Source: Hippopus hippopus (lineage: Eukaryota > Mollusca > Bivalvia > Cardiida > Cardiidae). Taken from it: a DNA stretch of 64,000 bases. The stretch covers positions 13,543,565 to 13,607,564 of the forward strand of contig OX328107.1 of the NCBI GenBank assembly GCA_946811185.2, given 5' to 3'. The position numbers and the translations under genes were made by a program. Under the pieces are notes generated by a model, which searched no databases, had not been told where the DNA came from, and saw only the letters and a program-made list of their open reading frames with translations. Of the stretch, positions 1 through 64,000 are shown piece by piece (positions within the stretch are counted from its first letter, which is position 1; every line of letters starts with the position of its first letter).

Positions 1-10
1 TAAGTTTCCA

Positions 11-472
11 ATGCATTTTAAACAAATACTTATAGATACTTTTACACAGTGCGTACTTTCAGATCTGGAGGGAAACAGAGTATTGACACTTTATAAGGTA
101 ATTAAGCCGCAATTTGGTTACGCACCGTATCTTGACTGTATACGCAGTAAGTGTTTAAGGGTACAGCTGACCAAAATACGTTTATCTTCTCACTCTTTGA
201 GAATCGAATCTGGTAGATACGAAAGAAACCGTCTTGATAGATCTTTACGTACATGTCAAATTTGTAACTCCGGAGATATTGAGGACGAGTACCATTTTAT
301 CTTTATCTGTAACCAGTATTTAGACTTACGGGTTAAATAAATCAAGAATTTTTACTATAAAAAACCAAGTATGTTTAAGCTAATTTCCCTACTGCAATCA
401 ACTAACCACAGAACATTGTTCAATCTGTCTCTATTTTTAAAAGAGGCTTTCCACAGAAGAGCATCAATCTGA
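11..472 (+). pseudogene. LINE (non-LTR retrotransposon) reverse transcriptase C-terminus, frameshifted
   Basis: The open frame at 11-340 encodes a basic segment followed by a cysteine/histidine cluster (CQIC, then H and C in EDEYHF and FICN). This is the terminal zinc-ribbon-like region found after the reverse transcriptase domain in many animal non-LTR elements. After a stop at about 338, the reading continues in another frame to a stop at 470-472, with FKLISLLQS and LFLKEAF motifs typical of the last residues of such proteins. The start at 11 is only the window edge effect; the catalytic domain lies upstream of the window. The frameshift marks a dead copy. The LINE assignment is fairly sure; the clade (CR1-like or relative) is not. 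Confidence 0.7.
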
Positions 473-473
473 G

Positions 474-513
474 CAGGGATCTTATATACACTATATATAT
501 AAGATCCCTGATC
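474..513. repeat. Short perfect hairpin after the LINE end
   Basis: CAGGGATCTTATA is mirrored by TATAAGATCCCTG around a short TA-rich loop. It lies immediately 3' of the LINE stop codon, so it could be part of the LINE 3' tail or a separate palindrome. Confidence 0.6.
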
Positions 514-877
514 TGAGTTGCATTTAGCGGCCTAAACGAAAGTTGTTAACATTTGTTACTTACGCTATCGTAAATTAAGTCGTTAATTTTTTACCCATCC
601 TCTAACGTTACTTCTGTCTAACGTTTTAATTTCAATTTTTCATGCAATATTTAATTTCAGTATTTCTCCCCAACTGCATACGTTACGTTAAATGTCAGAT
701 TCGTTTAATAAAAAAATTAAAATTTTACATTAACTATACTGATAAAGGGTTCAACTATTCTTATATCCAACTGATAGTGTGATAAGTTATTTTTTGTAAG
801 ATGTACGAGAGATTGTGAGTGTGTCACGTGTCATTTACATTCTTTGTATTATTATGTTGTATGACGAAAAACTTTGT
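514..877. other. AT-rich spacer
   Basis: No coding, repeat or RNA signal was recognised here between the LINE relic and the TTAA-flanked element. Confidence 0.5.
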
Positions 878-1026
878 TTAAAGGGCAAATCAACAAGTTT
901 CAGATATGGTTAATTTTCAAATCTACACTTATCAAATGGTAACCTGGTAATGTTGTAATTGGAAAAAAAAATTAGTAAAAGTACTTTTTTTCAATTCATA
1001 TTTCTGCTTATTAATTTTTATTGCAT

Positions 1027-1069
1027 CGCTTATCTCCCTTACTTATTGTTGCGTCCCTTTGTGACGTCA
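1027..1069 (+). promoter_or_regulatory. CGCTTATCTCCC plus CRE-like module upstream of ATG 1089
   Basis: CGCTTATCTCCC (1027-1038) is followed by a perfect cAMP-response-element palindrome TGACGTCA (1062-1069), 20 bp before an ATG. The same pair of motifs stands on the other strand upstream of the THAP ORF. It is probably a shared promoter of the element's two genes. Confidence 0.4.
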
Positions 1070-1088
1070 TAGGAGAGCTTGTTTCAAT

Positions 1089-1199
1089 ATGGACGTTGTT
1101 TACGATAGTGAACTGAGCGATATTGAAGACGAAGAAATAGACGATTCAAGGCCGGTAAGGCCGTACATGTCCGAGCCAATTTTTAAAGAAATTTATTAA
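1089..1199 (+). CDS. Short acidic ORF, possibly first part of a broken protein
   Basis: A 36-codon ORF starts at the first ATG after the CRE-like motif. It is strongly acidic (DSELSDIEDEEIDD) and ends with RPVRPYMSEP before a stop. An RPYxFEP-type motif after an acidic run is common near the N-terminus of invertebrate proteins annotated as P2X7-like, but that comparison is from memory and weak. Acidic, protein-like reading continues after the stop in another frame (about 1201-1275, with SPTDDDVVPDF), suggesting a frameshift and a longer original protein. No function can be assigned. Confidence 0.35.
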   Translation: MDVVYDSELSDIEDEEIDDSRPVRPYMSEPIFKEIY

Positions 1200-1275
1200 G
1201 TTTCTGATGATAAGGATAAAAGTAACTTTTCGCCCACTGATGACGATGTTGTGCCGGACTTTTCAACGTGTTGAG

Positions 1276-3059
1276 TATTGCGCGCTATTGAAATACGTCT
1301 ATTACGGGGCGAACATCGCTTACAGAAATATTATTCTATACATGATAAAATTAAGTGTATGGCAGTGCTCCAGCTAGCGGGGAATAGAAGGGCGTTGGGC
1401 CCTGCCCCCTCTTGTAGACGCCCTGCCTTTTTTCTTTGCGCCCTGCCCTTTTTCTGGACACCATGCCATATATCAGCGCCCCGGAGTGCCCTATGTTCAG
1501 TATTGTAACCTGTAATCTAAATTACGCCACGAGTCTGTTTAAGATGTCATTGATATCCGCCTCCGAATATACAATCCAATTAACAGCGTGTCACAAATCC
1601 CCTACAGTCAGCGAAGTGTGAAAAGATCAACCATGACTGTATATTACAAGTTCGTAATTTATTCATCAAAGTAGGCCTACACAAGTGCTGAGAACAATTG
1701 AGGCAATTAAACAGATTATCGTCTCTTTAAGATTATAGCCCATATTCAACAATACTTGAGGTTGTTCAGCTTGTTATCAATCGCAATTTATTGTTTTAGT
1801 CGTAAAAAAAAAATTATGTCCGACGAAGATCGATCTTATTTTCCTGTACCAAGTTACATGTACAAAGCTGAATCAAGGGTTAGTGATAGATAAAATTACC
1901 CTTTTTGAAGTGTGTTCTGTTCATAAGCAAAGTAACTTATTCTTAGATTAACCCCTGGTTTCAAAAATAATTGATAAAGTGATGTTAACGCTCAGGTAGA
2001 TTGATGAGTCAGCAAATTCACCTGTCGTAAGTCGGAAAATGGTGCATTTATAAAATAGACAATGAAGCATACCACAGCATGTTGTTGACTTACATTATGT
2101 AGAATGCATGTCAAAATGTCCAGAAATACCTTTCCAAAATTTAAATTACATGGAAAAAGGACCAATGCAAAAAGCACGAAAACCCATGACATAACGAATG
2201 TCAATTTCACATCAACCCGATCAGAAACACTTCAGACTATCTTTCCAGCTTCAGTAATGAATTCAGAGAAGTGATTTGCTTACTCAGCGCATAAAACATA
2301 AAGCAGAAGCTAAAATCTCCTTACTTTTCACTGGGAAAGAGACTTTAATTGTTCTTTTATGAAATAAAAAAGATCGGGAAGGGGGGGGAGGGGGAGACGG
2401 GAGACTTGTCTTACCAAAGAAAGAAAGTGTTGAAAGTTTGTATTTGTTAGTTTTCGTGGCTTACTTCTCTTGCTTATCTGCAAAGCATTGATAAAAATGA
2501 AGTAATGTATGGTAATAGTATCAAGTCTGCAGTTGAATGATATCAGGCTTTAGGAGATCCTGTGTGAAAAGGAGAAATGCTGTTAACCATTTGTTTTCAG
2601 AAATGGCTTTCAAATTGGGCAAGACTGTTATCTGGTAAAGAGTTAAATGAGAGTTATAATATGAACTACATGTACTTGTCATGCTCCTGGACCTAGCTAA
2701 ACCATTCAAGAAAGTGAGTTACTAATAATGGAAAATGGCTTTCTTGTTGAGATGAAGCTGTCCAGAATGCCCATATAAGCCACTGTAACAGAATGATTTT
2801 TGTTTAAGAATCTCTTATTTTATGTCAGAAATTGCAGGAGAGACTGTCAATAAGGTCAAAATCTATAAAATTTTCTTGGGGGAGGCCCCCTCATTGCCCC
2901 CCCCCCCACTTATCCCTGCTTGGCGCTTTATGCCTCAAAGTGCCCTTCTCAGCCCACGCACCCTGCCCTTTTTTTACCCTGGCTGGAGCACTGTGTATGG
3001 TATAAACTTTGTTTAACGTGAAGCATTTTCAGTAGATTAACGGGCGGAATTAAACAACA
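1276..3059. other. Non-coding interior, low-complexity pyrimidine patches
   Basis: Two patches (about 1385-1490 and 2880-2990) share CCCTGCCCTTTTT-like runs and GCTCCAGC/GCTGGAGC and look like copies of one short dispersed repeat. A G-run lies at 2382-2396. No gene is recognised. Confidence 0.4.
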
Positions 3060-3480
3060 ACAAAAAAATACGGTTTCAAGACAGTTCCACGACAAGACAG
3101 TTCCCCGACACTTTTGAAGACATTTCCCCGACACTTTAGTTTCATGTCAAATAACCCTTTTCTTGACTTTTACGATTGATAATCGTGAGATGTTAGTTCT
3201 AACTATTTGCTGATGGGTCCTTGTTGATATTTGTACCTTGTAAAGAATTCTGTAAACATTGACGGGTACAAGTTTATTCTCTCGTGGGTGAAGGGTTACA
3301 CAATAAATCACGATTTTCATGAGAATAAGAATATTTTGAAATGCTGTTAACCAGCATGAAATTTTTCCGAGATTATTAAGAGTTAATTCTCAAAATTATT
3401 TGAAAATTATTTTAGTTGTTTTTCTTACCATACAGAAATACATGAACATCAGAGAGAGGGAGAGGGGATCTACCTGTGTG
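3060..3480. repeat. Dispersed repeat with GACAGTTCCCCGACAC units
   Basis: Repeated AGTTCCCCGACACTTTTG-like units at 3080-3140, and the following GATTGATAATCGTGAGA tract, recur inverted at about 52440-52825. A related left end lies at 51893-51990. It is a fragment of the same inverted-repeat element. Confidence 0.55.
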
Positions 3481-3804
3481 AAATACTTTTTTGCTGTTTA
3501 CCTTGTCCACATGATCCATTCAATGCAAAAATTTATCATACATGTATAGCTATTGTATGTTCCATATAGAGCTTCTCTGTGAAAGTCTTAAACTCTGAAT
3601 TGTAATTTGTTCAGTTCTTGTTTGTCTTATGCAAATTGTTTCAATTTGTGTAAGTCTCAAATTGGTGTACCGTCTACTAGGGACTGAGCGGTTAATACTG
3701 ACATTCCGGTCAAATTGGAGTACAGACGACTTCAGATTCATTGTAAAAACATAGAAAGAGCTGGTAACTATCAATTGGTCCTTTATCCACAATATTTTCT
3801 ATTT

Positions 3805-4038
3805 TTAACTCTTTACCAAACGACAAAATATTAAACAGGTCCAAATTGAAATCACTTGCAGACGACAAAAATAAAGTTAAATATTTCAAAAATTGAAATT
3901 TGTTTCCAGCAGAGTAGAAAACATTGTGGTTAAAGGAGAAAATGCTGGCTACCAGCATTATCTCCTTTTCCTACAATGTTTTTAAAAGGCTTCTGTCTCA
4001 GGGTCGTAAAAACTAGGGATTGATTGGTAAAGGGTTAA
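3805..4038 (+). repeat. MITE family A copy
   Basis: It begins TTAACTCTTTACCAAACGAC and ends TTGGTAAAGGGTTAA, giving CCCTTTACCA-type inverted ends bracketed by TTAA. The centre is a hairpin built from AGGAGAAAATGCTGG and CCAGCATT..TCTCCTTTTCC. Confidence 0.75.
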
Positions 4039-4156
4039 ATATAAATCCCACACATTGGGCACGAGTTTTGTTTTGGTTCCCAGGAAGCTGTATCCGAAGA
4101 GATTAGTACGAGTTGTATGAACTTGTTTCTCAAGAGATGTAAAATACATGTTTAAA

Positions 4157-4386
4157 TTCTAACCAAACATCAAATTTATTGACTCAACCGAATTGAAAGC
4201 ATTTGGAGTCAACAAATTAAATTTTACTCACATGTTTGGACTTGTCTTTGATGGGGTAGAAAACATTGTAGAAAAAGGAGAAAATACTGGTTACCAGCAT
4301 TTTCTCCTTTACCTACAATGTTTTCAAAAGGTTTTTCTTTCTTCACAAGGGTCGTTAAAACAAAGGACTGTTTGGTAAAGGGTTAA
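4157..4386 (+). repeat. MITE family A copy
   Basis: Same architecture as its neighbour at 3805-4038. The left end is eroded (CTAACCAAAC); the right end TTTGGTAAAGGGTTAA is intact; the central GAAAATACTGGTTACCAGCATTTTC hairpin is clear. Confidence 0.75.
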
Positions 4387-4483
4387 ACTAAGTTAAACTA
4401 AATTCCAATAAACAATCACATTTTATCGGTCATAATTAAATGCTGTGGATTTGAAATATTCTAATTTTTTATCATTTGGGTTA

Positions 4484-4705
4484 GGCTAAACCCTTACACA
4501 GATGGCAAAACTTTAGACTTGTCCAATCCACACCGAAAGTATTTCCAGACCACAGATCAAATGTGGCCTTGACAATAGGTTTGAGGGTAGAAAATATTGT
4601 AGGAAAAGAAGATAACTCTAGGTATCAGGACTTATTCCTTTTTTCACCCTGTCCTGAAAAGCCTTCTCCATTAGGGTGGTTGAAGATCAGAATTTTGAGG
4701 TAAAA
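4484..4705 (+). repeat. MITE family A copy, strongly diverged
   Basis: AACCCTTACACAGATGGC, AAACTTTAGACTTGTCC and GTAGAAAATATTGTAGGAAAAG are recognisable. The hairpin right arm and the terminus are decayed. Confidence 0.5.
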
Positions 4706-5513
4706 GAATAGGTGTGTGAGCCTGGTCAAAAACATTCTGTTTCTTAATTTTAAAAGAAAAATGTGTTATTTTTAATTTTCTCACTTTTGTCTGATTATCA
4801 GAGAAAATGACTTGTGTCAAATTATATGCATTTTCAAAATTTTCATACTGACATGTTCAAAACATTTTTCTCAGTAGCCTGTCTAGAAGACATAATATGG
4901 ATAGGAAAAGGAAATATCCACAAATCAAAATTGTATAGATATAATTCAAAATTTGTTCAAAATGCATGTAAGTTGTCAAATCATTTTTAAGAGCGAAATG
5001 TCAAAGAGAAGTAGTGTATGGGATAAAAGCTGTAACATGGGTTTACTGTCACAAACAAACATTACAGTGTAAAGGGGTGACATATGCAAATGTTATGTAA
5101 CCATTTCCTGTATTGTTTCAACTGGTCGGTGATGGATTTACATTTATGACCATGATTAGGGGTAGCCAGATACTGATTTCACCCTTTACCATACAAACAT
5201 TAGATCTAGTTTCCAATACCCAAAGAAAGAGTGTTTGAAAAACAGTGTGGGAAGAAAATGATGTTTGCTGTTCAAAGAATGATTATTATCCCTTGAAAGT
5301 TTACATCATTTGAACAATGTCGACTATGTTATTTGCAAAATTTATGTTATGAATTTGGATGAATCTATTATTTTGTTAAATGTTGAAATCATTTGGAAAA
5401 GGGAGAAAACGGCAGCATTTTCTCTTTGTTCAGAATGAAGCGGTAATGTAGAAAAGGGTAAATTAGTACAAATAGCAATTCATGTATTCCAATTTCAAGA
5501 AAAAAGAAATTAC
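4706..5513. other. AT-rich interval with a MITE scrap
   Basis: A scrap of family A (GGAAAAGGGAGAAAACGGCAGCATTTTCTC) lies at 5394-5425. Otherwise nothing is recognised. Confidence 0.4.
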
Positions 5514-5891
5514 CTACTTCATGTTGGATTTTCTTTTTGGAAATTGCCGTTGCGGAATGTCTGTCTTTCGGAGTTTCGGTTTAAGGCCTATCTCCTTTCG
5601 ACTCGGAGTTTCGAATAATGTCGGCACAGCGTCAGGTTTTAACTGCAGCCTAAAATTCCTATAACCAACTTCTTTAGCGACTTTTGGACTTATTAAGAAC
5701 TGACTGTCATCGAAGTATTTCAGACACAATTTCGAATGAACCGATGGCAAAAAATCCGTCGCTACTGTCCGGCCCAGGTTTAAACGTTGAATCCATAGTT
5801 TCCTCCTTTTTAATTCTTTCGGAAATTTGAAAATACTAATTCTATGAGTTCCCGAATCGACGTTGCAGCCATAGGCTGCACAATTTACCAT
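5514..5891 (-). CDS. THAP-domain protein, probable first exon
   Basis: The 125-residue ORF opens with the THAP zinc-finger signature: C4 and C9 (CAAYGC), then the FKFPKE, W and SKLC..YF positions, ending in AVPTLF. This matches the C2CH DNA-binding fold of about 80-90 residues, here complete from residue 1. THAP domains bind short DNA sites and occur in transcription factors and in P- and Kolobok-type transposases. The tail is lysine/arginine rich. A good splice donor (GTAGGTAA on the minus strand, from 5517) overlaps the stop, so the protein may continue in an unseen exon. ATG 5891 is chosen because THAP domains start at the protein N-terminus. A CRE-like site lies about 100 bp upstream. Host gene or transposon gene is undecided. 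Confidence 0.75.
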   Translation of the reverse strand: MVNCAAYGCNVDSGTHRISIFKFPKELKRRKLWIQRLNLGRTVATDFLPSVHSKLCLKYFDDSQFLISPKVAKEVGYRNFRLQLKPDAVPTLFETPSRKEIGLKPKLRKTDIPQRQFPKRKSNMK

Positions 5892-5990
5892 TTTTTCGGC
5901 TCAATTCTCAGTTAATACTCAGATATCTGCATACAATCATCCGTGTTCCTACTAATGTCTACTGACGGCATACAGAGATTGACTCGACAA

Positions 5991-6019
5991 TGACGTCACA
6001 CATGCACGGGAGATAAGCG
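5991..6019 (-). promoter_or_regulatory. CRE-like and CGCTTATCTCCC module upstream of the THAP ORF
   Basis: On the minus strand CGCTTATCTCCC (6019-6008) precedes a TGACGTCA palindrome (5998-5991), with ATG 5891 about 100 bp downstream. It matches the module at 1027-1069. Confidence 0.4.
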
Positions 6020-6224
6020 AATCAGGGGAAGTAAGCTATGTACCATTTTTAGGGCCGTATATTCAGCGTAACAATTCGGCCGTGGTTTATGGCATGTTAC
6101 AGGTTGGTATTTATGAAAAATGACGGACACATGTTTAACTGACATCATTTGCAGCTGATTAAAGGAAAAAAACAGTCTGGTCAAAATATTTTAGGATTTG
6201 CCCTTTAAGTCAAATAAATTCATT

Positions 6225-6325
6225 CATTCATTCACTATCCCCGTAACGAAACTAACAGCCTTCAGCGGGCGTCGCCCATATAGGTAACCGGTAGCGATGA
6301 TAAATAAACGCAAATTCAACCAGTC
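6225..6325 (+). repeat. SINE 3'-tail fragment
   Basis: Sequence from CCCCGTAACGAAACTAACAG to GGTAACCGGTAGCGATGATA matches the 3' part of the SINE at 30557-30850. A CATT-repeat precedes it. It is 5' truncated. Confidence 0.55.
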
Positions 6326-6593
6326 ATAGCTTGTACAAAAATGAAAAGATTCTTTTGAAAGCTGTCTGCTCCCATTCCTTATAAGTAGAGAAAGAATTTA
6401 CGGCTACAAACAGCACATTTTAAATTCTTATTTATGTGATCAAATTTAGAACATTTTTCTTTCTATTTTGTCTATTTTCTGCAGTAATTTACATTTCTTG
6501 CCATACGCCATTACAGCTTCAATTTTCTTCTTCCCACCCTGTTAATGCACTCGAGCCCAAGAAACTGAAATATACATCACAAATAATTGGTTT

Positions 6594-6807
6594 CCCTTTA
6601 CCACACAATCTCCAGTTTTAACGACCCTAAGAAAAAGGCCTTTTGAAAACATTGTGGGAAAACGAGAAAACGGTGGTAAGCAGCATTTTCTCCTTTTCCC
6701 ACATTTCTTTCTACCGTAACACCCATTTCATCACGCGAAGCACAATTTATTTGTTGTTTGCAAAACCTCTCAATTTCGCAAAGCGTGAAATTTTGTTGTT
6801 TGGTTAA
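6594..6807 (-). repeat. MITE family A copy, inverted
   Basis: It starts CCCTTTACCACACAATCTCC, includes CCAGTTTTAACGACCCTAAG and the GCAGCATTTTCTCCTTTTCC arm, and ends near GTTTGGTTAA. It is full length with one diverged hairpin arm. Confidence 0.7.
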
Positions 6808-7460
6808 GACTTATAGAGCTGTCCACCCACACCAATGATGTAATTTATACTTCTCAAAATGGACCAAGATCTTAGATGAAACATCAAGATAAAAGCGTAA
6901 ATGATTAGAAATAAGACTCCAACTTCTGGGTTTTCATTAATTTTTCTTTGACCACGAGCTTTTCAAGGTACCGTTTGATTAATTAAACGTCGAAACCTGG
7001 TTTCAGTGAAAGTTTAAATATCATTTGCAAATGCCCAGTTTTTCGAAATTCAGTTTTGTGACGGCATAGAAATCATTCCACGAGTTTCACTTATATAGTG
7101 CCTTGTTTTGCCGACGATATTATTTTCTTAGGTAGAAGAGTGTTTATAAATGATAACAATGATACTATTTAACACTGCATTTTCGTTAACGAAGTATATC
7201 ACAGTTGTTCGCGTGCATCCTACTGCGCATGTGTCTTTGTCATGGATAGTGAATCAAAAGTGCACCTATGTATTTTTTGCACATATGGTAATACCATTGG
7301 TGCAGTGAAACAAGTAGCACTTTCTTCGGGAAGTATTAGTAAAAAGGGGGGAAAATGGATCTGTGAACTGTCACCGTGAAATAATTAAAATACTGTTGAC
7401 ACGGCGTTACACACCAAACAAGCAAACAAAAGCAGGAAATTTAAAGCTGTGGAAGTATAG
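6808..7460. other. AT-rich unique sequence
   Basis: No ORF, repeat or RNA signal was recognised. Confidence 0.4.
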
Positions 7461-7479
7461 CTGTTTCCACTTTAAAAAT

Positions 7480-7535
7480 TATTGTGGGAAAAGGAGAAAT
7501 TGCTCCCAATGAGCAATTTCTCCTTTTCCCACTAT
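7480..7535. repeat. Hairpin of a family A relative
   Basis: TTGTGGGAAAAGGAGAAATT and its complement AATTTCTCCTTTTCCCAC face each other around a short loop. The stem is near-perfect, but the loop differs from the standard family A loop. Confidence 0.6.
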
Positions 7536-8161
7536 GTCTGTTGAGCTTTTATCCTATTTTTTTACCTTGAAAAAATTAACTTCCTCAGTGACCTTCATCA
7601 CTGTTTTCTGATGAAATAAGCACGGACAGGTGCCGTTTTTATTTTTCTTTATTGTTTAGAATTATAAATACCAAAAATGTGGACATTTTAAGAAAAATCT
7701 GTCCATTAGAAAGTATGTATTTATTAAAGATTAACCCCTGATTCGGTCGAGTTATCTCCCTTTTCAACTCATTGATCTATATATCATGTATATTTGTACA
7801 TTTACTATACGCAAACTAAGCTTTTATATATTTTTTGTGCAAAACTAAATTAATTTTCATTAAAATTATATATATTTGTATATTCTTCCGGTAATTTTCC
7901 TGTTTAACTGACTATTATAAAATAGCTTGTTAAATCCAATAAAAGCTGAATTTTGAAACTGTATATACCTTTTTCAAAGGCAAATTTCTAAGAAACGAGC
8001 ACAGTCACCTATTTTACTGTAATCTCCTAGAGACCTGATGAGCTTTGCATGTGCAAAGTTTTTTAAAAAATCTGTCAGTTAGAAAAAAATTGTGATATGC
8101 GTCGTTAAGTTAGATATTTTAATGAAATAACTGAAAAAATGATAAGTGAAAGTAAAAATGC
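7536..8161. other. AT-rich unique sequence
   Basis: Long A/T runs and no recognisable gene or repeat. Confidence 0.4.
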
Positions 8162-8386
8162 TTAACCCTTTACCACAAACTCCGGAGTTGTAACTACCTA
8201 GAGGGGGAAGGCTTTCAATAACTGGGAAAAGGTAAAAAAAAATATGCTTGCAATCAGCATTTTCTCCTTGTCCCACATGGTTGTCTTCCCTTCGAAAGAC
8301 AAGTCCAATCATTTGATCCAGATTTAATTTGTTGTCTGCAAATGCTTTCAATTTAGACTGGTGGAAAATTTAGTTGTACGGCAAAT
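8162..8386 (-). repeat. MITE family A copy, inverted
   Basis: It starts TTAACCCTTTACCACAAACTC, carries the CAGCATTTTCTCCTTGTCCC arm, and ends with the AAATTTAGTTGTACGGCAAA terminus. The left end is intact with TTAA. Confidence 0.7.
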
Positions 8387-8535
8387 GATTCAGCTCTTGA
8401 ATGAAAACGGATATATAGGAGTAATAAAAGTGGTGTTTTAACCGAATTCAAACGATAGATTGATTTTGCACTGAAAGAACTCTTGAACTCACTGAAAGAC
8501 AAACCTTGATCGACAATTCTACAGAAATTCCAAAC

Positions 8536-8737
8536 ATGCAAATTTTGGCAGCCATGTGTATGCTAAGTTTCATAAGAATCTGTCTCACAACCGGATGGAT
8601 TATTCCTGTGTATGACGTCAGATCGCAACAACGGTTCGCGTTTGCCGAAGATTTTCTAAGAATTATCTTACAAGAACAAAGTGAAGCGGTCGGCGGTCCC
8701 TTCTTGGAATATGCTTCGGCACCACTGGATAAAGAAG
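8536..8737 (+). CDS. Candidate exon 1 of a small secreted protein
   Basis: ATG 8536 opens 67 codons that look protein-like rather than random. There is a hydrophobic N-terminus (MQILAAMCMLSFIRICLTTG), compatible with a signal peptide, then a polar segment with FAEDFLRIILQEQ and GGPFLEY. A donor-like GGTAATT stands at 8737-8743, leaving phase 1. Immediately after it a family C MITE begins, so the remaining open frame to 8877 is MITE sequence and not coding. The following candidate exon at 9495 continues in the matching phase and adds a dibasic KRK site, which would suit a peptide prohormone. The family is not recognised, and no transcript evidence is available. Confidence 0.4.
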
Positions 8738-8743
8738 GTAATT

Positions 8744-8957
8744 TAGTGCTTTGGCTGCTCAGCGCGACTCAATGGCCTTTTGCGGACAGTGTGGATCAAG
8801 ATCAGACTGCACAAAACGTGCAGTCTGATCTTGGATCTACACTCTCCGACAAGGAGATATTTTTCCCTCAAAAATAGATTTGAAATAACCAAAGTCAGAT
8901 ATTCACAATCGGTTTGAAAGCTTCTTTTAAGTTATTTAGCAGGATACGGGTTAAACG
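8744..8957 (+). repeat. MITE family C copy
   Basis: GGCTGCTCAGCGCGACTC, the hairpin AGATCAGACTGCAC/GTGCAGTCTGATCT, TCCGACAAGGAGATAT and the end TTTAGCAGGATACGGGTTAA define the family. The left TTAACCCTTA end is lost where it abuts the exon candidate. Confidence 0.7.
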
Positions 8958-9009
8958 AAATGGACTCGGTTTATCTTGTTGGTTAATCTGTGCCGCAGGT
9001 ATGTTTGGT

Positions 9010-9250
9010 TATTCTTTTCGGACAGTCTCGATCGGGATCAGACTGCACAGATGTGCATTACAATTTGTTTCCCTGTTTTTCCGTTATTCTGGACCAGAAC
9101 AAGGAAGCTTGATCTGCAAATAGCAGACCACTTTGTACTAATATAAAACCGTGACGTCAATGTCAAAATTTAGCCTAGTTCCAAGATTAGACTGCACGAT
9201 CGGTGAAGTCTGATTTTGATCTACAGTGTCCGCAAAAACGCACCGAGTCG
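9010..9250 (+). repeat. Family C-related segment
   Basis: It contains TCGGGATCAGACTGCACAG and, further on, ACTGCACGATCGGTGAAGTC and GATCTACAGTGTCCGC. It is the core of family C without its standard ends. Confidence 0.45.
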
Positions 9251-9494
9251 CGCTGCGTAGCCTAATGGTTAAAATAACACTAGTATTTATTGAAAGCAGC
9301 CCTCGTTAATTTCCGCGTTTGATGATGTACTTCATATACGTCAAAGTAGCCCCATTCTCTGTGTGTGTTTTTTTTTTAATGAAAGCTCAAACCATTTATG
9401 CCACATGCAATTAATATTCTTATTATTAAATCAAAATACGTATAATATTTTTGTTCACACATTAATCTTTCCATGTACATGTACATTAATTACA

Positions 9495-9561
9495 GACCCA
9501 CTAGCGGCCAAAAGAAAACAGTTCGGGAGTCAAAATGCAGACAAATTTAATGCATTTAAAA
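9495..9561 (+). CDS. Candidate exon 2 of the small secreted protein
   Basis: A pyrimidine-poor but usable acceptor (TTAATTACAG, ending 9494) precedes a segment reading DPLAAKRKQFGSQNADKFNA when joined in phase 1 to the candidate exon at 8536-8737. A donor-like GTATTA follows at about 9562; without splicing, the frame runs straight into the 39-bp minisatellite. KRK would be a prohormone-type cleavage site. Caution: a diverged inverted copy of this same segment lies at about 11085-11150, so it may be part of a repeat rather than an exon. Confidence 0.3.
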
Positions 9562-9578
9562 GTATTAATACTATAATG

Positions 9579-10752
9579 AGTCTAACAATGTGTTATAGTA
9601 CGGTCCGTCAAAGTTCTATTCTAACAATGTGTTATAGTACGGTCCGTCAAAGTTCTAGTCTAACAATGTGTTATAGTACGGTCCGTCAAAGTTCTAGTCT
9701 AACAATGTGTTATAGTACGGTCCGTCAAAGTTCTAGTCTAACAATGTGTTACAGTACGGTCCGTCAAAGTTCTAGTCTAACAATGTGTTACAGTACGGTC
9801 CGTCAATGTTCTAGTCTAACAATGTGTTACAGTACGGTCCGTCAAAGTTCTAGTCTAACAATGTGTTACAGTACGGTCCGTCAAAGTTCTAGTCTAACAA
9901 TATGTTACAGTACGGTCCGTCAAAGTTCTAGTCTAACAATATGTTACAGTATGGTCCGTCAAAGTTCTAGTCTAACAATGTGTTATAGAACGGTCCGTCA
10001 AAGTTCTAGTCTAACAATGTGTTACAGTACGGTCCGTCAAAGTTCTAGTCTAACAATATGTTACAGTACGGTCCGTCAAAGTTCTAGTCTAACAATGTGT
10101 TATAGAACGGTCCGTCAAAGTTCTAGTCTAACAATGTGTTACAGTACGGTCCGTCAAAGTTCTAGGCTAACAATGTGTTACAGTACGGTCCGTCAAAGTT
10201 CTAGTCTAACAATGTGTTACAGTACGGTCCGTCAAAGTTCTAGTCTAACAATGTGTTACAGTACGGTCCGTCAAAGTTCTAGGCTAACAATGTGTTACAG
10301 TACGGTCCGTCAAAGTTCTAGTCTAACAATGTGTTACAGTACGGTCCGTCAAAGTTCTAGTCTAACAATGTGTTATAGAACGGTCCGTCAAAGTTCTAGT
10401 CTAACAATGTGTTACAGTACGGTCCGTCAAAGTTCTAGTCTAACAATGTGTTACAGTACGGTCCGTCAAAGTTCTAGTCTAACAATGTGTTACAGTACGG
10501 TCCGTCAAAGTTCTAGGCTAAAAATGTGTTACAGTACGGTCCGTCAAAGTTCTAGTCTAACAATGTGTTACAGTACGGTCCGTCAAAGTTCTAGTCTAAC
10601 AATGTGTTACAGTACGGTCCGTCAAAGTTCTAGTCTAACAATGTGTTATAGAACGGTCCGTCAAAGTTCTAGTCTAACAATGTGTTACAGTACGGTCCGT
10701 CAAAGTTCTAGTCTAACAATGTGTTACAGTACGGTCCGTCAAAGTTCTAGTC
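9579..10752. repeat. 39-bp minisatellite, about 30 copies
   Basis: Unit core ACAATGTGTTACAGTACGG followed by TCCGTCAAAGTTCTAGTCTA. 1174 bp divided by 39 gives 30.1 copies, with few substitutions (TAT/TAC, ATG/ATA, AGT/AGA, AGT/AGG). Each unit contains ACGGTCCGT, a near-palindrome. Because 39 is divisible by three and the unit lacks stops in one frame, the array is wholly open and gives a spurious 472-codon ORF (9363-10781) with a 13-residue repeat. Most unit variants change the amino acid, so there is no sign of coding selection. Confidence 0.95.
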
Positions 10753-10772
10753 GCTCGCAGGAACCTTATTTT

Positions 10773-10955
10773 AACCCTTAGGCTGCTAAGCGAGACTCAC
10801 TGACCTTTTCCGGACAGCGTAGATCAAGATCAGACAGCACAGAACGTCCGATAAGGAGATATCGTAGCTCCAAAAATACCTTTGAAACAGGAAAATTTGG
10901 GGTTTTACTATCGGCTTGAAAGATTTATTTCTTTTAATTTAGCAGGGTAAGAATT
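10773..10955 (+). repeat. MITE family C copy
   Basis: It starts TTAACCCTTAGGCTGCTAAG, carries AGATCAAGATCAGACAGCAC and TCCGATAAGGAGATATCG, and ends TTTAGCAGGGTAAGAATTAA. The second hairpin arm is partly deleted. Confidence 0.75.
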
Positions 10956-11084
10956 AAAATTAGATACAAAATTGTCAACTTTAATTGTAGTTTTTACATT
11001 AGTTTTCCTGTCAGTGACTGAAACTTTGATAGACTTTCCTGTCTTATTGTCGGACTGGTAAAAGTATCCATATTTTTAAATGGT

Positions 11085-11150
11085 ATAAATAAAATTTGCC
11101 TGCATTTTGACTCCCGAATTGTTTACTTTTGGCCGCAAGGGGACCTTTAA
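11085..11150 (-). repeat. Inverted partial copy of the 9498-9560 segment
   Basis: On the minus strand GCGGCCAAAAGTAAACAATTC and GGGAGTCAAAATGCAGGCAA closely match the candidate exon at 9495. The two copies bracket the minisatellite as an inverted pair. Confidence 0.65.
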
Positions 11151-11217
11151 CGGCGATATGGAAAGACAAAAAGATAGGAATAATCTCTTATTTTGCCACA
11201 CTGTTTCCTCACCCATA

Positions 11218-11360
11218 ATTGAGCCATGCACGTGTGAAAGGGGGTTTAATGCATCTCCATGATGTATTGTAGGTCCACCATACAGTCCGCAAGGCTGGCA
11301 TGGGTCGATACTTTTTGCTGATGCCTTTAACCCTCTCTTCACAGAGCAAGGCTCATTTGT
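11218..11360 (+). repeat. MITE family B copy, internally deleted
   Basis: The left end GAGCCATGCACGTGTGAAAG and the right end CACAGAGCAAGGCTCAT are present, but about half of the interior is missing. Confidence 0.6.
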
Positions 11361-11998
11361 GCATTAGACATTGATTCATTTCCATAACCCAATATCTTAC
11401 AAGAATTTTTCAGAATTTTTTTGCCGCAAAATCTGCGGCAAAAATTTCTTTTAACCGAAGCTTATGAAATAACTGATTAATGACTGAAAATACACTGGCA
11501 TAAATTAAAAGATAATTTAGAGGGCTTTTGGTTTGTTCAATGCTTAAAGCTAAAACACAGAAATTACATCTGCATCTCGGCTTTGCGACTTTACATACTA
11601 TCAGGGACATTTGATTCCCTATTTGTCAGCGTAGATCCAAGATCAGACGGCGCATTCTGTACAGTCTGTTCTTAGATCTACAATGTCCAATTATTTGGAA
11701 TTCTTCCAGGGTCAAAGGACCTTAAATTGAATAATGTTTGGATTTTTACTACCATCCGAAAATTGCCAGTTTATCCATATTACAGGCTAAGTGTTGAATT
11801 GGAGAGAACACATTAATTTTGACGCCTGCGTTGTAAATTCAATGATAACTTTGCGGTTTATGTAAACTCCGACTACATTTTATGTAGGATAAATCTGCAT
11901 ATCTGATTTTTCTAAATGTTTTGTAATTGTAGCAGGGATCTGGAACGGATCGGTCCACCACATAACCTACCGCTGTACCCGTCACTAGACAATATGAC
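11361..11998. other. AT-rich interval with a family C hairpin scrap
   Basis: GCGTAGATCCAAGATCAGAC with a decayed return arm lies at 11629-11692. No gene is recognised. Confidence 0.45.
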
Positions 11999-12170
11999 GT
12001 TTCAACGACCTTCAGCAGGAAGGCGTCTGAAAACATTTAGGGAAAAGAAGAAAACGCTTGTAACCAATCCTTTTTTTCCCCTTCCATAGACAAACTAATT
12101 ATCTGATCAACATTTGACAGCAAATATTTTCCATGTGGACTAGTCTAAAGTTTTGTCGTCTGTTATAAAG
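11999..12170 (-). repeat. MITE family A copy, partial and inverted
   Basis: GAAAACATTTAGGGAAAAGA, GACAAACTAATTATCTGATC and CTAAAGTTTTGTCGTCTG are recognisable. The outer ends are lost. Confidence 0.55.
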
Positions 12171-12722
12171 TATATTAATCTAAGCGATCTGTCTGTGGGT
12201 CGAATGAGTGTATGTGTGGGCGAATGTGCATATGGCCAGAGAGTTCAGTGAATCAATCATGAATTCAATCAATCAATGAAACAACTACTCAATGATCAAT
12301 CAATTCAAGTATGTTTTTTCTCTGTCCATAGAAACCCTTTTCTTTTACTAGTAATAGTAACCTTACATTAAGGCTCGCAAATGTTGAAAGCACTTGTACT
12401 TGCACAAACGTGTTTGAAATGATGGAATTTGTATTTGACAAACATTGTGGGACATGAAGATTCAACGGGAGCAGCTATGATAGACGACGTCTAATTTGTG
12501 GTGACGAGTACAACTGAAAGGCCTTTGGTCGTATAGGTTTAAGCTATTCTTTAATACTAAATTTGTTCTCTTGTTTTACAAAATTAATTGCAGTTTGATC
12601 TATAAAAGGTATTATCATGCAGTAACAGTTATACATATTTTCATTGTAGCCGTAACGTTAATTTCCGGAACTTCTGACACGAGCAAGAAGAGATACCCTT
12701 GTCTAAATTAAATAACAAAATC
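12171..12722. other. Unique sequence with AATC-rich low complexity
   Basis: A run of AATCAATC-like motifs lies at 12250-12305. Nothing else is recognised. Confidence 0.4.
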
Positions 12723-12947
12723 CCCAATAACCATTTTCTAGACAATCTCGAGTTTTAACGACATTAGGAAAGAATATTATTAGGGGTAAAAAGCGAAAAT
12801 GCCGATGAACAACATTTTCTCCTTTTCACACAATGTGTTCCGCTTTTCCAAAGACAAATCCCATCATGTAAGTAATATTCATTTTTCTTCTGCAAATGTT
12901 TCCAATAAGGACAAATCCCATTGTTTTGTTATCTGGTAAAGGGTAAA
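12723..12947 (-). repeat. MITE family A copy, inverted
   Basis: CTCGAGTTTTAACGACATTAG, AACATTTTCTCCTTTTCACAC and the terminal GTTATCTGGTAAAGGGTAAA are present. It is almost full length. Confidence 0.65.
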
Positions 12948-13851
12948 GAGTAAAGGATGAGTAGTACAATTACCTAACAGAAACATTACCGTGTCTTCTC
13001 TGGGCATAATGTATTGTCTTTGACTGATTTTTTTTCCAAACCATAGCCCCCCCCCCCCTCGTTCCATCATGCCCCAAACCCCTCTAAAAAGAGAAGAGAA
13101 AAAAATGTGTGTTTCCATTTTGACCGATTTCAGATGTCCATTATTTATTTTTCACTGAAAACAGTAAATCAATCAATTTACAAACACAGCACCGTGTTGT
13201 CTCTTGGCATAACACATTGTCCTAGACTGACTTGTTTCCACCCCGCCCTCTCTAAAAAAAATCATTTTTACACATTTCAATGAGCTGTTACATTTATTTT
13301 GCACTCAGAAGGCCAATAGTGCATTTACGTTTACAGACACATTGCCGTGTCGTTTTTTTTATATATTGCACTGTCTAAAATTTGTCTTAGAATGATTTGT
13401 TTCCAAGTCTACCCTACCACACCCACCAACCCCACCAATAGTCCGTTTAATAAAAGAGGAAAAAGAAGTACATATACTGGAAAACACATTTTTGACCAGT
13501 TTCCAATGTCCAATTTATTTACTATGAGTTGAGTGGGTCAGTAAGGCAGTCAAACTTACCGAACATTACCGTGTCGTCTGTTGGCCTAACATATTGTGCT
13601 AGAATGATTTGTTTCCACCTCGCCCCCCTCCCCCCTTCCCCGTCCAAAGAAGGAGGGGTAAAACAGGTATTTACCGATTTCAGTGGCTCATTACATTTAT
13701 TTTGCGCTTAGAGGGTCAATGTAACAGTCAGACTTACAGACACAGTATCCTAACGACTACGGGGCTAGTCCTAGACTGATTTGTTTCCAACTCCTTTCCC
13801 ATCCCCGTAAAAAATGTAAAAAAATACATATTTACACAATTCAATTTCCGT

Positions 13852-15309
13852 TATATACTCGGGGAAAAAGTTCCTGTGCACTTCATTCAAGAAAAACTAT
13901 GTCCATAAGGTCCACCAAATCACAAAATAAATACAGCCCTATTTATAGACATTCCAAAGCCAGTCTCGCAGACGTAAGTCCAGGAAATGCATACTTCACT
14001 TCCGGTCTCCAACTCTCTCTGTGTTTTTATCATTCTAATCACTGAAGGTCTCTGAGTACCGTTTTGAAAGTCCGAAAAACAAAATCTGTTCGATTTTTTA
14101 TTTGTATGAAAGATGCTACGTCTTTCTGTAAATTAACGTTTACATGCCGTCGGCCTGCTTTAGCAGGAAGACACAGGCTGAGGTTGCTACACTGTTTGTT
14201 GTTCACAGAAACACTGTAAAATCTCTATGTAGACGCTACCAAAAACACACGAGATGTTTCAGACTACCCACCGTCCGGGCGACTCCGTGTGACGTTAGGG
14301 CGTAAAGACATCCATATTTGCCCACAGCACTTTAACAACCGCGTTTAGACTGCATTTTTCACTGCCTATAGTTTACCTGGTCTACGACCGATCATTGGAC
14401 GAACTGTTAAAAATTTATTGCGAGAACATGGAATGCGTTCGAGATGTCCTGCCATACGTCCTGTGTTACGTCGGCATCACCGTGCAGCTGATTTGGCGTG
14501 TTACAGACAACATATTCGATTCAGGAGACACAACTGGGCAGATATCCCTTTTTCTAAATAGTCTCATGATCATTTGGACAGTTGTGATGGCTGACGTAGT
14601 GTATCTCGACGTCCCTGTGACTGGTATTCAGACGCACGCGTGTCGTCTGACTGCCTTTTGGAGGAAGAAGTGTGATTGTTTGGTAAGGAATAACTGCAAC
14701 TCACAGAACCACTAATGTACATTGTCGATGGCAATTTAGCGGAATAGCGGTATCGCCATGAAATCATTTGTCCCCTAGTTTTGCCATTTCTTCAAGCACG
14801 ACGCTAAAACATCACGTTCCAGCGAGACGAAGTCCACATATTGTTCGTGTTGTGTTGAATTCGCCGAGTCGAAACATTATCTTCCTTGGCCTACATGTCG
14901 CCAGATCTTTCGTAATGGAGCGGGTGTTGTACGAGCTGGAACGACGTATCTGACGTCTTCCTAACCAACCATTAACTGCAACGAGCCTTCTTTAGATGCG
15001 GACTGCTTTTTCACAGGCTACAGTGACGAACTAATGGCGATCTATGCGAAATCAGTGCATGTTAAGCATTGCAATATTGCCATAAACTGCGGACACACAA
15101 CATACTGGGGTGGATCAATGTTTTAGCGTCACATCACATGACGAGCTGTGGCGTCCGTGGATGTTATCTCAGTGGTGATTCTGCTTAAAAGTCATACTGC
15201 CCAACTGTTAATATTAAATAAAATTCGAGAAATTATCGCAAATTTACCTTTCTAGTAGAATTACATGTGTATTATGTAATGCACAGGAACTTTCTTCCAT
15301 TAGTATATA
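13852..15309 (+). mobile_element. Tc1-like DNA transposon, decayed, inserted in the satellite
   Basis: Imperfect inverted ends of about 30 bp face each other. Both read inward as TATATACT, then a few variable bases, then AAAGTTCCTGTGCA (left at 13852-13880, right at 15309-15281 on the other strand). TA at the junctions fits the TA target duplication of Tc1/mariner elements. Removing the element restores the satellite unit across the junction. The interior holds a broken transposase on the plus strand. Confidence 0.8.
14144..15126 (+). pseudogene. Tc1-family transposase, multiply broken
   Basis: Pieced by eye over three frames, the segment shows the Tc1 order. First comes a helix-turn-helix (QAEVATLF, HRNTV), then VTLGRKD, then VKNLLREHGMRSR and YRQHIRF, and further on VDGNLAE and YRHEI. 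The end has MSPDLS, LERRI and the C-terminal CGHTTYW motif. Family length is about 340 residues, which fits the about 980 bp. Frameshifts occur near 14245 and elsewhere. Stops include one directly where the first catalytic aspartate motif (FSDES-type) should be. It cannot encode an active enzyme. The 106-codon ORF at 14395-14715 is an out-of-frame artefact. Confidence 0.75.
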
Positions 15310-15704
15310 TTTTCGTCTGGGAGGGCTGATAGTTCAGTCAAGCTTGCAGACATCACCGCGGTCAGGTCAACCCTACCACGCCAGACCCCCTCCCTAAATC
15401 CAACATCGCCTAAAACAGAAAAAAATATGACTTGAAAACAAATTTGACCGATTTAAAATGTCTGTTCATTTACTTTGCAATTAGAGGGTCAGTGAAGCTT
15501 TCAAACTTACGAATACATTACCGTGTCGTCTCTGGGAATAACGCATTGTTCTAAACCGATTTGTTTCTAAGCACCCCCCAACCCCATTCCAATGTCCGTT
15601 GCATTTAGTCTGCATTTTAAGGGCGATTAGTGCAGTCATGATTACCATGTCGTCTCTTTACATATTGCATTGTTTTTTATTAATTTGTCTCCAAGGTCCC
15701 CCAG

Positions 15705-15750
15705 AAAGACAGACAGACAGGCAGACAGACAGGCAGACAAACAGACAGAG
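15705..15750. repeat. AGAC/AGGC microsatellite
   Basis: Interrupted AGACAGACAGGCAGACAG repeats. Confidence 0.85.
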
Positions 15751-16125
15751 GGCGAGTTTTAGGGGACGATGAGGTCTGTCTGATTTTTATACAACACAGC
15801 TTGACAGCTTAGGTTTTTGTATCTTGGATTCTACACGTTGTCTGCGCATGTCATATTCTTCGAAGATTCCACCTGTCTGCTATGACGCATCACCCATCCC
15901 CCGATACTTGGGAAAAGTAGGGCTTATACCGAAGCTATACCCAAGCCTTTAGGGACTGTTATAATAAATGGTCGGTGCATAGGTTACCTGCTACCTGATC
16001 ATAACTGAATGAATCGCACCAGGTAGCGTTTTATTGAGTAAACGTTTATTTCATTTTGAAATTCAAAGTAACGGTTGTCGTTTTGAAAAATTAGTCCGCT
16101 TCTGTACCCAGAATGCCCATATTAG
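15751..16125. other. Spacer before the tRNA-like satellite
   Basis: No gene or repeat is recognised in this stretch, apart from GGTAGCnTTTTATTG-type sequence near the array start. Confidence 0.35.
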
Positions 16126-17110
16126 ATGCTATTACGAACAAAGTCCGTAACAAAGAAACAAATGAACAAATGCATAGCTGAAATACAAACAGCATCTGGC
16201 GGGATTCGAACCCACGGCGGACAAGATCCTCGTTTTTCGAGGTTTAAAAGACCAATACCATAACCACTGAGCTAAAGAGATATCTCCCTAACGCAGCTGT
16301 TAGGGACGATGCCATGCATGATGGAGTGGTCTCCCGTAACACACCCCCCTCTTAAAGTCATCATTTATTGATGACTCATCATCAGGAATAAGAAGGGAGT
16401 AAGTCTATTATTTAGACAACAAATGTCCGTTTTTGGACAACAAATGGGATTAATGACTCAATGAACAAAGTCCGTAACAAAGAAATGAACAAATGCATGG
16501 CAGATATAAAGGGACCGGGCAGGATTCGAACCGTAGAACGCCCGGACGAAAGGCCAATACCATAACCACTGAGCTAAAGAGACAGCTCCCTAACGCAGTT
16601 GTTAGGTATTGTATTTAAATCGGGACGAAGCCATGCATGAAGGAGTGGGCCATGCATGAAGGAGTGGTCTCCCGTAACACCCCCCCCCTTAAAGTCATCA
16701 TTTATTGATGACTCGAAGCCTTATTAGGCAGTAAGTCTATTATTTAGACAACAAATGTCCGTTTCTGGACAACAAATGGGATTAATGGCTCAATGGCCAA
16801 TCCCGGACGAGCCCCCCATCTTACGAACAAAGTCCGTAACAAAGAAACAAATGAACGAATGCATGGCAGAAATAAAGGGACCGGGCACGATTCGAACCCT
16901 AGAAGGCCAATACCATAACCACTGAGCTAAAGAGACATCTCCCTAACGCAGCTGTTAGGTATTGTATTTATTGATGACTCAAAGCCTTATTAGGCAGTAA
17001 GTCTATTATCTAGACAACGAATGTCCGTTTTTGGACAACAAATGGGATAAATGGCTCAGTGGCCTATCCCGGACGAGCCCCCATCTTATGAACAAAGTCC
17101 GTAACAATGT
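16126..17110 (-). repeat. Tandem repeat whose unit contains a tRNA-like promoter
   Basis: AAAGTCCGTAACAAAG recurs at 16140, 16468, 16829 and 17094 (spacing 328, 361 and 265 bp). Three units contain, on the minus strand, a tRNA-like segment with A box TAGCTCAGTGGTTATGG and B box GGTTCGAATCC-type sequence (minus-strand footprints about 16196-16285, 16520-16590 and 16876-16940). The rest of the unit has CTAACGCAGCTGTTAGG (a hairpin), GTCTATTATTTAGACAAC and TGTCCGTTTTTGGACA. The tRNA-like parts do not fold into a clean cloverleaf by eye, so they are SINE-like, not functional tRNA genes. Confidence 0.75.
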
Positions 17111-17543
17111 GTATTTGTAGAATGCCATCTAGCGGAAGATAATGGGATTCTACAAAAATAGGCAATAACAATTACTGTATATCTACTATAAGGTCACGGA
17201 AAGGTCCAGATCATAGCCCAAAGATACTTGCTCGAGGAAGAGGGATACAGCATATTGGAAGTAAATGAAAGCATATACCGCCTTTGCTGGTATAAGTCTC
17301 TTCGGATTGTAAAAGATCTCGCACAGAAGTAAGTTAAAATTTACAAAAATGAACAGTTTTCAAACTTCGAAAAGGCAAAAAGCATTTTTACCGGTAGAGT
17401 GCGTGAAAAAACAGACATGAAACTAACATGACCTTGGTATTTTGATTTCATTGTATATTATGTCGTCTTATCTTGATGTAAACTGCCATCCTCTCATTCC
17501 CCTAAACCCTGACAATCAAGTAAAGTTGTGATTCGTACTTTTA
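17111..17543. other. Spacer, nothing recognised
   Basis: No coding or repeat signal was found. Confidence 0.35.
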
Positions 17544-17742
17544 ACACTTAGGCTGCTAAGCGAGACTCGAGGAACTTTTGCGGACAGTGTAGAATAAGAT
17601 CAGACTGCACAAAATGTGTTAGACCTACACTGCCCGATAAGGAAATATTTCTCCCCTCAAGATGTTTTTGAAATAGCAACATTCAGGTTTTTATTATCGA
17701 CTTCAAGGTATCATTCAAATGATTCAGCAGGATAAGTGTTAA
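17544..17742 (+). repeat. MITE family C copy
   Basis: CACTTAGGCTGCTAAGCGAG, TGCGGACAGTGTAGAATAAG, GCCCGATAAGGAAATATTTC and ATTCAGCAGGATAAGTGTTAA define it. The return arm of the hairpin is shortened. Confidence 0.7.
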
Positions 17743-17839
17743 CCTTTGAGCACCGGATAAATTCTTTGCATAATTTTTATTCATTTATTGAAACATTTTC
17801 CATTGTCAACTTCTTTTTTTTTTATTGTTTGTAAGATTT

Positions 17840-17905
17840 TGAACGGTGCAGGTCTAAGATCAGACCGAATGTTGTGTGCAGTCTGATCTTAAACATAAAC
17901 TTAAT
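17840..17905. repeat. Family C hairpin relic
   Basis: GGTCTAAGATCAGACCGAAT faces GTGTGCAGTCTGATCTTA. Only the central palindrome is left. Confidence 0.5.
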
Positions 17906-18447
17906 AGTGTTGTTTGGCGTGCTTCGTGTTCGACATACACGTATAATGCTAACAAACCTTCCGAGAGCTTACATGTTAAGGGTGTTCAAATAAATCTTCA
18001 AAAACTTGCCATTTTTTGTGAGAGAGAAAACTTAAAATTTTATTGCATGGAGTAAACCCATTAATTCTTACTCGCAGAAATAAAGAGAATTCGTCACAAT
18101 TCCGAGTTTTGCTTTGGTAAAAAATCTGTCATGTGATTGAATATACTTCTACAGCAGGAAATTGTCGATATTTCGAACACGCAATAACCCGGATAAACCT
18201 AACGATTCGAAACATCGACTTGGATTACGATACCTGGAAATAATATAGCAGCAGTTCTGATCGTGCTTTTTTCCCTAAAAAAGGAAAGAGAATTATACAG
18301 AAGTTTATGACATAATTGTGCTAGAATTGCTCGAAAGGTAAACCATCACCCCTCGCACATCTCTCCCTCACAAGTGATTTCTACGGAATTTTGTTCTCAC
18401 AACATTTACCCCGTCAGTTCCCTCCGCGAAAATAGGTACTTTTGCTG

Positions 18448-18508
18448 ACGGCATAGACCAAGGTCATATTGCACAGAAGGTGCGGTCTGATCTTGGATCT
18501 ATATCATC
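18448..18508. repeat. Family C hairpin relic
   Basis: AGACCAAGGTCATATTGCACAG faces GTGCGGTCTGATCTTGGATC, with CCGC following as in the full family. Confidence 0.5.
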
Positions 18509-18714
18509 CGCTTGTGTAATCAAGTCTATAAAATAAAAAGCTGTCTGAATTTCGGTAAATTGTATTTTTATAAATTATACTTGACCCTGAAGGAATTAAA
18601 CCCTGTCCTTTCAAAAAACGACATTATCCCATTGTTTTTTATCTAAAAACTTATACATAACCCAATCAATTAAGCCTCGCAGAGTATTCCGATGTTAACG
18701 ACGTACGAGTATAT

Positions 18715-19320
18715 ATAAAGTTTCAGCGTCCTTTATGATTTTATAGCCACAAACTGAAGTTTCGATTGTCTCTGGACGCACGTTGAAGTTTGGAGCAACC
18801 TGAGAGACGCATTTCTAAGGTTTTAGTGACTTTTTCAACTTTATGGAGGCACAACGAAGTTTCGCGTGACTTTTTCTAGGTTTAATGGACGAATATTAGG
18901 GTTTCGATCGACGTTTTTGATCTGATAGACTCATATCTAAGTTTTAAGTGACTTTTCCGATCCTATAGACGTACATTCAGGTTTCGAGTGACTTTTCCGG
19001 TCTTATAGATGCACATTTAAATTTTAAAAGACTATCCGATCTTATAGACTTTCCGTTTTTATACATACACATTTAAGTTCACAGTGACTTTTCCGATCTT
19101 ATAGAGGCACAGTTAAGTCTTTTTTTTTTTTTATTTGTGGCGCTAATATAGACGCATATCGACGTTTCTAGTGACTTTTCCAATCTTAAAGAGGCACAAT
19201 TAAGTTTCAAGTGACTTTTTCGATGGACACATTTTAATGTTTTAATAACATTTCCTATCTTTCATGCGAATGTCAGTTTTAGCGACCTTCTCCTATAACA
19301 TAGATGAACATTCTTACGAA
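18715..19320. repeat. Diverged 40-bp tandem repeat
   Basis: Successive GTGACTTTTCCGATCTTATAG phrases, each followed by ACGCACATTTAAGTTTC-like sequence, are spaced about 40 bp (for example 18948 and 18988). The array is interrupted by a T-run and other indels, with about 14 partial copies in 600 bp. Confidence 0.75.
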
Positions 19321-19329
19321 CATGAAAGT

Positions 19330-19460
19330 TCGCAACAAATGCATAGCTCAAATACAAACCGCACCTGGCGGGAAAAGATCCTCACTTTTCGAGGTTTAAA
19401 AGACCAACACCGTAACCACTGAGCTAAAGAGAATTCGCCCCAACGCAGTTTTTAGGTATT
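19330..19460 (-). repeat. Dispersed copy of the tRNA-like unit
   Basis: CAAATGCATAGCTCAAATAC, a truncated B box, CGAGGTTTAAAAGACCAAC and ACCACTGAGCTAAAGAGA match the 16.1-17.1 kb array on the same strand. The B box is mostly deleted. Confidence 0.6.
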
Positions 19461-19955
19461 CACTTTATAAGGGAAGAAGCTATGCAGTAAGGAAGATGTA
19501 ATCTCCCGTAACAACATCAATGTTTCCAGTGACTTCACCAATCACAACAACATGACCTGGTCATCTGGTTCTAAAGGTAAAAAGGCGTGCTTCAAGACCA
19601 AAATGTTAGGGACAAAAACTGGTGATATAGCAATTGAAAACATCTTGCCAAACAGACAAATTACTCACAACAAGCATTATATCTATTTGTCACAGTGTTT
19701 TCTAAACTCACCAGTTTTCTCATTTGGTAGACTCATGTGCTAAAAAATCAAAAGAAGAAGCAGAAGAATCTAACTGTGTCACCACAAAACAAATCAGTCC
19801 GGCTTTGTTCATGGGCTAAAAGTACAATTCCACTGCTAACGCAGACACTGCACTTTTTTGTCATATTTGAGAGTAAAGTAAGGGACAGTCGAGATCCAAG
19901 ATCAATAGAAATATTCGCTGTAAATACTAGAGATATTTTATCATGGTGCAGATCA
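19461..19955. other. Spacer with small ORFs, none recognised
   Basis: Two ORFs of 63 and 87 codons (19552-19743, 19737-20000) have no recognisable domain. The second runs into a family C hairpin, so both are probably chance. Confidence 0.3.
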
Positions 19956-20040
19956 AATGGCAGACGAAGTAGATCAGAGATCAGACTGCACGTAACGTAG
20001 AGTCTGATCTTGTATCTACATCGTCTGCAAAAGCTTTTCA
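19956..20040. repeat. Family C hairpin relic
   Basis: GATCAGAGATCAGACTGCAC faces GTAGAGTCTGATCTTGTATC, followed by the family's CGTCTGCAAAAG. Confidence 0.5.
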
Positions 20041-20479
20041 CGTCATTCATTGTGATGAAAGGGTTAAAGCTTTATTCCGCAGTTTGTTGTGTCGAAATTA
20101 AGTTAAAACCCGTTCTTAAAAAGTAATCAGTTCGTAAACTTGATATCCCTCCAGTGAGAGGATTTGTGTATGACATTTTACGCAGATTAGGTCGTCATAT
20201 TACGCAGCGAAAAATGTAGTTCTTAGCAGAAATTTGACGTAAAGAACAAGACAATTATAGATAGATGGCTTTTCAACAAGAGGTTGCTTTATGAAAATGC
20301 ACATATATCTTACAATTTAACGGGTTCTTGTGATATCAGTCTATATCATGAGTACAAAAAGTCGTCATTTATCACTCTTTATCATGTTTTAATCAGTCGG
20401 TTTAAATTCATTTATTTTGCATGGATTGCAAACAAGTTCTTCCAACTCATGTTAATCACCCACAATGATTGCTTCCTGG

Positions 20480-20590
20480 AAGGCCTTGAATGGTATTCGC
20501 GCCGGGTAGTTCAAAAGGCTGCCCACGCTCATTACGGGATTCGAACCCAGAATTTTTAATGTGAGGGACAGACGCTCTTCCACTACACTT
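20480..20590 (-). repeat. tRNA-like (SINE head) segment
   Basis: On the minus strand GTGTAGTGGAAGAGCGTC resembles an A box and GGGTTCGAATCCCG is a perfect B box, with TCTGTCCCTCACATT between. No acceptor stem pairing was found. It is a SINE head or tRNA pseudogene rather than a working tRNA. Confidence 0.5.
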
Positions 20591-20864
20591 TTTCCATCCT
20601 TTATCAATTGGTTCTTTCTCCGACTCATCTTTTATGTGGTTTATCTTTATCTTATCTTTAATTTCATGTCTTTGACTACTAACTTTACATCCTCAATCTG
20701 TCAATATTGCACGCTTTAACAATCTTAAAGCCAGCCTAACTTGACAACAAATGAGACCAGACTACGTAACTTCGATGTCTTCCTTCGATTCTTGCAGGTT
20801 TAAACTATTTCAAATTGATAACTATTTATATATCCACACTGATACAGCTATGTTCCTACCTTTG

Positions 20865-21046
20865 TTCCCCTTCAGGTCCTGTAGCCCGTCAAGAATGTTG
20901 TAAACCAGATTGGAATTTAGCCGAAATCTTACTAGACCAGATAGGAATTGTTATTTGGCCTTGCCCAGATAGGAATTCTTATTTGGTCGAGCCAGATTCC
21001 GGATCTGGCTGAACAATTTTTAGCTAGATAGAAATTTTAATGTGGC
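20865..21046. repeat. GATAGGAATT/AATTCCTATC palindromic short-repeat array, left part
   Basis: CCAGATTGGAATTTAGCC, CAGATAGGAATTGTTATTTGG and CAGATAGGAATTCTTATTTGG alternate with GATTCCGGATCTGGCT. The array continues beyond the retrotransposon at 28661-28710, and a related one lies at 29450-29690. Confidence 0.65.
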
Positions 21047-21051
21047 TAGAG

Positions 21052-23184
21052 TGTCAGAAATAATCTGTAAGGTACAGGCAGTACCACATGTTGTATATAG
21101 TTTAATGACTATCATTGTGAGTACCGGGAGTACTTTGATCGTTTGATGCTTTAGTACTGTTTTTGGAATACATTGTTTCTTTTGAATAAATCAGTGTTTA
21201 TGTTGTGTTAAATAATATGCATTTTTGTTTTGTTATATTCTGCAATAGATACATTGTAATTTCACGTTTTAAGTCTCGGTAGATTATCAGGTCAAGAAAT
21301 CATAACGCTTTTAGAAACATAAAATTCTGACCCTGTTTAGTCGACTTATAATTGGTGAATATTAATAGTGCCAAACTTCTCATCGTTCCACGTTGTTGCA
21401 ACATTACACTGCGACAGCAATTTCTCTCCGTAACCCATTTCAGAGAAATCACTCTTTTCACGCTGTGGATATAGGCATAGGGGTACGTAGTTTGACTCCT
21501 GTCACCCATAGACTAAAACAAGGGATTTAACTGTATGCAGCCCGTTACTCGCCCCCGGTTACAAAAAACAACGTATCTTTTCTACCCCATCAGTTATTCT
21601 CCTAATTTTTTCTACAGCTGAGAGCTAAAACATTTTTCTACCAGAAAAACACAACTGTTTGTCAGTGGCTAATGCAGTCTGGCTGATACATTAGCTCGAA
21701 CTTGTAAACTCGCTCAAAAATCTTCGCCATTAACACGGGTTCGTACATTCAATACTGACGTTCGCGCATATAAACCAATGAATTTCTCGTTCCAAACAGT
21801 GTCACCGTACTGTCACGTGACAAAAAGGTGTGAGCAGTTGTACGAAATTTCATTGGTTGAATTCACGACTGTTAGTACATATCAACCGATGAAATTTCTC
21901 GTTGCAAACAATGTCACATGACAGAAGATGGCTGCAGCTGTTCGAAATAAGAACGTGGATCACAAATTCAACGAATTCTGAGGCGTTTCGTCGTTATTGA
22001 AGATAAAGACTATAGGTCAGTAGTATTTTTAAACATGTTTAAAGGGTGGGTGCCGCTAATGCTGCGTTTCATTGGATCTAAAGTGCATTTTATATCTTGA
22101 AAACGGATGTACGAACCCGAGTCAATGGCGAAGATTTTTGAGCGAGTTTACAAGTTCGAGCGAATGTATCAGCCAGACTGCATTAGCCACTGACAAACAG
22201 TTGTGTTTTTCTAGTAGAAAAATGTTTTAGCTCTCAACTGTAGAAAAAAATAGGAGAATAACTGATGGGGTAGAAAAGATACGTTGTTTTTTGTAACCGG
22301 GGGCGAGTAACGGACTGCATACAGTTAAATCCCTTGTTTATAATATATAGTCTATGGATGCCAGGAATCAAACTACGGACCGCTATGGATATAGGCGACA
22401 CAAAGTTGAGCAGATCGACTAGCACAGAGCAAGATCGACAGAGGCTCAGCATTCGTCTTCCCATCTACAACGCTGAGGAGTAAACGACGCTCGTCTACGC
22501 TTCAAACAGCCCAGCTTCAGAGAGGTCCATCCTCACTCCAAAAAACGTTGGATTGATTCGGGAGCTATTCGAACGAACCAGCCTCAAACAGCCCAGCTTC
22601 AGAGAGGCTCAGACTCATTCCAAGCACGATAGACTGACTCGGGATGTTGCTTCAACACGTCCCATACAGACCCAGCCTCAAACAAGCCCGTTCCAAGCAC
22701 TTTGAAGCTGAGACGTCTTGTCTTACAGTTCTGGCCTAGGCAGTGAGGGTTGAACAGATCGGTCTGAAACACAGACCGACAGCGGTTCAGCACAACACCG
22801 TTCCTGGCCAGCTTCAGACAGACTTGGAAGTGTTTCACAGGAACTTGTTTGAAGACGTTTGAAGCCAAATAAGACTGACAGGGTGTTTGAAGCCAAGACA
22901 CGAACGACAGTCTGAAGCAACGTTCATACTCCGTCCGTGTTAAACCAAAGACAGAAGTTTGAGCTTGGCACTTTGTCTCTATAGACTGTATAAGACAGTC
23001 GTTTGGCGTCCAACGGATAATCTACCAAGACAGTAGTTTGATGCTTTTGTGTTTTTAGTTTCAAATCAATTGAGGCCAGATAGCCTGAGGAAAATTCTAT
23101 ATATCACCCAAACTGTACATATTCCCTGGTAAGACATTGTCACCTGAGAGACAAACCCACTCTTCGTCATCATATCTGTTGACA
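21052..23184 (+). repeat. 5' LTR, split by a nested element
   Basis: It spans TGTCAGAAAT to CTGTTGACA. Excluding the nested 908-bp insertion and its duplication it is about 1.21 kb, equal to the 3' LTR. An AATAAA signal at about 21185 is shared with the 3' LTR. Small ORFs on its minus strand have no meaning. Confidence 0.9.
21478..22385. mobile_element. Non-autonomous long-TIR element nested in the 5' LTR
   Basis: Both ends read inward as TAG(G/C)GGT(A/C)CGTAGTTTGA and the match continues for about 250 bp, including ACTCGCCCCCGGTTAC and TGTCAGTGGCTAATGCAG. The interior of about 400 bp has no ORF. TGGATATAGGC is duplicated at 21466-21476 and 22386-22396, an 11-bp direct repeat, present once in the 3' LTR as TGGATATAAGC. 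Long inverted ends with a 9-11 bp duplication are typical of Mutator-like elements, but no transposase is present to confirm. Confidence 0.8.
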
Positions 23185-23187
23185 ACT

Positions 23188-23205
23188 TGGAAGCTCGTCC
23201 GGGAT
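23188..23205 (+). other. Primer-binding site, tRNA-Pro-like
   Basis: TGGAAGCTCGTCCGGGAT starts 4 bp after the LTR end. It differs at two positions from the proline-tRNA primer site known in gammaretroviruses, so tRNA-Pro is the likely primer; exact matching to the host tRNA was not possible. Confidence 0.7.
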
Positions 23206-23263
23206 AGTTTTGAGCGGGTATTTTAGACTTGGGTTTATTGTACTGAAACACTGATATATAGAA

Positions 23264-24571
23264 ATGGACTTCAGCAAGTGGATAGAGGCCGGAGAACGTT
23301 TAGGTTTAGAAGGGTCTGAGCTGAGGCAGTATGTAGAGAAAAAAGAGACCGAGTACTTAGAAAGAGAAGAGAGGGCCAGGGAACGCGAGGAAAGACAGGC
23401 AGAGATGCAGCGCGAAGAAGAAAGCAAACGTCGGTCGTATGAGATGGAACTACGATCTCGAGAACTAGAAATTCTCAGACTTAGGTCCGAAATGAAGTCT
23501 AGAGCAGAGGGTTCAACGTCGCTGTTTGAAACCAACAACAAATCCCCCAGACCGAAACTTCCGAAGTTTGAGGAAGGAAAGGACGACATGGACGCTTATA
23601 TCGAGCGTTTTGAGCATTTCGCTACTAGCCAGGGCTGGCCACATGAAACTTGGGCCATCAGTTTGAGTTCACTTTTGAGCGGTAAAGGTCTTGAAGTGTA
23701 CACCAGCATGCCTCCGGAGTCGGCGAATGACTACAAAACTTTGAAGAAAGCTGTACTGAGGCGGTATCAACTGACTGAAGACGGTTTCAGACAAAAGTTT
23801 CGAGATAGCAAGCCCGAGCAGGGAGAAACGGTTTTTCAGTTTATAGCTAGACTGTCACGATACTTTGAGCGATGGGTTGATATGGCGGAGGTAGAAAAGT
23901 CATTTGAGGGTTTGACAGACTTGCTCGTTCGAGAACAGTTCACCAGGACTTGTTCCCCCGAACTTGCACTGTTTTTGAAGGAAAGAATGCCAAGATCCTT
24001 GCAAGAGTTCACAACTTTAGCTGAGCAGTACGTCGAGGCACATGGAAGTATGGTATCTTCAAAAGGTTCTAAACCAAAACAAAACCAGTCTTCAACGAAG
24101 CAAAAATTGAAGTGTTTCGTGTGTGACAAAGAAGGGCATATTGCGAAGGATTGTAGATCTGGGAAGTCAAAACAGGACTCCAAACAGAAAGTGTCGGTTT
24201 TGTGCACTATCGAAAATATGGAGGGTGAGAGAAACATGAAGTTGGAGCAAGGCTATGTAGGTTCCAACAGAGTCAAGGTTTTGAGGGATACAGGCTGCGA
24301 ACTAGCTGCCGTGAGGCGACATTTGGTTGGAGACGACCAAATCTTAGACAAAAGGTATCTGATGATTACCATAGACGGCGAAGCAAAGATAGTTCCAGCT
24401 GCCCGAATCCATGTAGATACTCCATATCGAGGGGAGCTTGAAGTCATGGTACCGAAGTCATTGATTTGTGACTTGGTGATCGGAAACACCCAGGGGTCTC
24501 AGACATTCCGGTCCCAAGCAACCGTGAAGATTCCCAGTCAAACACAGAAACTTTGGCTGGGGCAGTTTTGA
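23264..24571 (+). CDS. gag-pro: Gag with SCAN-like capsid, CCHC knuckle and aspartic protease
   Basis: This intact 435-codon ORF encodes the structural polyprotein of the particle plus protease. Residues about 25-85 are a charged coiled coil (EREERAREREERQ). Residues about 105-260 are the capsid. Its second half, from about 175 (FRQKFRDSKPEQGETVFQF through LVREQFTRTCSPELALFL to AEQYVEA), has the layout of the vertebrate SCAN domain. A CX2CX4HX4C nucleic-acid knuckle (CFVCDKEGHIAKDC) is at 284-297. The protease has its catalytic DTG at 342-344 (followed by C where A is usual) and DLVIGN near 401-406. The first ATG after the 5' untranslated leader is used. The stop lies inside the start of the pol frame, so pol is in the -1 frame. 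Confidence 0.9.
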   Translation: MDFSKWIEAGERLGLEGSELRQYVEKKETEYLEREERAREREERQAEMQREEESKRRSYEMELRSRELEILRLRSEMKSRAEGSTSLFETNNKSPRPKLPKFEEGKDDMDAYIERFEHFATSQGWPHETWAISLSSLLSGKGLEVYTSMPPESANDYKTLKKAVLRRYQLTEDGFRQKFRDSKPEQGETVFQFIARLSRYFERWVDMAEVEKSFEGLTDLLVREQFTRTCSPELALFLKERMPRSLQEFTTLAEQYVEAHGSMVSSKGSKPKQNQSSTKQKLKCFVCDKEGHIAKDCRSGKSKQDSKQKVSVLCTIENMEGERNMKLEQGYVGSNRVKVLRDTGCELAAVRRHLVGDDQILDKRYLMITIDGEAKIVPAARIHVDTPYRGELEVMVPKSLICDLVIGNTQGSQTFRSQATVKIPSQTQKLWLGQF

Positions 24572-27391
24572 CCAGGGCTCAGGTTAAGAAGAAAGAAAAA
24601 TCGTTGAGCCCATTGAAGGTTTCAAAAACTCAACAAAGTCAGGAAATCAACACCGATGAGCTGAGGTCGGCTCAGACGGAAGACAAGTCGTTGGAACGAC
24701 TGTGGAAACACGCCGACAGCAAAACAGTATTCAAAACCAGGGGTGGAAATACGTTTTCATACATGGTTCGAAAAGACATACTGTACAGAGTGTTTCAGGA
24801 GAAACGAGGCTCATCGACGTTTGAAGTCAGACAAATTGTGGTTTCAAAACTACAGAGACATAGAGTCATGGAACTCGCTCATGAGTCCATAGTAGATGGA
24901 CATTTATCTTCAAAAAAGACAGAAGATAGGATTTCAAGCAGTTTTCACTGGCCTGGCATCTCGAGCGATGTAACAAGGTTTTGTCGTTCGTGTGATATTT
25001 GTCAGAAAACTATACCTAGGGGCAGGGTTACAAAAGTTCCGCTGGGACAGATGCCTATTATAGAAATCCCGTTTCACCGTGTAGCTGTTGATCTCATCGG
25101 CCCGATAACTCCAGTTTCGGACAGAGGCAACAGATACATTCTCACAGTTGTAGACTACGCTACAAGGTACCCTGAGGCTATAGCATTGCCAAAAATTGAG
25201 GCCGAGCGAGTGGCCGAAGCACTGTTTGAAATATTTTCGAGGGTAGGGTTTCCTTCTGAAATACTGAGTGACAGAGGAACACAGTTTACCTCAGAGTTGA
25301 TGCAGGAAGTTTCTAGACTGGTTTCAGTGAAACAGCTTTTCACAACCCCATACAACCCGAAATGCAATGGTTTGTGTGAGCGCATGAACGGAGTTTTGAA
25401 GAGCATGCTTAAAAAGATGTGTCAAGAAAAACCCCAAGACTGGGACAGATACCTTCCAGCAGTTTTGTTTGCATACAGAGAAGTCCCGCAGGCAAGCACT
25501 GGGTTTTCACCGTTCGAGCTTCTCTACGGTCGCACAGTGCGTGGACCGATGCAAGCTTTGAAAGAGCTATGGACGGAACAAGAAACGCCCGAAACCAGAA
25601 GCACGTATGAGTATGTGCTTGACTTGAGGCAGAGACTTGAAGAAACATGCAGAATTGCTTGGGAGAGTTTGAGCGAAGCCCAGAGCACGTTCAAGCACCA
25701 CTATGACAAGAAAGCACGAAAGCGAAATTTGCGGGTTGGAGACAAAGTTTTGGTTTTGCTGCCTACAAACCATAACAAAATGCTATTACATTGGAAAGGA
25801 CCGTTTGAAGTGGTCGAAATAGTGAACAAGATGGACTACAGATTTCGGGTAGGAGACAAAATTAACACCTATCATATTAATTTGTTGAAGAAGTATGAAG
25901 ACCGAAGTCAAGTAGTTTCAGCCACAGCAGCGGTTATTGAGGCCGAGCACCATTCCGACGTCGGAGCTGTAGACGACGAAAATTTGCTCGAATTAACCAA
26001 CTTGAAGGGTGCTGAAACTTGGCGTGATGTTCAGATCAGCGATCAATTGTCTCCATGCCAACAGAACGAAGTTACAGAGTTGTTACAAGAGTACAGCTCT
26101 ATATTCACAGACAGACCGGGCACAACGATGTTGACCCAACACAAAGTAGAACTGACTAGTTCAAACCCGATTCGTGTGAGACAGTATCCAATACCTTATG
26201 CAAAGAGGGAGGAGATTGACTCTGAAGTCGAGACAATGTTGGAGGCTGGAGTCATATAGCCTGCCAGCTCAGAGTACAATTGGCCCATTGTTATGGTGAA
26301 AAAGCGCGATGGTACCAGCCGGTTTTGCATAGACTTCAGAAAGATCAACGCCGTGACAAAGTTTGACACCGAACCCATTGGTTGTGTCGACGACATTTTG
26401 GCCAAGTTGAAAGTCGATAAGTTTTTCACAAAAATTGACCTTGCGAAGGGGTATTGGCAGATTCCTGTACAAGAAAGTTCGAGACCTGTGACTGCTTTTT
26501 CAACTGCAAAAGGTAGTTACCAATTTAGAAAAATGCCTTTTGGGATGGTAAATTCTGGGGCGACATTCAATCGTATGATGCGAAAACTATTGAAGGGTTG
26601 TTCGCAGGCAGACAACTACGTTGATGACATTTTGGGTCATACCCAGTCATGGAAGCAGCACATGGCTATGCTCAGAGACTTGTTTGAGCGAATCAAAAAT
26701 GTAGGTTTGACTGTCAGGCCGTCAAAATGTTTGATAGGTTTCACGGGACACATTGTCGGTAATGTCATTGTTCAAATGGAGGACAAGCTTATGAAAATCA
26801 GAGATGCTGAGCAACCCGTGACGAAAAAGCAAGTACAGGCATTTTTGGGCTTAGCTGGATACTACTGTTGGTTCATACCGTCCTTCGCTGAAATAGCGGC
26901 ACCACTGACAGACTTAACCAAGAAAGGTTTGACTAATAAGTTTGTTTGGTGTCCAGAGCACGAACATTCGTTTCAAACATTGAAATCACAACTTACCCAG
27001 AGGCCCATTACCAGACTTCAAAAAGACGTTTGTCCTACAAACAGATGCATCGGATAATGGGATAGGAGCAGCACTGCTGCAACAATTCGAGGATGGTATT
27101 TTTCCGATAGCATATGCAAGCAAAAAGTTGCTTCAAAGAGAAAAGAATTATTCCGTCACAGAACGGGAATGTTTGAGTATAGTGTTTGGAATCAAGAAAT
27201 TCCAAAAGTATCTGTACGGCAGAGAGTTTGTGTTGCATACAGATCATGCTCCTTTGTCTTACATTCAAAAGAGCAAACCTGAGAGTGCTAGGATCATGCG
27301 TTGGGCTCTGTTCCTACAAAATTATAGTTTCAGAGTCGAATCAATCAAAGGTTCAGAAAACGTTTGTGCCGACTATTTGAGTCGACAGTAG
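24472..27391 (+). pseudogene. pol: Pol: integrase, reverse transcriptase, RNase H (one stop, one frameshift)
   Basis: The frame is open from 24472, overlapping gag by 100 bp in the -1 frame; no ATG lies in the overlap, so frameshifting is the likely expression route. Counting from 24553: integrase HHCC zinc site at H110, H117, C147 and C150; catalytic D180, D240 and E276 with 35 residues between the last two (DD35E); GPF module at 416-418; then a linker and the RT N-terminus from about 525. An in-frame TAG at 26257-26259 interrupts RT. The same frame resumes with FTKIDLAKGYWQIP and the catalytic YVDD (about 26617-26628). Near 27020-27035, by an A-run, a one-base shift moves RNase H (TDASDNGIGAA to LSRQ) into another frame, ending at 27391. 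Both breaks would abolish full-length pol. Confidence 0.9.
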
Positions 27392-27433
27392 TTACAGATT
27401 ATTTTTCAATGTAAATATAGGATATATTTTCTT

Positions 27434-27446
27434 GAGAAGGGGGCAG
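27434..27446 (+). other. Polypurine tract
   Basis: GAGAAGGGGGCAG ends 2 bp before the 3' LTR. It is the expected plus-strand priming site. Confidence 0.8.
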
Positions 27447-27448
27447 TT

Positions 27449-28660
27449 TGTCAGAAATAATCTGTAAGGTACAGGCAGTACCACATGTTGTATATAGTTT
27501 AATGACTATCATTGTGAGTACCGGGAGTACTTTGATCATTTGATGCTTTAGTACTATTTTTGGAATACATTGTTTCTTTTGAATAAATCATAGATTTTAA
27601 TTTCAATTAGTGTTTATGTTGTGTTAAATAATATGCATTTTTGTTTTGTTATATTCTGCAATAGATACATTGTAATTTCACGTTTTAAGTCTTGGTAGAA
27701 TATCAGGTCAAGAAATCATAACGCTTTTAGAAACACAAAATTCTGACCCTGTTTAGTCGACTTATAATTGGTGAATATTAATAGTGCCAAATTTGTCATC
27801 GTTCCACGTTGTTGCAACATTACCCTGTGACAACAATTTCTCTCTGTAACCCATTTCAGAGAAATCGCTCTTTTCACGCTGTGGATATAAGCGACACAAA
27901 GCTGAGCAGATCGACAGAGGCTCAGCATTCGTCTTCCATCTACAACGCTGAGGAGTAAATGACGCTCGCCTACGCCTCAAACAGCCCAACTTCAGAGAGG
28001 TCCATCCTCACTCCAAAAAACGTTGGATTGACTCGGGAGTTATTCGAACGAACCAGCCTCAAACAGCCCAGCTTCAGAGAGACTCAGACTCATTCCAAGC
28101 ACGATAGACTGACTCGGGAAGTTGCTTCAACACGTCCCATACAGACCCAGCCTCAAACGGACCCGTTCCAAGCACTTTGAAGCTGAGACGTCTTGTCTCA
28201 CAGTTCTGGCCTAGGCAGTGAGGGTTGAACAGATCGGTCTGAAACACAGACCGACAGCGGTTCAGCACAACACCGTTCCTGGCCAGCTTCAGACAGACTT
28301 GGAAGTGTTTCACAGGAACTTGTTTGAAGACGTTTGAAGCCGAATAAGACTGACAGGGGTGTTTGAAGCCAAGACACGAACGACAGTCTGAAGCAACGTT
28401 CATACTCTGTCCGTGTTAAACCAAAGACAGAAGTTTGAGCTTGGCACTTTGTCTCCATAGACTGTATAAGACAGTCGTTTGGCGTCCGACGGATAATCTA
28501 CCAAGACAGTAGTTTGATGCTTTTGTGTTTTTAGTTTCAAATCAATTGAGGCCAGATAGCCTGAGGAAAATTCTATATATCACCCAAACTATACATATTC
28601 CCTGGTAAGACATTGTCACCTGAGAAACAAACCCACTCTTCATCATCATATCTCTTGACA
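27449..28660 (+). repeat. 3' LTR
   Basis: 1212 bp from TGTCAGAAATAATC to TCTTGACA. Compared with the 5' LTR it has a short extra segment (CATAGATTTTAATTTCAATT region) after AATAAA, a few substitutions, and lacks the nested element. The solo LTR at 40313-41535 also has the extra segment, so the 5' LTR probably carries the deletion. Confidence 0.9.
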
Positions 28661-28710
28661 TAGACCAATTCCGGATCTGCCTAGGTCAGATTGGAACCCC
28701 TATATAACGG
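28661..28710. repeat. Palindromic short-repeat array, right part
   Basis: TAGACCAATTCCGGATCTGCCTAGG and the following CAGATTGGAA resume the array seen at 20865-21046, showing that the retrotransposon inserted into it. Confidence 0.6.
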
Positions 28711-29445
28711 GCACTGACCTCTACATTGATAATTTGACTGAAGGTTTATTAGATGACTTAAGACCACCGATTATATGTTTCCAGAAGTTTAGAGAAATTA
28801 AGAAGGATAAATGAAAGTAATTAATTGGAATGGGTTTTTAATATCACCATGATTTGGTTCTGAGGCACAGGCTAATATATTATAATCACATGCCTTTGAT
28901 CTTCTTAAACTGTTGTCTCAACTGACCCCTTGTTCGCATTTGTTGATTTATTAGGTGTGAATAAGAGACAAAAGCAATTATAAAGATCAAAAATAGTTGT
29001 TGACTGAATGAGCTGAGAATCATTACATAAACAGAAAGAAATCATATAAGATTTCGGTAAATACATGTGAAATGAAAATTCAATAATCATGTATAATAAT
29101 ACGCAGACAGTAACTATGAGCAGAGCAGATTAAAATGTGTGGGGATTGGACATTTGTAATTTCATACAGTTAATACATTTTTCATGTTGCTTCCTAATGG
29201 CTGTAATTGGTCATTAAGTTCATACAGGAATACTGTGATATGCTTTTGAGTTTGAATATTTGCACAAAATACATCAAATATTTCCGAAATTGTTGTGTAC
29301 TTATTTGCTACTAGAAATAAAAACCGAGACCCTTTCAAGCAAAATGCAAAGTTGACAGCTCTTTTTATATACCAGCTCCAATTCTATGATGGAAATATTA
29401 CCAAAAGATGCTCAGGAACACTCACTAAAACCTGTTAAATACAAA
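28711..29445. other. AT-rich unique sequence
   Basis: Nothing is recognised; the 61-codon ORF on the minus strand has no domain. Confidence 0.4.
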
Positions 29446-29449
29446 GATT

Positions 29450-29690
29450 CCTATTTGGCCAGGTCAGATACAGAATAAGTGTAGCCGAAACAAGAATTCC
29501 TATTTGGTCTAGGCAGATCCAGAATCGGTCTAGCCAGATAAGAATTCCTATCTGGCTAAAAAGGTGTTTAGCCAGAACCAGAATCAGGCTAGACCGAAAA
29601 GAATCCTTATCTGGCCTAGGCCAGATAAGAATTTCTGTCTAGTATAGCCCGTTTCCGGTTTTGGCTAAATTCCTATCTAGTCTATGACAT
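29450..29690. repeat. Palindromic short-repeat array, second site
   Basis: Units such as AGATAAGAATTCCTATCT (palindromic around GAATTC) alternate with GGCTAGACC/GGTCTAGCC and TCCAGAATCGGTC. About eight units of 25-35 bp. Confidence 0.7.
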
Positions 29691-29984
29691 GTGCATATTT
29701 CAAAATAATTTGGAAATTTAGGGTAAAACGTGTTCTTATGAGACGCCACTTTTTATGCCTGAAAGTGAAATAATTTAAAAGCAGCATGCTTCTGTAGTCA
29801 ACTAGCCATAAATTCCGTTTATCTACGAACAGAGACTCGCAATACCACCGATTGGATTTCCACCGCCGCCCGAACGCATGGATTACTGTATAAAATGAAA
29901 AGTTAGAAAGAAATTTAATTCCCCAATCAAATTGACCTGTGTTTACCTAGGAAAGCCTTTCACGACTATAGTTGCCTTTTGCGG

Positions 29985-30050
29985 CTAATGTAGATGAAAG
30001 GTCAGAATGCACTGAACAATACGAGTAACCTCTGATCTACACTGTTTGCA
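29985..30050. repeat. Family C hairpin relic
   Basis: AATGTAGATGAAAGGTCAGAATGC with a decayed return arm CTCTGATCTACACTGTTTGC. Confidence 0.4.
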
Positions 30051-30505
30051 AACCTGAGAATTGTAATTATCTGTGTATATTATGTATTGTTAGAAAGAAA
30101 TCTGATTTCCATATCAAACTGATCTGTGTTTACCTATATTAATATTTAGACATTAACTTTTCACGCCTGACCAATCTAATTTTATATCAGTTCTTTCTTT
30201 CAAGATGGTGACTGTACCATTTGATCTATCAGCTAATTTCTTTACCATTACAAAAAGCGTGTTATAATTCCAGCGTCCACTAGTGTAACTGTTGATTTAA
30301 ATAGGCGCTGTGTACGAATGTACAACCCCTTGATCCCAACCTCTATAAATTGTAACTACCAGACTCCTGGAAATAGTGTCTTATTTCTCTAGCGTCTTGT
30401 ACTGTAGCTGCTGCTATAAATAAACGATACATCTAGATAGGAGTATATAGTATTCCTTGAACCCAGCGCCTATAAAAAGAAACTGCCATGCTTGTACGCC
30501 CTGAA
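30051..30505. other. Unique sequence, nothing recognised
   Basis: TCCTTGAACCCAGCGCCTATAA and TCCCAACCTCTATAA repeat loosely at about 30335 and 30455. No gene is seen. Confidence 0.35.
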
Positions 30506-30556
30506 TCCCTCGGTAGCTCAGTGAGTTAGATGGCAGGTACCAAAGACTTTGAACAG

Positions 30557-30850
30557 CCCGAATAGCTAAAATGGTGGAGCGTAGGACTTGTAAACGTCAA
30601 GACTTGGGTCAATTTAGGATGTGGGTTCGAGCCCCACGGCTGGCCATCTAAAATCACTAATAATCTATCGGATGAGACGTTAAACCGAGGTCCCGTGTGA
30701 CGGTGCTATACACCGAGCACATTAAAGCACCATGCGTAACTTAGGATGGGTTTCGTCCTGTATCATGCTCTTTCCCCTTGTAACATAACTAACAGCCTTC
30801 ATATGGGCAACCGGTGACGACTATAAAGAAACGGAAAATCAATCAATCTA
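30557..30850 (+). repeat. tRNA-derived SINE, near full length
   Basis: The head GCCCGAATAGCTAAAATGG (A box region) and GTGGGTTCGAGCCCCAC (B box) resemble a tRNA-Thr-type gene with extra bases in the anticodon arm. The body has GGATGAGACGTTAAACCGAG followed by GTCCCGTGTGA, a core found in many invertebrate SINEs. The 3' part includes ACTAACAGCCTTCATATGGG and the tail is AATCAATC. The 3' part recurs at 6225-6325. Transcription would be by RNA polymerase III and mobilisation by a partner LINE. The SINE subfamily name is not certain. Confidence 0.75.
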
Positions 30851-31017
30851 CAAGCTGATGTTTTAACATGATATCAATTACTTTTGCTTAATAAAGACTG
30901 ATCTCTAAATGAAAATAATTCCTTCACAATGGGCATACAAAATTTGATTGGCTTACCCAATTTCATGAACTTGAAATCTAAATGTAGACCTTAACACAAC
31001 TATAGTACCCGTTGTAG

Positions 31018-31082
31018 GCAGTATAGATCGAGATCAGACTCCACAGTACGTGCAGTCTGATCTTTCATCTACACTGTCTGCC
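31018..31082. repeat. Family C central hairpin
   Basis: AGATCGAGATCAGACTCCAC faces GTGCAGTCTGATCTTTCATC, flanked by GGCAGTATA and CTGTCTGCC: a clean stand-alone stem. Confidence 0.65.
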
Positions 31083-31314
31083 TTGCAGAGACATTCTGTG
31101 CACATACAGTTTTGGAATGATCCGTGTCTAATTTCTAGACTGAAAATGTATGTTCGGTTTATCCGAAATTAAATTCAGACTCAGTCTACGTGTCTAGAGC
31201 TGCTTCATTGATTTGATACTGTTCTTTGATAGGAGAAAGAGTGAACCCAGCAATGTGTCCGCTCGGGAAGGTAGAGGTGGTTCCAATAATCTACTACTTT
31301 GACGATTGATTGTT

Positions 31315-31497
31315 TCCTCCTCCTCCTCGTTTCCACCTGCTCCTCCCCCTGTTCCTCACCCACGGCCATGCTCCTGCTCCTCCTGCACCTGCTCCTGCAA
31401 CTGCTATTCATCCTCCTCCCTTTCTTCTTCTTCTTCTTCTTCTTCTTCTTCATCTTCTTCCTCCTCCTCCTCCTCCTCCTCCACCTCATCTTTTAAA
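31315..31497. repeat. CTC/TTC triplet low-complexity tract
   Basis: CCTCCTCCTC and TTCTTCTTCTTC runs give long open frames on both strands (serine, proline, leucine, lysine or arginine runs) that are compositional artefacts. Confidence 0.9.
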
Positions 31498-31637
31498 ATA
31501 AATAAAAAAGCTTTTGGCCTGAAGCTGACCGTTTATCAAATAGGGAGTTACAATAAAACAACTTAATAAAGTTTTTCATTATTCATCATTTTATTTACTT
31601 TCAAAACGACATCACAACTGTCAGGCACCATCAGGAT

Positions 31638-31867
31638 AACTCTTTGCCAAACGACAAAATTTTGGATCGGACCAAATTGAAAGCATTTGCAGATGACGGA
31701 TTAATTATGGATCTGGTGATGATTTCCTGCTTTGATAATACAGAAAACATTGTGGGGAAAAAGAAGAAAATGCTGGTTACCAGCGTTTTCTCCTTTTCCT
31801 ACAATGTTTTCAAAAGCCTTCACTCTTCAGGGTCCTTGAAACTCGGAATTGTCTTGTAAAGAGCTAA
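31638..31867 (+). repeat. MITE family A copy
   Basis: AACTCTTTGCCAAACGACAA, AAAATGCTGGTTACCAGCG, TTTTCTCCTTTTCCTACAATG and GTCTTGTAAAGAGCTAA define both ends and hairpin. Confidence 0.75.
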
Positions 31868-32059
31868 CCCATTTAATCCTCTAACAAATTTGCAACAGAC
31901 AAACTTCACTACGTCTTGCAAAAAAAGACAATTAAAATGATTTGTTGTTTAATGCACGAATACATGTCTGTTAAAACAATGTGGTATAGGGAGAAATTTC
32001 TCGTCACGATGTGGCTATCTGCAAGAAAGGAAAAAGTCTGCAGCACGTGATTAGCTAAT

Positions 32060-32225
32060 CCTTACCACACAGTCACGTGTTTAAGTTACTATGAGGCAGA
32101 CAGCTTTTTTTTTCTACCCTTTCAAAAACAAGTTTTATCGTTTTTCGCCACAATTTGAACTGTCGTCTGTAAATGATTTCAATTTAGACAAGTCTAAAAT
32201 TTTGTTGTCTGGTAGAGAGTTAAAT
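32060..32225 (+). repeat. MITE family A relic, partial
   Basis: CCTTACCACACAGTCACGTG, TGATTTCAATTTAGACAAG and AAATTTTGTTGTCTGGTAG remain; the centre is lost. Confidence 0.45.
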
Positions 32226-32920
32226 GATGTGCAACAAGAAATTTTCATTTTCTTCTGCCATTTAGAGTTTCATCGTATTTCTCTCGCCGCGTCTCTGTCT
32301 CAAAGATAGAAATAAACAAAAGAAAATTAGACGGGCGTCCGAAATGACAAATTTGAAGCACTAATCACTAATGACAACCTTATTTAGTCGGAATCCATTC
32401 GGCCCCGGATTACTTCGTCTAAAACGTTCATTGCTCTCATTTAAGGTCCCTCGTGTTATTTTAGCGATGGCATTTGTAAGCACTTTATTAGTTCTTGAGT
32501 GTTCAAAAGGGGCTTATTAATGTACACTTGTAAAACCACGTGCGAAAAGATTTACGATGACGAAATTACTGGAAAGGACCAATATATTTCATTCATTTCC
32601 TTCCACGCGTCTTCCATTTCGGTCCGGCATTAACTTTTTTTCTACTATAAGACACATTATTTTTACGACAATTTGCTTAGAAGAACTACGCTCATTTTGA
32701 TTGTTTGTTCGGGGTTAGCACCCTTTGAAATATTATTTTGTTATGATGCAGCGGCTAGTGCACCAATCCATGCTTTCCTGAAGTTTCTTTTGTCAGTACT
32801 TAGCACAAGATTTATTCCAAACTACTGGATGCTGTCCCGCTTGACCATCATTGAAAAATTGTTCAGCGGCGAGAGAGAAATGAATACTGTGTCCTGGACT
32901 AAAATTTATCCTCCAATAGA
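32226..32920. other. Unique sequence, nothing firm
   Basis: A segment at 32763-32840 (ATCCATGCTTTCCTGAAG to CAAACTACTGGATGCT) resembles one at 58166-58245. It is a possible old repeat; the enclosing 88-codon ORF has no domain. Confidence 0.35.
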
Positions 32921-32923
32921 GTT

Positions 32924-33177
32924 GAGCCATGCTCTGTGAGAAGGGGGTTTAATGCATCTGCGAGAACTATCGACCCAGGTCAACCTGCACAGTTTGAGCA
33001 GGCTGACCTGGATCGAAGGTTTTTGCTATTTGTCGATTTTATGGATGTCTAAGGACAGGTCTACCGCATGATTCAGTCCATTGTTATACAAAATGGATTT
33101 CATGGATCCATATTTACGTGATGACTCGCCTGGTATAATGCATCAAGGAGACCCCTTTTACCAGAGCATGGCTCAAT
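32924..33177 (+). repeat. MITE family B copy
   Basis: Ends GAGCCATGCTCTGTGAGAAG and CCAGAGCATGGCTCA face each other. Core hairpin AGGTCAACCTGCACAG/AGCAGGCTGACCTGG. Confidence 0.8.
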
Positions 33178-33339
33178 GTTTTCAACTAGGAAACGATTCG
33201 GCAACACTTGGATTTCAAGCTCTGCTCTGATAGAGCTACCTTGCTCGGCATTTTTTAAACTATAACAAACAAATGGAGAGCAGCAAAATCATTGTTTAAC
33301 TCTGTGGACGCAAAGGGAAGAACAGAAAGCATTTTGAAA

Positions 33340-33410
33340 TTGCAGGGTCAAATTTGGGCTGATCAAAACGTGCATTCTGATCCTTGATCTACGCCGTCCG
33401 CGACTTCATG
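33340..33410. repeat. Family C hairpin relic
   Basis: GCTGATCAAAACGTGCATTC and TGATCCTTGATCTACGCCG retain one arm and the flank. Confidence 0.45.
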
Positions 33411-33472
33411 CTAACTATTAACAAAAAGTCCCTTAAATAGAGACACAGCTGATTTTATAGCACTCGAAGAGA

Positions 33473-33473
<1 letters not shown>

Positions 33474-33504
<31 letters not shown>

Positions 33505-33536
33505 TTTCTTTCTTTCTTTCCTCTTTCCTTTCTTTT
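33474..33536. repeat. TTTC microsatellite
   Basis: TTTCTTTC repeats with two interruptions. Confidence 0.9.
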
Positions 33537-33767
33537 ATGCCTCGTTTTGGAAGGCGTGACTGATCTGTCATCTACGCAGTCATCGCATTTTCCATCACAG
33601 TCTAGATTCCAGAATAGAAAGGTATAATTTAGGTATCTGTCTTGTAAATGTTGATAAATTACGACTTAGAAATGCAGATCATTTCACTCCTATGAAAAAG
33701 AAGGTCAGAAATGCAGGGTGACCTGTTCATTTTTTGTTACTTATTCCTTACCACGGCCACGTCAATA

Positions 33768-34027
33768 TGAGCCATGCTCTGTGGAAAGGGGGCTTAATGC
33801 ATCTGCGAAAAGTATCAACCTGCGCAGTCCGTGCACGCTGACATGGCCCGAAACTTTTCGCTATCAGTCAATTTTTCTGTATGTCAGAGGATCACTCTTA
33901 CTCCAGATTCAGTCAGTCATTCATTAGACTAAATAGATTTTATGGATCCCTAATTATGTGATGACTTGTTTGGTATAATTGATCACGGAGATGCATTAAG
34001 CCCCCTTTTGCCAGACCATGGCTCATA
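33768..34027 (+). repeat. MITE family B copy
   Basis: ATGAGCCATGCTCTGTGGAA and CCAGACCATGGCTCATAT are mirrored. It contains the GGATCCCTAATTATGTGATG and GAGATGCATTAAGCCCCC landmarks. Confidence 0.8.
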
Positions 34028-34129
34028 TTATTCAGATCTCTTTGACTTTTAGATGCAACACGCATTTGAAATTGTGTACGAAGAGGAATCTTAAGCTTCA
34101 TCCCTCTTTGACGAAAAAAAAATAGGCAA

Positions 34130-34463
34130 AGAAATTAAAATAAGCTGGTAGACAATAGTTTCAAAAGAAACCAGAACGTTTGTTTATTTCACTGAAGTTT
34201 AAATTTGTAGGAAGATTACGGAAAACGCCCTTTATGCATATTTTAGGCAAGACCCAAAATATGGTAATGAGGAGAGAGGGAATATGCATACAGCAGGGAT
34301 GGCTTTAAGAAAAAAAAAACTTCCTCCAGAACGGATATATTCCACACGACGTATTTCCATCAGAATAGATACCAGAACGCCTTTTACTTTTCTGGAGCTT
34401 TATTCAATAGGACAATTACGGAAAACCACTCAATGCGTATATAGGGACAAGCCCGAAATATGG
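34130..34463 (+). repeat. Two diverged tandem copies of a ~160-bp sequence
   Basis: Copy 1 (about 34140-34290) and copy 2 (about 34310-34463, continuing at 35672) share AGAACG, TTACGGAAAACnnCn, and CCnAAATATGGTAATGAGG. The element at 34466-35671 splits copy 2. Confidence 0.65.
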
Positions 34464-34465
34464 TA

Positions 34466-35671
34466 TAGGTAGTTTGTAGTTCATAGGGACCCCCTGAATT
34501 TTGAAATATCTTGAAAAATTCCGCATCAATTTTTATGAAACTTTTCAAGGTCTTTTAAAATGACCTTACCAACTTTCACAGTGAAATTTAGAATTTTTCT
34601 TCTGCAAGAAAGAACATTTTGCCTATTCCAGTAATGTTAAATTTTTGTCCTCGAGCTTAACATTCTCCGCCGGTTTCGCACAGTGATCAGAACAGCAAAC
34701 ATAACTGGACAAGTGCATGACTTTAGTTCCTCAATTCAGTTAAATATGAGACCGTGAAATCGTTTTTTGTACAAATAATACAGTTCTATACTTTACCTCA
34801 GATATCGCTCTTGTAACTTTCATTCAAACTTTGGAGTCTAAGATGATTTGTCCAATGTTTTCTTATACGGTGTTTGTTCTCCAGTATTTGATTAAATTTT
34901 ACATTCGGCCTGGCTTCAAGTTTTTATACCACTTCTGTCGAGATATGTGTTCCAAACCACCTGGCACTTAGACTTAAAGGTCTTTCATGGTTTGTTTTGA
35001 ATCGTTTCTCGCTACGATTTTTTCAGTTCGCCTAGAATTAGCTCAATTGTATTATGGTCACACTCATAGGGTGGTAGTCTTAAAGACCCTGTGTCCCTTT
35101 GACCGTAAAAATTCACCTACAACAATACTTTTGAGCTTGTTTATGGAACTTAACCACTTCAAACAATGCATCTTTCTTCATTTTGTTGTTATATGCTACA
35201 CCACATGATGTGATACAGAGTCTGACTGGGTTTCGGGGGAAAAAAAACATCTATGGTTGGGCGTTGAAAAGAAAAAGTGTAAACAAGTGTGTGCAAGTCT
35301 CCAATATTGAATCATTAAAATAAAACCCAAATAAAAAACGAGATAAGGGCCTCAAAAGTGGGAGTTTTTACTATTCAAACAACAGACGACCACAGTTACT
35401 GTGCTTGCATGAGAATTGTTTCCATAAACAGGTAAATCCTATACTCGGAATAGCCTTCAACCCTCCCACCGTTTTTAAGCTGTTTTGTTCATACTTTTTA
35501 ACATAGCACTGAATGCAAAAAAAGTCAAACTAAGTTATCAAAAATTCTGAAAATTTCACTCAGAGTTGGTAAAGGTAATATTTCTAACTATGCAAATTTT
35601 CAGTACAATAGCAAAAGCATTTTTTAAGATATATCAAAATTTTTGTGTCCCTATGAACCTCAAACTACCTA
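34466..35671. mobile_element. 1.2-kb inverted-repeat element at a TA target
   Basis: Ends TAGGTAGTTTG and CAAACTACCTA are bracketed by TA on both sides. The inverted match extends through GTTCATAGGGAC and ATATCTTGAAAAAT-like sequence. The neighbouring tandem copy reads ATATGGTAATGAGG uninterrupted, which is the empty site. Interior ORFs (for example 34987-35208) have no transposase motif, so it is non-autonomous, possibly of Tc1/mariner type from its TA target. Confidence 0.75.
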
Positions 35672-35974
35672 TAATGAGGTATGAAGTTATTTGCATACTG
35701 CAAACTTAGAAAAAAAATAATAATAAAAACAGGGCGGGGTAAACTGCACTCAGCACGAATATTTCCCCCAAAGTATTCCACTGTTCGGTTCGATGCTACT
35801 TGTTATCTCCATATTTGATTTTTTATTTACTTCCTACTATGCGCGCGCATCTCTCCGGCCCCTCTACGTGAGCTATTTTTGCGAAGGCATCTCCAGAAGC
35901 AATAATGCGCTTTCTAGTTTGCCGTTATCGATTGTTTCTACCTTTTATTTTACTTGATCTCGATTATTTTTCGC

Positions 35975-36058
35975 ATCTTTAAGAAGATGTGGGAAGGGAA
36001 GAAATGAAGAGGGTATGGGCATATACCCTCTTCATTTCCTCTCTCCCCACAAGATCTT
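35975..36058. repeat. Long perfect hairpin
   Basis: AAATGAAGAGGGTATGGGCAT folds onto ATACCCTCTTCATTTCCTC, with further pairing of GTGGGAAGGG and CTCTCCCCAC outside. Confidence 0.75.
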
Positions 36059-36062
36059 GAAT

Positions 36063-37464
36063 CTATAACATTACTACAGGTGCGCCGGTATGGGTTCAAA
36101 TTTGCATATCTATGGCTTTTTAATTGCATTTTATGGCGTTTTCGTGACTGTGTCGAGGGGGTACGTGACGTCATAGCGTACCCAGGTAAGGGTAGGTCAG
36201 GTATCTATAGAAACAACGCTCTAGGAGCGTGAGAACCGGAAACGTTATGTCCATATAGGGAAAAGCGGGTCATAGACGACGCGAGCGTGAGGTCAGGTAT
36301 TTATAGAAACGACGTACCGAGTGCATGAGAACCGGAAACGTCGTGTCCATAATGCGGGTCATAGACAACACGCGCGTGGAAACATCATAGAGAGTAACGC
36401 CGCGAATGGCGCGAAAAAAAAAAACGTTTTACTTATGTAAGGAAAAGACCACCTGGGTTGAGCCAAACATTACTTGGAAAGCAGCTCTGGGAGTATTTCA
36501 GAACAGCTATCTGAAGGAAAATAAAAGTATTTTTTTCTACGTTTATTTCGTTGTTTTTTTTAATTGTCGAAAAGCGATCTGAATCCATATTTTTACCAAG
36601 TTCTATTAAAGGAAATAAAAATAACGTAAAGCGTAAATCAAAGCGTAAAGGGTTCCGGAATGCATGAGACCGCGGAAAAGCACTAGAACGACCCTTACCT
36701 TTATCCTGCGAGATCATGTTTCGTCAAGCAAGATATAAATAGCGCGGCGAGTTAATGTCAGGCAATACGAATCCATCGGCTGCAAGACCTGAAGATATTT
36801 TTAACGAAAGTCTTTAGACCCCAGTTAAGAAAATTGGTCATTTGTCGAGTAAAAGAAGACGAAAAAACTGTCAGTCTGAGAATAGCGTAATATAAAGCGT
36901 GAGTAATTCCTCGCTCTGTTGCCCTCTGGCAGGTAGAGCTAATCCTTTCCGACTTTTCGCTCCAAGAACGTATTTTTTCGGCCTGCAACTTTTTCACATT
37001 TGGAATAAGTGGTATGTACCTGTGAACGATATGAAAGGAGAGTGTGACTTTCTACGGTACAAGAATGACCGCGATATCTCGACCCTGAAGCCAGTGCTAC
37101 TAGGTGTAAATGACCGCTAAATCGCTGAGCAGGGTTGGCAGCTCAGAGAAGGATCGTAACCTTTAGAAATGTATGCGTTTAATATTCAAGAAAACCTTTT
37201 CCCCTAAAACGCGAGAAATGAAACTGGCCGTTTGATATTTAAACATTTCTTTTTTACATCACCGAGTGTACTAATATTGAATTAATGCTAATCCGATATT
37301 AGTTTTATCAACCAGGTTTAGTACCCCCAAGATCCTCGTGTGATCAGAAAACAGAAGTGAGTTCTGAATCTCTCGCTCTCTCTCTCTCTCTCTCTCTGTT
37401 TGTCTCTCTCTCTCTCTCTCTCTTTCTCCTCTCTCTCTCTCTCTTTTCTCTGTCTGTCTGTCTA

Positions 37465-37519
<55 letters not shown>

Positions 37520-38445
37520 CTCTTAGGGGAAAAGGTTTTCTTGAATATTAAAGATGCCCGTCTACAGCCGGTAAGCAAAAACGCTTTTAAATTTCAAACA
37601 ATTTAGAATGGTACAGAAATCAGTCCTTTGTGTAAACATGGATAAATTACTGACATATATGGTGTAATTGAAAAAAAAGAAACACGGAGATTTGTATCAG
37701 AAACCGAACATTGTTCAGAAGAAACTTGGCTGACGATCGAAGCTGTAAACAATGGCAGTGCGTCACGGAAATTTATCGTTGGTTTCCGCCTAGAGTCGGA
37801 TACGGTGTAATTTGTATATAGGTCGCGACCTCCGTCTGAAAATCGAGGCTGCAACAGAGAAGCCTCCATTTTCCTTTGTTTACCTCATTAGACGCAGGGC
37901 GAAGGTCAAATATAGTCACGTGACAGAATGCATGATCTTCATACGAATCTACCCGAGTGTATAACGGATATATCGAAATCTTCGATTAAAAAACCGGAAA
38001 CGACGCGTCTGTTTACATGGAAGGCCACAACTCCGCGAAATGCATTTTCTATCGACCGTAATCTAAGCAACCTTCCAACCGTCAGGCGCAATATTTGGCA
38101 TGAAGGTATAAGAATGACTATAGTTTGATAAAATAAAGACAAAATGATTTAAAACTGGCTGAAAATGAGTATAAGGGCCTCTTTAAACGCGTCGGCGGGT
38201 CGTTTCTATAAATACCTGACCTCACGCTCGCGTCGTCTATGACCCGCTTTTCCCTATATGGACGTAACGTTTCCAGTTCTCACGCTCCTAGAACGTTGTT
38301 TCTATAAATACCTGACGTGCCTTCACCTGGGGACGCTATGACGTCACGTGCCCCCTCGATACAGTCACGAAAAAGCCATAAAAAGCAATTAAAAAGCCAT
38401 AAATATGCAAATTTGAACCCATACCGGCGCACCTCTAGTAGCATT
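36063..38445. mobile_element. Long-inverted-repeat element of about 2.4 kb
   Basis: The left arm (about 36063-36335) and right arm (about 38196-38445) are inverted copies. Landmarks are GGTGCGCCGGTATGGGTTC, CATAGACGACGCGAGCGTG, and GTGACGTCATAGCGTACCC against GACGCTATGACGTCACGTGC. The left arm also holds a tandem duplication of about 95 bp (36197-36290, 36291-36385) with GAGAACCGGAAACGT. The interior of about 1.8 kb contains a CT/TGTC microsatellite and small ORFs without known domains. No transposase is found and the precise ends and target duplication are not resolved. Confidence 0.7.
37369..37522. repeat. CT and TGTC microsatellite
   Basis: CTCTCTCT runs surround TGTCTGTCTGTC. Open frames across it are artefacts. 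Confidence 0.95.
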
Positions 38446-38582
38446 GCTTGTCTTATCAAGCCTATGAGAATTATTAGACCTGACAAAAGTTGGCGTTTTG
38501 AGACAAAATTCTATCTAACGAGTCTAAAAAATATGTTTTTAAGCAAGCCTTTGGCGAGGTTAACAGGTTTTCTCCGGACGAG

Positions 38583-38790
38583 TTAACTCTTTACCACACA
38601 CCAAAATTTTAGACTTGACGATATTGATAGCATTTACAGATCAAAAACTAAATAAGGCTAAAATTATGGAATTGTCTGTGAAAGGGTAGAAAAAAAAATG
38701 GGGGGGGAAAAATTCTCTTTTTCCCCACAACATTCTTAAAACGCTTCTTTTGTCAGAGTCGCTGAAACTCGGGATTGTGTGTTAAATGGT
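38583..38790 (+). repeat. MITE family A copy, diverged
   Basis: TTAACTCTTTACCACACACC, AGACTTGACGATATTGATAG, TTCTCTTTTTCCCCACAAC and AACTCGGGATTGTGTGTTAA. Confidence 0.7.
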
Positions 38791-39349
38791 TACTAAAACA
38801 TTTTATCATATAACTACCGTTATTTTCAGCGTAAAATAGCTATGACGAATGTTCTTATCTTACACACGTTTGCGATAAACAAATGGTGCTGTATTTGGTC
38901 AAAGCTCTATACAATCATACGCTCCATTTCTAAAACGTTACTGGCCCAGCTTTCTCTGTGAAGTTAATTATCAAAATTGATGATCCTGAAAACAAGGTGT
39001 TTGAATTTTATCATCCTTAAATTCAAAACAAAATCATTATGTGCAAGTTTCTTTGGAACTATTTTCGTCCGTATTGTAAACACATGCCAAAGATGCGAAA
39101 AAAGTTTGTATAGCTCTCACTCGATAAACCTTTCATTATCAGTATATATTATTGTTTGTGTTTTGGATAACAGGCTCGAAATCACGTACCGTGACGAGAT
39201 AATTAATTCATAAACCCAACTCGATAATATTTATATTATCTCTACACGGTTCGTTGTTTTAAACCAGTTTTCCTAAAATGAAACATAATATAAACTATTA
39301 ATGAAAGGTTTATCAAGTTAGAGTTATAAATTTCAGTTCACATGTACAT
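38791..39349. other. AT-rich spacer
   Basis: The phrase TCTTACACACGTTTGCGATA to ATACGCTCCATTTCTAAAAC recurs at about 49614-49695, a dispersed repeat of some 80 bp. No gene is seen. Confidence 0.45.
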
Positions 39350-39746
39350 GTACGAGGGCCATTCGAAAAATACGTAGACACTGCTGATATTTACACTTCG
39401 GCTCGATGGAAATTTATAAAAATTGGTAAAGATAAGGTGCAACTTAACTCCAGTTCAGTTATTAACATGGTTATGATATCCTTACATTTTACTCAAAACT
39501 ATGGCTGTTAAAGCAACGGAAGTCTAGACACACGGCGCAACCCACAGAATTTCGACATCTGATTTTTTACATCGCATGACTGAGCTCATATCTACTAATA
39601 TACAGTGGAAAAACATTGTAAAACTGCACATACATTTAGCATGATCTTACATCATTGTTTGTGTTGAATTTCAACGTCAAATTCCCAAGGGTTATTTTAA
39701 AACTATTTGTTAACCAAGGCAACCAGATTTGTTTCGGAGAAAAAAC

Positions 39747-40070
39747 ATGACGTTGTCCGAAGCCATGGAGCAACGTCTGATGATAAAGTTCTGTGTTGTA
39801 CCCCGAAAAACACCAACTGAGACGAGAGAGATGCTGGAAAAAGCAGAGCTTAAGCCAAAGGTGTGCCGAGCCTAACTCTACGAGCGACATTGATATTTCA
39901 GAGGGAAGAAGATCTGTAGAGGATGATATAGGCCAGTAAAGAAAGCCAAAGCTTGACCAGAAACTTATCAGTAGCATCAGCAATGTTATGAACGCAACAG
40001 AGGAAATGAAGTATGAAACCAGAATCATATTAGCTGGGAACGAAAAGAATTGGGGAAAAAAACACTTTTC
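39747..40070 (+). pseudogene. mariner transposase N-terminus, broken
   Basis: From ATG 39747 the frame reads MEQRLMIKF, then KTPTETREMLEKA, the mariner paired-type DNA-binding start. After a stop at about 39870 and a frameshift near 39885 it continues with ISEGRRSVEDD, then a stop, then ISSISNVMN and YETRIILAG. This is the first helix-turn-helix region only; the DD34D catalytic core is absent. The 153-codon minus-strand ORF here is a shadow. Confidence 0.7.
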
Positions 40071-40312
40071 CAGGGATGGATCCACAGTTACAGACATACA
40101 TGTAGTATAGAGTGCAAAGGTGAGAATTTGGAAAAGCTGTAGGGTGAGTCTTCCGAAATGATGTTGATAACGTCGGGCGACGTAAGTTATACTCCGCTGT
40201 GGTGGTGTATCTAGACAACCAGGGAACCAATGTCTGAGATATTTTAGACCTAAGCTGTAAAAATGCTTGGCTACACTGTGTTAGATAGTCATGAAAATAT
40301 CATGTTAAACAG

Positions 40313-41535
40313 TGTCAAGAGATATGATGACGAAGAGTGGGTTTGTTTCTCAGGTGACAATGTCTTACCAGGATATATGTACAGTTCTGGTGATATATAG
40401 AATTTTCCTCAGGCTATCTGGCCTCAATTGATTTGAAACTAAAAACACAAAAGCATCAAACTACTGTCTTGGTAGATTATCTGTCGGACACTAGACGACT
40501 GTCTTATACAGTCTATAGAGACAAAGTGCCAAGCTCAAACTTCTGTCTTTGGTTTAACACGGACGGAGTATGAATGTTGCTTCAGACTGTCGTTCGTGTC
40601 TTGGCTTCAAACACCCTGTCAGTCTTATTCGGCTTCAAACGTCTTCAAACAAGTCCCTGTGAAACACTTCCAAGTCTGTCTGAAGCTGGCCAGGAACGGT
40701 GTTGTGCTGAACCGCTGTCGGTTTGTGTTTCAGACCGATCTGTTCAACCCTCACTGCCTAGGCTGGAACTGTGAGACAAGACTTCTCAGCTTCAAACTGC
40801 TTGGAACGGGTCCGTTTGAGGCTGGGTCTGTATGGGACGTGTTGAAGCAACTCCCCGAGTCAGTCTAGCGTGTTTGGAGTAAGTCGGGACCTCTCTGAAG
40901 CTGGGCTGTTTGAAGCTGATCCTTTCGGAACAGCTCCCAGAGTCAGTCTAGCGTGTTTGGAGCGAGTCTGGATGTATCTGAAGCTTGGCTGTATGAGACT
41001 GGTACGTTTGAAGCGTGGACGAGCGTCGCTTGCTCCTCAGCGTTGTAGATGGGAGGAAGTATGCTGAGCTTCTGTCGATTTGCCCTGCGTCGCCTATATC
41101 CACAGCGCGAAAAAGTGTGATTTCTCTGAAATGGGTTACGGAGAGAAATTGTTGTCGCAGTGAATTGTTGCATCAGCGTAGAATGACAATGATTTTGGCA
41201 CTATTTATATTCACCAATTATAAGTCAACTAAACAGGGTCCGAATTTTGTGTTTCTAAAAGTGTCATGATTTCTTGACCTGATAATCTACCAAGACTTTA
41301 AATGTGAAATTACAATGTACCTATTGCAGAATATAACAAAACAAAATGCATATTATTCAACACAACATTAACACTGACTGAAATTAAAATCTATGATTTA
41401 TTCAAAAGAAACAATGTATTCCAAAAATAGTACTAAAGCATCAAATGATCAAAGTACTCCCGGTACTCACAATGATAGTCATTAAACTATATACAACATG
41501 TGGCACTGCCTGTACCTTACAGATTATTTCTGACA
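40313..41535 (-). repeat. Solo LTR of the Gmr1-like element, with 5-bp target duplication
   Basis: This is the inverted complement of the LTRs at 21052 and 27449, from TGTCAAGAGATATG to TTTCTGACA (1223 bp), with no internal retrotransposon sequence. AACAG stands directly on both sides (40308-40312, 41536-41540), a perfect 5-bp target duplication. It is more diverged than the two LTRs of the full copy. It arose by recombination between the LTRs of an inserted element inside the mariner relic. Confidence 0.92.
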
Positions 41536-41587
41536 AACAGCTTGGTAATATGGATTGCCTACGTTATTTTTTAATTGCCCTCGTACA

Positions 41588-42473
41588 TTCAGATGTAGGT
41601 ACGGAATCGGTCGAGTTGTAACGAATGCCATCGTAATACAGCCGATGGATAATCCAAGGTTAGCCGAATGAGTTCCAATAAGATAGATTTTTATGGTATT
41701 TGTCGAAGACAATACCACTATGAGTTCAATATTGAATTTTGAAGACCTTGTATCGTATTTTGTGCAAAGCCGAAGGAAATAAACCCAATTAAACTCAATT
41801 TTTCTCAGGCAAATGAGTTTTTCCGTAGGATTCAGATATGTAATTGGAAATGGCATGTTAAAATACACTGGGTGAGGCCATCGATCGTGGAAATACTAAT
41901 TTTTGATTGAAAATAGCCTCATTCGCTCATAGCCTTCTATTGGCGCAATGATACAAAATTTGTCTACCGATCACTTGGTCCTGGGCTTTTTCGTTCCAAA
42001 ACCAGTTCGTCCCATGGCTTGTTCATCCAATGATTGCGCGCTACTCCATTTGATTGGGCATGAATATTTATAGATCGAAATAATTGATTGTAATGTTGGG
42101 AATTAAATGTTAACGGCCAAATATATTTTAAAATCATAGTTTTCAGGTACAAACTTAATTTTATTCGATATATTCACATGATTTCTCTCTCTATCCATCA
42201 TGCATCCTACTGTCTAGGGACATTACTCCTGACTCCTCCTAATGATCAAAGGGGGACCACCAATACACAAATAACCCAGCTTTGTCATGAGTACTCTCCC
42301 TTAAACCAAAAATGGTATTCATTTGCTTAGTAGGTTGACTTTCAAGACAATATTTGAATAATATTTCTCTTTTTCTTTCAAATTATTAATTTCACACAAT
42401 GGCTTCCTTGACAAATACCACTTCAATGTTCTCAACGCTTTGATTGCTCTATGTTTCCCGTTTGTCACTTCAG
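41588..42473. other. Spacer upstream of the candidate exon
   Basis: No repeat or gene is recognised. The 114-codon minus ORF spanning 41524-41868 starts inside unique DNA and runs into mariner and LTR sequence, so it is chance. Confidence 0.4.
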
Positions 42474-42529
42474 GTTATATAATCAACGAAGATGGACAAC
42501 TAGTACCCTTCAAGATATACAAAAAGGGG
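42474..42529 (+). CDS. Candidate internal exon of a host gene
   Basis: A 56-bp segment lies between a pyrimidine-rich acceptor (TTTCCCGTTTGTCACTTCAG) and a consensus donor (GGTAAGTCA). In the frame entered after two bases it reads YIINEDGQLVPFKIYKKG with balanced composition, unlike the surrounding AT-rich DNA. It leaves phase 0. The next candidate exon at 46616 also begins in phase 0, so both may belong to one plus-strand gene. The family is not recognised. Confidence 0.45.
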
Positions 42530-42554
42530 GTAAGTCATAGTTTTTACATAGTCA

Positions 42555-42660
42555 TAATTCTTTACCATACGACATAATTTTAGACACATCCTTACCGAAC
42601 ACTTTTGCAAAGAACAAATGAGATGTTGCTAAAATGATGGGGTTAGTCTTATGGGTCTTA
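42555..42660 (+). repeat. MITE family A relic, left part
   Basis: ATTCTTTACCATACGACATA and TTTTGCAAAGAACAAATGAG are the left end. The rest is lost. Confidence 0.5.
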
Positions 42661-42824
42661 ATTCTGTAAGCTGCATATGCATCATTCTAGTAAGGTTGGT
42701 CTGTTCAAAGTGTAGCAGTATATGGATGTGAATATTCAATTACTATTAGTGTTAATGTCTTTGTTTTGAAATCTAAAGCCCCAATTTTCTGTAGTCTGCA
42801 GTTTAACACTGTCAGCGCCAAACG

Positions 42825-42912
42825 CGAAAGCATGGGTTTTTGCAAACGACATAGATCAAGATAAGACTACACGGAAATTGCACTCTTATCTTAGACCTAA
42901 ACCGTCCTCTTC
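42825..42912. repeat. Family C hairpin
   Basis: ATAGATCAAGATAAGACTAC faces GCACTCTTATCTTAGACC. Compensating TAAG/CTTA changes keep the stem paired. Confidence 0.55.
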
Positions 42913-42962
42913 TTTAGTGTGGCCTATATGATAAAAGAATTGCTCCGAAATTTATGGACAGT

Positions 42963-43222
42963 ATCTTCAGCGGTCCAGTTTATACGAGCGTTGCTCTGGC
43001 ATCGTGTACCAAGCAAATAATCACAATTATGGATCCATAAAATCAATTTTGTCTAACAACCAACTAAATCAAGAGATAGAATGGTCCTTGAACATGCAGA
43101 AAATTTACAAATAGCAAAAAGTTTCGAAGCATGTGAACCTGCGAGGACTGCGCTGGTTGACCTGGGTCGATATTTTTTGCATATGCATTTAGCACCCCCT
43201 TTTCACAGAGTATGGTTCATAT
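42963..43222 (-). repeat. MITE family B copy, inverted
   Basis: It starts GCGTTGCTCTGGCATCGTG and ends TTTTCACAGAGTATGGTTCAT, with the CATGCAGAAAATTTACAAATA landmark reversed. Confidence 0.75.
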
Positions 43223-43451
43223 AGATGTATTTGACGCTAGTTAACGATGCGATCCCACTGCATTTGTACGGCCTAACTCTGTTAGCTACTCTTGCGACCA
43301 AAGTCTGTTATACAGTCGCACTAAAAGGCTAACGGGCTAGTTATCATTACTTCAGACTAAAAATCTGACAGTTTTAACGGTTCTCCCGAAAAACACGTCA
43401 AGAACCCCGCCCCATTTACCTGCACCCCTCCCTGTCCACAACTAAAAACAT

Positions 43452-43716
43452 AAGCCATGCTTTGTGAAAAGGGTGTTTAATGCATCTGCAAAAAGTATCG
43501 ATTCATGTCGGCCTGCGCAGTCCGTGCAGACTGACATGATTCGGAACTTTCTGCTTTTTGTAAATTTCCTGCATTTCCGAGGACATTCTACTTCATGAAT
43601 CAGTCGTTTGTTATACAAAGTGGATTTGATTGATCCATGGTTATTTGATGACTTGCTATGTGTAATACATCACAGTGATGCATTCAAAACTCTCATTTCC
43701 TGGAGCATGGCTCATA
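43452..43716 (+). repeat. MITE family B copy
   Basis: TAAGCCATGCTTTGTGAAAAG and GAGCATGGCTCATAT are the ends. The core is GTCGGCCTGCGCAGTCCG/CAGACTGACAT. Confidence 0.8.
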
Positions 43717-44186
43717 TCCAAAAACGATGATACTCAGTACCTACTGAATTCGTTTACATATTGGTAAGTGCAATATATTAAGGGAGGTAATTTCATAAAT
43801 TGTAACGACTTTTTGGGGGGGAGAAGGATACGTGTACCTAAGCTCTGGTTATCATCAAACGCAGCCTTGCACAGACCAAAGGAACAGAACTGTTTATTAG
43901 TTCGTGTAATTGAAGTGACGTCAGGGAATTGAAGTAAAGATCTCATATCAGTCTTCAAAGATAGAAACAGAAAAGTAATTTAAACTCACTGAACAACGTA
44001 AATATGAGAACCGAGGATTTTTTGCTATGCGCTGAGGGCGAAGAAGAATGTATTTAACGCTGAATTTGTATGCCATGTGTTTCGATCTATGATATACTAA
44101 CAAAACAGTCTGATGTATTTAGTAAGATGTTGAGATCGCTGGAGTACTTGTGAAGATATGACTATAAATACTTCTCTAAAGTTGCA
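43717..44186. other. Spacer, nothing recognised
   Basis: No gene or repeat signal is seen apart from short homopolymers. Confidence 0.35.
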
Positions 44187-44432
44187 CATGAAACGCTGGT
44201 ACTATCGCTTGTCATCTCTCATCTCGAGTACTGTCATCGGATTCTTTATGATATATCTCAAAGTGTCATATGAAAAATGCAGAAAATACAAAAAATGTGT
44301 GCCAAGCTCGTTTTGAGACTTAACAAGTACAGCACTTCTCTTAAACAAGTTCTTTTTGAGCTGCATTAGCTATCTATAAAAGCAAGAATTCAATTCAAGA
44401 TTTTGGCTGTCATGTTAATATGTTTAACTATT
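44187..44432 (+). pseudogene. LINE reverse transcriptase thumb-region relic
   Basis: The frame reads LVLSLVISHLEYCHRILYD, then KMQKIQKMCAKLVLRLNKY, then FELH and KARIQFKILAVM. It matches the region after the catalytic domain of CR1/L2-like elements (SHLDYCN, QRVQN.AARLV, L.WLPI..RI.FK types). In-frame stops interrupt it at the YDISQSVI and FELH points. The fragment is 5' and 3' truncated. Confidence 0.7.
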
Positions 44433-44530
44433 TTCAGAGTAGGTGACAAAAAGGAGGTTGAGGTCCTCTGACACTGTCAAGGTTGTTACAACATATCTTT
44501 TAATCAATGTAAGACTTTTGGCGACAGATA

Positions 44531-45450
44531 ATCTATAATGTCCTTGCAAAGATATCGCAATCTTTGATGTCCTTGCGATGATATCGCGATCTCTGTTGTC
44601 CTTTCAATGATGTCGCAATTTCTCATGTCCTTGCGATGATATCGCAATCTCTAATGACCTTGCGATGATTTCGCTGCCTCTGATTTCCTTGCGTTGATAT
44701 TGCGATCTCTGATATTCTTGCTTTGATGTTGAGACCTCTGATGTCCTTGAGATGATGTCGCGATCTCTGATGTCCTTGCGATGATGTCGCGATTTCCAAT
44801 GTCTTTGCGAAGATGTCGCGATCTCTGATGTCCTTGCAAAGATGTTGCAATCTCTGATGTCCTTGCGATGATGTCGCGATCTCTGATGTCCTTGTGAAGA
44901 TGTGGCATCTCTGATGTCCTTGCGATGATGTTGTGATCGCTGATGTTCTTGCAATGATTTTGCAATCTCCGATGTCATTGCAATGATGTCGCGGTCTCTG
45001 ATGTCCTTGCAATGATGTTGCAATCTCTGATGTCCTTGCGATGATTTTGAGATCTCTGATGTCCTTGAGTTGATTTTGAGATCTCTGATGTCCTTGCGAC
45101 GATTTTGAGATCTCTGATGTCCTTGCGATGATTTTGAGGTCTCTGATGTCCTTGCGATTATTTTGAAATCTCTGATTTCCTTGCGATGATGTCGTGATCG
45201 CTGATGTTCTTGCAATGATTTTGCAATCTCCGATGTCATTGCAATGATGTCGCGGTCTCTGATGTCCTTGCAATGATGTTGCAATCTCTGATTGTCCTTG
45301 CGATGATTTTGAGATCTCTGATGTCCTTGCGATGATTTTGAGGTCTCTGATGTCCTTGCGATGATTTTGAGATCTCTGATGTCCTTGCGATGATTTTGAG
45401 GTCTCTGATGTCCTTGCGATTATTTTGAAATCTCTGATTTCCTTGCGATA
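44531..45450. repeat. 29-bp minisatellite with 261-bp higher-order period
   Basis: The unit core is CTGATGTCCTTGCGATGAT; about 31 copies. Because 29 is not divisible by three, and the unit lacks stops on the minus strand in every frame, three overlapping minus-strand ORFs (226, 291 and 104 codons) are open. Each shows a 29-residue repeat made of three successive units. A block of nine variant units (starting GATCGCTGATGTTCTTGC at 44935) recurs 261 bp later at 45196. It is flanked immediately by a family A MITE. Confidence 0.95.
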
Positions 45451-45457
45451 GCGCTGA

Positions 45458-45670
45458 AACTCTTTATCACACGACAATACTTTTGTATTGTTGTCCAAAT
45501 ATATATTCCAAGTAGCTTCAATTATGGAATTTGTCTTGAAAAGGTAGAAAACATTGTGGGAAATAAGAAAATGCTAATTACCAACATTTCTTTCCTTTTT
45601 CCTGCAATGTTTTCAAAGCTTATTTCTTCAGGGTAGTTAAAACTCGGGATTGTTTGGTAAATATTTAAAA
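45458..45670 (+). repeat. MITE family A copy
   Basis: AACTCTTTATCACACGACAA, AGAAAACATTGTGGGAAATA, TTCCTTTTTCCTGCAATG and GGGATTGTTTGGTAAATATTTAA. Confidence 0.7.
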
Positions 45671-46296
45671 TGTAGTCTCGATTCGGAGTATATCATGATT
45701 CTAATCCCCTTACATCCCTAGTCGTATATTCAGACCAACTTGTATAATAACATGATAAGAAACGTTACGTAGAAATACCGAATTCCTTGTTTGAAAACGT
45801 GTTTCACAAAATGCCTCTGTGTTGCCTTTCGTCAAAGTTTTAGATTACATTACAGTATAACATTAGGTTCGGCATGCTGAATAGATAAAGTGTCTCGAAA
45901 ACAGACAAGAAACGTAAGATTAATACGTTTTCAACACGACATCAAACAACTGCGACATTGTAGAAACACAGCGAGTTAAAAAAAAAAAAGAACCGATCAT
46001 ACAACCATGTTTAAACTCTTAGCCTTGAAAATTTCATGCTAAAAGGTAAAACCACCACCAGCAACAACAACAACAACAACATAGAGATTTATAGATATAC
46101 AACCATTCAATGGTATTTTGTTCATATTTTGACCAAACAAAACAATGGTGTTAGAATGAATATGAAATGATACTGGTGTATAATTTTAGGCCTACCAAAC
46201 GACAATTTTTAGACCGGTCCAAATTAATCTCGATCATCCAGGAACAAATTGTAGCAAGATATTTCTGTAGTATGTATAATCAACATACAAGAATAT
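45671..46296. other. AT-rich spacer with CAACAA run
   Basis: A CAACAACAAC run lies at 46056-46080 and an A-run at 45979. A family A end scrap (CCTACCAAACGACAATTTT) is at 46191. Confidence 0.45.
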
Positions 46297-46553
46297 ATGA
46301 GCCATGCTCTGTGAAAAGGGGGGCTTAATGCATCTGCAAAAAGTTTCATTTCGTGTCAGCCTGCGCAGTCCGCGCATGGGTCGATGCTTTTTTGCTATTG
46401 GTAAATATTCTGCATGTCATAGGGCCAGTGTACCTCATGATTCAGTCGGTTGTTCTACATATTAGATTTTATGGATACAAAACTAGGTAATGTCTTGTTT
46501 GGTACAATGCAATAACGGAGATGCATTAAGCCGCTTTTCACAGACCATGGTAC
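46297..46553 (+). repeat. MITE family B copy
   Basis: ATGAGCCATGCTCTGTGAAAA at the left and CACAGACCATGGTACGTAT at the right. The core GTCAGCCTGCGCAGTCCGCGC is shortened on the return arm. Confidence 0.75.
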
Positions 46554-46615
46554 GTATTTATATTCACACCATTCCTCTCTCACCGCTGATTCTTGTTTCA
46601 ACGATGGTTATTCAG

Positions 46616-46774
46616 GGTAGCAGCCAGAGGCTAGGGAAGAATATTGCGCGAAGTGCTTGTGAAAAAAACTCAAGGATAGCATGGATAGGTGCACAGGCCG
46701 CCGCGACAAACTGTAAACTTGAAAATGGCGATAATCACTTCAAAAACAAATACACCGAATTAATCATTCCGTGA
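46616..46774 (+). CDS. Candidate terminal exon of a host gene
   Basis: After an acceptor (GATGGTTATTCAG) the frame reads GSSQRLGKNIARSACEKN, RIAWIGAQAAATNCKLENG and ends KYTELIIP with a stop at 46772-46774, 52 codons. Composition is polar and non-repetitive, with two cysteines, and the phase (0) matches the donor at 42529. The 94-codon ORF starting at 46490 begins inside a MITE, so only the part from 46616 is proposed. No domain is recognised; a chance ORF cannot be excluded. Confidence 0.4.
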   Translation, partial: GSSQRLGKNIARSACEKNSRIAWIGAQAAATNCKLENGDNHFKNKYTELIIP

Positions 46775-46929
46775 AACGAGAAAGTGCTGTTTACTACGAA
46801 CATTTTTTCTGCTTAGTACAATATTTGAAAGGTGGTTTTCTGACGGGGGGGGGGGGGGGCTCTAATTAATTTAAATGTATTCTATAGGGTGACTTGTATT
46901 TTCTTTTTATAATTTTTCATCCCAAGACT

Positions 46930-47075
46930 GATATTGCACTTTTTCGGACAGTGTTAATGAAAGTCACATGGAACAGGGCGTGTTGAGATTCTCAGCATTT
47001 CGGGCAATATAGATCTAAGATCATACCACACGTTCAGTGCAGACTGATCTCGACCTACGCAATCCGCAAAAGTGC
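46930..47075. repeat. Family C-related hairpin pair
   Basis: AGATCTAAGATCATACCACA faces GTGCAGACTGATCTCGACC; CAATCCGCAAAAGTGCAATG follows. Confidence 0.5.
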
Positions 47076-47212
47076 AATGAGTTGAGCATATATAAGGTTT
47101 CTTCTGTTATTTTCATGCTTCCCAGAATCACGTAAGTACATGGACAAATACTCTATCTACCTACTATTGGCCATTTTTTCGACATACGACATACACATTT
47201 TTTCGTACGTTT

Positions 47213-47425
47213 TGTTAACCCCTAGGCTGCAAAGCGCGGCACAAGGAACTTTTGCGGACAGTGTAAAATCAAGATCAGATTGCACAGAACTTGCAGTCTG
47301 ATCTTGGATCTACACTGTCCGTTACGGAGATATTTTCCTCAAAAAATAATTTGAAATAGAAACATTTGGGTTGTTATTATCGCGTTGAAGATTTCATATT
47401 AGTTATTTAGTAGGTTAAGAATGAA
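47213..47425 (+). repeat. MITE family C copy
   Basis: TTAACCCCTAGGCTGCAAAG, perfect core AGATCAGATTGCACAG/CTTGCAGTCTGATCTTGG, CCGTTACGGAGATATTTTCC and end TTTAGTAGGTTAAG. Confidence 0.75.
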
Positions 47426-47465
47426 GATTTTTTTTATCTCGCATGCTTCATTGAACAACCGGATG

Positions 47466-47535
47466 GTATAGATCCAAGATCAGACTGCACTTTCTGTGAA
47501 GCCTAATCTTGATCTGTGTGTATATTGTCCGCAAA
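47466..47535. repeat. Family C hairpin relic
   Basis: ATCCAAGATCAGACTGCACTT faces GTGAAGCCTAATCTTGATC. Confidence 0.5.
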
Positions 47536-47837
47536 ATTTCATGTCTTCACCTATAGCACTAAAAAGGTAAAGAATAAGAAGGTAAAAAAAAGTTTCTTTT
47601 TTCAATTAGTTTTGAAAGTATTATGTTTTCAAAAGCTACTTACTGCTAAAGCAGTTAAAGTTCATACTGGCGGAGTAAGGAATCTTGATAAAGTTTTCTT
47701 CGTACACATTTTGTAATTCTTTTCTTCAGATTCTTTCAAAAGTTCTCTTTTTTTCAAACGAAAGTGCGTTAATATCGTAACAAGTATCGTTTTGCATGTT
47801 TTATTATTCACTTATTTCATGATATTCATCATAATGA

Positions 47838-48107
47838 TTGAGCCCTGCTCTGTGAAAAGGGGTTGGTTTCAATATATTTCCCACAAGAATCGACCTAGAT
47901 CAACCTTCGCAGTCCGCGCAGGCTGACCTGTGTCGATACTTTTTGCTATTGGTTAATTTTCTACATTTGAAAAGACCAGTCTACATCCTGATTTAGTCCA
48001 TTGTTAGACAAAATGGATTTTCTGGATCTATGATTATGAGATGACTTGCTTGCTATCATGTATCACGGAGATACATTAAACATCCTATTCCCAGAGCATG
48101 GCTCAAA
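47838..48107 (+). repeat. MITE family B copy
   Basis: TTGAGCCCTGCTCTGTGAAAA and CCAGAGCATGGCTCAAAA ends, with AACCTTCGCAGTCCGCGCAG core. Confidence 0.8.
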
Positions 48108-48420
48108 ATAAATGAGCGTGTCTTTATTCAGTGACGTCTTTAAATTCAAAAGGACTTCGGAAAAAATGATACAAGTTTGATTTGATTCTTTTGTGTTTCG
48201 TATTCATTCCCACCCTTTAGAATTACATATATGTGACTTAAACCAATTATTCTGTAGGTGGTGTGTTAATTTCAAATCTTAGTAATAAAAACTACAAATA
48301 AGGTTTTTATTTGGCTTGTATATGAGAGCTGATGATTACCCCCTTAACAAAAAAAAAAATGCATCAAACTACTTGTAAGACTTCTTTGTGAACTATGGAT
48401 TGTCGACATGGACGAAGATT
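48108..48420. other. AT-rich spacer
   Basis: Nothing is recognised. Confidence 0.4.
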
Positions 48421-48435
48421 TCAAAATAGAGACGT

Positions 48436-48545
48436 AATACACTGTAGCAAAAGGAGAAATTATTCGTATCGAGCAATGTCTCCTCTTGCTACAATGTTTT
48501 TAAAAACCTGTCTTCTGTAGGAACAAAGTAGTGTGCAAATGGTTA
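48436..48545. repeat. Family A-related hairpin
   Basis: CACTGTAGCAAAAGGAGAAA with TTATTCGTA loop side and CTCCTCTTGCTACAATG form the stem. The loop differs from standard family A. Confidence 0.55.
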
Positions 48546-48855
48546 CCTGACACCTTTCAAATTAAAAAGAAATGTAGGAAGATTGGTATTTATTTTTTTT
48601 CTTTTAAGTATACCTTTATTGTTTGTTCCATTCTGTTCTGCACCATTTTTTCCGCTATTGTGCGCTCAGATGAGTTTTCAAAAATCAAGTTATTTACTCA
48701 ACAATAATAAAGATACAAGCAGGTGTCAATGAAATAGTAAATGATGATTAAAAAAAGACAGTTATCACAATTCAAACACGTATTTTTTTTTCTCGGTAGT
48801 ATGCTATATAAGATAGATGTCACTAACGCTTCAGCTCTTGACCCATTTTAAGATG
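48546..48855. other. AT-rich spacer
   Basis: T- and A-runs only. Confidence 0.4.
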
Positions 48856-48932
48856 CCTTTGCGAACAGTGAGTATGAAGATCAGACTTCACAGAATGTGC
48901 ATTCTGATCTTGGATCTACACTGCCCGCTACT
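48856..48932. repeat. Family C hairpin relic
   Basis: TATGAAGATCAGACTTCACA faces GTGCATTCTGATCTTGGATC, followed by ACACTGCCCGC. Confidence 0.55.
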
Positions 48933-49720
48933 TTATTACATATCCTGACCAAAGCAGTCTTCGAATAGCAATCTTCCGACTGATTCTCTTATTTGAAAAG
49001 GTCCGTTTCATCAATTCAGCGTTCTAAGTATTAAAATGTTTATAATGGTACGCCTACCTGATATCCCCCGTTTTCCTTGAATTTTTATGTTGTGTTATCT
49101 TTTGTACTTTGTAACAGTCTTTTTTTTTTATTTTCATTTTTTAATCCACTGAGACAGTAGCAAACATCTTATAACCATGCGGCATTGAAAAAAAATAATA
49201 ATAAGCATCAAAGTGCTAAAAGTACTATAATTTCACCATTTTTGGCGCTAATACAGAGCCCGTATGCAGCAACCATTCTTATGAACATTCTTTGTCTAAT
49301 TCTCAAGAATCTTCTACATTTGAAAGTAATACAACTTCTGATTGGCTAAAGGTAATGGTTTAGCCAATCAGAGGCTTTGTTATTTTATAAATCTAGAATT
49401 AGACTTAGAATTAAAGTAAGAATGGTTGGTGAATATGGACCCAAGATTTCATTTACAAATCCAGTTTCCCAAAAAAAAGTTGGTTCATGGTCGCAAGTTA
49501 ACTCCAGGTTATCTTTCACCTAGTTTATAGTTCGTATAAAAGTGTTTATCTCAGATATATATTTATCACATAACTCCTCTTGTTTTCAATGTAATACAGC
49601 CGTAGCGAATTTTCTTGTCTCACACACGTGTGAGATAAGAAAATAGTGCAGTATTTGGTCAACACTGTAATTATACGTCTCATTTCTAAAACATTGCTGA
49701 CCTAGGTAATCATGGTAAAG
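48933..49720. other. AT-rich spacer with a short inverted repeat
   Basis: CTGATTGGCTAAAGG and TAGCCAATCAGAGG (49335-49376) pair as a hairpin inside a segment bounded by AAGAATGGTTGnTG-like inverted ends (about 49270-49440). It is a small MITE candidate. A related end occurs at about 63140-63310. Confidence 0.45.
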
Positions 49721-49732
49721 TTGTCAATTTAT

Positions 49733-49866
49733 TTAAGGAATGAAGAGAATTTTTTTTGTTTTCATGGAGGTATGAAAAAAAAAAAACCTAATCACAGTGT
49801 GATTAGGTTTTTTTTTTTTTTTCATACCTCCATGAAAACCAAAAAAAAATTCTTTTCATTCCTTAT
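49733..49866. repeat. Long hairpin, about 65-bp stem
   Basis: AGGAATGAAGAGAATTTTTTTT, TTTTCATGGAGGTATG, A-run, CCTAATCAC is mirrored by GTGATTAGG, T-run, CATACCTCCATGAAAA and AATTCTTTTCATTCCT. There is almost no loop. Confidence 0.9.
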
Positions 49867-49890
49867 AATTCAATATCACAGACAACAAAT

Positions 49891-50425
49891 ATGCACTTAA
49901 ATAATACTAACTGCTTTTTTTTTTTTTGTAAATCCAACATTGCGTATTTATTTAATGCCCATTTCATTCATATTACATAGCGTGGCAAAACTGCTCGTTT
50001 ATGACGTAAAGATGACGTAATTCATGACGTCATTATAGTATTGAACATGTGCAGATTTAGTAGATTTATTATTAGAAGTTCAATACGCTAGAAGTAAGTT
50101 GAAAATAAGATTGTTAGAACCCAGCAGAGTAACAGTGATTTATCAGCTCTCTCTTTGAATTTACTGTTGGATTTTTTTTTTTTTTCAGTATTCAGAAAAA
50201 ATAAATTCAGCTAGCAATTTGAACTTCGGACTCGATATAAAATCAGAACGAAAAACATTATGAAATCTCGTATACATGTTTGTTTACATTAGTTTGACTG
50301 CAAAAGTAGTTCCGGCACTGCTGATTTTTTTTTTTTTTTTTTCCATCGAGCTATGAAAAAAAAATTTCAGCCAATCAGAACTCGCCAATGTTCATGAAAA
50401 AAACTAATAGAGTATTGAATTATAC
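49891..50425 (+). repeat. Direct repeat A, left copy
   Basis: It shares with 53492-54001 the landmarks AACATTGCGTATTTATTTA, GACGTAATTCATGACGTCAT, TTCAATACGCTAGAA, AAATCAGAACGAAAAACATT and CAGCCAATCAGAACTCGCC. A short flank (CCTCCATGAAAAC to CACAGACAACAAAT) stands on both sides of this copy, so the unit was once tandem. Confidence 0.85.
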
Positions 50426-50493
50426 CTCCATGAAAACAAAAAAAAAAAAATTCTCTTTATTCCTTATAAATTAATATCACAGACAACAAATAT

Positions 50494-53488
50494 CACTGTG
50501 TTGTAAGCTGTACGGGACGAAATGTGTAGTCATTTCCAAGATGGCGGACTGTTTACATGGAGAAAGGTGGGTGTCACATTTTATCATCAATAACTTTTTT
50601 TCTTGAAACCTTCCAGTCATGATACTTACAATATATTGTGGGGGAATGATATGGTAAGCCTCGGTGCTATATAGCAAAGAGCCAGTGCCATTATTCGATA
50701 CGTCATATCGGCGTAAACATTGCCATTCGGTAAAATTTAAATTTTAAGCGTGGAACTTGCATCGTTTTTAGTTATAGAATGGAAAATAAGCTAATGCAGT
50801 GGATGAAGGTTGTTATTTCTGTAGGTATTCATCACGTACTTTTCAATGATTACGGTAATTTTTGTGAAATATGTCTAGAAAGACCCGAAAACATGTGTTT
50901 TGTATATCGCTAATGCAGCGGTGTAGTCCACATCAACAATTTCACACACAGCGGTGTAGACACGTTGTTTTCTGAACGGTTTAGACACAGACATAAGCTT
51001 TATATTCTGTATGGTTTAGACATAAAATTTGACAGTATCTTCCATAGCATTTATAGTACTAAAAGAAAAATAACATCAGGGCTTTTGGAAATACAATATT
51101 ATTGCTATCCTGTATATTCTAAAAGACAAACTTATATCAAATAAGATGCCACGGGAATTATTCATATTTTGAAAGTGTTTCGCTAATCATCGATTGCCTT
51201 CCTATCAAAATATGGGAAATTGAAATTTCTTTGGTACTTCGCGAACGGGTCTGCGTATTAACCTACAAGATGTAGTCCGGAGCCGAAAGAAACGTTCGGG
51301 AAACGATAAGAATAAATAAAAAACTTTATCAGATAACTTATATTAATGGGTAACATTCGGTTTTATAAATATAAATCCATGACCCGTATATTATGAAATC
51401 AAACTGTACAATGGTAAATGAAAATTGTGAATATCGATCACACGGAATTCCATCTTACGATTTTTCCTTTTGGGGTAAAAACAACAATTACATAACATAC
51501 TTTTTACTCCAGTCGAAATTTTTGTAGATCCCCCATCCCTGTTAACCTACCGGTCATATTTTACTCGAACAGTGGCACAGAAACCAAAATTTTTAACTAG
51601 ATATTAAACAAACAGATACCAAGATACGAATCAGCGAAAGTATTTCAAACAACTCCGAAATAAAAATGATTGGCAAGTCCAGGATGGTAATTATCCTCCT
51701 AAGTGAATGATTGAAATTATGGCTGCCACCATGCTGGAATTGATTCGTAATTTCACAAACTTTCATTAGTAATTTCATAATTTATTTTTTCGTGATATAA
51801 TACTGACTATTATATAAATAATATCGTAAATGATCTCTTGATGCACTCTTTTGTTCCCAACTATCTCTTTTCGTTCCACGATGATCCCTTGTCGGTTCCA
51901 CGGGAACAAGACAGTTCCCCGACAGATTTGGAGACAGTTCCCCGACACTTTTGTATATAGTTCCCCGACACTTTTGTTCGATGTCAAACAACAAAATAAA
52001 TCTTATCATGGATAAAAAACATGTCTGATAGAGGATTTTATGGATAAATGATCGTTTGTGAAGTGTTTGTACATGTAATTGGTGAGAATCGAGAGAGATT
52101 AGTATAAGTTGTTAGAACTTGTTTCTCAATTGATGTAAAATAAATGTTTAAACTAATTGGCGCGTACATTTCGTCATCGTGGTAATGCCTATAAGCTTAG
52201 TTCGACGGAACAATTTGACGGCCTGTCGTCACAAAATATCAAACAATGTCGAAATAGACTACATTCTCTCATGGTATATATATAGATCTACAATATACAT
52301 GTATTCAAAATTGTCCGAGTGTACAAGATAAACAGAAAAGGTATTTCACTCAGAACCCCCCCCCCCCCCCGCCCTCTCTACTGTATTTCTATAAAACAGG
52401 GGAATGCAAATAACTAAAATACATGTACAAATTATTCAGCGCCAAATACTCTCTATCCTTTCATCAACTTTGAGGCTGGCTAAAAGTCTTCTTAGAATTC
52501 TCTTATGTTCATGACAGGCGTGATTCGTCGTGAATTCACCCATGAGAAAATAACTATCCGTCGTTCTATATAGAAATCTTCTTCACAGGGTACAGATAAT
52601 TTGATCACAACATCAATTATCCACGAAAATTTCTAATTTCTCATGATCATCAATCATAATTGTGTAAATTCTACAGTATAAAAGGTTATTTGCCATGAAA
52701 CAAAAGTGTCCGTGAACTGTCTTCAAAAGTGTCGGGGAACTGTCTCCAAATCTCTCGGGTAACTGTCTATAAAACTTGTGTCGGGGAACTGTCTTGTCGG
52801 GGAACTGTCTTGATACCGGTTCCAGACGGTTCCTTCGGTGGGTTTCGGCAATAAGGGAGACTGTCTCGAACTGTTGGTGCCAATTTTCAGGATTCTGGAT
52901 TAACGCCAAGTTACGTTATATTCAGAAAAGAATAGATTCGTTTCAAGACCAAGCCAATTTTGTCTAAACCGTACATACATTGTGCTTTAAATTGTGTCTA
53001 AACCGTTCAGAAAACAACGTGTCTACACCGCTGTGTGTGAAATTGTTGATGTGGACTACACTGCTGCATTAGCGATATACAAAACACATGTTTTCGGGTC
53101 TTTCTAGACATATTTCACAAAAATTACCGTAATCATTGAAAAGTACGTGATGAATACCTACAGAAATAACAACCTTCATCCACTGCATTAGCTTATTTTC
53201 CATTCTATAACTAAAAACGATGCAAGTTCCACGCTTAAAATTTAAATTTTACCGAATGGCAATGTTTACGCCGATATGACGTATCGAATAATGGCACTGG
53301 CTCTTTGCTATATAGCACCGAGGTTTACCATATCATTCCCCCACAATATATTGTAAGTATCATGACTGGAAGGTTTCAAGAAAAAAAGTTATTGATGATA
53401 AAATGTGACACCCACCTTTCTCCATGTAAACAGTCCGCCATCTTGGAAGTGACTACACATTTCGTCCCGTACAGCTTACAACACAGTG
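50494..53488. mobile_element. 2995-bp element with 496-bp inverted arms, CACTGTG ends and AATAT target duplication
   Basis: The arms 50494-50989 and 52993-53488 are inverted copies with very few differences by eye; both begin CACTGTGTTGTAAGCTGTAC. AATAT lies on both sides (50489-50493, 53489-53493), and direct repeat A-left reads across the empty site as CAAATATGCACTTAAAT. Sub-terminal CGGTTTAGACA motifs continue inward. A terminal CACWGTG heptamer with 5-bp duplication is the pattern of Transib and RAG-like transposons, but no transposase ORF exists here, so the superfamily is only suggested. A second inverted-repeat element is nested inside. Confidence 0.8.
51893..52825. mobile_element. Nested inverted-repeat element with GACAGTTCCCCGACAC units
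   Basis: The left end carries three tandem AGTTCCCCGACACTTTTG-like units. The right end carries five inverted counterparts (GTGTCGGGGAACTGTCT). The same sequence occurs at 3060-3480, so it is a dispersed family. No ORF of note. Confidence 0.65.
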
Positions 53489-53491
53489 AAT

Positions 53492-54001
53492 ATGTACTTA
53501 AATAATTCTAACCGCTCTTTTTTTGTAAACCCAACATTGCGTATTTATTTACTGTCCTTTTCATTGATATTTCATAGTGCGGTAAAACTGCTCCTTCATG
53601 ACGTAAAAATGACGTAATTCATGACGTCATTATAGTATTGAACATTTGCAGATTGTGTGGATTTATTATTAGAGGTTCAATACGCTAGAATTAAGTTGAA
53701 AATAAGATTGTTTAAACCCAGCAGAATAACAATGAATTTTCAGCTCTCTCTGAAGTTACTGTTGGATTTTTTTTTTTTAAAAATAAACTCAGCTAGCAAT
53801 TTGAACGTCGGACTTGATATAAAATCAGAACGAAAAACATTATGAAATCTCGTATACATGTTTGTTTACATTAGTTTGATTGCAAAAGTAGTTCCGGCAC
53901 TACTGATTTTTTTTTTTTTTTTTTTCATGGAGCTATGAAAAAAAAAAATTCAGCCAATCAGAACTCGCCAATGTTCATGAAAAAAACTAATATTGAATTA
54001 T
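53492..54001 (+). repeat. Direct repeat A, right copy
   Basis: Same landmarks as 49891-50425 in the same order; differences are mostly homopolymer lengths and scattered substitutions. Confidence 0.85.
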
Positions 54002-54223
54002 TCACTTTTAGATTCAAACCAAAATCAATATATGCAAATTTCTTTGGATCTATTTTTCATTCACAATGTACATGTACCTGTCAAAGAAGCGAATAGGCTT
54101 CATGTAAATTTCATTACACATTATACATGTATGCCTATGTTTTAACACATGATGAACTATAATTCTTGTTATAGATCTACAGTTATGTGATAAAAAGAAT
54201 CTGGCATTCGTTGGCTTTTTAGG

Positions 54224-54311
54224 TAAAAATTTATTAAACTCGCCCACAAAAAATGTTATTAAGCTCACCAAAGGCTCGCTTAATAACATTTTTTGTAGAC
54301 TCGTTTAATAA
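54224..54311. repeat. Foldback hairpin
   Basis: TTTATTAAACTCGCCCACAA and AAAATGTTATTAAGC pair with GCTTAATAACATTTTTTGTA and GACTCGTTTAATAAAA. Confidence 0.7.
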
Positions 54312-54955
54312 AATTTTATCTCAAACACCAACTCATGTCAGATCCTATATAAATTATCTGGTAACGTGATAAAATAAGAAAAAGAAAATAGAATATATCA
54401 TGAAAGTTTCAGAATACCCTAAAATTTATATTGAATTACATTGAATATATAGATGGTGCCTCTTTTTCATATTGCACTGCCGAGGACATAGATACACATA
54501 TACGAGTTAATTTTTCAATTTTTTTCCTTTCACTCTGCTCAGTCTCAATGGATTATTTCTTTTTTCACACTTCTTTTCTTGTTGTCACCCTCTGAAGTTT
54601 TCAGTATCGGTTTAAACGTTTGGTTTATATGAATTCATTTTATTGGACTCACTGTAATTGATATATCACATGACTGTTGATTTTAAGGACAGGAACTGTT
54701 TAAGCTTTTATGCTTCCGTTCTAATCCTTTTCGTATTGCTTCGTTGTACTTGATGTAATATATGCAAAATATATTGAACAAAATATGTTTAAACTAACTT
54801 AAAATCCGCCACAACTCTTGCGAAAGTATCTGTCATTTTAATCCGGTAAGTGATAGCAGTTCTATGCTATCATGGTTCACTTTGTTGTTTTCTGTTTCGT
54901 TGTTTATACTCTTGTCGTCGTCAGTTTCTTGATAATTGAGTCGTCGTCAATGTCG
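54312..54955. other. AT-rich spacer
   Basis: Nothing recognised. Confidence 0.4.
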
Positions 54956-54957
54956 TT

Positions 54958-55726
54958 AATACGGGCGAAAGACCGCGCCGGAGGCGCGGTCTGAAGACCA
55001 CCTATAGGTTACACGTATTTAGTCATATCTCAACCCTGAAGAACAATTTTTCGGCCATTTTGAATTTCTCCATATGGACAAAAAGTTGGACTGTATCCGT
55101 ACTTCTACTTCCTTGACAACCAGAAGGTTGGTTTATTACAAGAAGAATTTAACACAGTCATACCAAACCCACAAGATAAAATTTAATTAATTTTTGTTAA
55201 AATTTCTTAAAATGTAATCTATCTACAACATTTCCTTTTGTTCGCGTTTCATAACACAAATATTGGGGGGGGGGGGGGGGGGGGGAAATACCAATATTGT
55301 TAGTTTCAATGAGGTATGATCTACGCAGTGCGACATTCTTGCTTTGACGTCATTTTCTGATGTCGGCCTTGATCCCGTTCGTCCTCTTGCAGTTCGCCTT
55401 AATTATTTCGTGTTCGCTTTGGTTTCTTCAACACCCTTACCTACGTCTTGTGTTTTTTAACACTTTGTTAACAAGGCTAATGAAAAAATTACTTCTCCAA
55501 TTGTTATTTAATGAAGAAAAATAGTATTGTAAATATTGTTGATTTTGAGAAAGCTGACAAGAGGACTAGGGATAGATAGTTGGGTACTACATACATGTAG
55601 AGGATTGGATAAAGATATTTCAGGAGATTTGGGACAAAGAGACAGGAAGAGTGCCTGTCGCATTGTTTTGGGTTGGTTGGGTCGTTTGTTTTAATATGTC
55701 TGAGAAAAAAGTCTCTTTCGCCCGTT
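54958..55726. mobile_element. Possible MITE with ACGGGCGAAAGA ends
   Basis: ATACGGGCGAAAGAC at the left is mirrored by GTCTCTTTCGCCCGT at the right, about 770 bp apart. Just inside the left end is a GACCGCGCC/GGCGCGGTC hairpin. A G-run of about 21 lies at 55265-55285. The pairing is short and may be coincidental. Confidence 0.35.
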
Positions 55727-55844
55727 TCTAGGCTTTGCCTATTTTCATATTAATGATCATGATGATCATAATGATTTCGTTGGTGATGATGGTAGTTGTG
55801 GTAGTTGATGTTAGTGGTTGGATTTTTGTACTAATTGGTTTTGT

Positions 55845-55878
55845 GTGTGTGTGTGAGTGTGGGTGTGTGTGTGTGGGT

Positions 55879-55946
<68 letters not shown>
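55845..55946. repeat. GT microsatellite
   Basis: Nearly pure TG repeat with a few GGG interruptions. Confidence 0.97.
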
Positions 55947-56308
55947 TTGTGGTAGTATGGTAGTGGTGGTGTACATAACGCAGGGGTTCAGATACGTTCG
56001 AATTTGACAATCATTCTTTCTTCACTAAACCTTAACTGTGGGTGCTCATAAGCCCTGTTTCATCGAGACACTCACATGTATGACCAAAGCATAGATTTTA
56101 GTAAAAGACAAAAATAATATTACTTTTTGAACCGCAGAACACTCTTTTTTTTTTCTGAACGTATGGCCAGATATAAAAAAGATTAGAAATCAGAATACAT
56201 AGCAATATACGGTATACAAGATTACCTATTTATAGAAGTTTTATTAAAGAAGATAAAGGAAAGATAATTAAATCATTCATATACAACCTTACCGGCATCG
56301 GTATATTT
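55947..56308. other. AT-rich spacer
   Basis: Nothing recognised. Confidence 0.4.
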
Positions 56309-56310
56309 AA

Positions 56311-56511
56311 TGCTATAGCAAACGACAGAAGTTTAGAATCGTCCAAACTGAAAAGAATTGCAGACGTACAAATTAAATCGGGCTCAATTTTCTAAAACAT
56401 TGTAGGAATACGGGGGTAAATGCTAACAACTAATTTTCTCCTCTTCCCAATTTTTTTTAAAGCCTTTTTCCTTAGTGTCGTTAAAACTCGTGATTGTATA
56501 GTAAAGGGTTA
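56311..56511 (+). repeat. MITE family A copy, diverged
   Basis: AGCAAACGACAGAAGTTTAG, AACTAATTTTCTCCTCTTCCC and GATTGTATAGTAAAGGGTTA. Confidence 0.6.
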
Positions 56512-56560
56512 TTTGATAAATGTACTAGTTTTCAATGAGTATAGCTTATTTCAGCTCCGA

Positions 56561-56606
56561 ATGACCTCAACACGTGTTGTTCTCTTCCTGTATGTCTTAG
56601 CATCTG
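56561..56606 (+). CDS. Candidate signal-peptide exon
   Basis: After TTATTTCAG-type acceptor sequence, ATG 56561 opens MTSTRVVLFLYVLAS, a short hydrophobic stretch typical of a signal peptide, directly before a donor-like GTATGA that also supplies the stop. It is plausible as a first coding exon only; no partner exon was found. Confidence 0.2.
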
Positions 56607-56629
56607 TATGACCCCCATTAACACTAACT

Positions 56630-56775
56630 TTTGCGTTTTGCAGAAAATCTTTTTGGAAGAAAATGTGGCAAAATGAAAATTGCTTGTTACAGGCATTTTT
56701 TCCTTTTGCTACCATGTTTTTCACTAGCATTTATGCCTTAAACCTTGATTATAAAGCATAATTTAAAGGATTTTT
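56630..56775 (+). repeat. MITE family A relic
   Basis: GAAGAAAATGTGGCAAAATG, TACAGGCATTTTTTCCTTTT and CTACCATGTTTTTCACTAGC keep the hairpin; ends are lost. Confidence 0.5.
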
Positions 56776-57003
56776 CGTGTGTTTTCGTTGGATAATAAAC
56801 AAAACCATAATCAGCCTGCACCTGTCTAAATATTTTTCTCTCTTATATTTACATGCAAATCACAACTACAGGGAGCTCGGGTAAGACATTTTATTACAAT
56901 AACCATGATATAAGGAGTGATAACAGGGAATTTTAGGGGTAACGAAAAACTAATTTCCCATTTTTTCGACGTTTTTTTTTTGAGTGAGCTACTGATCTGT
57001 ATA

Positions 57004-57210
57004 ACCTCTTACCAGACGACAAAATTTCATTCATACTAAAGGCATTTGCAGACGACATTTTAAAAGTGAATCCAATGATGAGATTTCGTATTGAAAGGGT
57101 AGAAAACTTCGTTGGAAAGGTAACCAGCATTTTCTCCTTTTCCAACAAGGTTTTCAAAAGCACTCTTAGTTAAGGTCGTGAAAACAAGTGATTGTGTGCT
57201 AATCGTTTAG
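57004..57210 (+). repeat. MITE family A copy
   Basis: CTCTTACCAGACGACAAAAT, AACCAGCATTTTCTCCTTTT and GTGATTGTGTGCTAATCG. The left hairpin arm is deleted. Confidence 0.65.
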
Positions 57211-57226
57211 AGCACATCAATATTTG

Positions 57227-57475
57227 ATCGTGATTCATGCTCTGTGAAAAGGAAGCTTGATGCATCTGCAAAAAGAATCGACCCATGTCAGCCTGCACAG
57301 TCCGCACAGGCTGACTTGGGTCAAAACTTTTTTTTCTTTGTAAGTTTTCTGCATGTCCAAGGACCATTCTACCTCCAGATTTAGTTGGTTGTTAGACAAA
57401 CGGATTTTATGGATCCATAATATTGTGATGACTTGCCTGACGGTGATGCAGTAAACTCAGTTTTAGCAGAGCGCC
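57227..57475 (+). repeat. MITE family B copy
   Basis: GATTCATGCTCTGTGAAAAG, perfect core GTCAGCCTGCACAGTCCG/CACAGGCTGACTTGG, right end AGCAGAGCGCCACCTAT decayed. Confidence 0.75.
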
Positions 57476-58378
57476 ACCTATATCATTTTATTAAATCAGT
57501 ATTTCGTTTTAATAGAAAAAAAAAGAAAACATATAATACTTGACACCTTCGGGGCTCCGCACCGAACATACTTATTTAGGCGGAAAAAATTTAATGCTCA
57601 TACCAGATAATTGTTCTTTTTTTCTACAATGTTTTTATTCCGTCCATTACTGTTTCGATCTTTGTTTACTATTTTACTATCGTTTTACTTTTAGGTCAAA
57701 CAAGCCTGCCTTTAAATAGTGTACACGGCAATGATTTAATTCAAATGAATTTGAAATTTGTCGATTTGAAAGATATTTAATCTTCTTTTTTTTTTCTATT
57801 TTTCATTTTGACGACACTCCTTACAGCTGGTGAGTATATATACTTATCATCTTCGTCCCACTAATATCGAGTCAATCTATTTTACTCCATTCCTATTAAA
57901 CTTGAGTTTATACTCAACTTAGTTTGTGCCAAGACTTTCAATTTCATTAGTACTTGTGAAAGTATGACTTTCACTTTTTAAGAAACAAGAAAAGCGAAGG
58001 TCGATAAGTTTAAAAAGTTGTGGTTTCTGAGGTGTATCAAATCAGTTCTGTACAATTTTGAAAGTTCATGCTCTGCTGAGTTGAACATGAAAAAAAGTTT
58101 TTTAAGTTCCTACCCTCAAATTACGTTTATACGTCGTTTTCAACAGTCTAACAGCAATGAGTCATAGCATCCATGCATTCCTAATGCTTCCTTATCCAAT
58201 ACTTCGCACGACTCTCAGATTTGCAAACTACTGGTTGCTTTTCAAAATGAACACTCCAATAACATTTAATGATACGACAGGAATACATGTATTTCCAGTG
58301 CTGTCACCAAACTTAAGAATTTAAAGAACTCCGTTCCATGCAGTCGGGTGTCTTAATTACGGGCTCAGATTTCATATA
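57476..58378. other. AT-rich spacer
   Basis: 58166-58245 resembles 32763-32840 (ATCCATGCnTTCCT to AAACTACTGG). Otherwise nothing is recognised. Confidence 0.35.
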
Positions 58379-58380
58379 TA

Positions 58381-59877
58381 TACTGACGTCCATAAGAAAC
58401 GCCGCATCTCCCTCTGTAGCGTCATATTTCATGAATTAAATATCGAATGCATGATTTTGTAATTTAAAAATGGACTTTGTCAATATTTCTACACACATCA
58501 CATGACACAAGCGTTTAGCTAAATATTACACAAATTTAACAGCCATTTCAACAAACTCACCCCCTTAAATTCATCAATACCGTGTATGGCCTCCTTGACT
58601 TGCTATCAGTGCCTGCAGTCGCCGTCCCATGGACCCACACAGATTACCCAGGAAGCAGCGTGGAATGCGAGTCCACTCTTCACGAAGAGCCTTTATCAAT
58701 TCTTGGACGTTTTGTGGCTGTGGGTTACGTCGACGTAAACGACGTCCAAGGATGTCCCACATGTGTTCGATTGGGTTACAGTCAGGAGAGTAAGCAGGCC
58801 ACGAAAGCACGGCAATATTATTGGCCATGAGAAAGTTTCTGGTAAATCTGGCCGTGTGGGGGTGCGCATTGTCATGTTGAAATGTAAGGCTACGGCGTTG
58901 CTGAAACATGGGAACGACCACAGGGCGAAGAACTTGGTTTACATACCGTCTGCCATTTAAATTACCATTAATAACCACTAGGTCAGTTCTAAATGTGTGT
59001 TTTATTGCTGCCCAAACCATTATACCACCACCACCAAAACGGTTGTGCTCCAGAACACAACTTTGGGTGTACCGTTCATTACGTCGACGGCAAACGCGGA
59101 CTCATCCGTCGGCACAGGAGAGGTTAAAACGGGATTCTTCACTGAAGACCACATCACGTCAACTTCTTCCAATGTTGTTTTGAGCCCACTGCCGACGTTC
59201 CCGACGGTGGCGGTTAGTTAGCACAAAACCACGGTACGGCCGCCTGCACAATATTCCACTATCCCGAAGACGTCGCCTTACTGTATTTCGATTTACATGT
59301 CTTCCACGATTCCCTATAACCATCGACGTTGTGGATTGCGCTGTGACAAAACAGTTTCGCAAGTGACGTTGACGGATGAAATTGTCTTGTCGAACAGACG
59401 TCACACGCGGAGCACCAGGTCGGAGTCTATCAGACAAGCTCCTTGTTTCGTTTACCCGTCGAACAAGACGCACTATTGTTGATCTTGCAACGTTAAAGCG
59501 TCTTGCAACGTGACTTTGGGAAAGACCGCTTTCAAGCATGCCCAAAATGCGTGCTCTTTCTTCATTATTTTGTCTTGGCATTTTCGAAATTGATGTTTTC
59601 AAAATATTGCTCGGAGTACTTAATTGTAAATCAATTACTGTATACACATGCGTAATTTTGACAGACAACACTACGTGGGGAAAATGCATGGGACGCCTGG
59701 GCAAAACGGTGCCATGAGCCATGTTTGAAGAAAACATAATAGACTGGCACGAAATTTCATACTTCAGTAGATTAGAGAAGTGAAAATTCAATGGTAGGCA
59801 AAAAGTGACATATATATTCTAGGTATGTACAAAGCTATCGCACTTTTGCGATGAGGCGTTTTTTATGGACGTCAGTA
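58381..59877 (-). mobile_element. Tc1-like DNA transposon, almost full length
   Basis: 28-bp inverted ends, TACTGACGTCCATAAGAAAC at the left and its near-complement at 59850-59877, differ at only two or three positions and sit in TATATA, consistent with a TA target. The interior carries a minus-strand transposase. Length about 1.5 kb is normal for the family. Confidence 0.85.
58574..59581 (-). pseudogene. Tc1-family transposase with two in-frame TGA stops
   Basis: Read from ATG 59581 the single frame runs 335 codons to a stop at 58574. The N-terminus has two helix-turn-helix units (GLSQSHVARRFNVARSTI and RNTVRRRLRDSG). TGA codons at 59159-59161 and 59102-59104 break it; both are one change from ordinary codons. 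The first catalytic site reads FSEES where FSDES is usual, so the first acidic residue is E, not D. The second D lies in QHDNAHPH and the E in CNPIEHMWD with 34 residues between (DD34E spacing). The C-terminus GGHTRY is intact. ATG 59581 is chosen over 59791 because the family begins near MPRQNNEER. Confidence 0.85.
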
Positions 59878-60049
59878 TATATTTAACATTGTCTTGTGTC
59901 TTTTTTATCCGCGGTTAAGCGGGCAAGCTTACTTCCGTTGTCTAAGAAAATAAATGTCCAAAGGTGAATGACTCTCTTCACATGGCTTACTGATAAAATA
60001 GGTATATTATGTGTACATGAGTAATGAAATTGTGTTTTTATATTTTTGA
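59878..60049. other. Short spacer
   Basis: Nothing recognised. Confidence 0.4.
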
Positions 60050-60312
60050 TATTTGAGCGTCGCTCTAGGAAAAGCGGGTTTAATGCATCTCTGTTATGCA
60101 TTATACAAAGCAGGAATCACATAATTATGGTACCATAAAATCCATTTTGTCTGACAAACGACTGAATCCTGAGGTAGACTGATCCTTGGACATGCAGAAC
60201 ATTGATCAATAGCAAAAAGTTTCGACTCATCTCAGCCTGCGCGAACTGCCCAGGCTGAGATGAGTCGACACTTTTTGCAGATGCAGTAAGCCCCTTTTCC
60301 ACGGAGCATGTT
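60050..60312 (-). repeat. MITE family B copy, inverted
   Basis: Perfect core CTCAGCCTGCGCGAACTGCC/CAGGCTGAGATGAG; the right end TTTCCACGGAGCATG is intact and the left end decayed. Confidence 0.75.
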
Positions 60313-61044
60313 TAAGTGGTTAATTTCTATTGTAATACAGACAGTTTTACGAAATATCAGCGTTCAAATTAAGATAGCAAGGAAACATTGTAAGGAAACA
60401 AAAATGACAGTCTTAAATGAAAATGCAAAACAGAAAGCGAAAAGAGACATCTGTTTGTAAATTCATCTATATAGAAAGACTGAAAGGACAAAACATATTA
60501 TCTTGATTGGCTGTAGTGTGTTTATAGCTCTATTAAAAGTATTTCAGCAATATTACGCCAAAGGCTCACCAATTCGTGTCCTTTCATGGATTTAACCAGT
60601 ACCATGCTGTAACTTTGTAGTGCCCTATCCGACAACACACCAGTGTCACTTGTGCAATCAGTAAGGATCGCACCAGGATTTTCTTATGACAAAATCCAAA
60701 GTCTTTAACCACTGAGCAACGGATGAAGCCGACGAAATGTAAGATTGTGCATGCCCTATGTCCATGTATATGATTGACATGCACATGTAAATCCAGTGTT
60801 ACTTAGAGCGCATGTGTTACTGTACCATGTAAAAAACATATCGAACTCACTCTATGTCTCATTTATTACTTTTCTTCTCCCTTTTTTTTTTTTACCCTTA
60901 TTTGCAATCAATCTGGATACTAGATGTGTTTCGTAAGTATATCTGTTATTTATTCTACACACACGAATCATTGTTAAAACTCCGCTTTTTGACCATAGAT
61001 GCTAATATGAAGTCTCTGTTTATTAAGGCTTAGCTGTGGAAAAC
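60313..61044. other. Unique sequence
   Basis: Nothing recognised; T-run at 60880. Confidence 0.4.
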
Positions 61045-61236
61045 AATTGAGCCATGCCCTGTGAAAAAGTATCCAACCATGCATTCCGCGCCGGCTCACA
61101 TGGGCCGAAACCTTTGCTATTGATCAATTTCTTGCATGTTCAAGGACCAGTCTATCTCAGCGTTTTGTCAGTTGTTAGACAAAATGGATTTTATGGATCC
61201 ATGATTAAATCCCTTTTTGCCAGAGCACGGCTCAAT
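61045..61236 (+). repeat. MITE family B copy, deleted core
   Basis: TTGAGCCATGCCCTGTGAAA and CCAGAGCACGGCTCAATT are the ends; the GATTTTATGGATCCATGATTA landmark is kept and the stretch after it is deleted. Confidence 0.75.
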
Positions 61237-61332
61237 TGTAATTGTTCATAGGAGAAACCAGATAAAAGGAAACAAGGTAGATCCGTTTAAATAGAGGTAG
61301 ACGTCACAAGAGGAATTGGAATACGAACATTA

Positions 61333-61517
61333 GCCCTTAGGCTGCTAAGCGCGTCTCAATAACCTGAACGTGCAGTCTGATCTTGGATCTACACTATCCG
61401 ATAAGGAGACACCGTTCCCCCCCTCCAAAAAAAATACTTTTGAAATAGCAAATTTTGGGTTTTTACTGTCGGCTTAAAAGTTTCATTTCTCTTATTTAGC
61501 AGGATAAGGGTTAAAAA
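61333..61517 (+). repeat. MITE family C copy
   Basis: TTAGCCCTTAGGCTGCTAAG, GTGCAGTCTGATCTTGGATC, CCGATAAGGAGACACCG and TTAGCAGGATAAGGGTTAA. The left hairpin arm is deleted. Confidence 0.75.
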
Positions 61518-62064
61518 CTGTTTTGTGGTTCAGTCTGAAGAGAAACAATAAAAAGTAACCACGTCAGGACTTGCGTCTTTTTCCTTAATGTTTTGCCCAT
61601 TGTTGAATAGTGAAATTTTCAGTTACCCTATAAATATTTTTCAAGATTATATGTAAATCCAACTAATCGTTGGAAAAGAAGTAGTTGAGGCTAACAATGA
61701 TGTCTAAAAGGACATACAGATTGTAGAGTAATAGCTCATGTGGTAACTCATAAATATAAAAAAAAAAAACCTACCAATTAGAACAAGAAAAGGATTATCG
61801 CAATCAGCTCCACTTGCTATGGATTTCATTAACGGTAGCAACTCTTATATATTGTTGTCATTAATGGGCCGACAATTAGGCTTGCAAAGAGGCCCGCAGA
61901 ATAGCCATCTCTGAAATTTTGACCAATCGCCAATTAGTATTTATTCATTCGAGACTTATAGAAAGAAATACGTCAAAAGAACGCTTAAACACCTATGCCT
62001 GCAAAGGAGATAAAACTTAGCCACATTGACATAAGGACTAAATGACTTGATCAGTAAATGGTCT
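61518..62064. other. AT-rich spacer
   Basis: Nothing recognised. Confidence 0.4.
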
Positions 62065-62302
62065 TACTCTTTCAAATCAAAGACGACGAAGTTTTAGAAA
62101 TGTCTATTATGATAACACTTGCAGAATACTTTCCAAATGAGGAGACTCAACTGATGGGATTTGTTTGTGAAATGCCAGAGAACCTTGTGAGAAAATGACA
62201 AATTTAGGTTACCGGCATTTTCTCGTTTTCCAACAGTGTTTTCAAAAGCCTTCTTCATTTGATTGTACGAGTATAACAAGGGGTTGTTAAAAAGGGTTTA
62301 AC
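62065..62302 (+). repeat. MITE family A copy
   Basis: ACTCTTTCAAATCAAAGACG, GGTTACCGGCATTTTCTCG, CCAACAGTGTTTTCAAAAGCC and TTAAAAAGGGTTTAA. Confidence 0.65.
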
Positions 62303-62514
62303 GCACACAGGTTCTAGTATTTTCCGGTACCCACCATATTTTGATTACGTTACACTTCGTCTATGTACTGTGGCTGACAAAAGTTCGTTGTCATGAATAT
62401 TGAATGAATGATCCATTGGTCCCGTAATGATCCTATGAGGAACTTTTGACCAGTGAAATGAAACGTTAAAAATCACACAAAAATATTTTCCAACTCTCGT
62501 TTATCATTTACTTC

Positions 62515-62655
62515 ATAATCCCGAGGTTTTACTACCTCTAGTAATAAAGCTTTTGAAAACCTTGTGACAAGCATTTTCTTAATCGCCCGCAATGTTTCCC
62601 GTCTTTTCAAATATAAACCACATAATTTGAGGTGCAGTTTGTTCGAGTGAGAGTT
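62515..62655 (-). repeat. MITE family A relic, inverted
   Basis: AATCCCGAGGTTTTACTACC, AAGCTTTTGAAAACCTTGTG, CGCAATGTTTCCCGTCTTTTC; internally deleted. Confidence 0.5.
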
Positions 62656-62725
62656 AATACATGTTTTCCTTCCTATTTTAAAGCTTCATCCTAGAAACTG
62701 TCGTGGAGGTGTAAGTATTCATATC

Positions 62726-63000
62726 TATGACCCATGCTCTGTGGAAATAGGGTTTAATGCATCTGCAAAAAGTATAGACCCATGTCACCCTACGCAGACC
62801 GCGCAGGGTGACCTGGATCAAAACGTTTTGCTTTGGGTAAATTTTCTATATGCCCAAGGATCATTCAACCTCTTGATTCTGTTGGTTTTTAGATAAAATG
62901 GATTTAATAGCTCCATAATTATTATGATGATTTGCTCAAGATATTCTGTATACTGAGATGCATTAGACCCCCATTTGCCAGAGCACCGGTCTTATGTTGT
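62726..63000 (+). repeat. MITE family B copy
   Basis: GACCCATGCTCTGTGGAAAT, core GTCACCCTACGCAGACCG/CGCAGGGTGACCTGG where compensating CAGCC to CACCC changes preserve the stem. Confidence 0.75.
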
Positions 63001-63500
63001 TCGAGTATAGTTAAATCAGTTACTGTTGAAACAGAACAATTGCCAGAGGTTTCCTTACGGATTTGGCATTGAGTTTGATTATGTTATGACAATTACTTAA
63101 TGCATACGAGAGTATAACTTATGTCGGAGAACAGCTAGTGAGTTGGTCCCATATTCGCCGGGAATTCTTAAGAATTTTTCTAGTTTCAAATTAACGCAAT
63201 TTCGTACTGATCGATCGACTAAGCGTAGCCAATAAAAAAATTTGTTAACTGTCTAAATTTAGAAATAGACTGAGAATGTTCCATAGAATGGTTTGGTGAA
63301 TACGGACCTTGGAAAGAATATTGTGTGTAGCATTGGTAAAATACAGACGGAATGTATGCAAAATTCAACTGACCGCAGTGTTATGACGATATGACTGATA
63401 TGATGTTGAGAACAATCTTAATCACCGAACAAGCATTATCTCCCTTTAGGAACAGCGTAGCCAATTTTAGGAAATGCCTAAACATATAAATCGCATTTCT
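63001..63500. other. Unique sequence with AAGAATTT..AATGGTTTGGTGAA element scrap
   Basis: 63140-63310 contains CCATATTCGCCGGGAATTCT and GAATGGTTTGGTGAATACGG, resembling the inverted ends at 49260-49440. Confidence 0.4.
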
Positions 63501-63519
63501 ACATGTGTAAAGACTATAT

Positions 63520-63775
63520 GGCCTGCAACACGCGAAAATTGGGATATTTGCGTAAGGTGTCGTCCCGGATCAGCATGGGCAACCCGCGCAGACTGATCCG
63601 AAACGACACTTTCTGTTTCTATGTAATTTTCTGTTTTGCGCAAGTCTACTGTAGGACAAAATCTTATGTAGTCGTAAAGTACCGTCTCGGATCAGCCTGC
63701 GCGGACTATACAGGCTGATCCGAGACGACACATTACGCAAATGCCCTAATGCCCCTTTTCGCGTGTTGCAGGCCA
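63520..63775. repeat. MITE family D (GGCCTGCAACACGCGAAA ends)
   Basis: GGCCTGCAACACGCGAAAA at the left is exactly mirrored by TTTTCGCGTGTTGCAGGCC at the right. Two internal hairpins, GTCGTCCCGGATCAGC with GCTGATCC-type returns and GTCTCGGATCAGCCTGCGCG/CAGGCTGATCCGAGAC, share the TGCGCAG-rich core style of family B. No coding capacity. Confidence 0.85.
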
Positions 63776-63776
63776 A

Positions 63777-63985
63777 TGAGAAACACTCTGGGTCAAGGGT
63801 GTTTAATGCATCACCGTAATGCGCTGTACCAAGCAAGACATCGCATATTTTATAGATCCATAAAACCCATTTTGTCCAACAAAGCACTTTATCATGAGGT
63901 AGAATAGTTCTTGGACATGTAAAAAATTTACGAGGACTGTGCAAGCTAACATACATTAAACTCCCCTTTCACAGAGTATGACGTT
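63777..63985 (-). repeat. MITE family B copy, inverted, abutting family D
   Basis: ATAGATCCATAAAACCCATTT, GTTCTTGGACATGTAAAAAA and CCCCTTTCACAGAGTATGAC identify it; the core hairpin is mostly deleted. Confidence 0.65.
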
Positions 63986-64000
63986 TATATATTTTTAAAT

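What the first reader, a model, noticed from the sequence alone, without database searches (positions are those of the whole stretch)
23264..27391. Ty3/gypsy-type retrotransposon with integrase upstream of reverse transcriptase
Seen: protease DTG, then an integrase (HHCC, D180/D240/E276, GPF module), then RT (YVDD) and RNase H in one plus-strand series. Known: Ty3/gypsy elements normally end with integrase; the Gmr1 group, first described from fish and other deuterostomes, has this Ty1/copia-like order. Inferred: a Gmr1-like lineage in what appears to be a mollusc, with LTRs, a tRNA-Pro-like primer site and a solo relative in the same window, so the family has been active here.
Basis: partly seen in the sequence, partly recalled or inferred. 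Interest (0 to 1): 0.8.

Follow-up and report, generated by a model that had tools for sequence, protein, structure and literature searches.

The report
Gmr1-like retrotransposon in a bivalve-like genome
This is a worn-out copy of a jumping element of the Ty3/gypsy type whose integrase gene sits before the reverse transcriptase instead of after it; related copies in the same genome keep the same order and look recently active, so it is a real lineage of a known, uncommon kind and not a local rearrangement.

Summary
Window 21052-28660 (+) is an LTR retrotransposon: gag with SCAN-like capsid, protease, integrase, RT, RNase H, between 1.21-kb LTRs (the left split by a 909-bp insert), with a 5-bp target duplication (4 of 5 matching) and a tRNA-Pro-like primer site. 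This copy is dead: two frame breaks, one in-frame stop, LTR divergence 0.040. In its genome 69 of 78 listed integrase matches are at 80% identity or more; 27 of these have open frames of 1434-1459 codons without stops; five dated copies have LTR divergence 0-0.008. Of 20 regions read, 18 show integrase before RT, 2 show no integrase by the same search; four other gypsy loci have the usual order. RT and integrase match Ty3 best among solved structures. Of 210 related proteins with both domains, 202 are integrase-first, in molluscs, a brachiopod, a crustacean, echinoderms, a hemichordate and a sea squirt. The gag profile's best solved match is a human SCAN domain. So it is Gmr1-like: a new member of a known kind. 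Cod Gmr1 was unavailable, and a mollusc survey's Cigr-1 clade may overlap.

The parts
21047..21051 (.). 5' target-site duplicate TAGAG (3' partner TAGAC, 4 of 5 identical)
21052..23184 (+). left LTR (TGTCA...TGACA), interrupted by an insert
21477..22385 (.). 909-bp insert inside the left LTR, with inverted-repeat arms (21516-21748 / 22107-22339, 97% complementary) and direct repeats TGGATATAGGC on both sides (21466-21476, 22386-22396); looks like a MULE-type or foldback DNA element
   Evidence: the class is inference
23188..23205 (+). primer-binding site, tRNA-Pro-like; two differences from the site in long-frame copies
   Evidence: tRNA identity recalled
23264..24232 (+). gag: long helix, two-lobed capsid (SCAN-like second lobe, 23783-24046), CCHC knuckle 24113-24154; end approximate
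24233..24505 (+). protease with DTG (24287-24295)
   Evidence: profile match to residues 327-417 of the frame
24472..26259 (+). integrase frame: HHCC, DD35E, GPF module, then the linker to RT; ends in TAG 26257-26259
26260..27057 (+). reverse transcriptase (YVDD 26617-26628), frame broken near its end
26984..27391 (+). RNase H, in another frame than RT
27434..27448 (+). polypurine tract GAGAAGGGGGCAGTT
   Evidence: same tract before the 3' LTR of copies
27449..28660 (+). right LTR, 1212 bp
28661..28665 (.). 3' target-site duplicate TAGAC
40313..41535 (-). solo LTR of the same family, flanked by CTGTT on both sides

Best explanation
A degraded copy of a Ty3/gypsy LTR retrotransposon of the Gmr1-like, integrase-first group. 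Shown from sequence: LTRs, target duplication, primer site, polypurine tract, and gag-PR-INT-RT-RH in that order; related copies in the same genome carry the whole series in one frame. Inferred from LTR-element biology: a single Gag-Pol polyprotein is made; its capsid, whose second lobe is SCAN-like, builds particles; a tRNA-Pro primes reverse transcription; the protease cuts integrase out ahead of RT-RNase H; the DD35E integrase inserts the cDNA with a 5-bp target duplication. This copy can no longer code for that. The family was active recently elsewhere in the genome.
For: Domains and order. RT best solved match Ty3 4ol8 at 1.4e-44, next group 2e-26; integrase best match Ty3 7q5b at 3.2e-30, next 1.9e-21. 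18 of 20 fetched regions have INT before RT. Own-genome search: 69 of 78 listed matches at 80% identity or more (74 of 3162 candidates scored); most run through integrase to the end of the query just before RT. Five dated copies: LTR K2P 0.0009, 0.008, 0.0018, 0.0041, 0, with perfect 5-bp duplications; window copy 0.040. RT tree (54 rows): the 10 RT-first rows are one side of a branch, the 41 integrase-first and 3 unscored rows the other, 80/86; the window row sits in a 16-row set at 98/83 that holds the Ciona protein. SCAN: Pfam 4.8e-11; a profile of seven gags finds ZNF24 SCAN at 5.6e-6 and PEG3 SCAN at 2.6e-5; capsid fold.
Against: The branch parting the two orders is not strongly supported (RT 80/86; INT 74/88; 89/92 without the lizard). 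In the INT tree the lizard protein, which has SCAN gag and integrase before RNase H, falls with RT-first rows at 96/93, on a long branch. Three genomic loci have SCAN gag and RT without a full integrase: L004 and L027 with none found by tblastn, L019 with pieces found only by profile, before RT; one Haliotis gene model (P0337) reads SCAN gag-PR-RT-RH with no integrase. The window gag alone finds no SCAN chain in the PDB at 0.01. Cod Gmr1 was not in the trees.
Confidence: 0.92

Rival explanations
1. It is a separate integrase-first lineage that reached the copia-like order on its own and is not one clade with Gmr1.
For: The branch that holds the integrase-first rows is below the starred level in both trees; the lizard integrase falls outside in the INT tree; cod Gmr1 was not tested.
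Against: In the RT tree the window family nests inside sets at 98/83 (with Ciona) and 95/96 (with echinoderm and hemichordate elements). SCAN-type capsids are shared.
Confidence: 0.07
2. The order is a local rearrangement of an ordinary RT-INT element, or a chimera made by nested insertion.
For: This copy is broken and its left LTR holds an insert.
Against: The same order in 18 of 20 other regions and in 202 of 210 related proteins with both domains; open frames of 1434-1459 codons in 27 of 69 family matches.
Confidence: 0.01
3. A Ty1/copia or BEL/Pao element misread as gypsy.
For: The domain order is that of copia.
Against: RT is Pfam RVT_1 and no copia- or BEL-specific family is in the table; the integrase carries a GPF module; best solved relatives of both enzymes are Ty3.
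Confidence: 0.01

Closest known systems
Gmr1 clade of Ty3/gypsy (Goodwin and Poulter 2002, not held; described in passages of PMC6238403, PMC8220671, PMC3587641)
   Same: Ty3-type RT with integrase upstream of RT; SCAN found in over half of the Gmr elements of a frog (PMC4131045), and the SCAN domain is held to come from a Gmr1-like capsid (PMC4592553).
   Different: Host is a bivalve-like genome; direct clustering with cod Gmr1 not tested.
Mercenaria mercenaria proteins P0001 and P0002 (gene models without a functional name)
   Same: Integrase-first; 68% and 65% identity over 96% of the integrase frame; nearest named rows in the RT tree.
   Different: Another species; not annotated as Gmr1.
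Ciona intestinalis protein P0293 and the Cigr-1 clade of molluscs (PMC6238403)
   Same: P0293 is SCAN-type gag-PR-INT-RT-RH and lies in the same 98/83 RT set. PMC8220671 cites the Ciona transposon paper when it lists Gmr1-clade hosts.
   Different: Whether P0293 is Cigr-1, and whether mollusc Cigr-1 elements are integrase-first, was not tested.
Ty3 (yeast)
   Same: Nearest solved RT and integrase.
   Different: In 7q5b the RT match lies at 627-878 and the integrase match at 1087-1449: the opposite order.

Membership tests
Ty3/gypsy LTR retrotransposons | RT of Ty3 type | tested here: met
   RVT_1 4.9e-28; Ty3 4ol8 1.4e-44
Ty3/gypsy LTR retrotransposons | integrase with HHCC, DD35E and GPF module, nearest to Ty3 | tested here: met
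Ty3/gypsy LTR retrotransposons | LTRs, primer site, polypurine tract, short target duplication | tested here: met
Gmr1 clade | integrase upstream of RT | tested here: met
   window and 18 of 20 other genomic regions
Gmr1 clade | groups with other integrase-first elements of deuterostomes | tested here: met
   RT tree: in a 16-row set with Ciona at 98/83 and a 34-row set with echinoderms and a hemichordate at 95/96; the whole integrase-first side only 80/86
Gmr1 clade | groups with cod Gmr1 itself | not testable with these tools
   no row named as cod or Gmr1 in the protein tables; most rows are unnamed
Gmr1 clade | SCAN-type capsid (over half of Gmr elements in a frog, PMC4131045) | tested here: met
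   PF02023 above cut-off; profile to ZNF24 SCAN 5.6e-6; single-sequence search found no SCAN chain at 0.01
Ty1/copia | copia-type RT | tested here: not met
   RVT_1 is the only Pfam family for the RT frame at 0.01; no Ty1 RT among the best 60 of 199 solved matches
BEL/Pao | integrase after RNase H | tested here: not met
Cigr-1 clade of molluscs | groups with the Ciona element Cigr-1 | tested here: inconclusive
   groups with a Ciona protein whose identity with Cigr-1 is unknown

The most novel reading that the evidence does not exclude
The integrase-first order arose once within Ty3/gypsy, together with the SCAN-type capsid, before cnidarians and bilaterians split, and has since been kept across animals, with this bivalve-like genome holding several families at once. 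The vertebrate SCAN domain would then be a late borrowing from a capsid lineage far older than vertebrates.
Probability: 0.5. Interest if true: 0.55.

Novelty: new member of a known kind. Interest (0 to 1): 0.42.

Why it matters
The order of pol domains is used to tell gypsy from copia. A recently active, multi-family, integrase-first gypsy group in a bivalve-like genome, with kin in several animal phyla, suggests that the exception is widespread and that pipelines which classify by domain order, or by an RT tree alone, may misfile it. It also gives natural copies with long open frames in which to ask why this order is stable, and it ties the SCAN domain of vertebrate zinc-finger proteins to capsids found in molluscs and a sea anemone.

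Full report
What is there. The element spans 21052-28660 on the + strand. The right LTR is 27449-28660 (1212 bp). The left LTR, 21052-23184, is the same sequence interrupted by a 909-bp insert. Both LTRs begin TGTCA and end TGACA; the flanking five bases are TAGAG and TAGAC. The primer site starts three bases after the left LTR and the polypurine tract ends at the right LTR.

Coding parts. Stop-to-stop frames are 23255-24571 (gag and protease), 24472-26259 (integrase), 26260-27057 (RT) and 26984-27391 (RNase H). Pfam names them SCAN 4.8e-11 and zf-CCHC; Integrase_H2C2 3.9e-17 and rve 6e-13; RVT_1 4.9e-28; RT_RNaseH 7.7e-40. The catalytic motifs are in place, with 35 residues between the second D and the E of the integrase. 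The copy is broken: the frame changes between protease and integrase and between RT and RNase H, a TAG stands at 26257-26259, and the stretch between knuckle and protease is about 140 bp shorter than in a long-frame copy.

Type. Among solved structures the RT is nearest to Ty3 (4ol8, 1.4e-44), ahead of the next group at 2e-26. The integrase is nearest to Ty3 (7q5b, 3.2e-30), then a foamy-virus integrase at 1.9e-21. In 7q5b the RT match lies at 627-878 and the integrase match at 1087-1449, so the order here is the reverse of Ty3.

Same genome. G000 has 1.07 Gb in 34 contigs. A SCAN search scored 150 of 411 candidates, and the 150 listed are above Pfam's cut-off. Twenty regions chosen from these fall into at least three families by protein identity to the window, piece by piece: about 91-98% (L011-L017, L025, window family, broken-frame pieces apart), 34-53% (L018, L029) and 25-48% (L019-L024, L026-L028, L030). 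In 18 of 20 integrase precedes RT; in L019 and L027 tblastn finds no integrase, and in L019 the profile finds integrase pieces before RT. In the arrays L014 and L025 the tail of one unit precedes the head of the next. Of the ten 3.27-kb loci, seven show integrase after gag, two show neither integrase nor RT, and one, L004, shows RT soon after gag with no integrase. The integrase search scored 74 of 3162 candidates and listed 78 matches: 69 at 80% identity or more, the window's own included, and 9 at 46-56% from one or more other families, whose relation to L018 I did not check. By my count from that table, 27 of the 69 have an open frame of 1434-1459 codons with no stop in the match; these are lower bounds. 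As a control, L031, L033 and L034 from the same genome read RT, RNase H, integrase, and L032 likewise by profile; L031 and L032 have identical RTs, so these are fewer than four families.

Age. The window copy's LTRs differ by K2P 0.040 (37 transitions, 9 transversions in 1195 sites). Five other copies give 0.0009, 0.008, 0.0018, 0.0041 and 0, each with a perfect 5-bp duplication. With the rate used in PMC8220671 (1.3e-8 per site per year; not calibrated for this host) that is about 1.5 million years for the window copy and at most about 0.3 million for the others. An LTR search scored 40 of 271 candidates; by my count 13 pairs at 5.6-5.7 kb spacing look like whole elements, and several singles may be solo LTRs.

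Relatives. Three protein searches listed 120 of 2422, 120 of 2032, and 119 of 119 proteins, 355 in all without repeats. With profiles built from these sets, 210 have both domains: 202 integrase first, 8 RT first; 145 lack one of them. The 8 are five plant proteins, a mite and two unnamed. The sets were found with integrase-first queries, so the ratio says that close relatives keep the order, not that the order is common. Named hosts with integrase and RT both seen in that order include Mercenaria, Mizuhopecten, Pinctada, Argopecten, Pecten, Ylistrum, Littorina, Lingula, Macrobrachium, Amphiura, Diadema, Holothuria, Glandiceps and Ciona. For three more the order is seen only in part: the sea anemone Actinostola protein has SCAN gag, protease and integrase and then ends; the tick Ixodes proteins have integrase after protease and no RT found; the lizard Zootoca protein has SCAN gag, integrase and RNase H, with RT not found. 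One Haliotis protein has SCAN gag, protease, RT and RNase H and no integrase.

Trees. RT, 54 rows: the 10 RT-first rows are one side of a branch at 80/86. The window row is with its own family at 100/99, with Mercenaria at 98/92, and in a 16-row set with Ciona and Littorina at 98/83. INT, 62 rows: the 37 integrase-first rows are on one side at 74/88, but the lizard row, whose order could not be scored against RT, falls on the other side, at 96/93 with four RT-first rows, on a long branch; without it the branch is 89/92. So one origin fits the data but is not proven. In the INT tree the window family lies with Lingula and Actinostola (100/99), and Ciona stands further off.

Literature (passages only, found by word search). 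PMC6238403, a survey of LTR elements in 56 mollusc species, names Gmr1 once, in its background, as the exception with integrase upstream, lists 21 gypsy clades in molluscs without Gmr1, and lists a Cigr-1 clade (12 families, 1476 copies in genomes, 3 in databases). PMC3587641 reports the first Gmr1-like elements of protostomes in crustaceans. PMC8220671 reports a Gmr1 family in an annelid. PMC8556966 says that Gmr1 is present in several phyla. PMC4131045 finds SCAN in over half of the Gmr elements of a frog. PMC4592553 gives the link between SCAN and the Gmr1-like capsid. PMC2774666 notes the copia-like integrase order of Gmr1. PMC7998251, an ostracod survey, does not name Gmr1. I found no paper that describes an integrase-first gypsy element in a mollusc, by the search listings, in an open-access library, having opened only the eight papers named here.

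Verdict. The most useful new points are the order across several families of one genome, the recent activity, and the SCAN-type capsid outside vertebrates.

Noticed in passing
G000 C11 about 33.816-33.857 Mb (L014), C7 about 13.893-13.912 Mb (L025): Head-to-tail arrays of the window's family: eight integrase matches at about 5555-bp spacing on C11 and four at 5573 bp on C7, one LTR between units; neighbouring units 99.98% alike over 4442 bp in L014. Unequal recombination between LTRs, concatemer insertion, or an assembly error.
   Followed up: partly
window 21477-22385: 909-bp insert with long inverted repeats and an 11-bp direct repeat on each side, inside the left LTR; looks like a MULE-type or foldback DNA element.
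   Followed up: partly
window 58574-59818 (-): Two frames that read like a Tc1/mariner transposase, broken (family recalled by eye, not searched).
   Followed up: no
window 9294-10781 and 44604-45573: Long open frames made of short peptide repeats (minisatellite-like DNA), unlikely to be genes.
   Followed up: no
P0337 (Haliotis rubra gene model), P0324 (unnamed), L004, L027: SCAN gag and RT with no integrase found (P0337; L004 and L027) or with none listed in the Pfam column but an SH3 piece (P0324): deleted or spliced-over integrase, or non-autonomous relatives.
   Followed up: partly
L031, L032, L033, L034: Ordinary-order gypsy elements with a further open frame of 241-361 aa downstream of pol, cut by the end of the fetched stretch, perhaps env-like.
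   Followed up: no
P0218: A protein filed under Campylobacter is 69% identical to the integrase piece of L021: probably animal DNA in a bacterial assembly.
   Followed up: no
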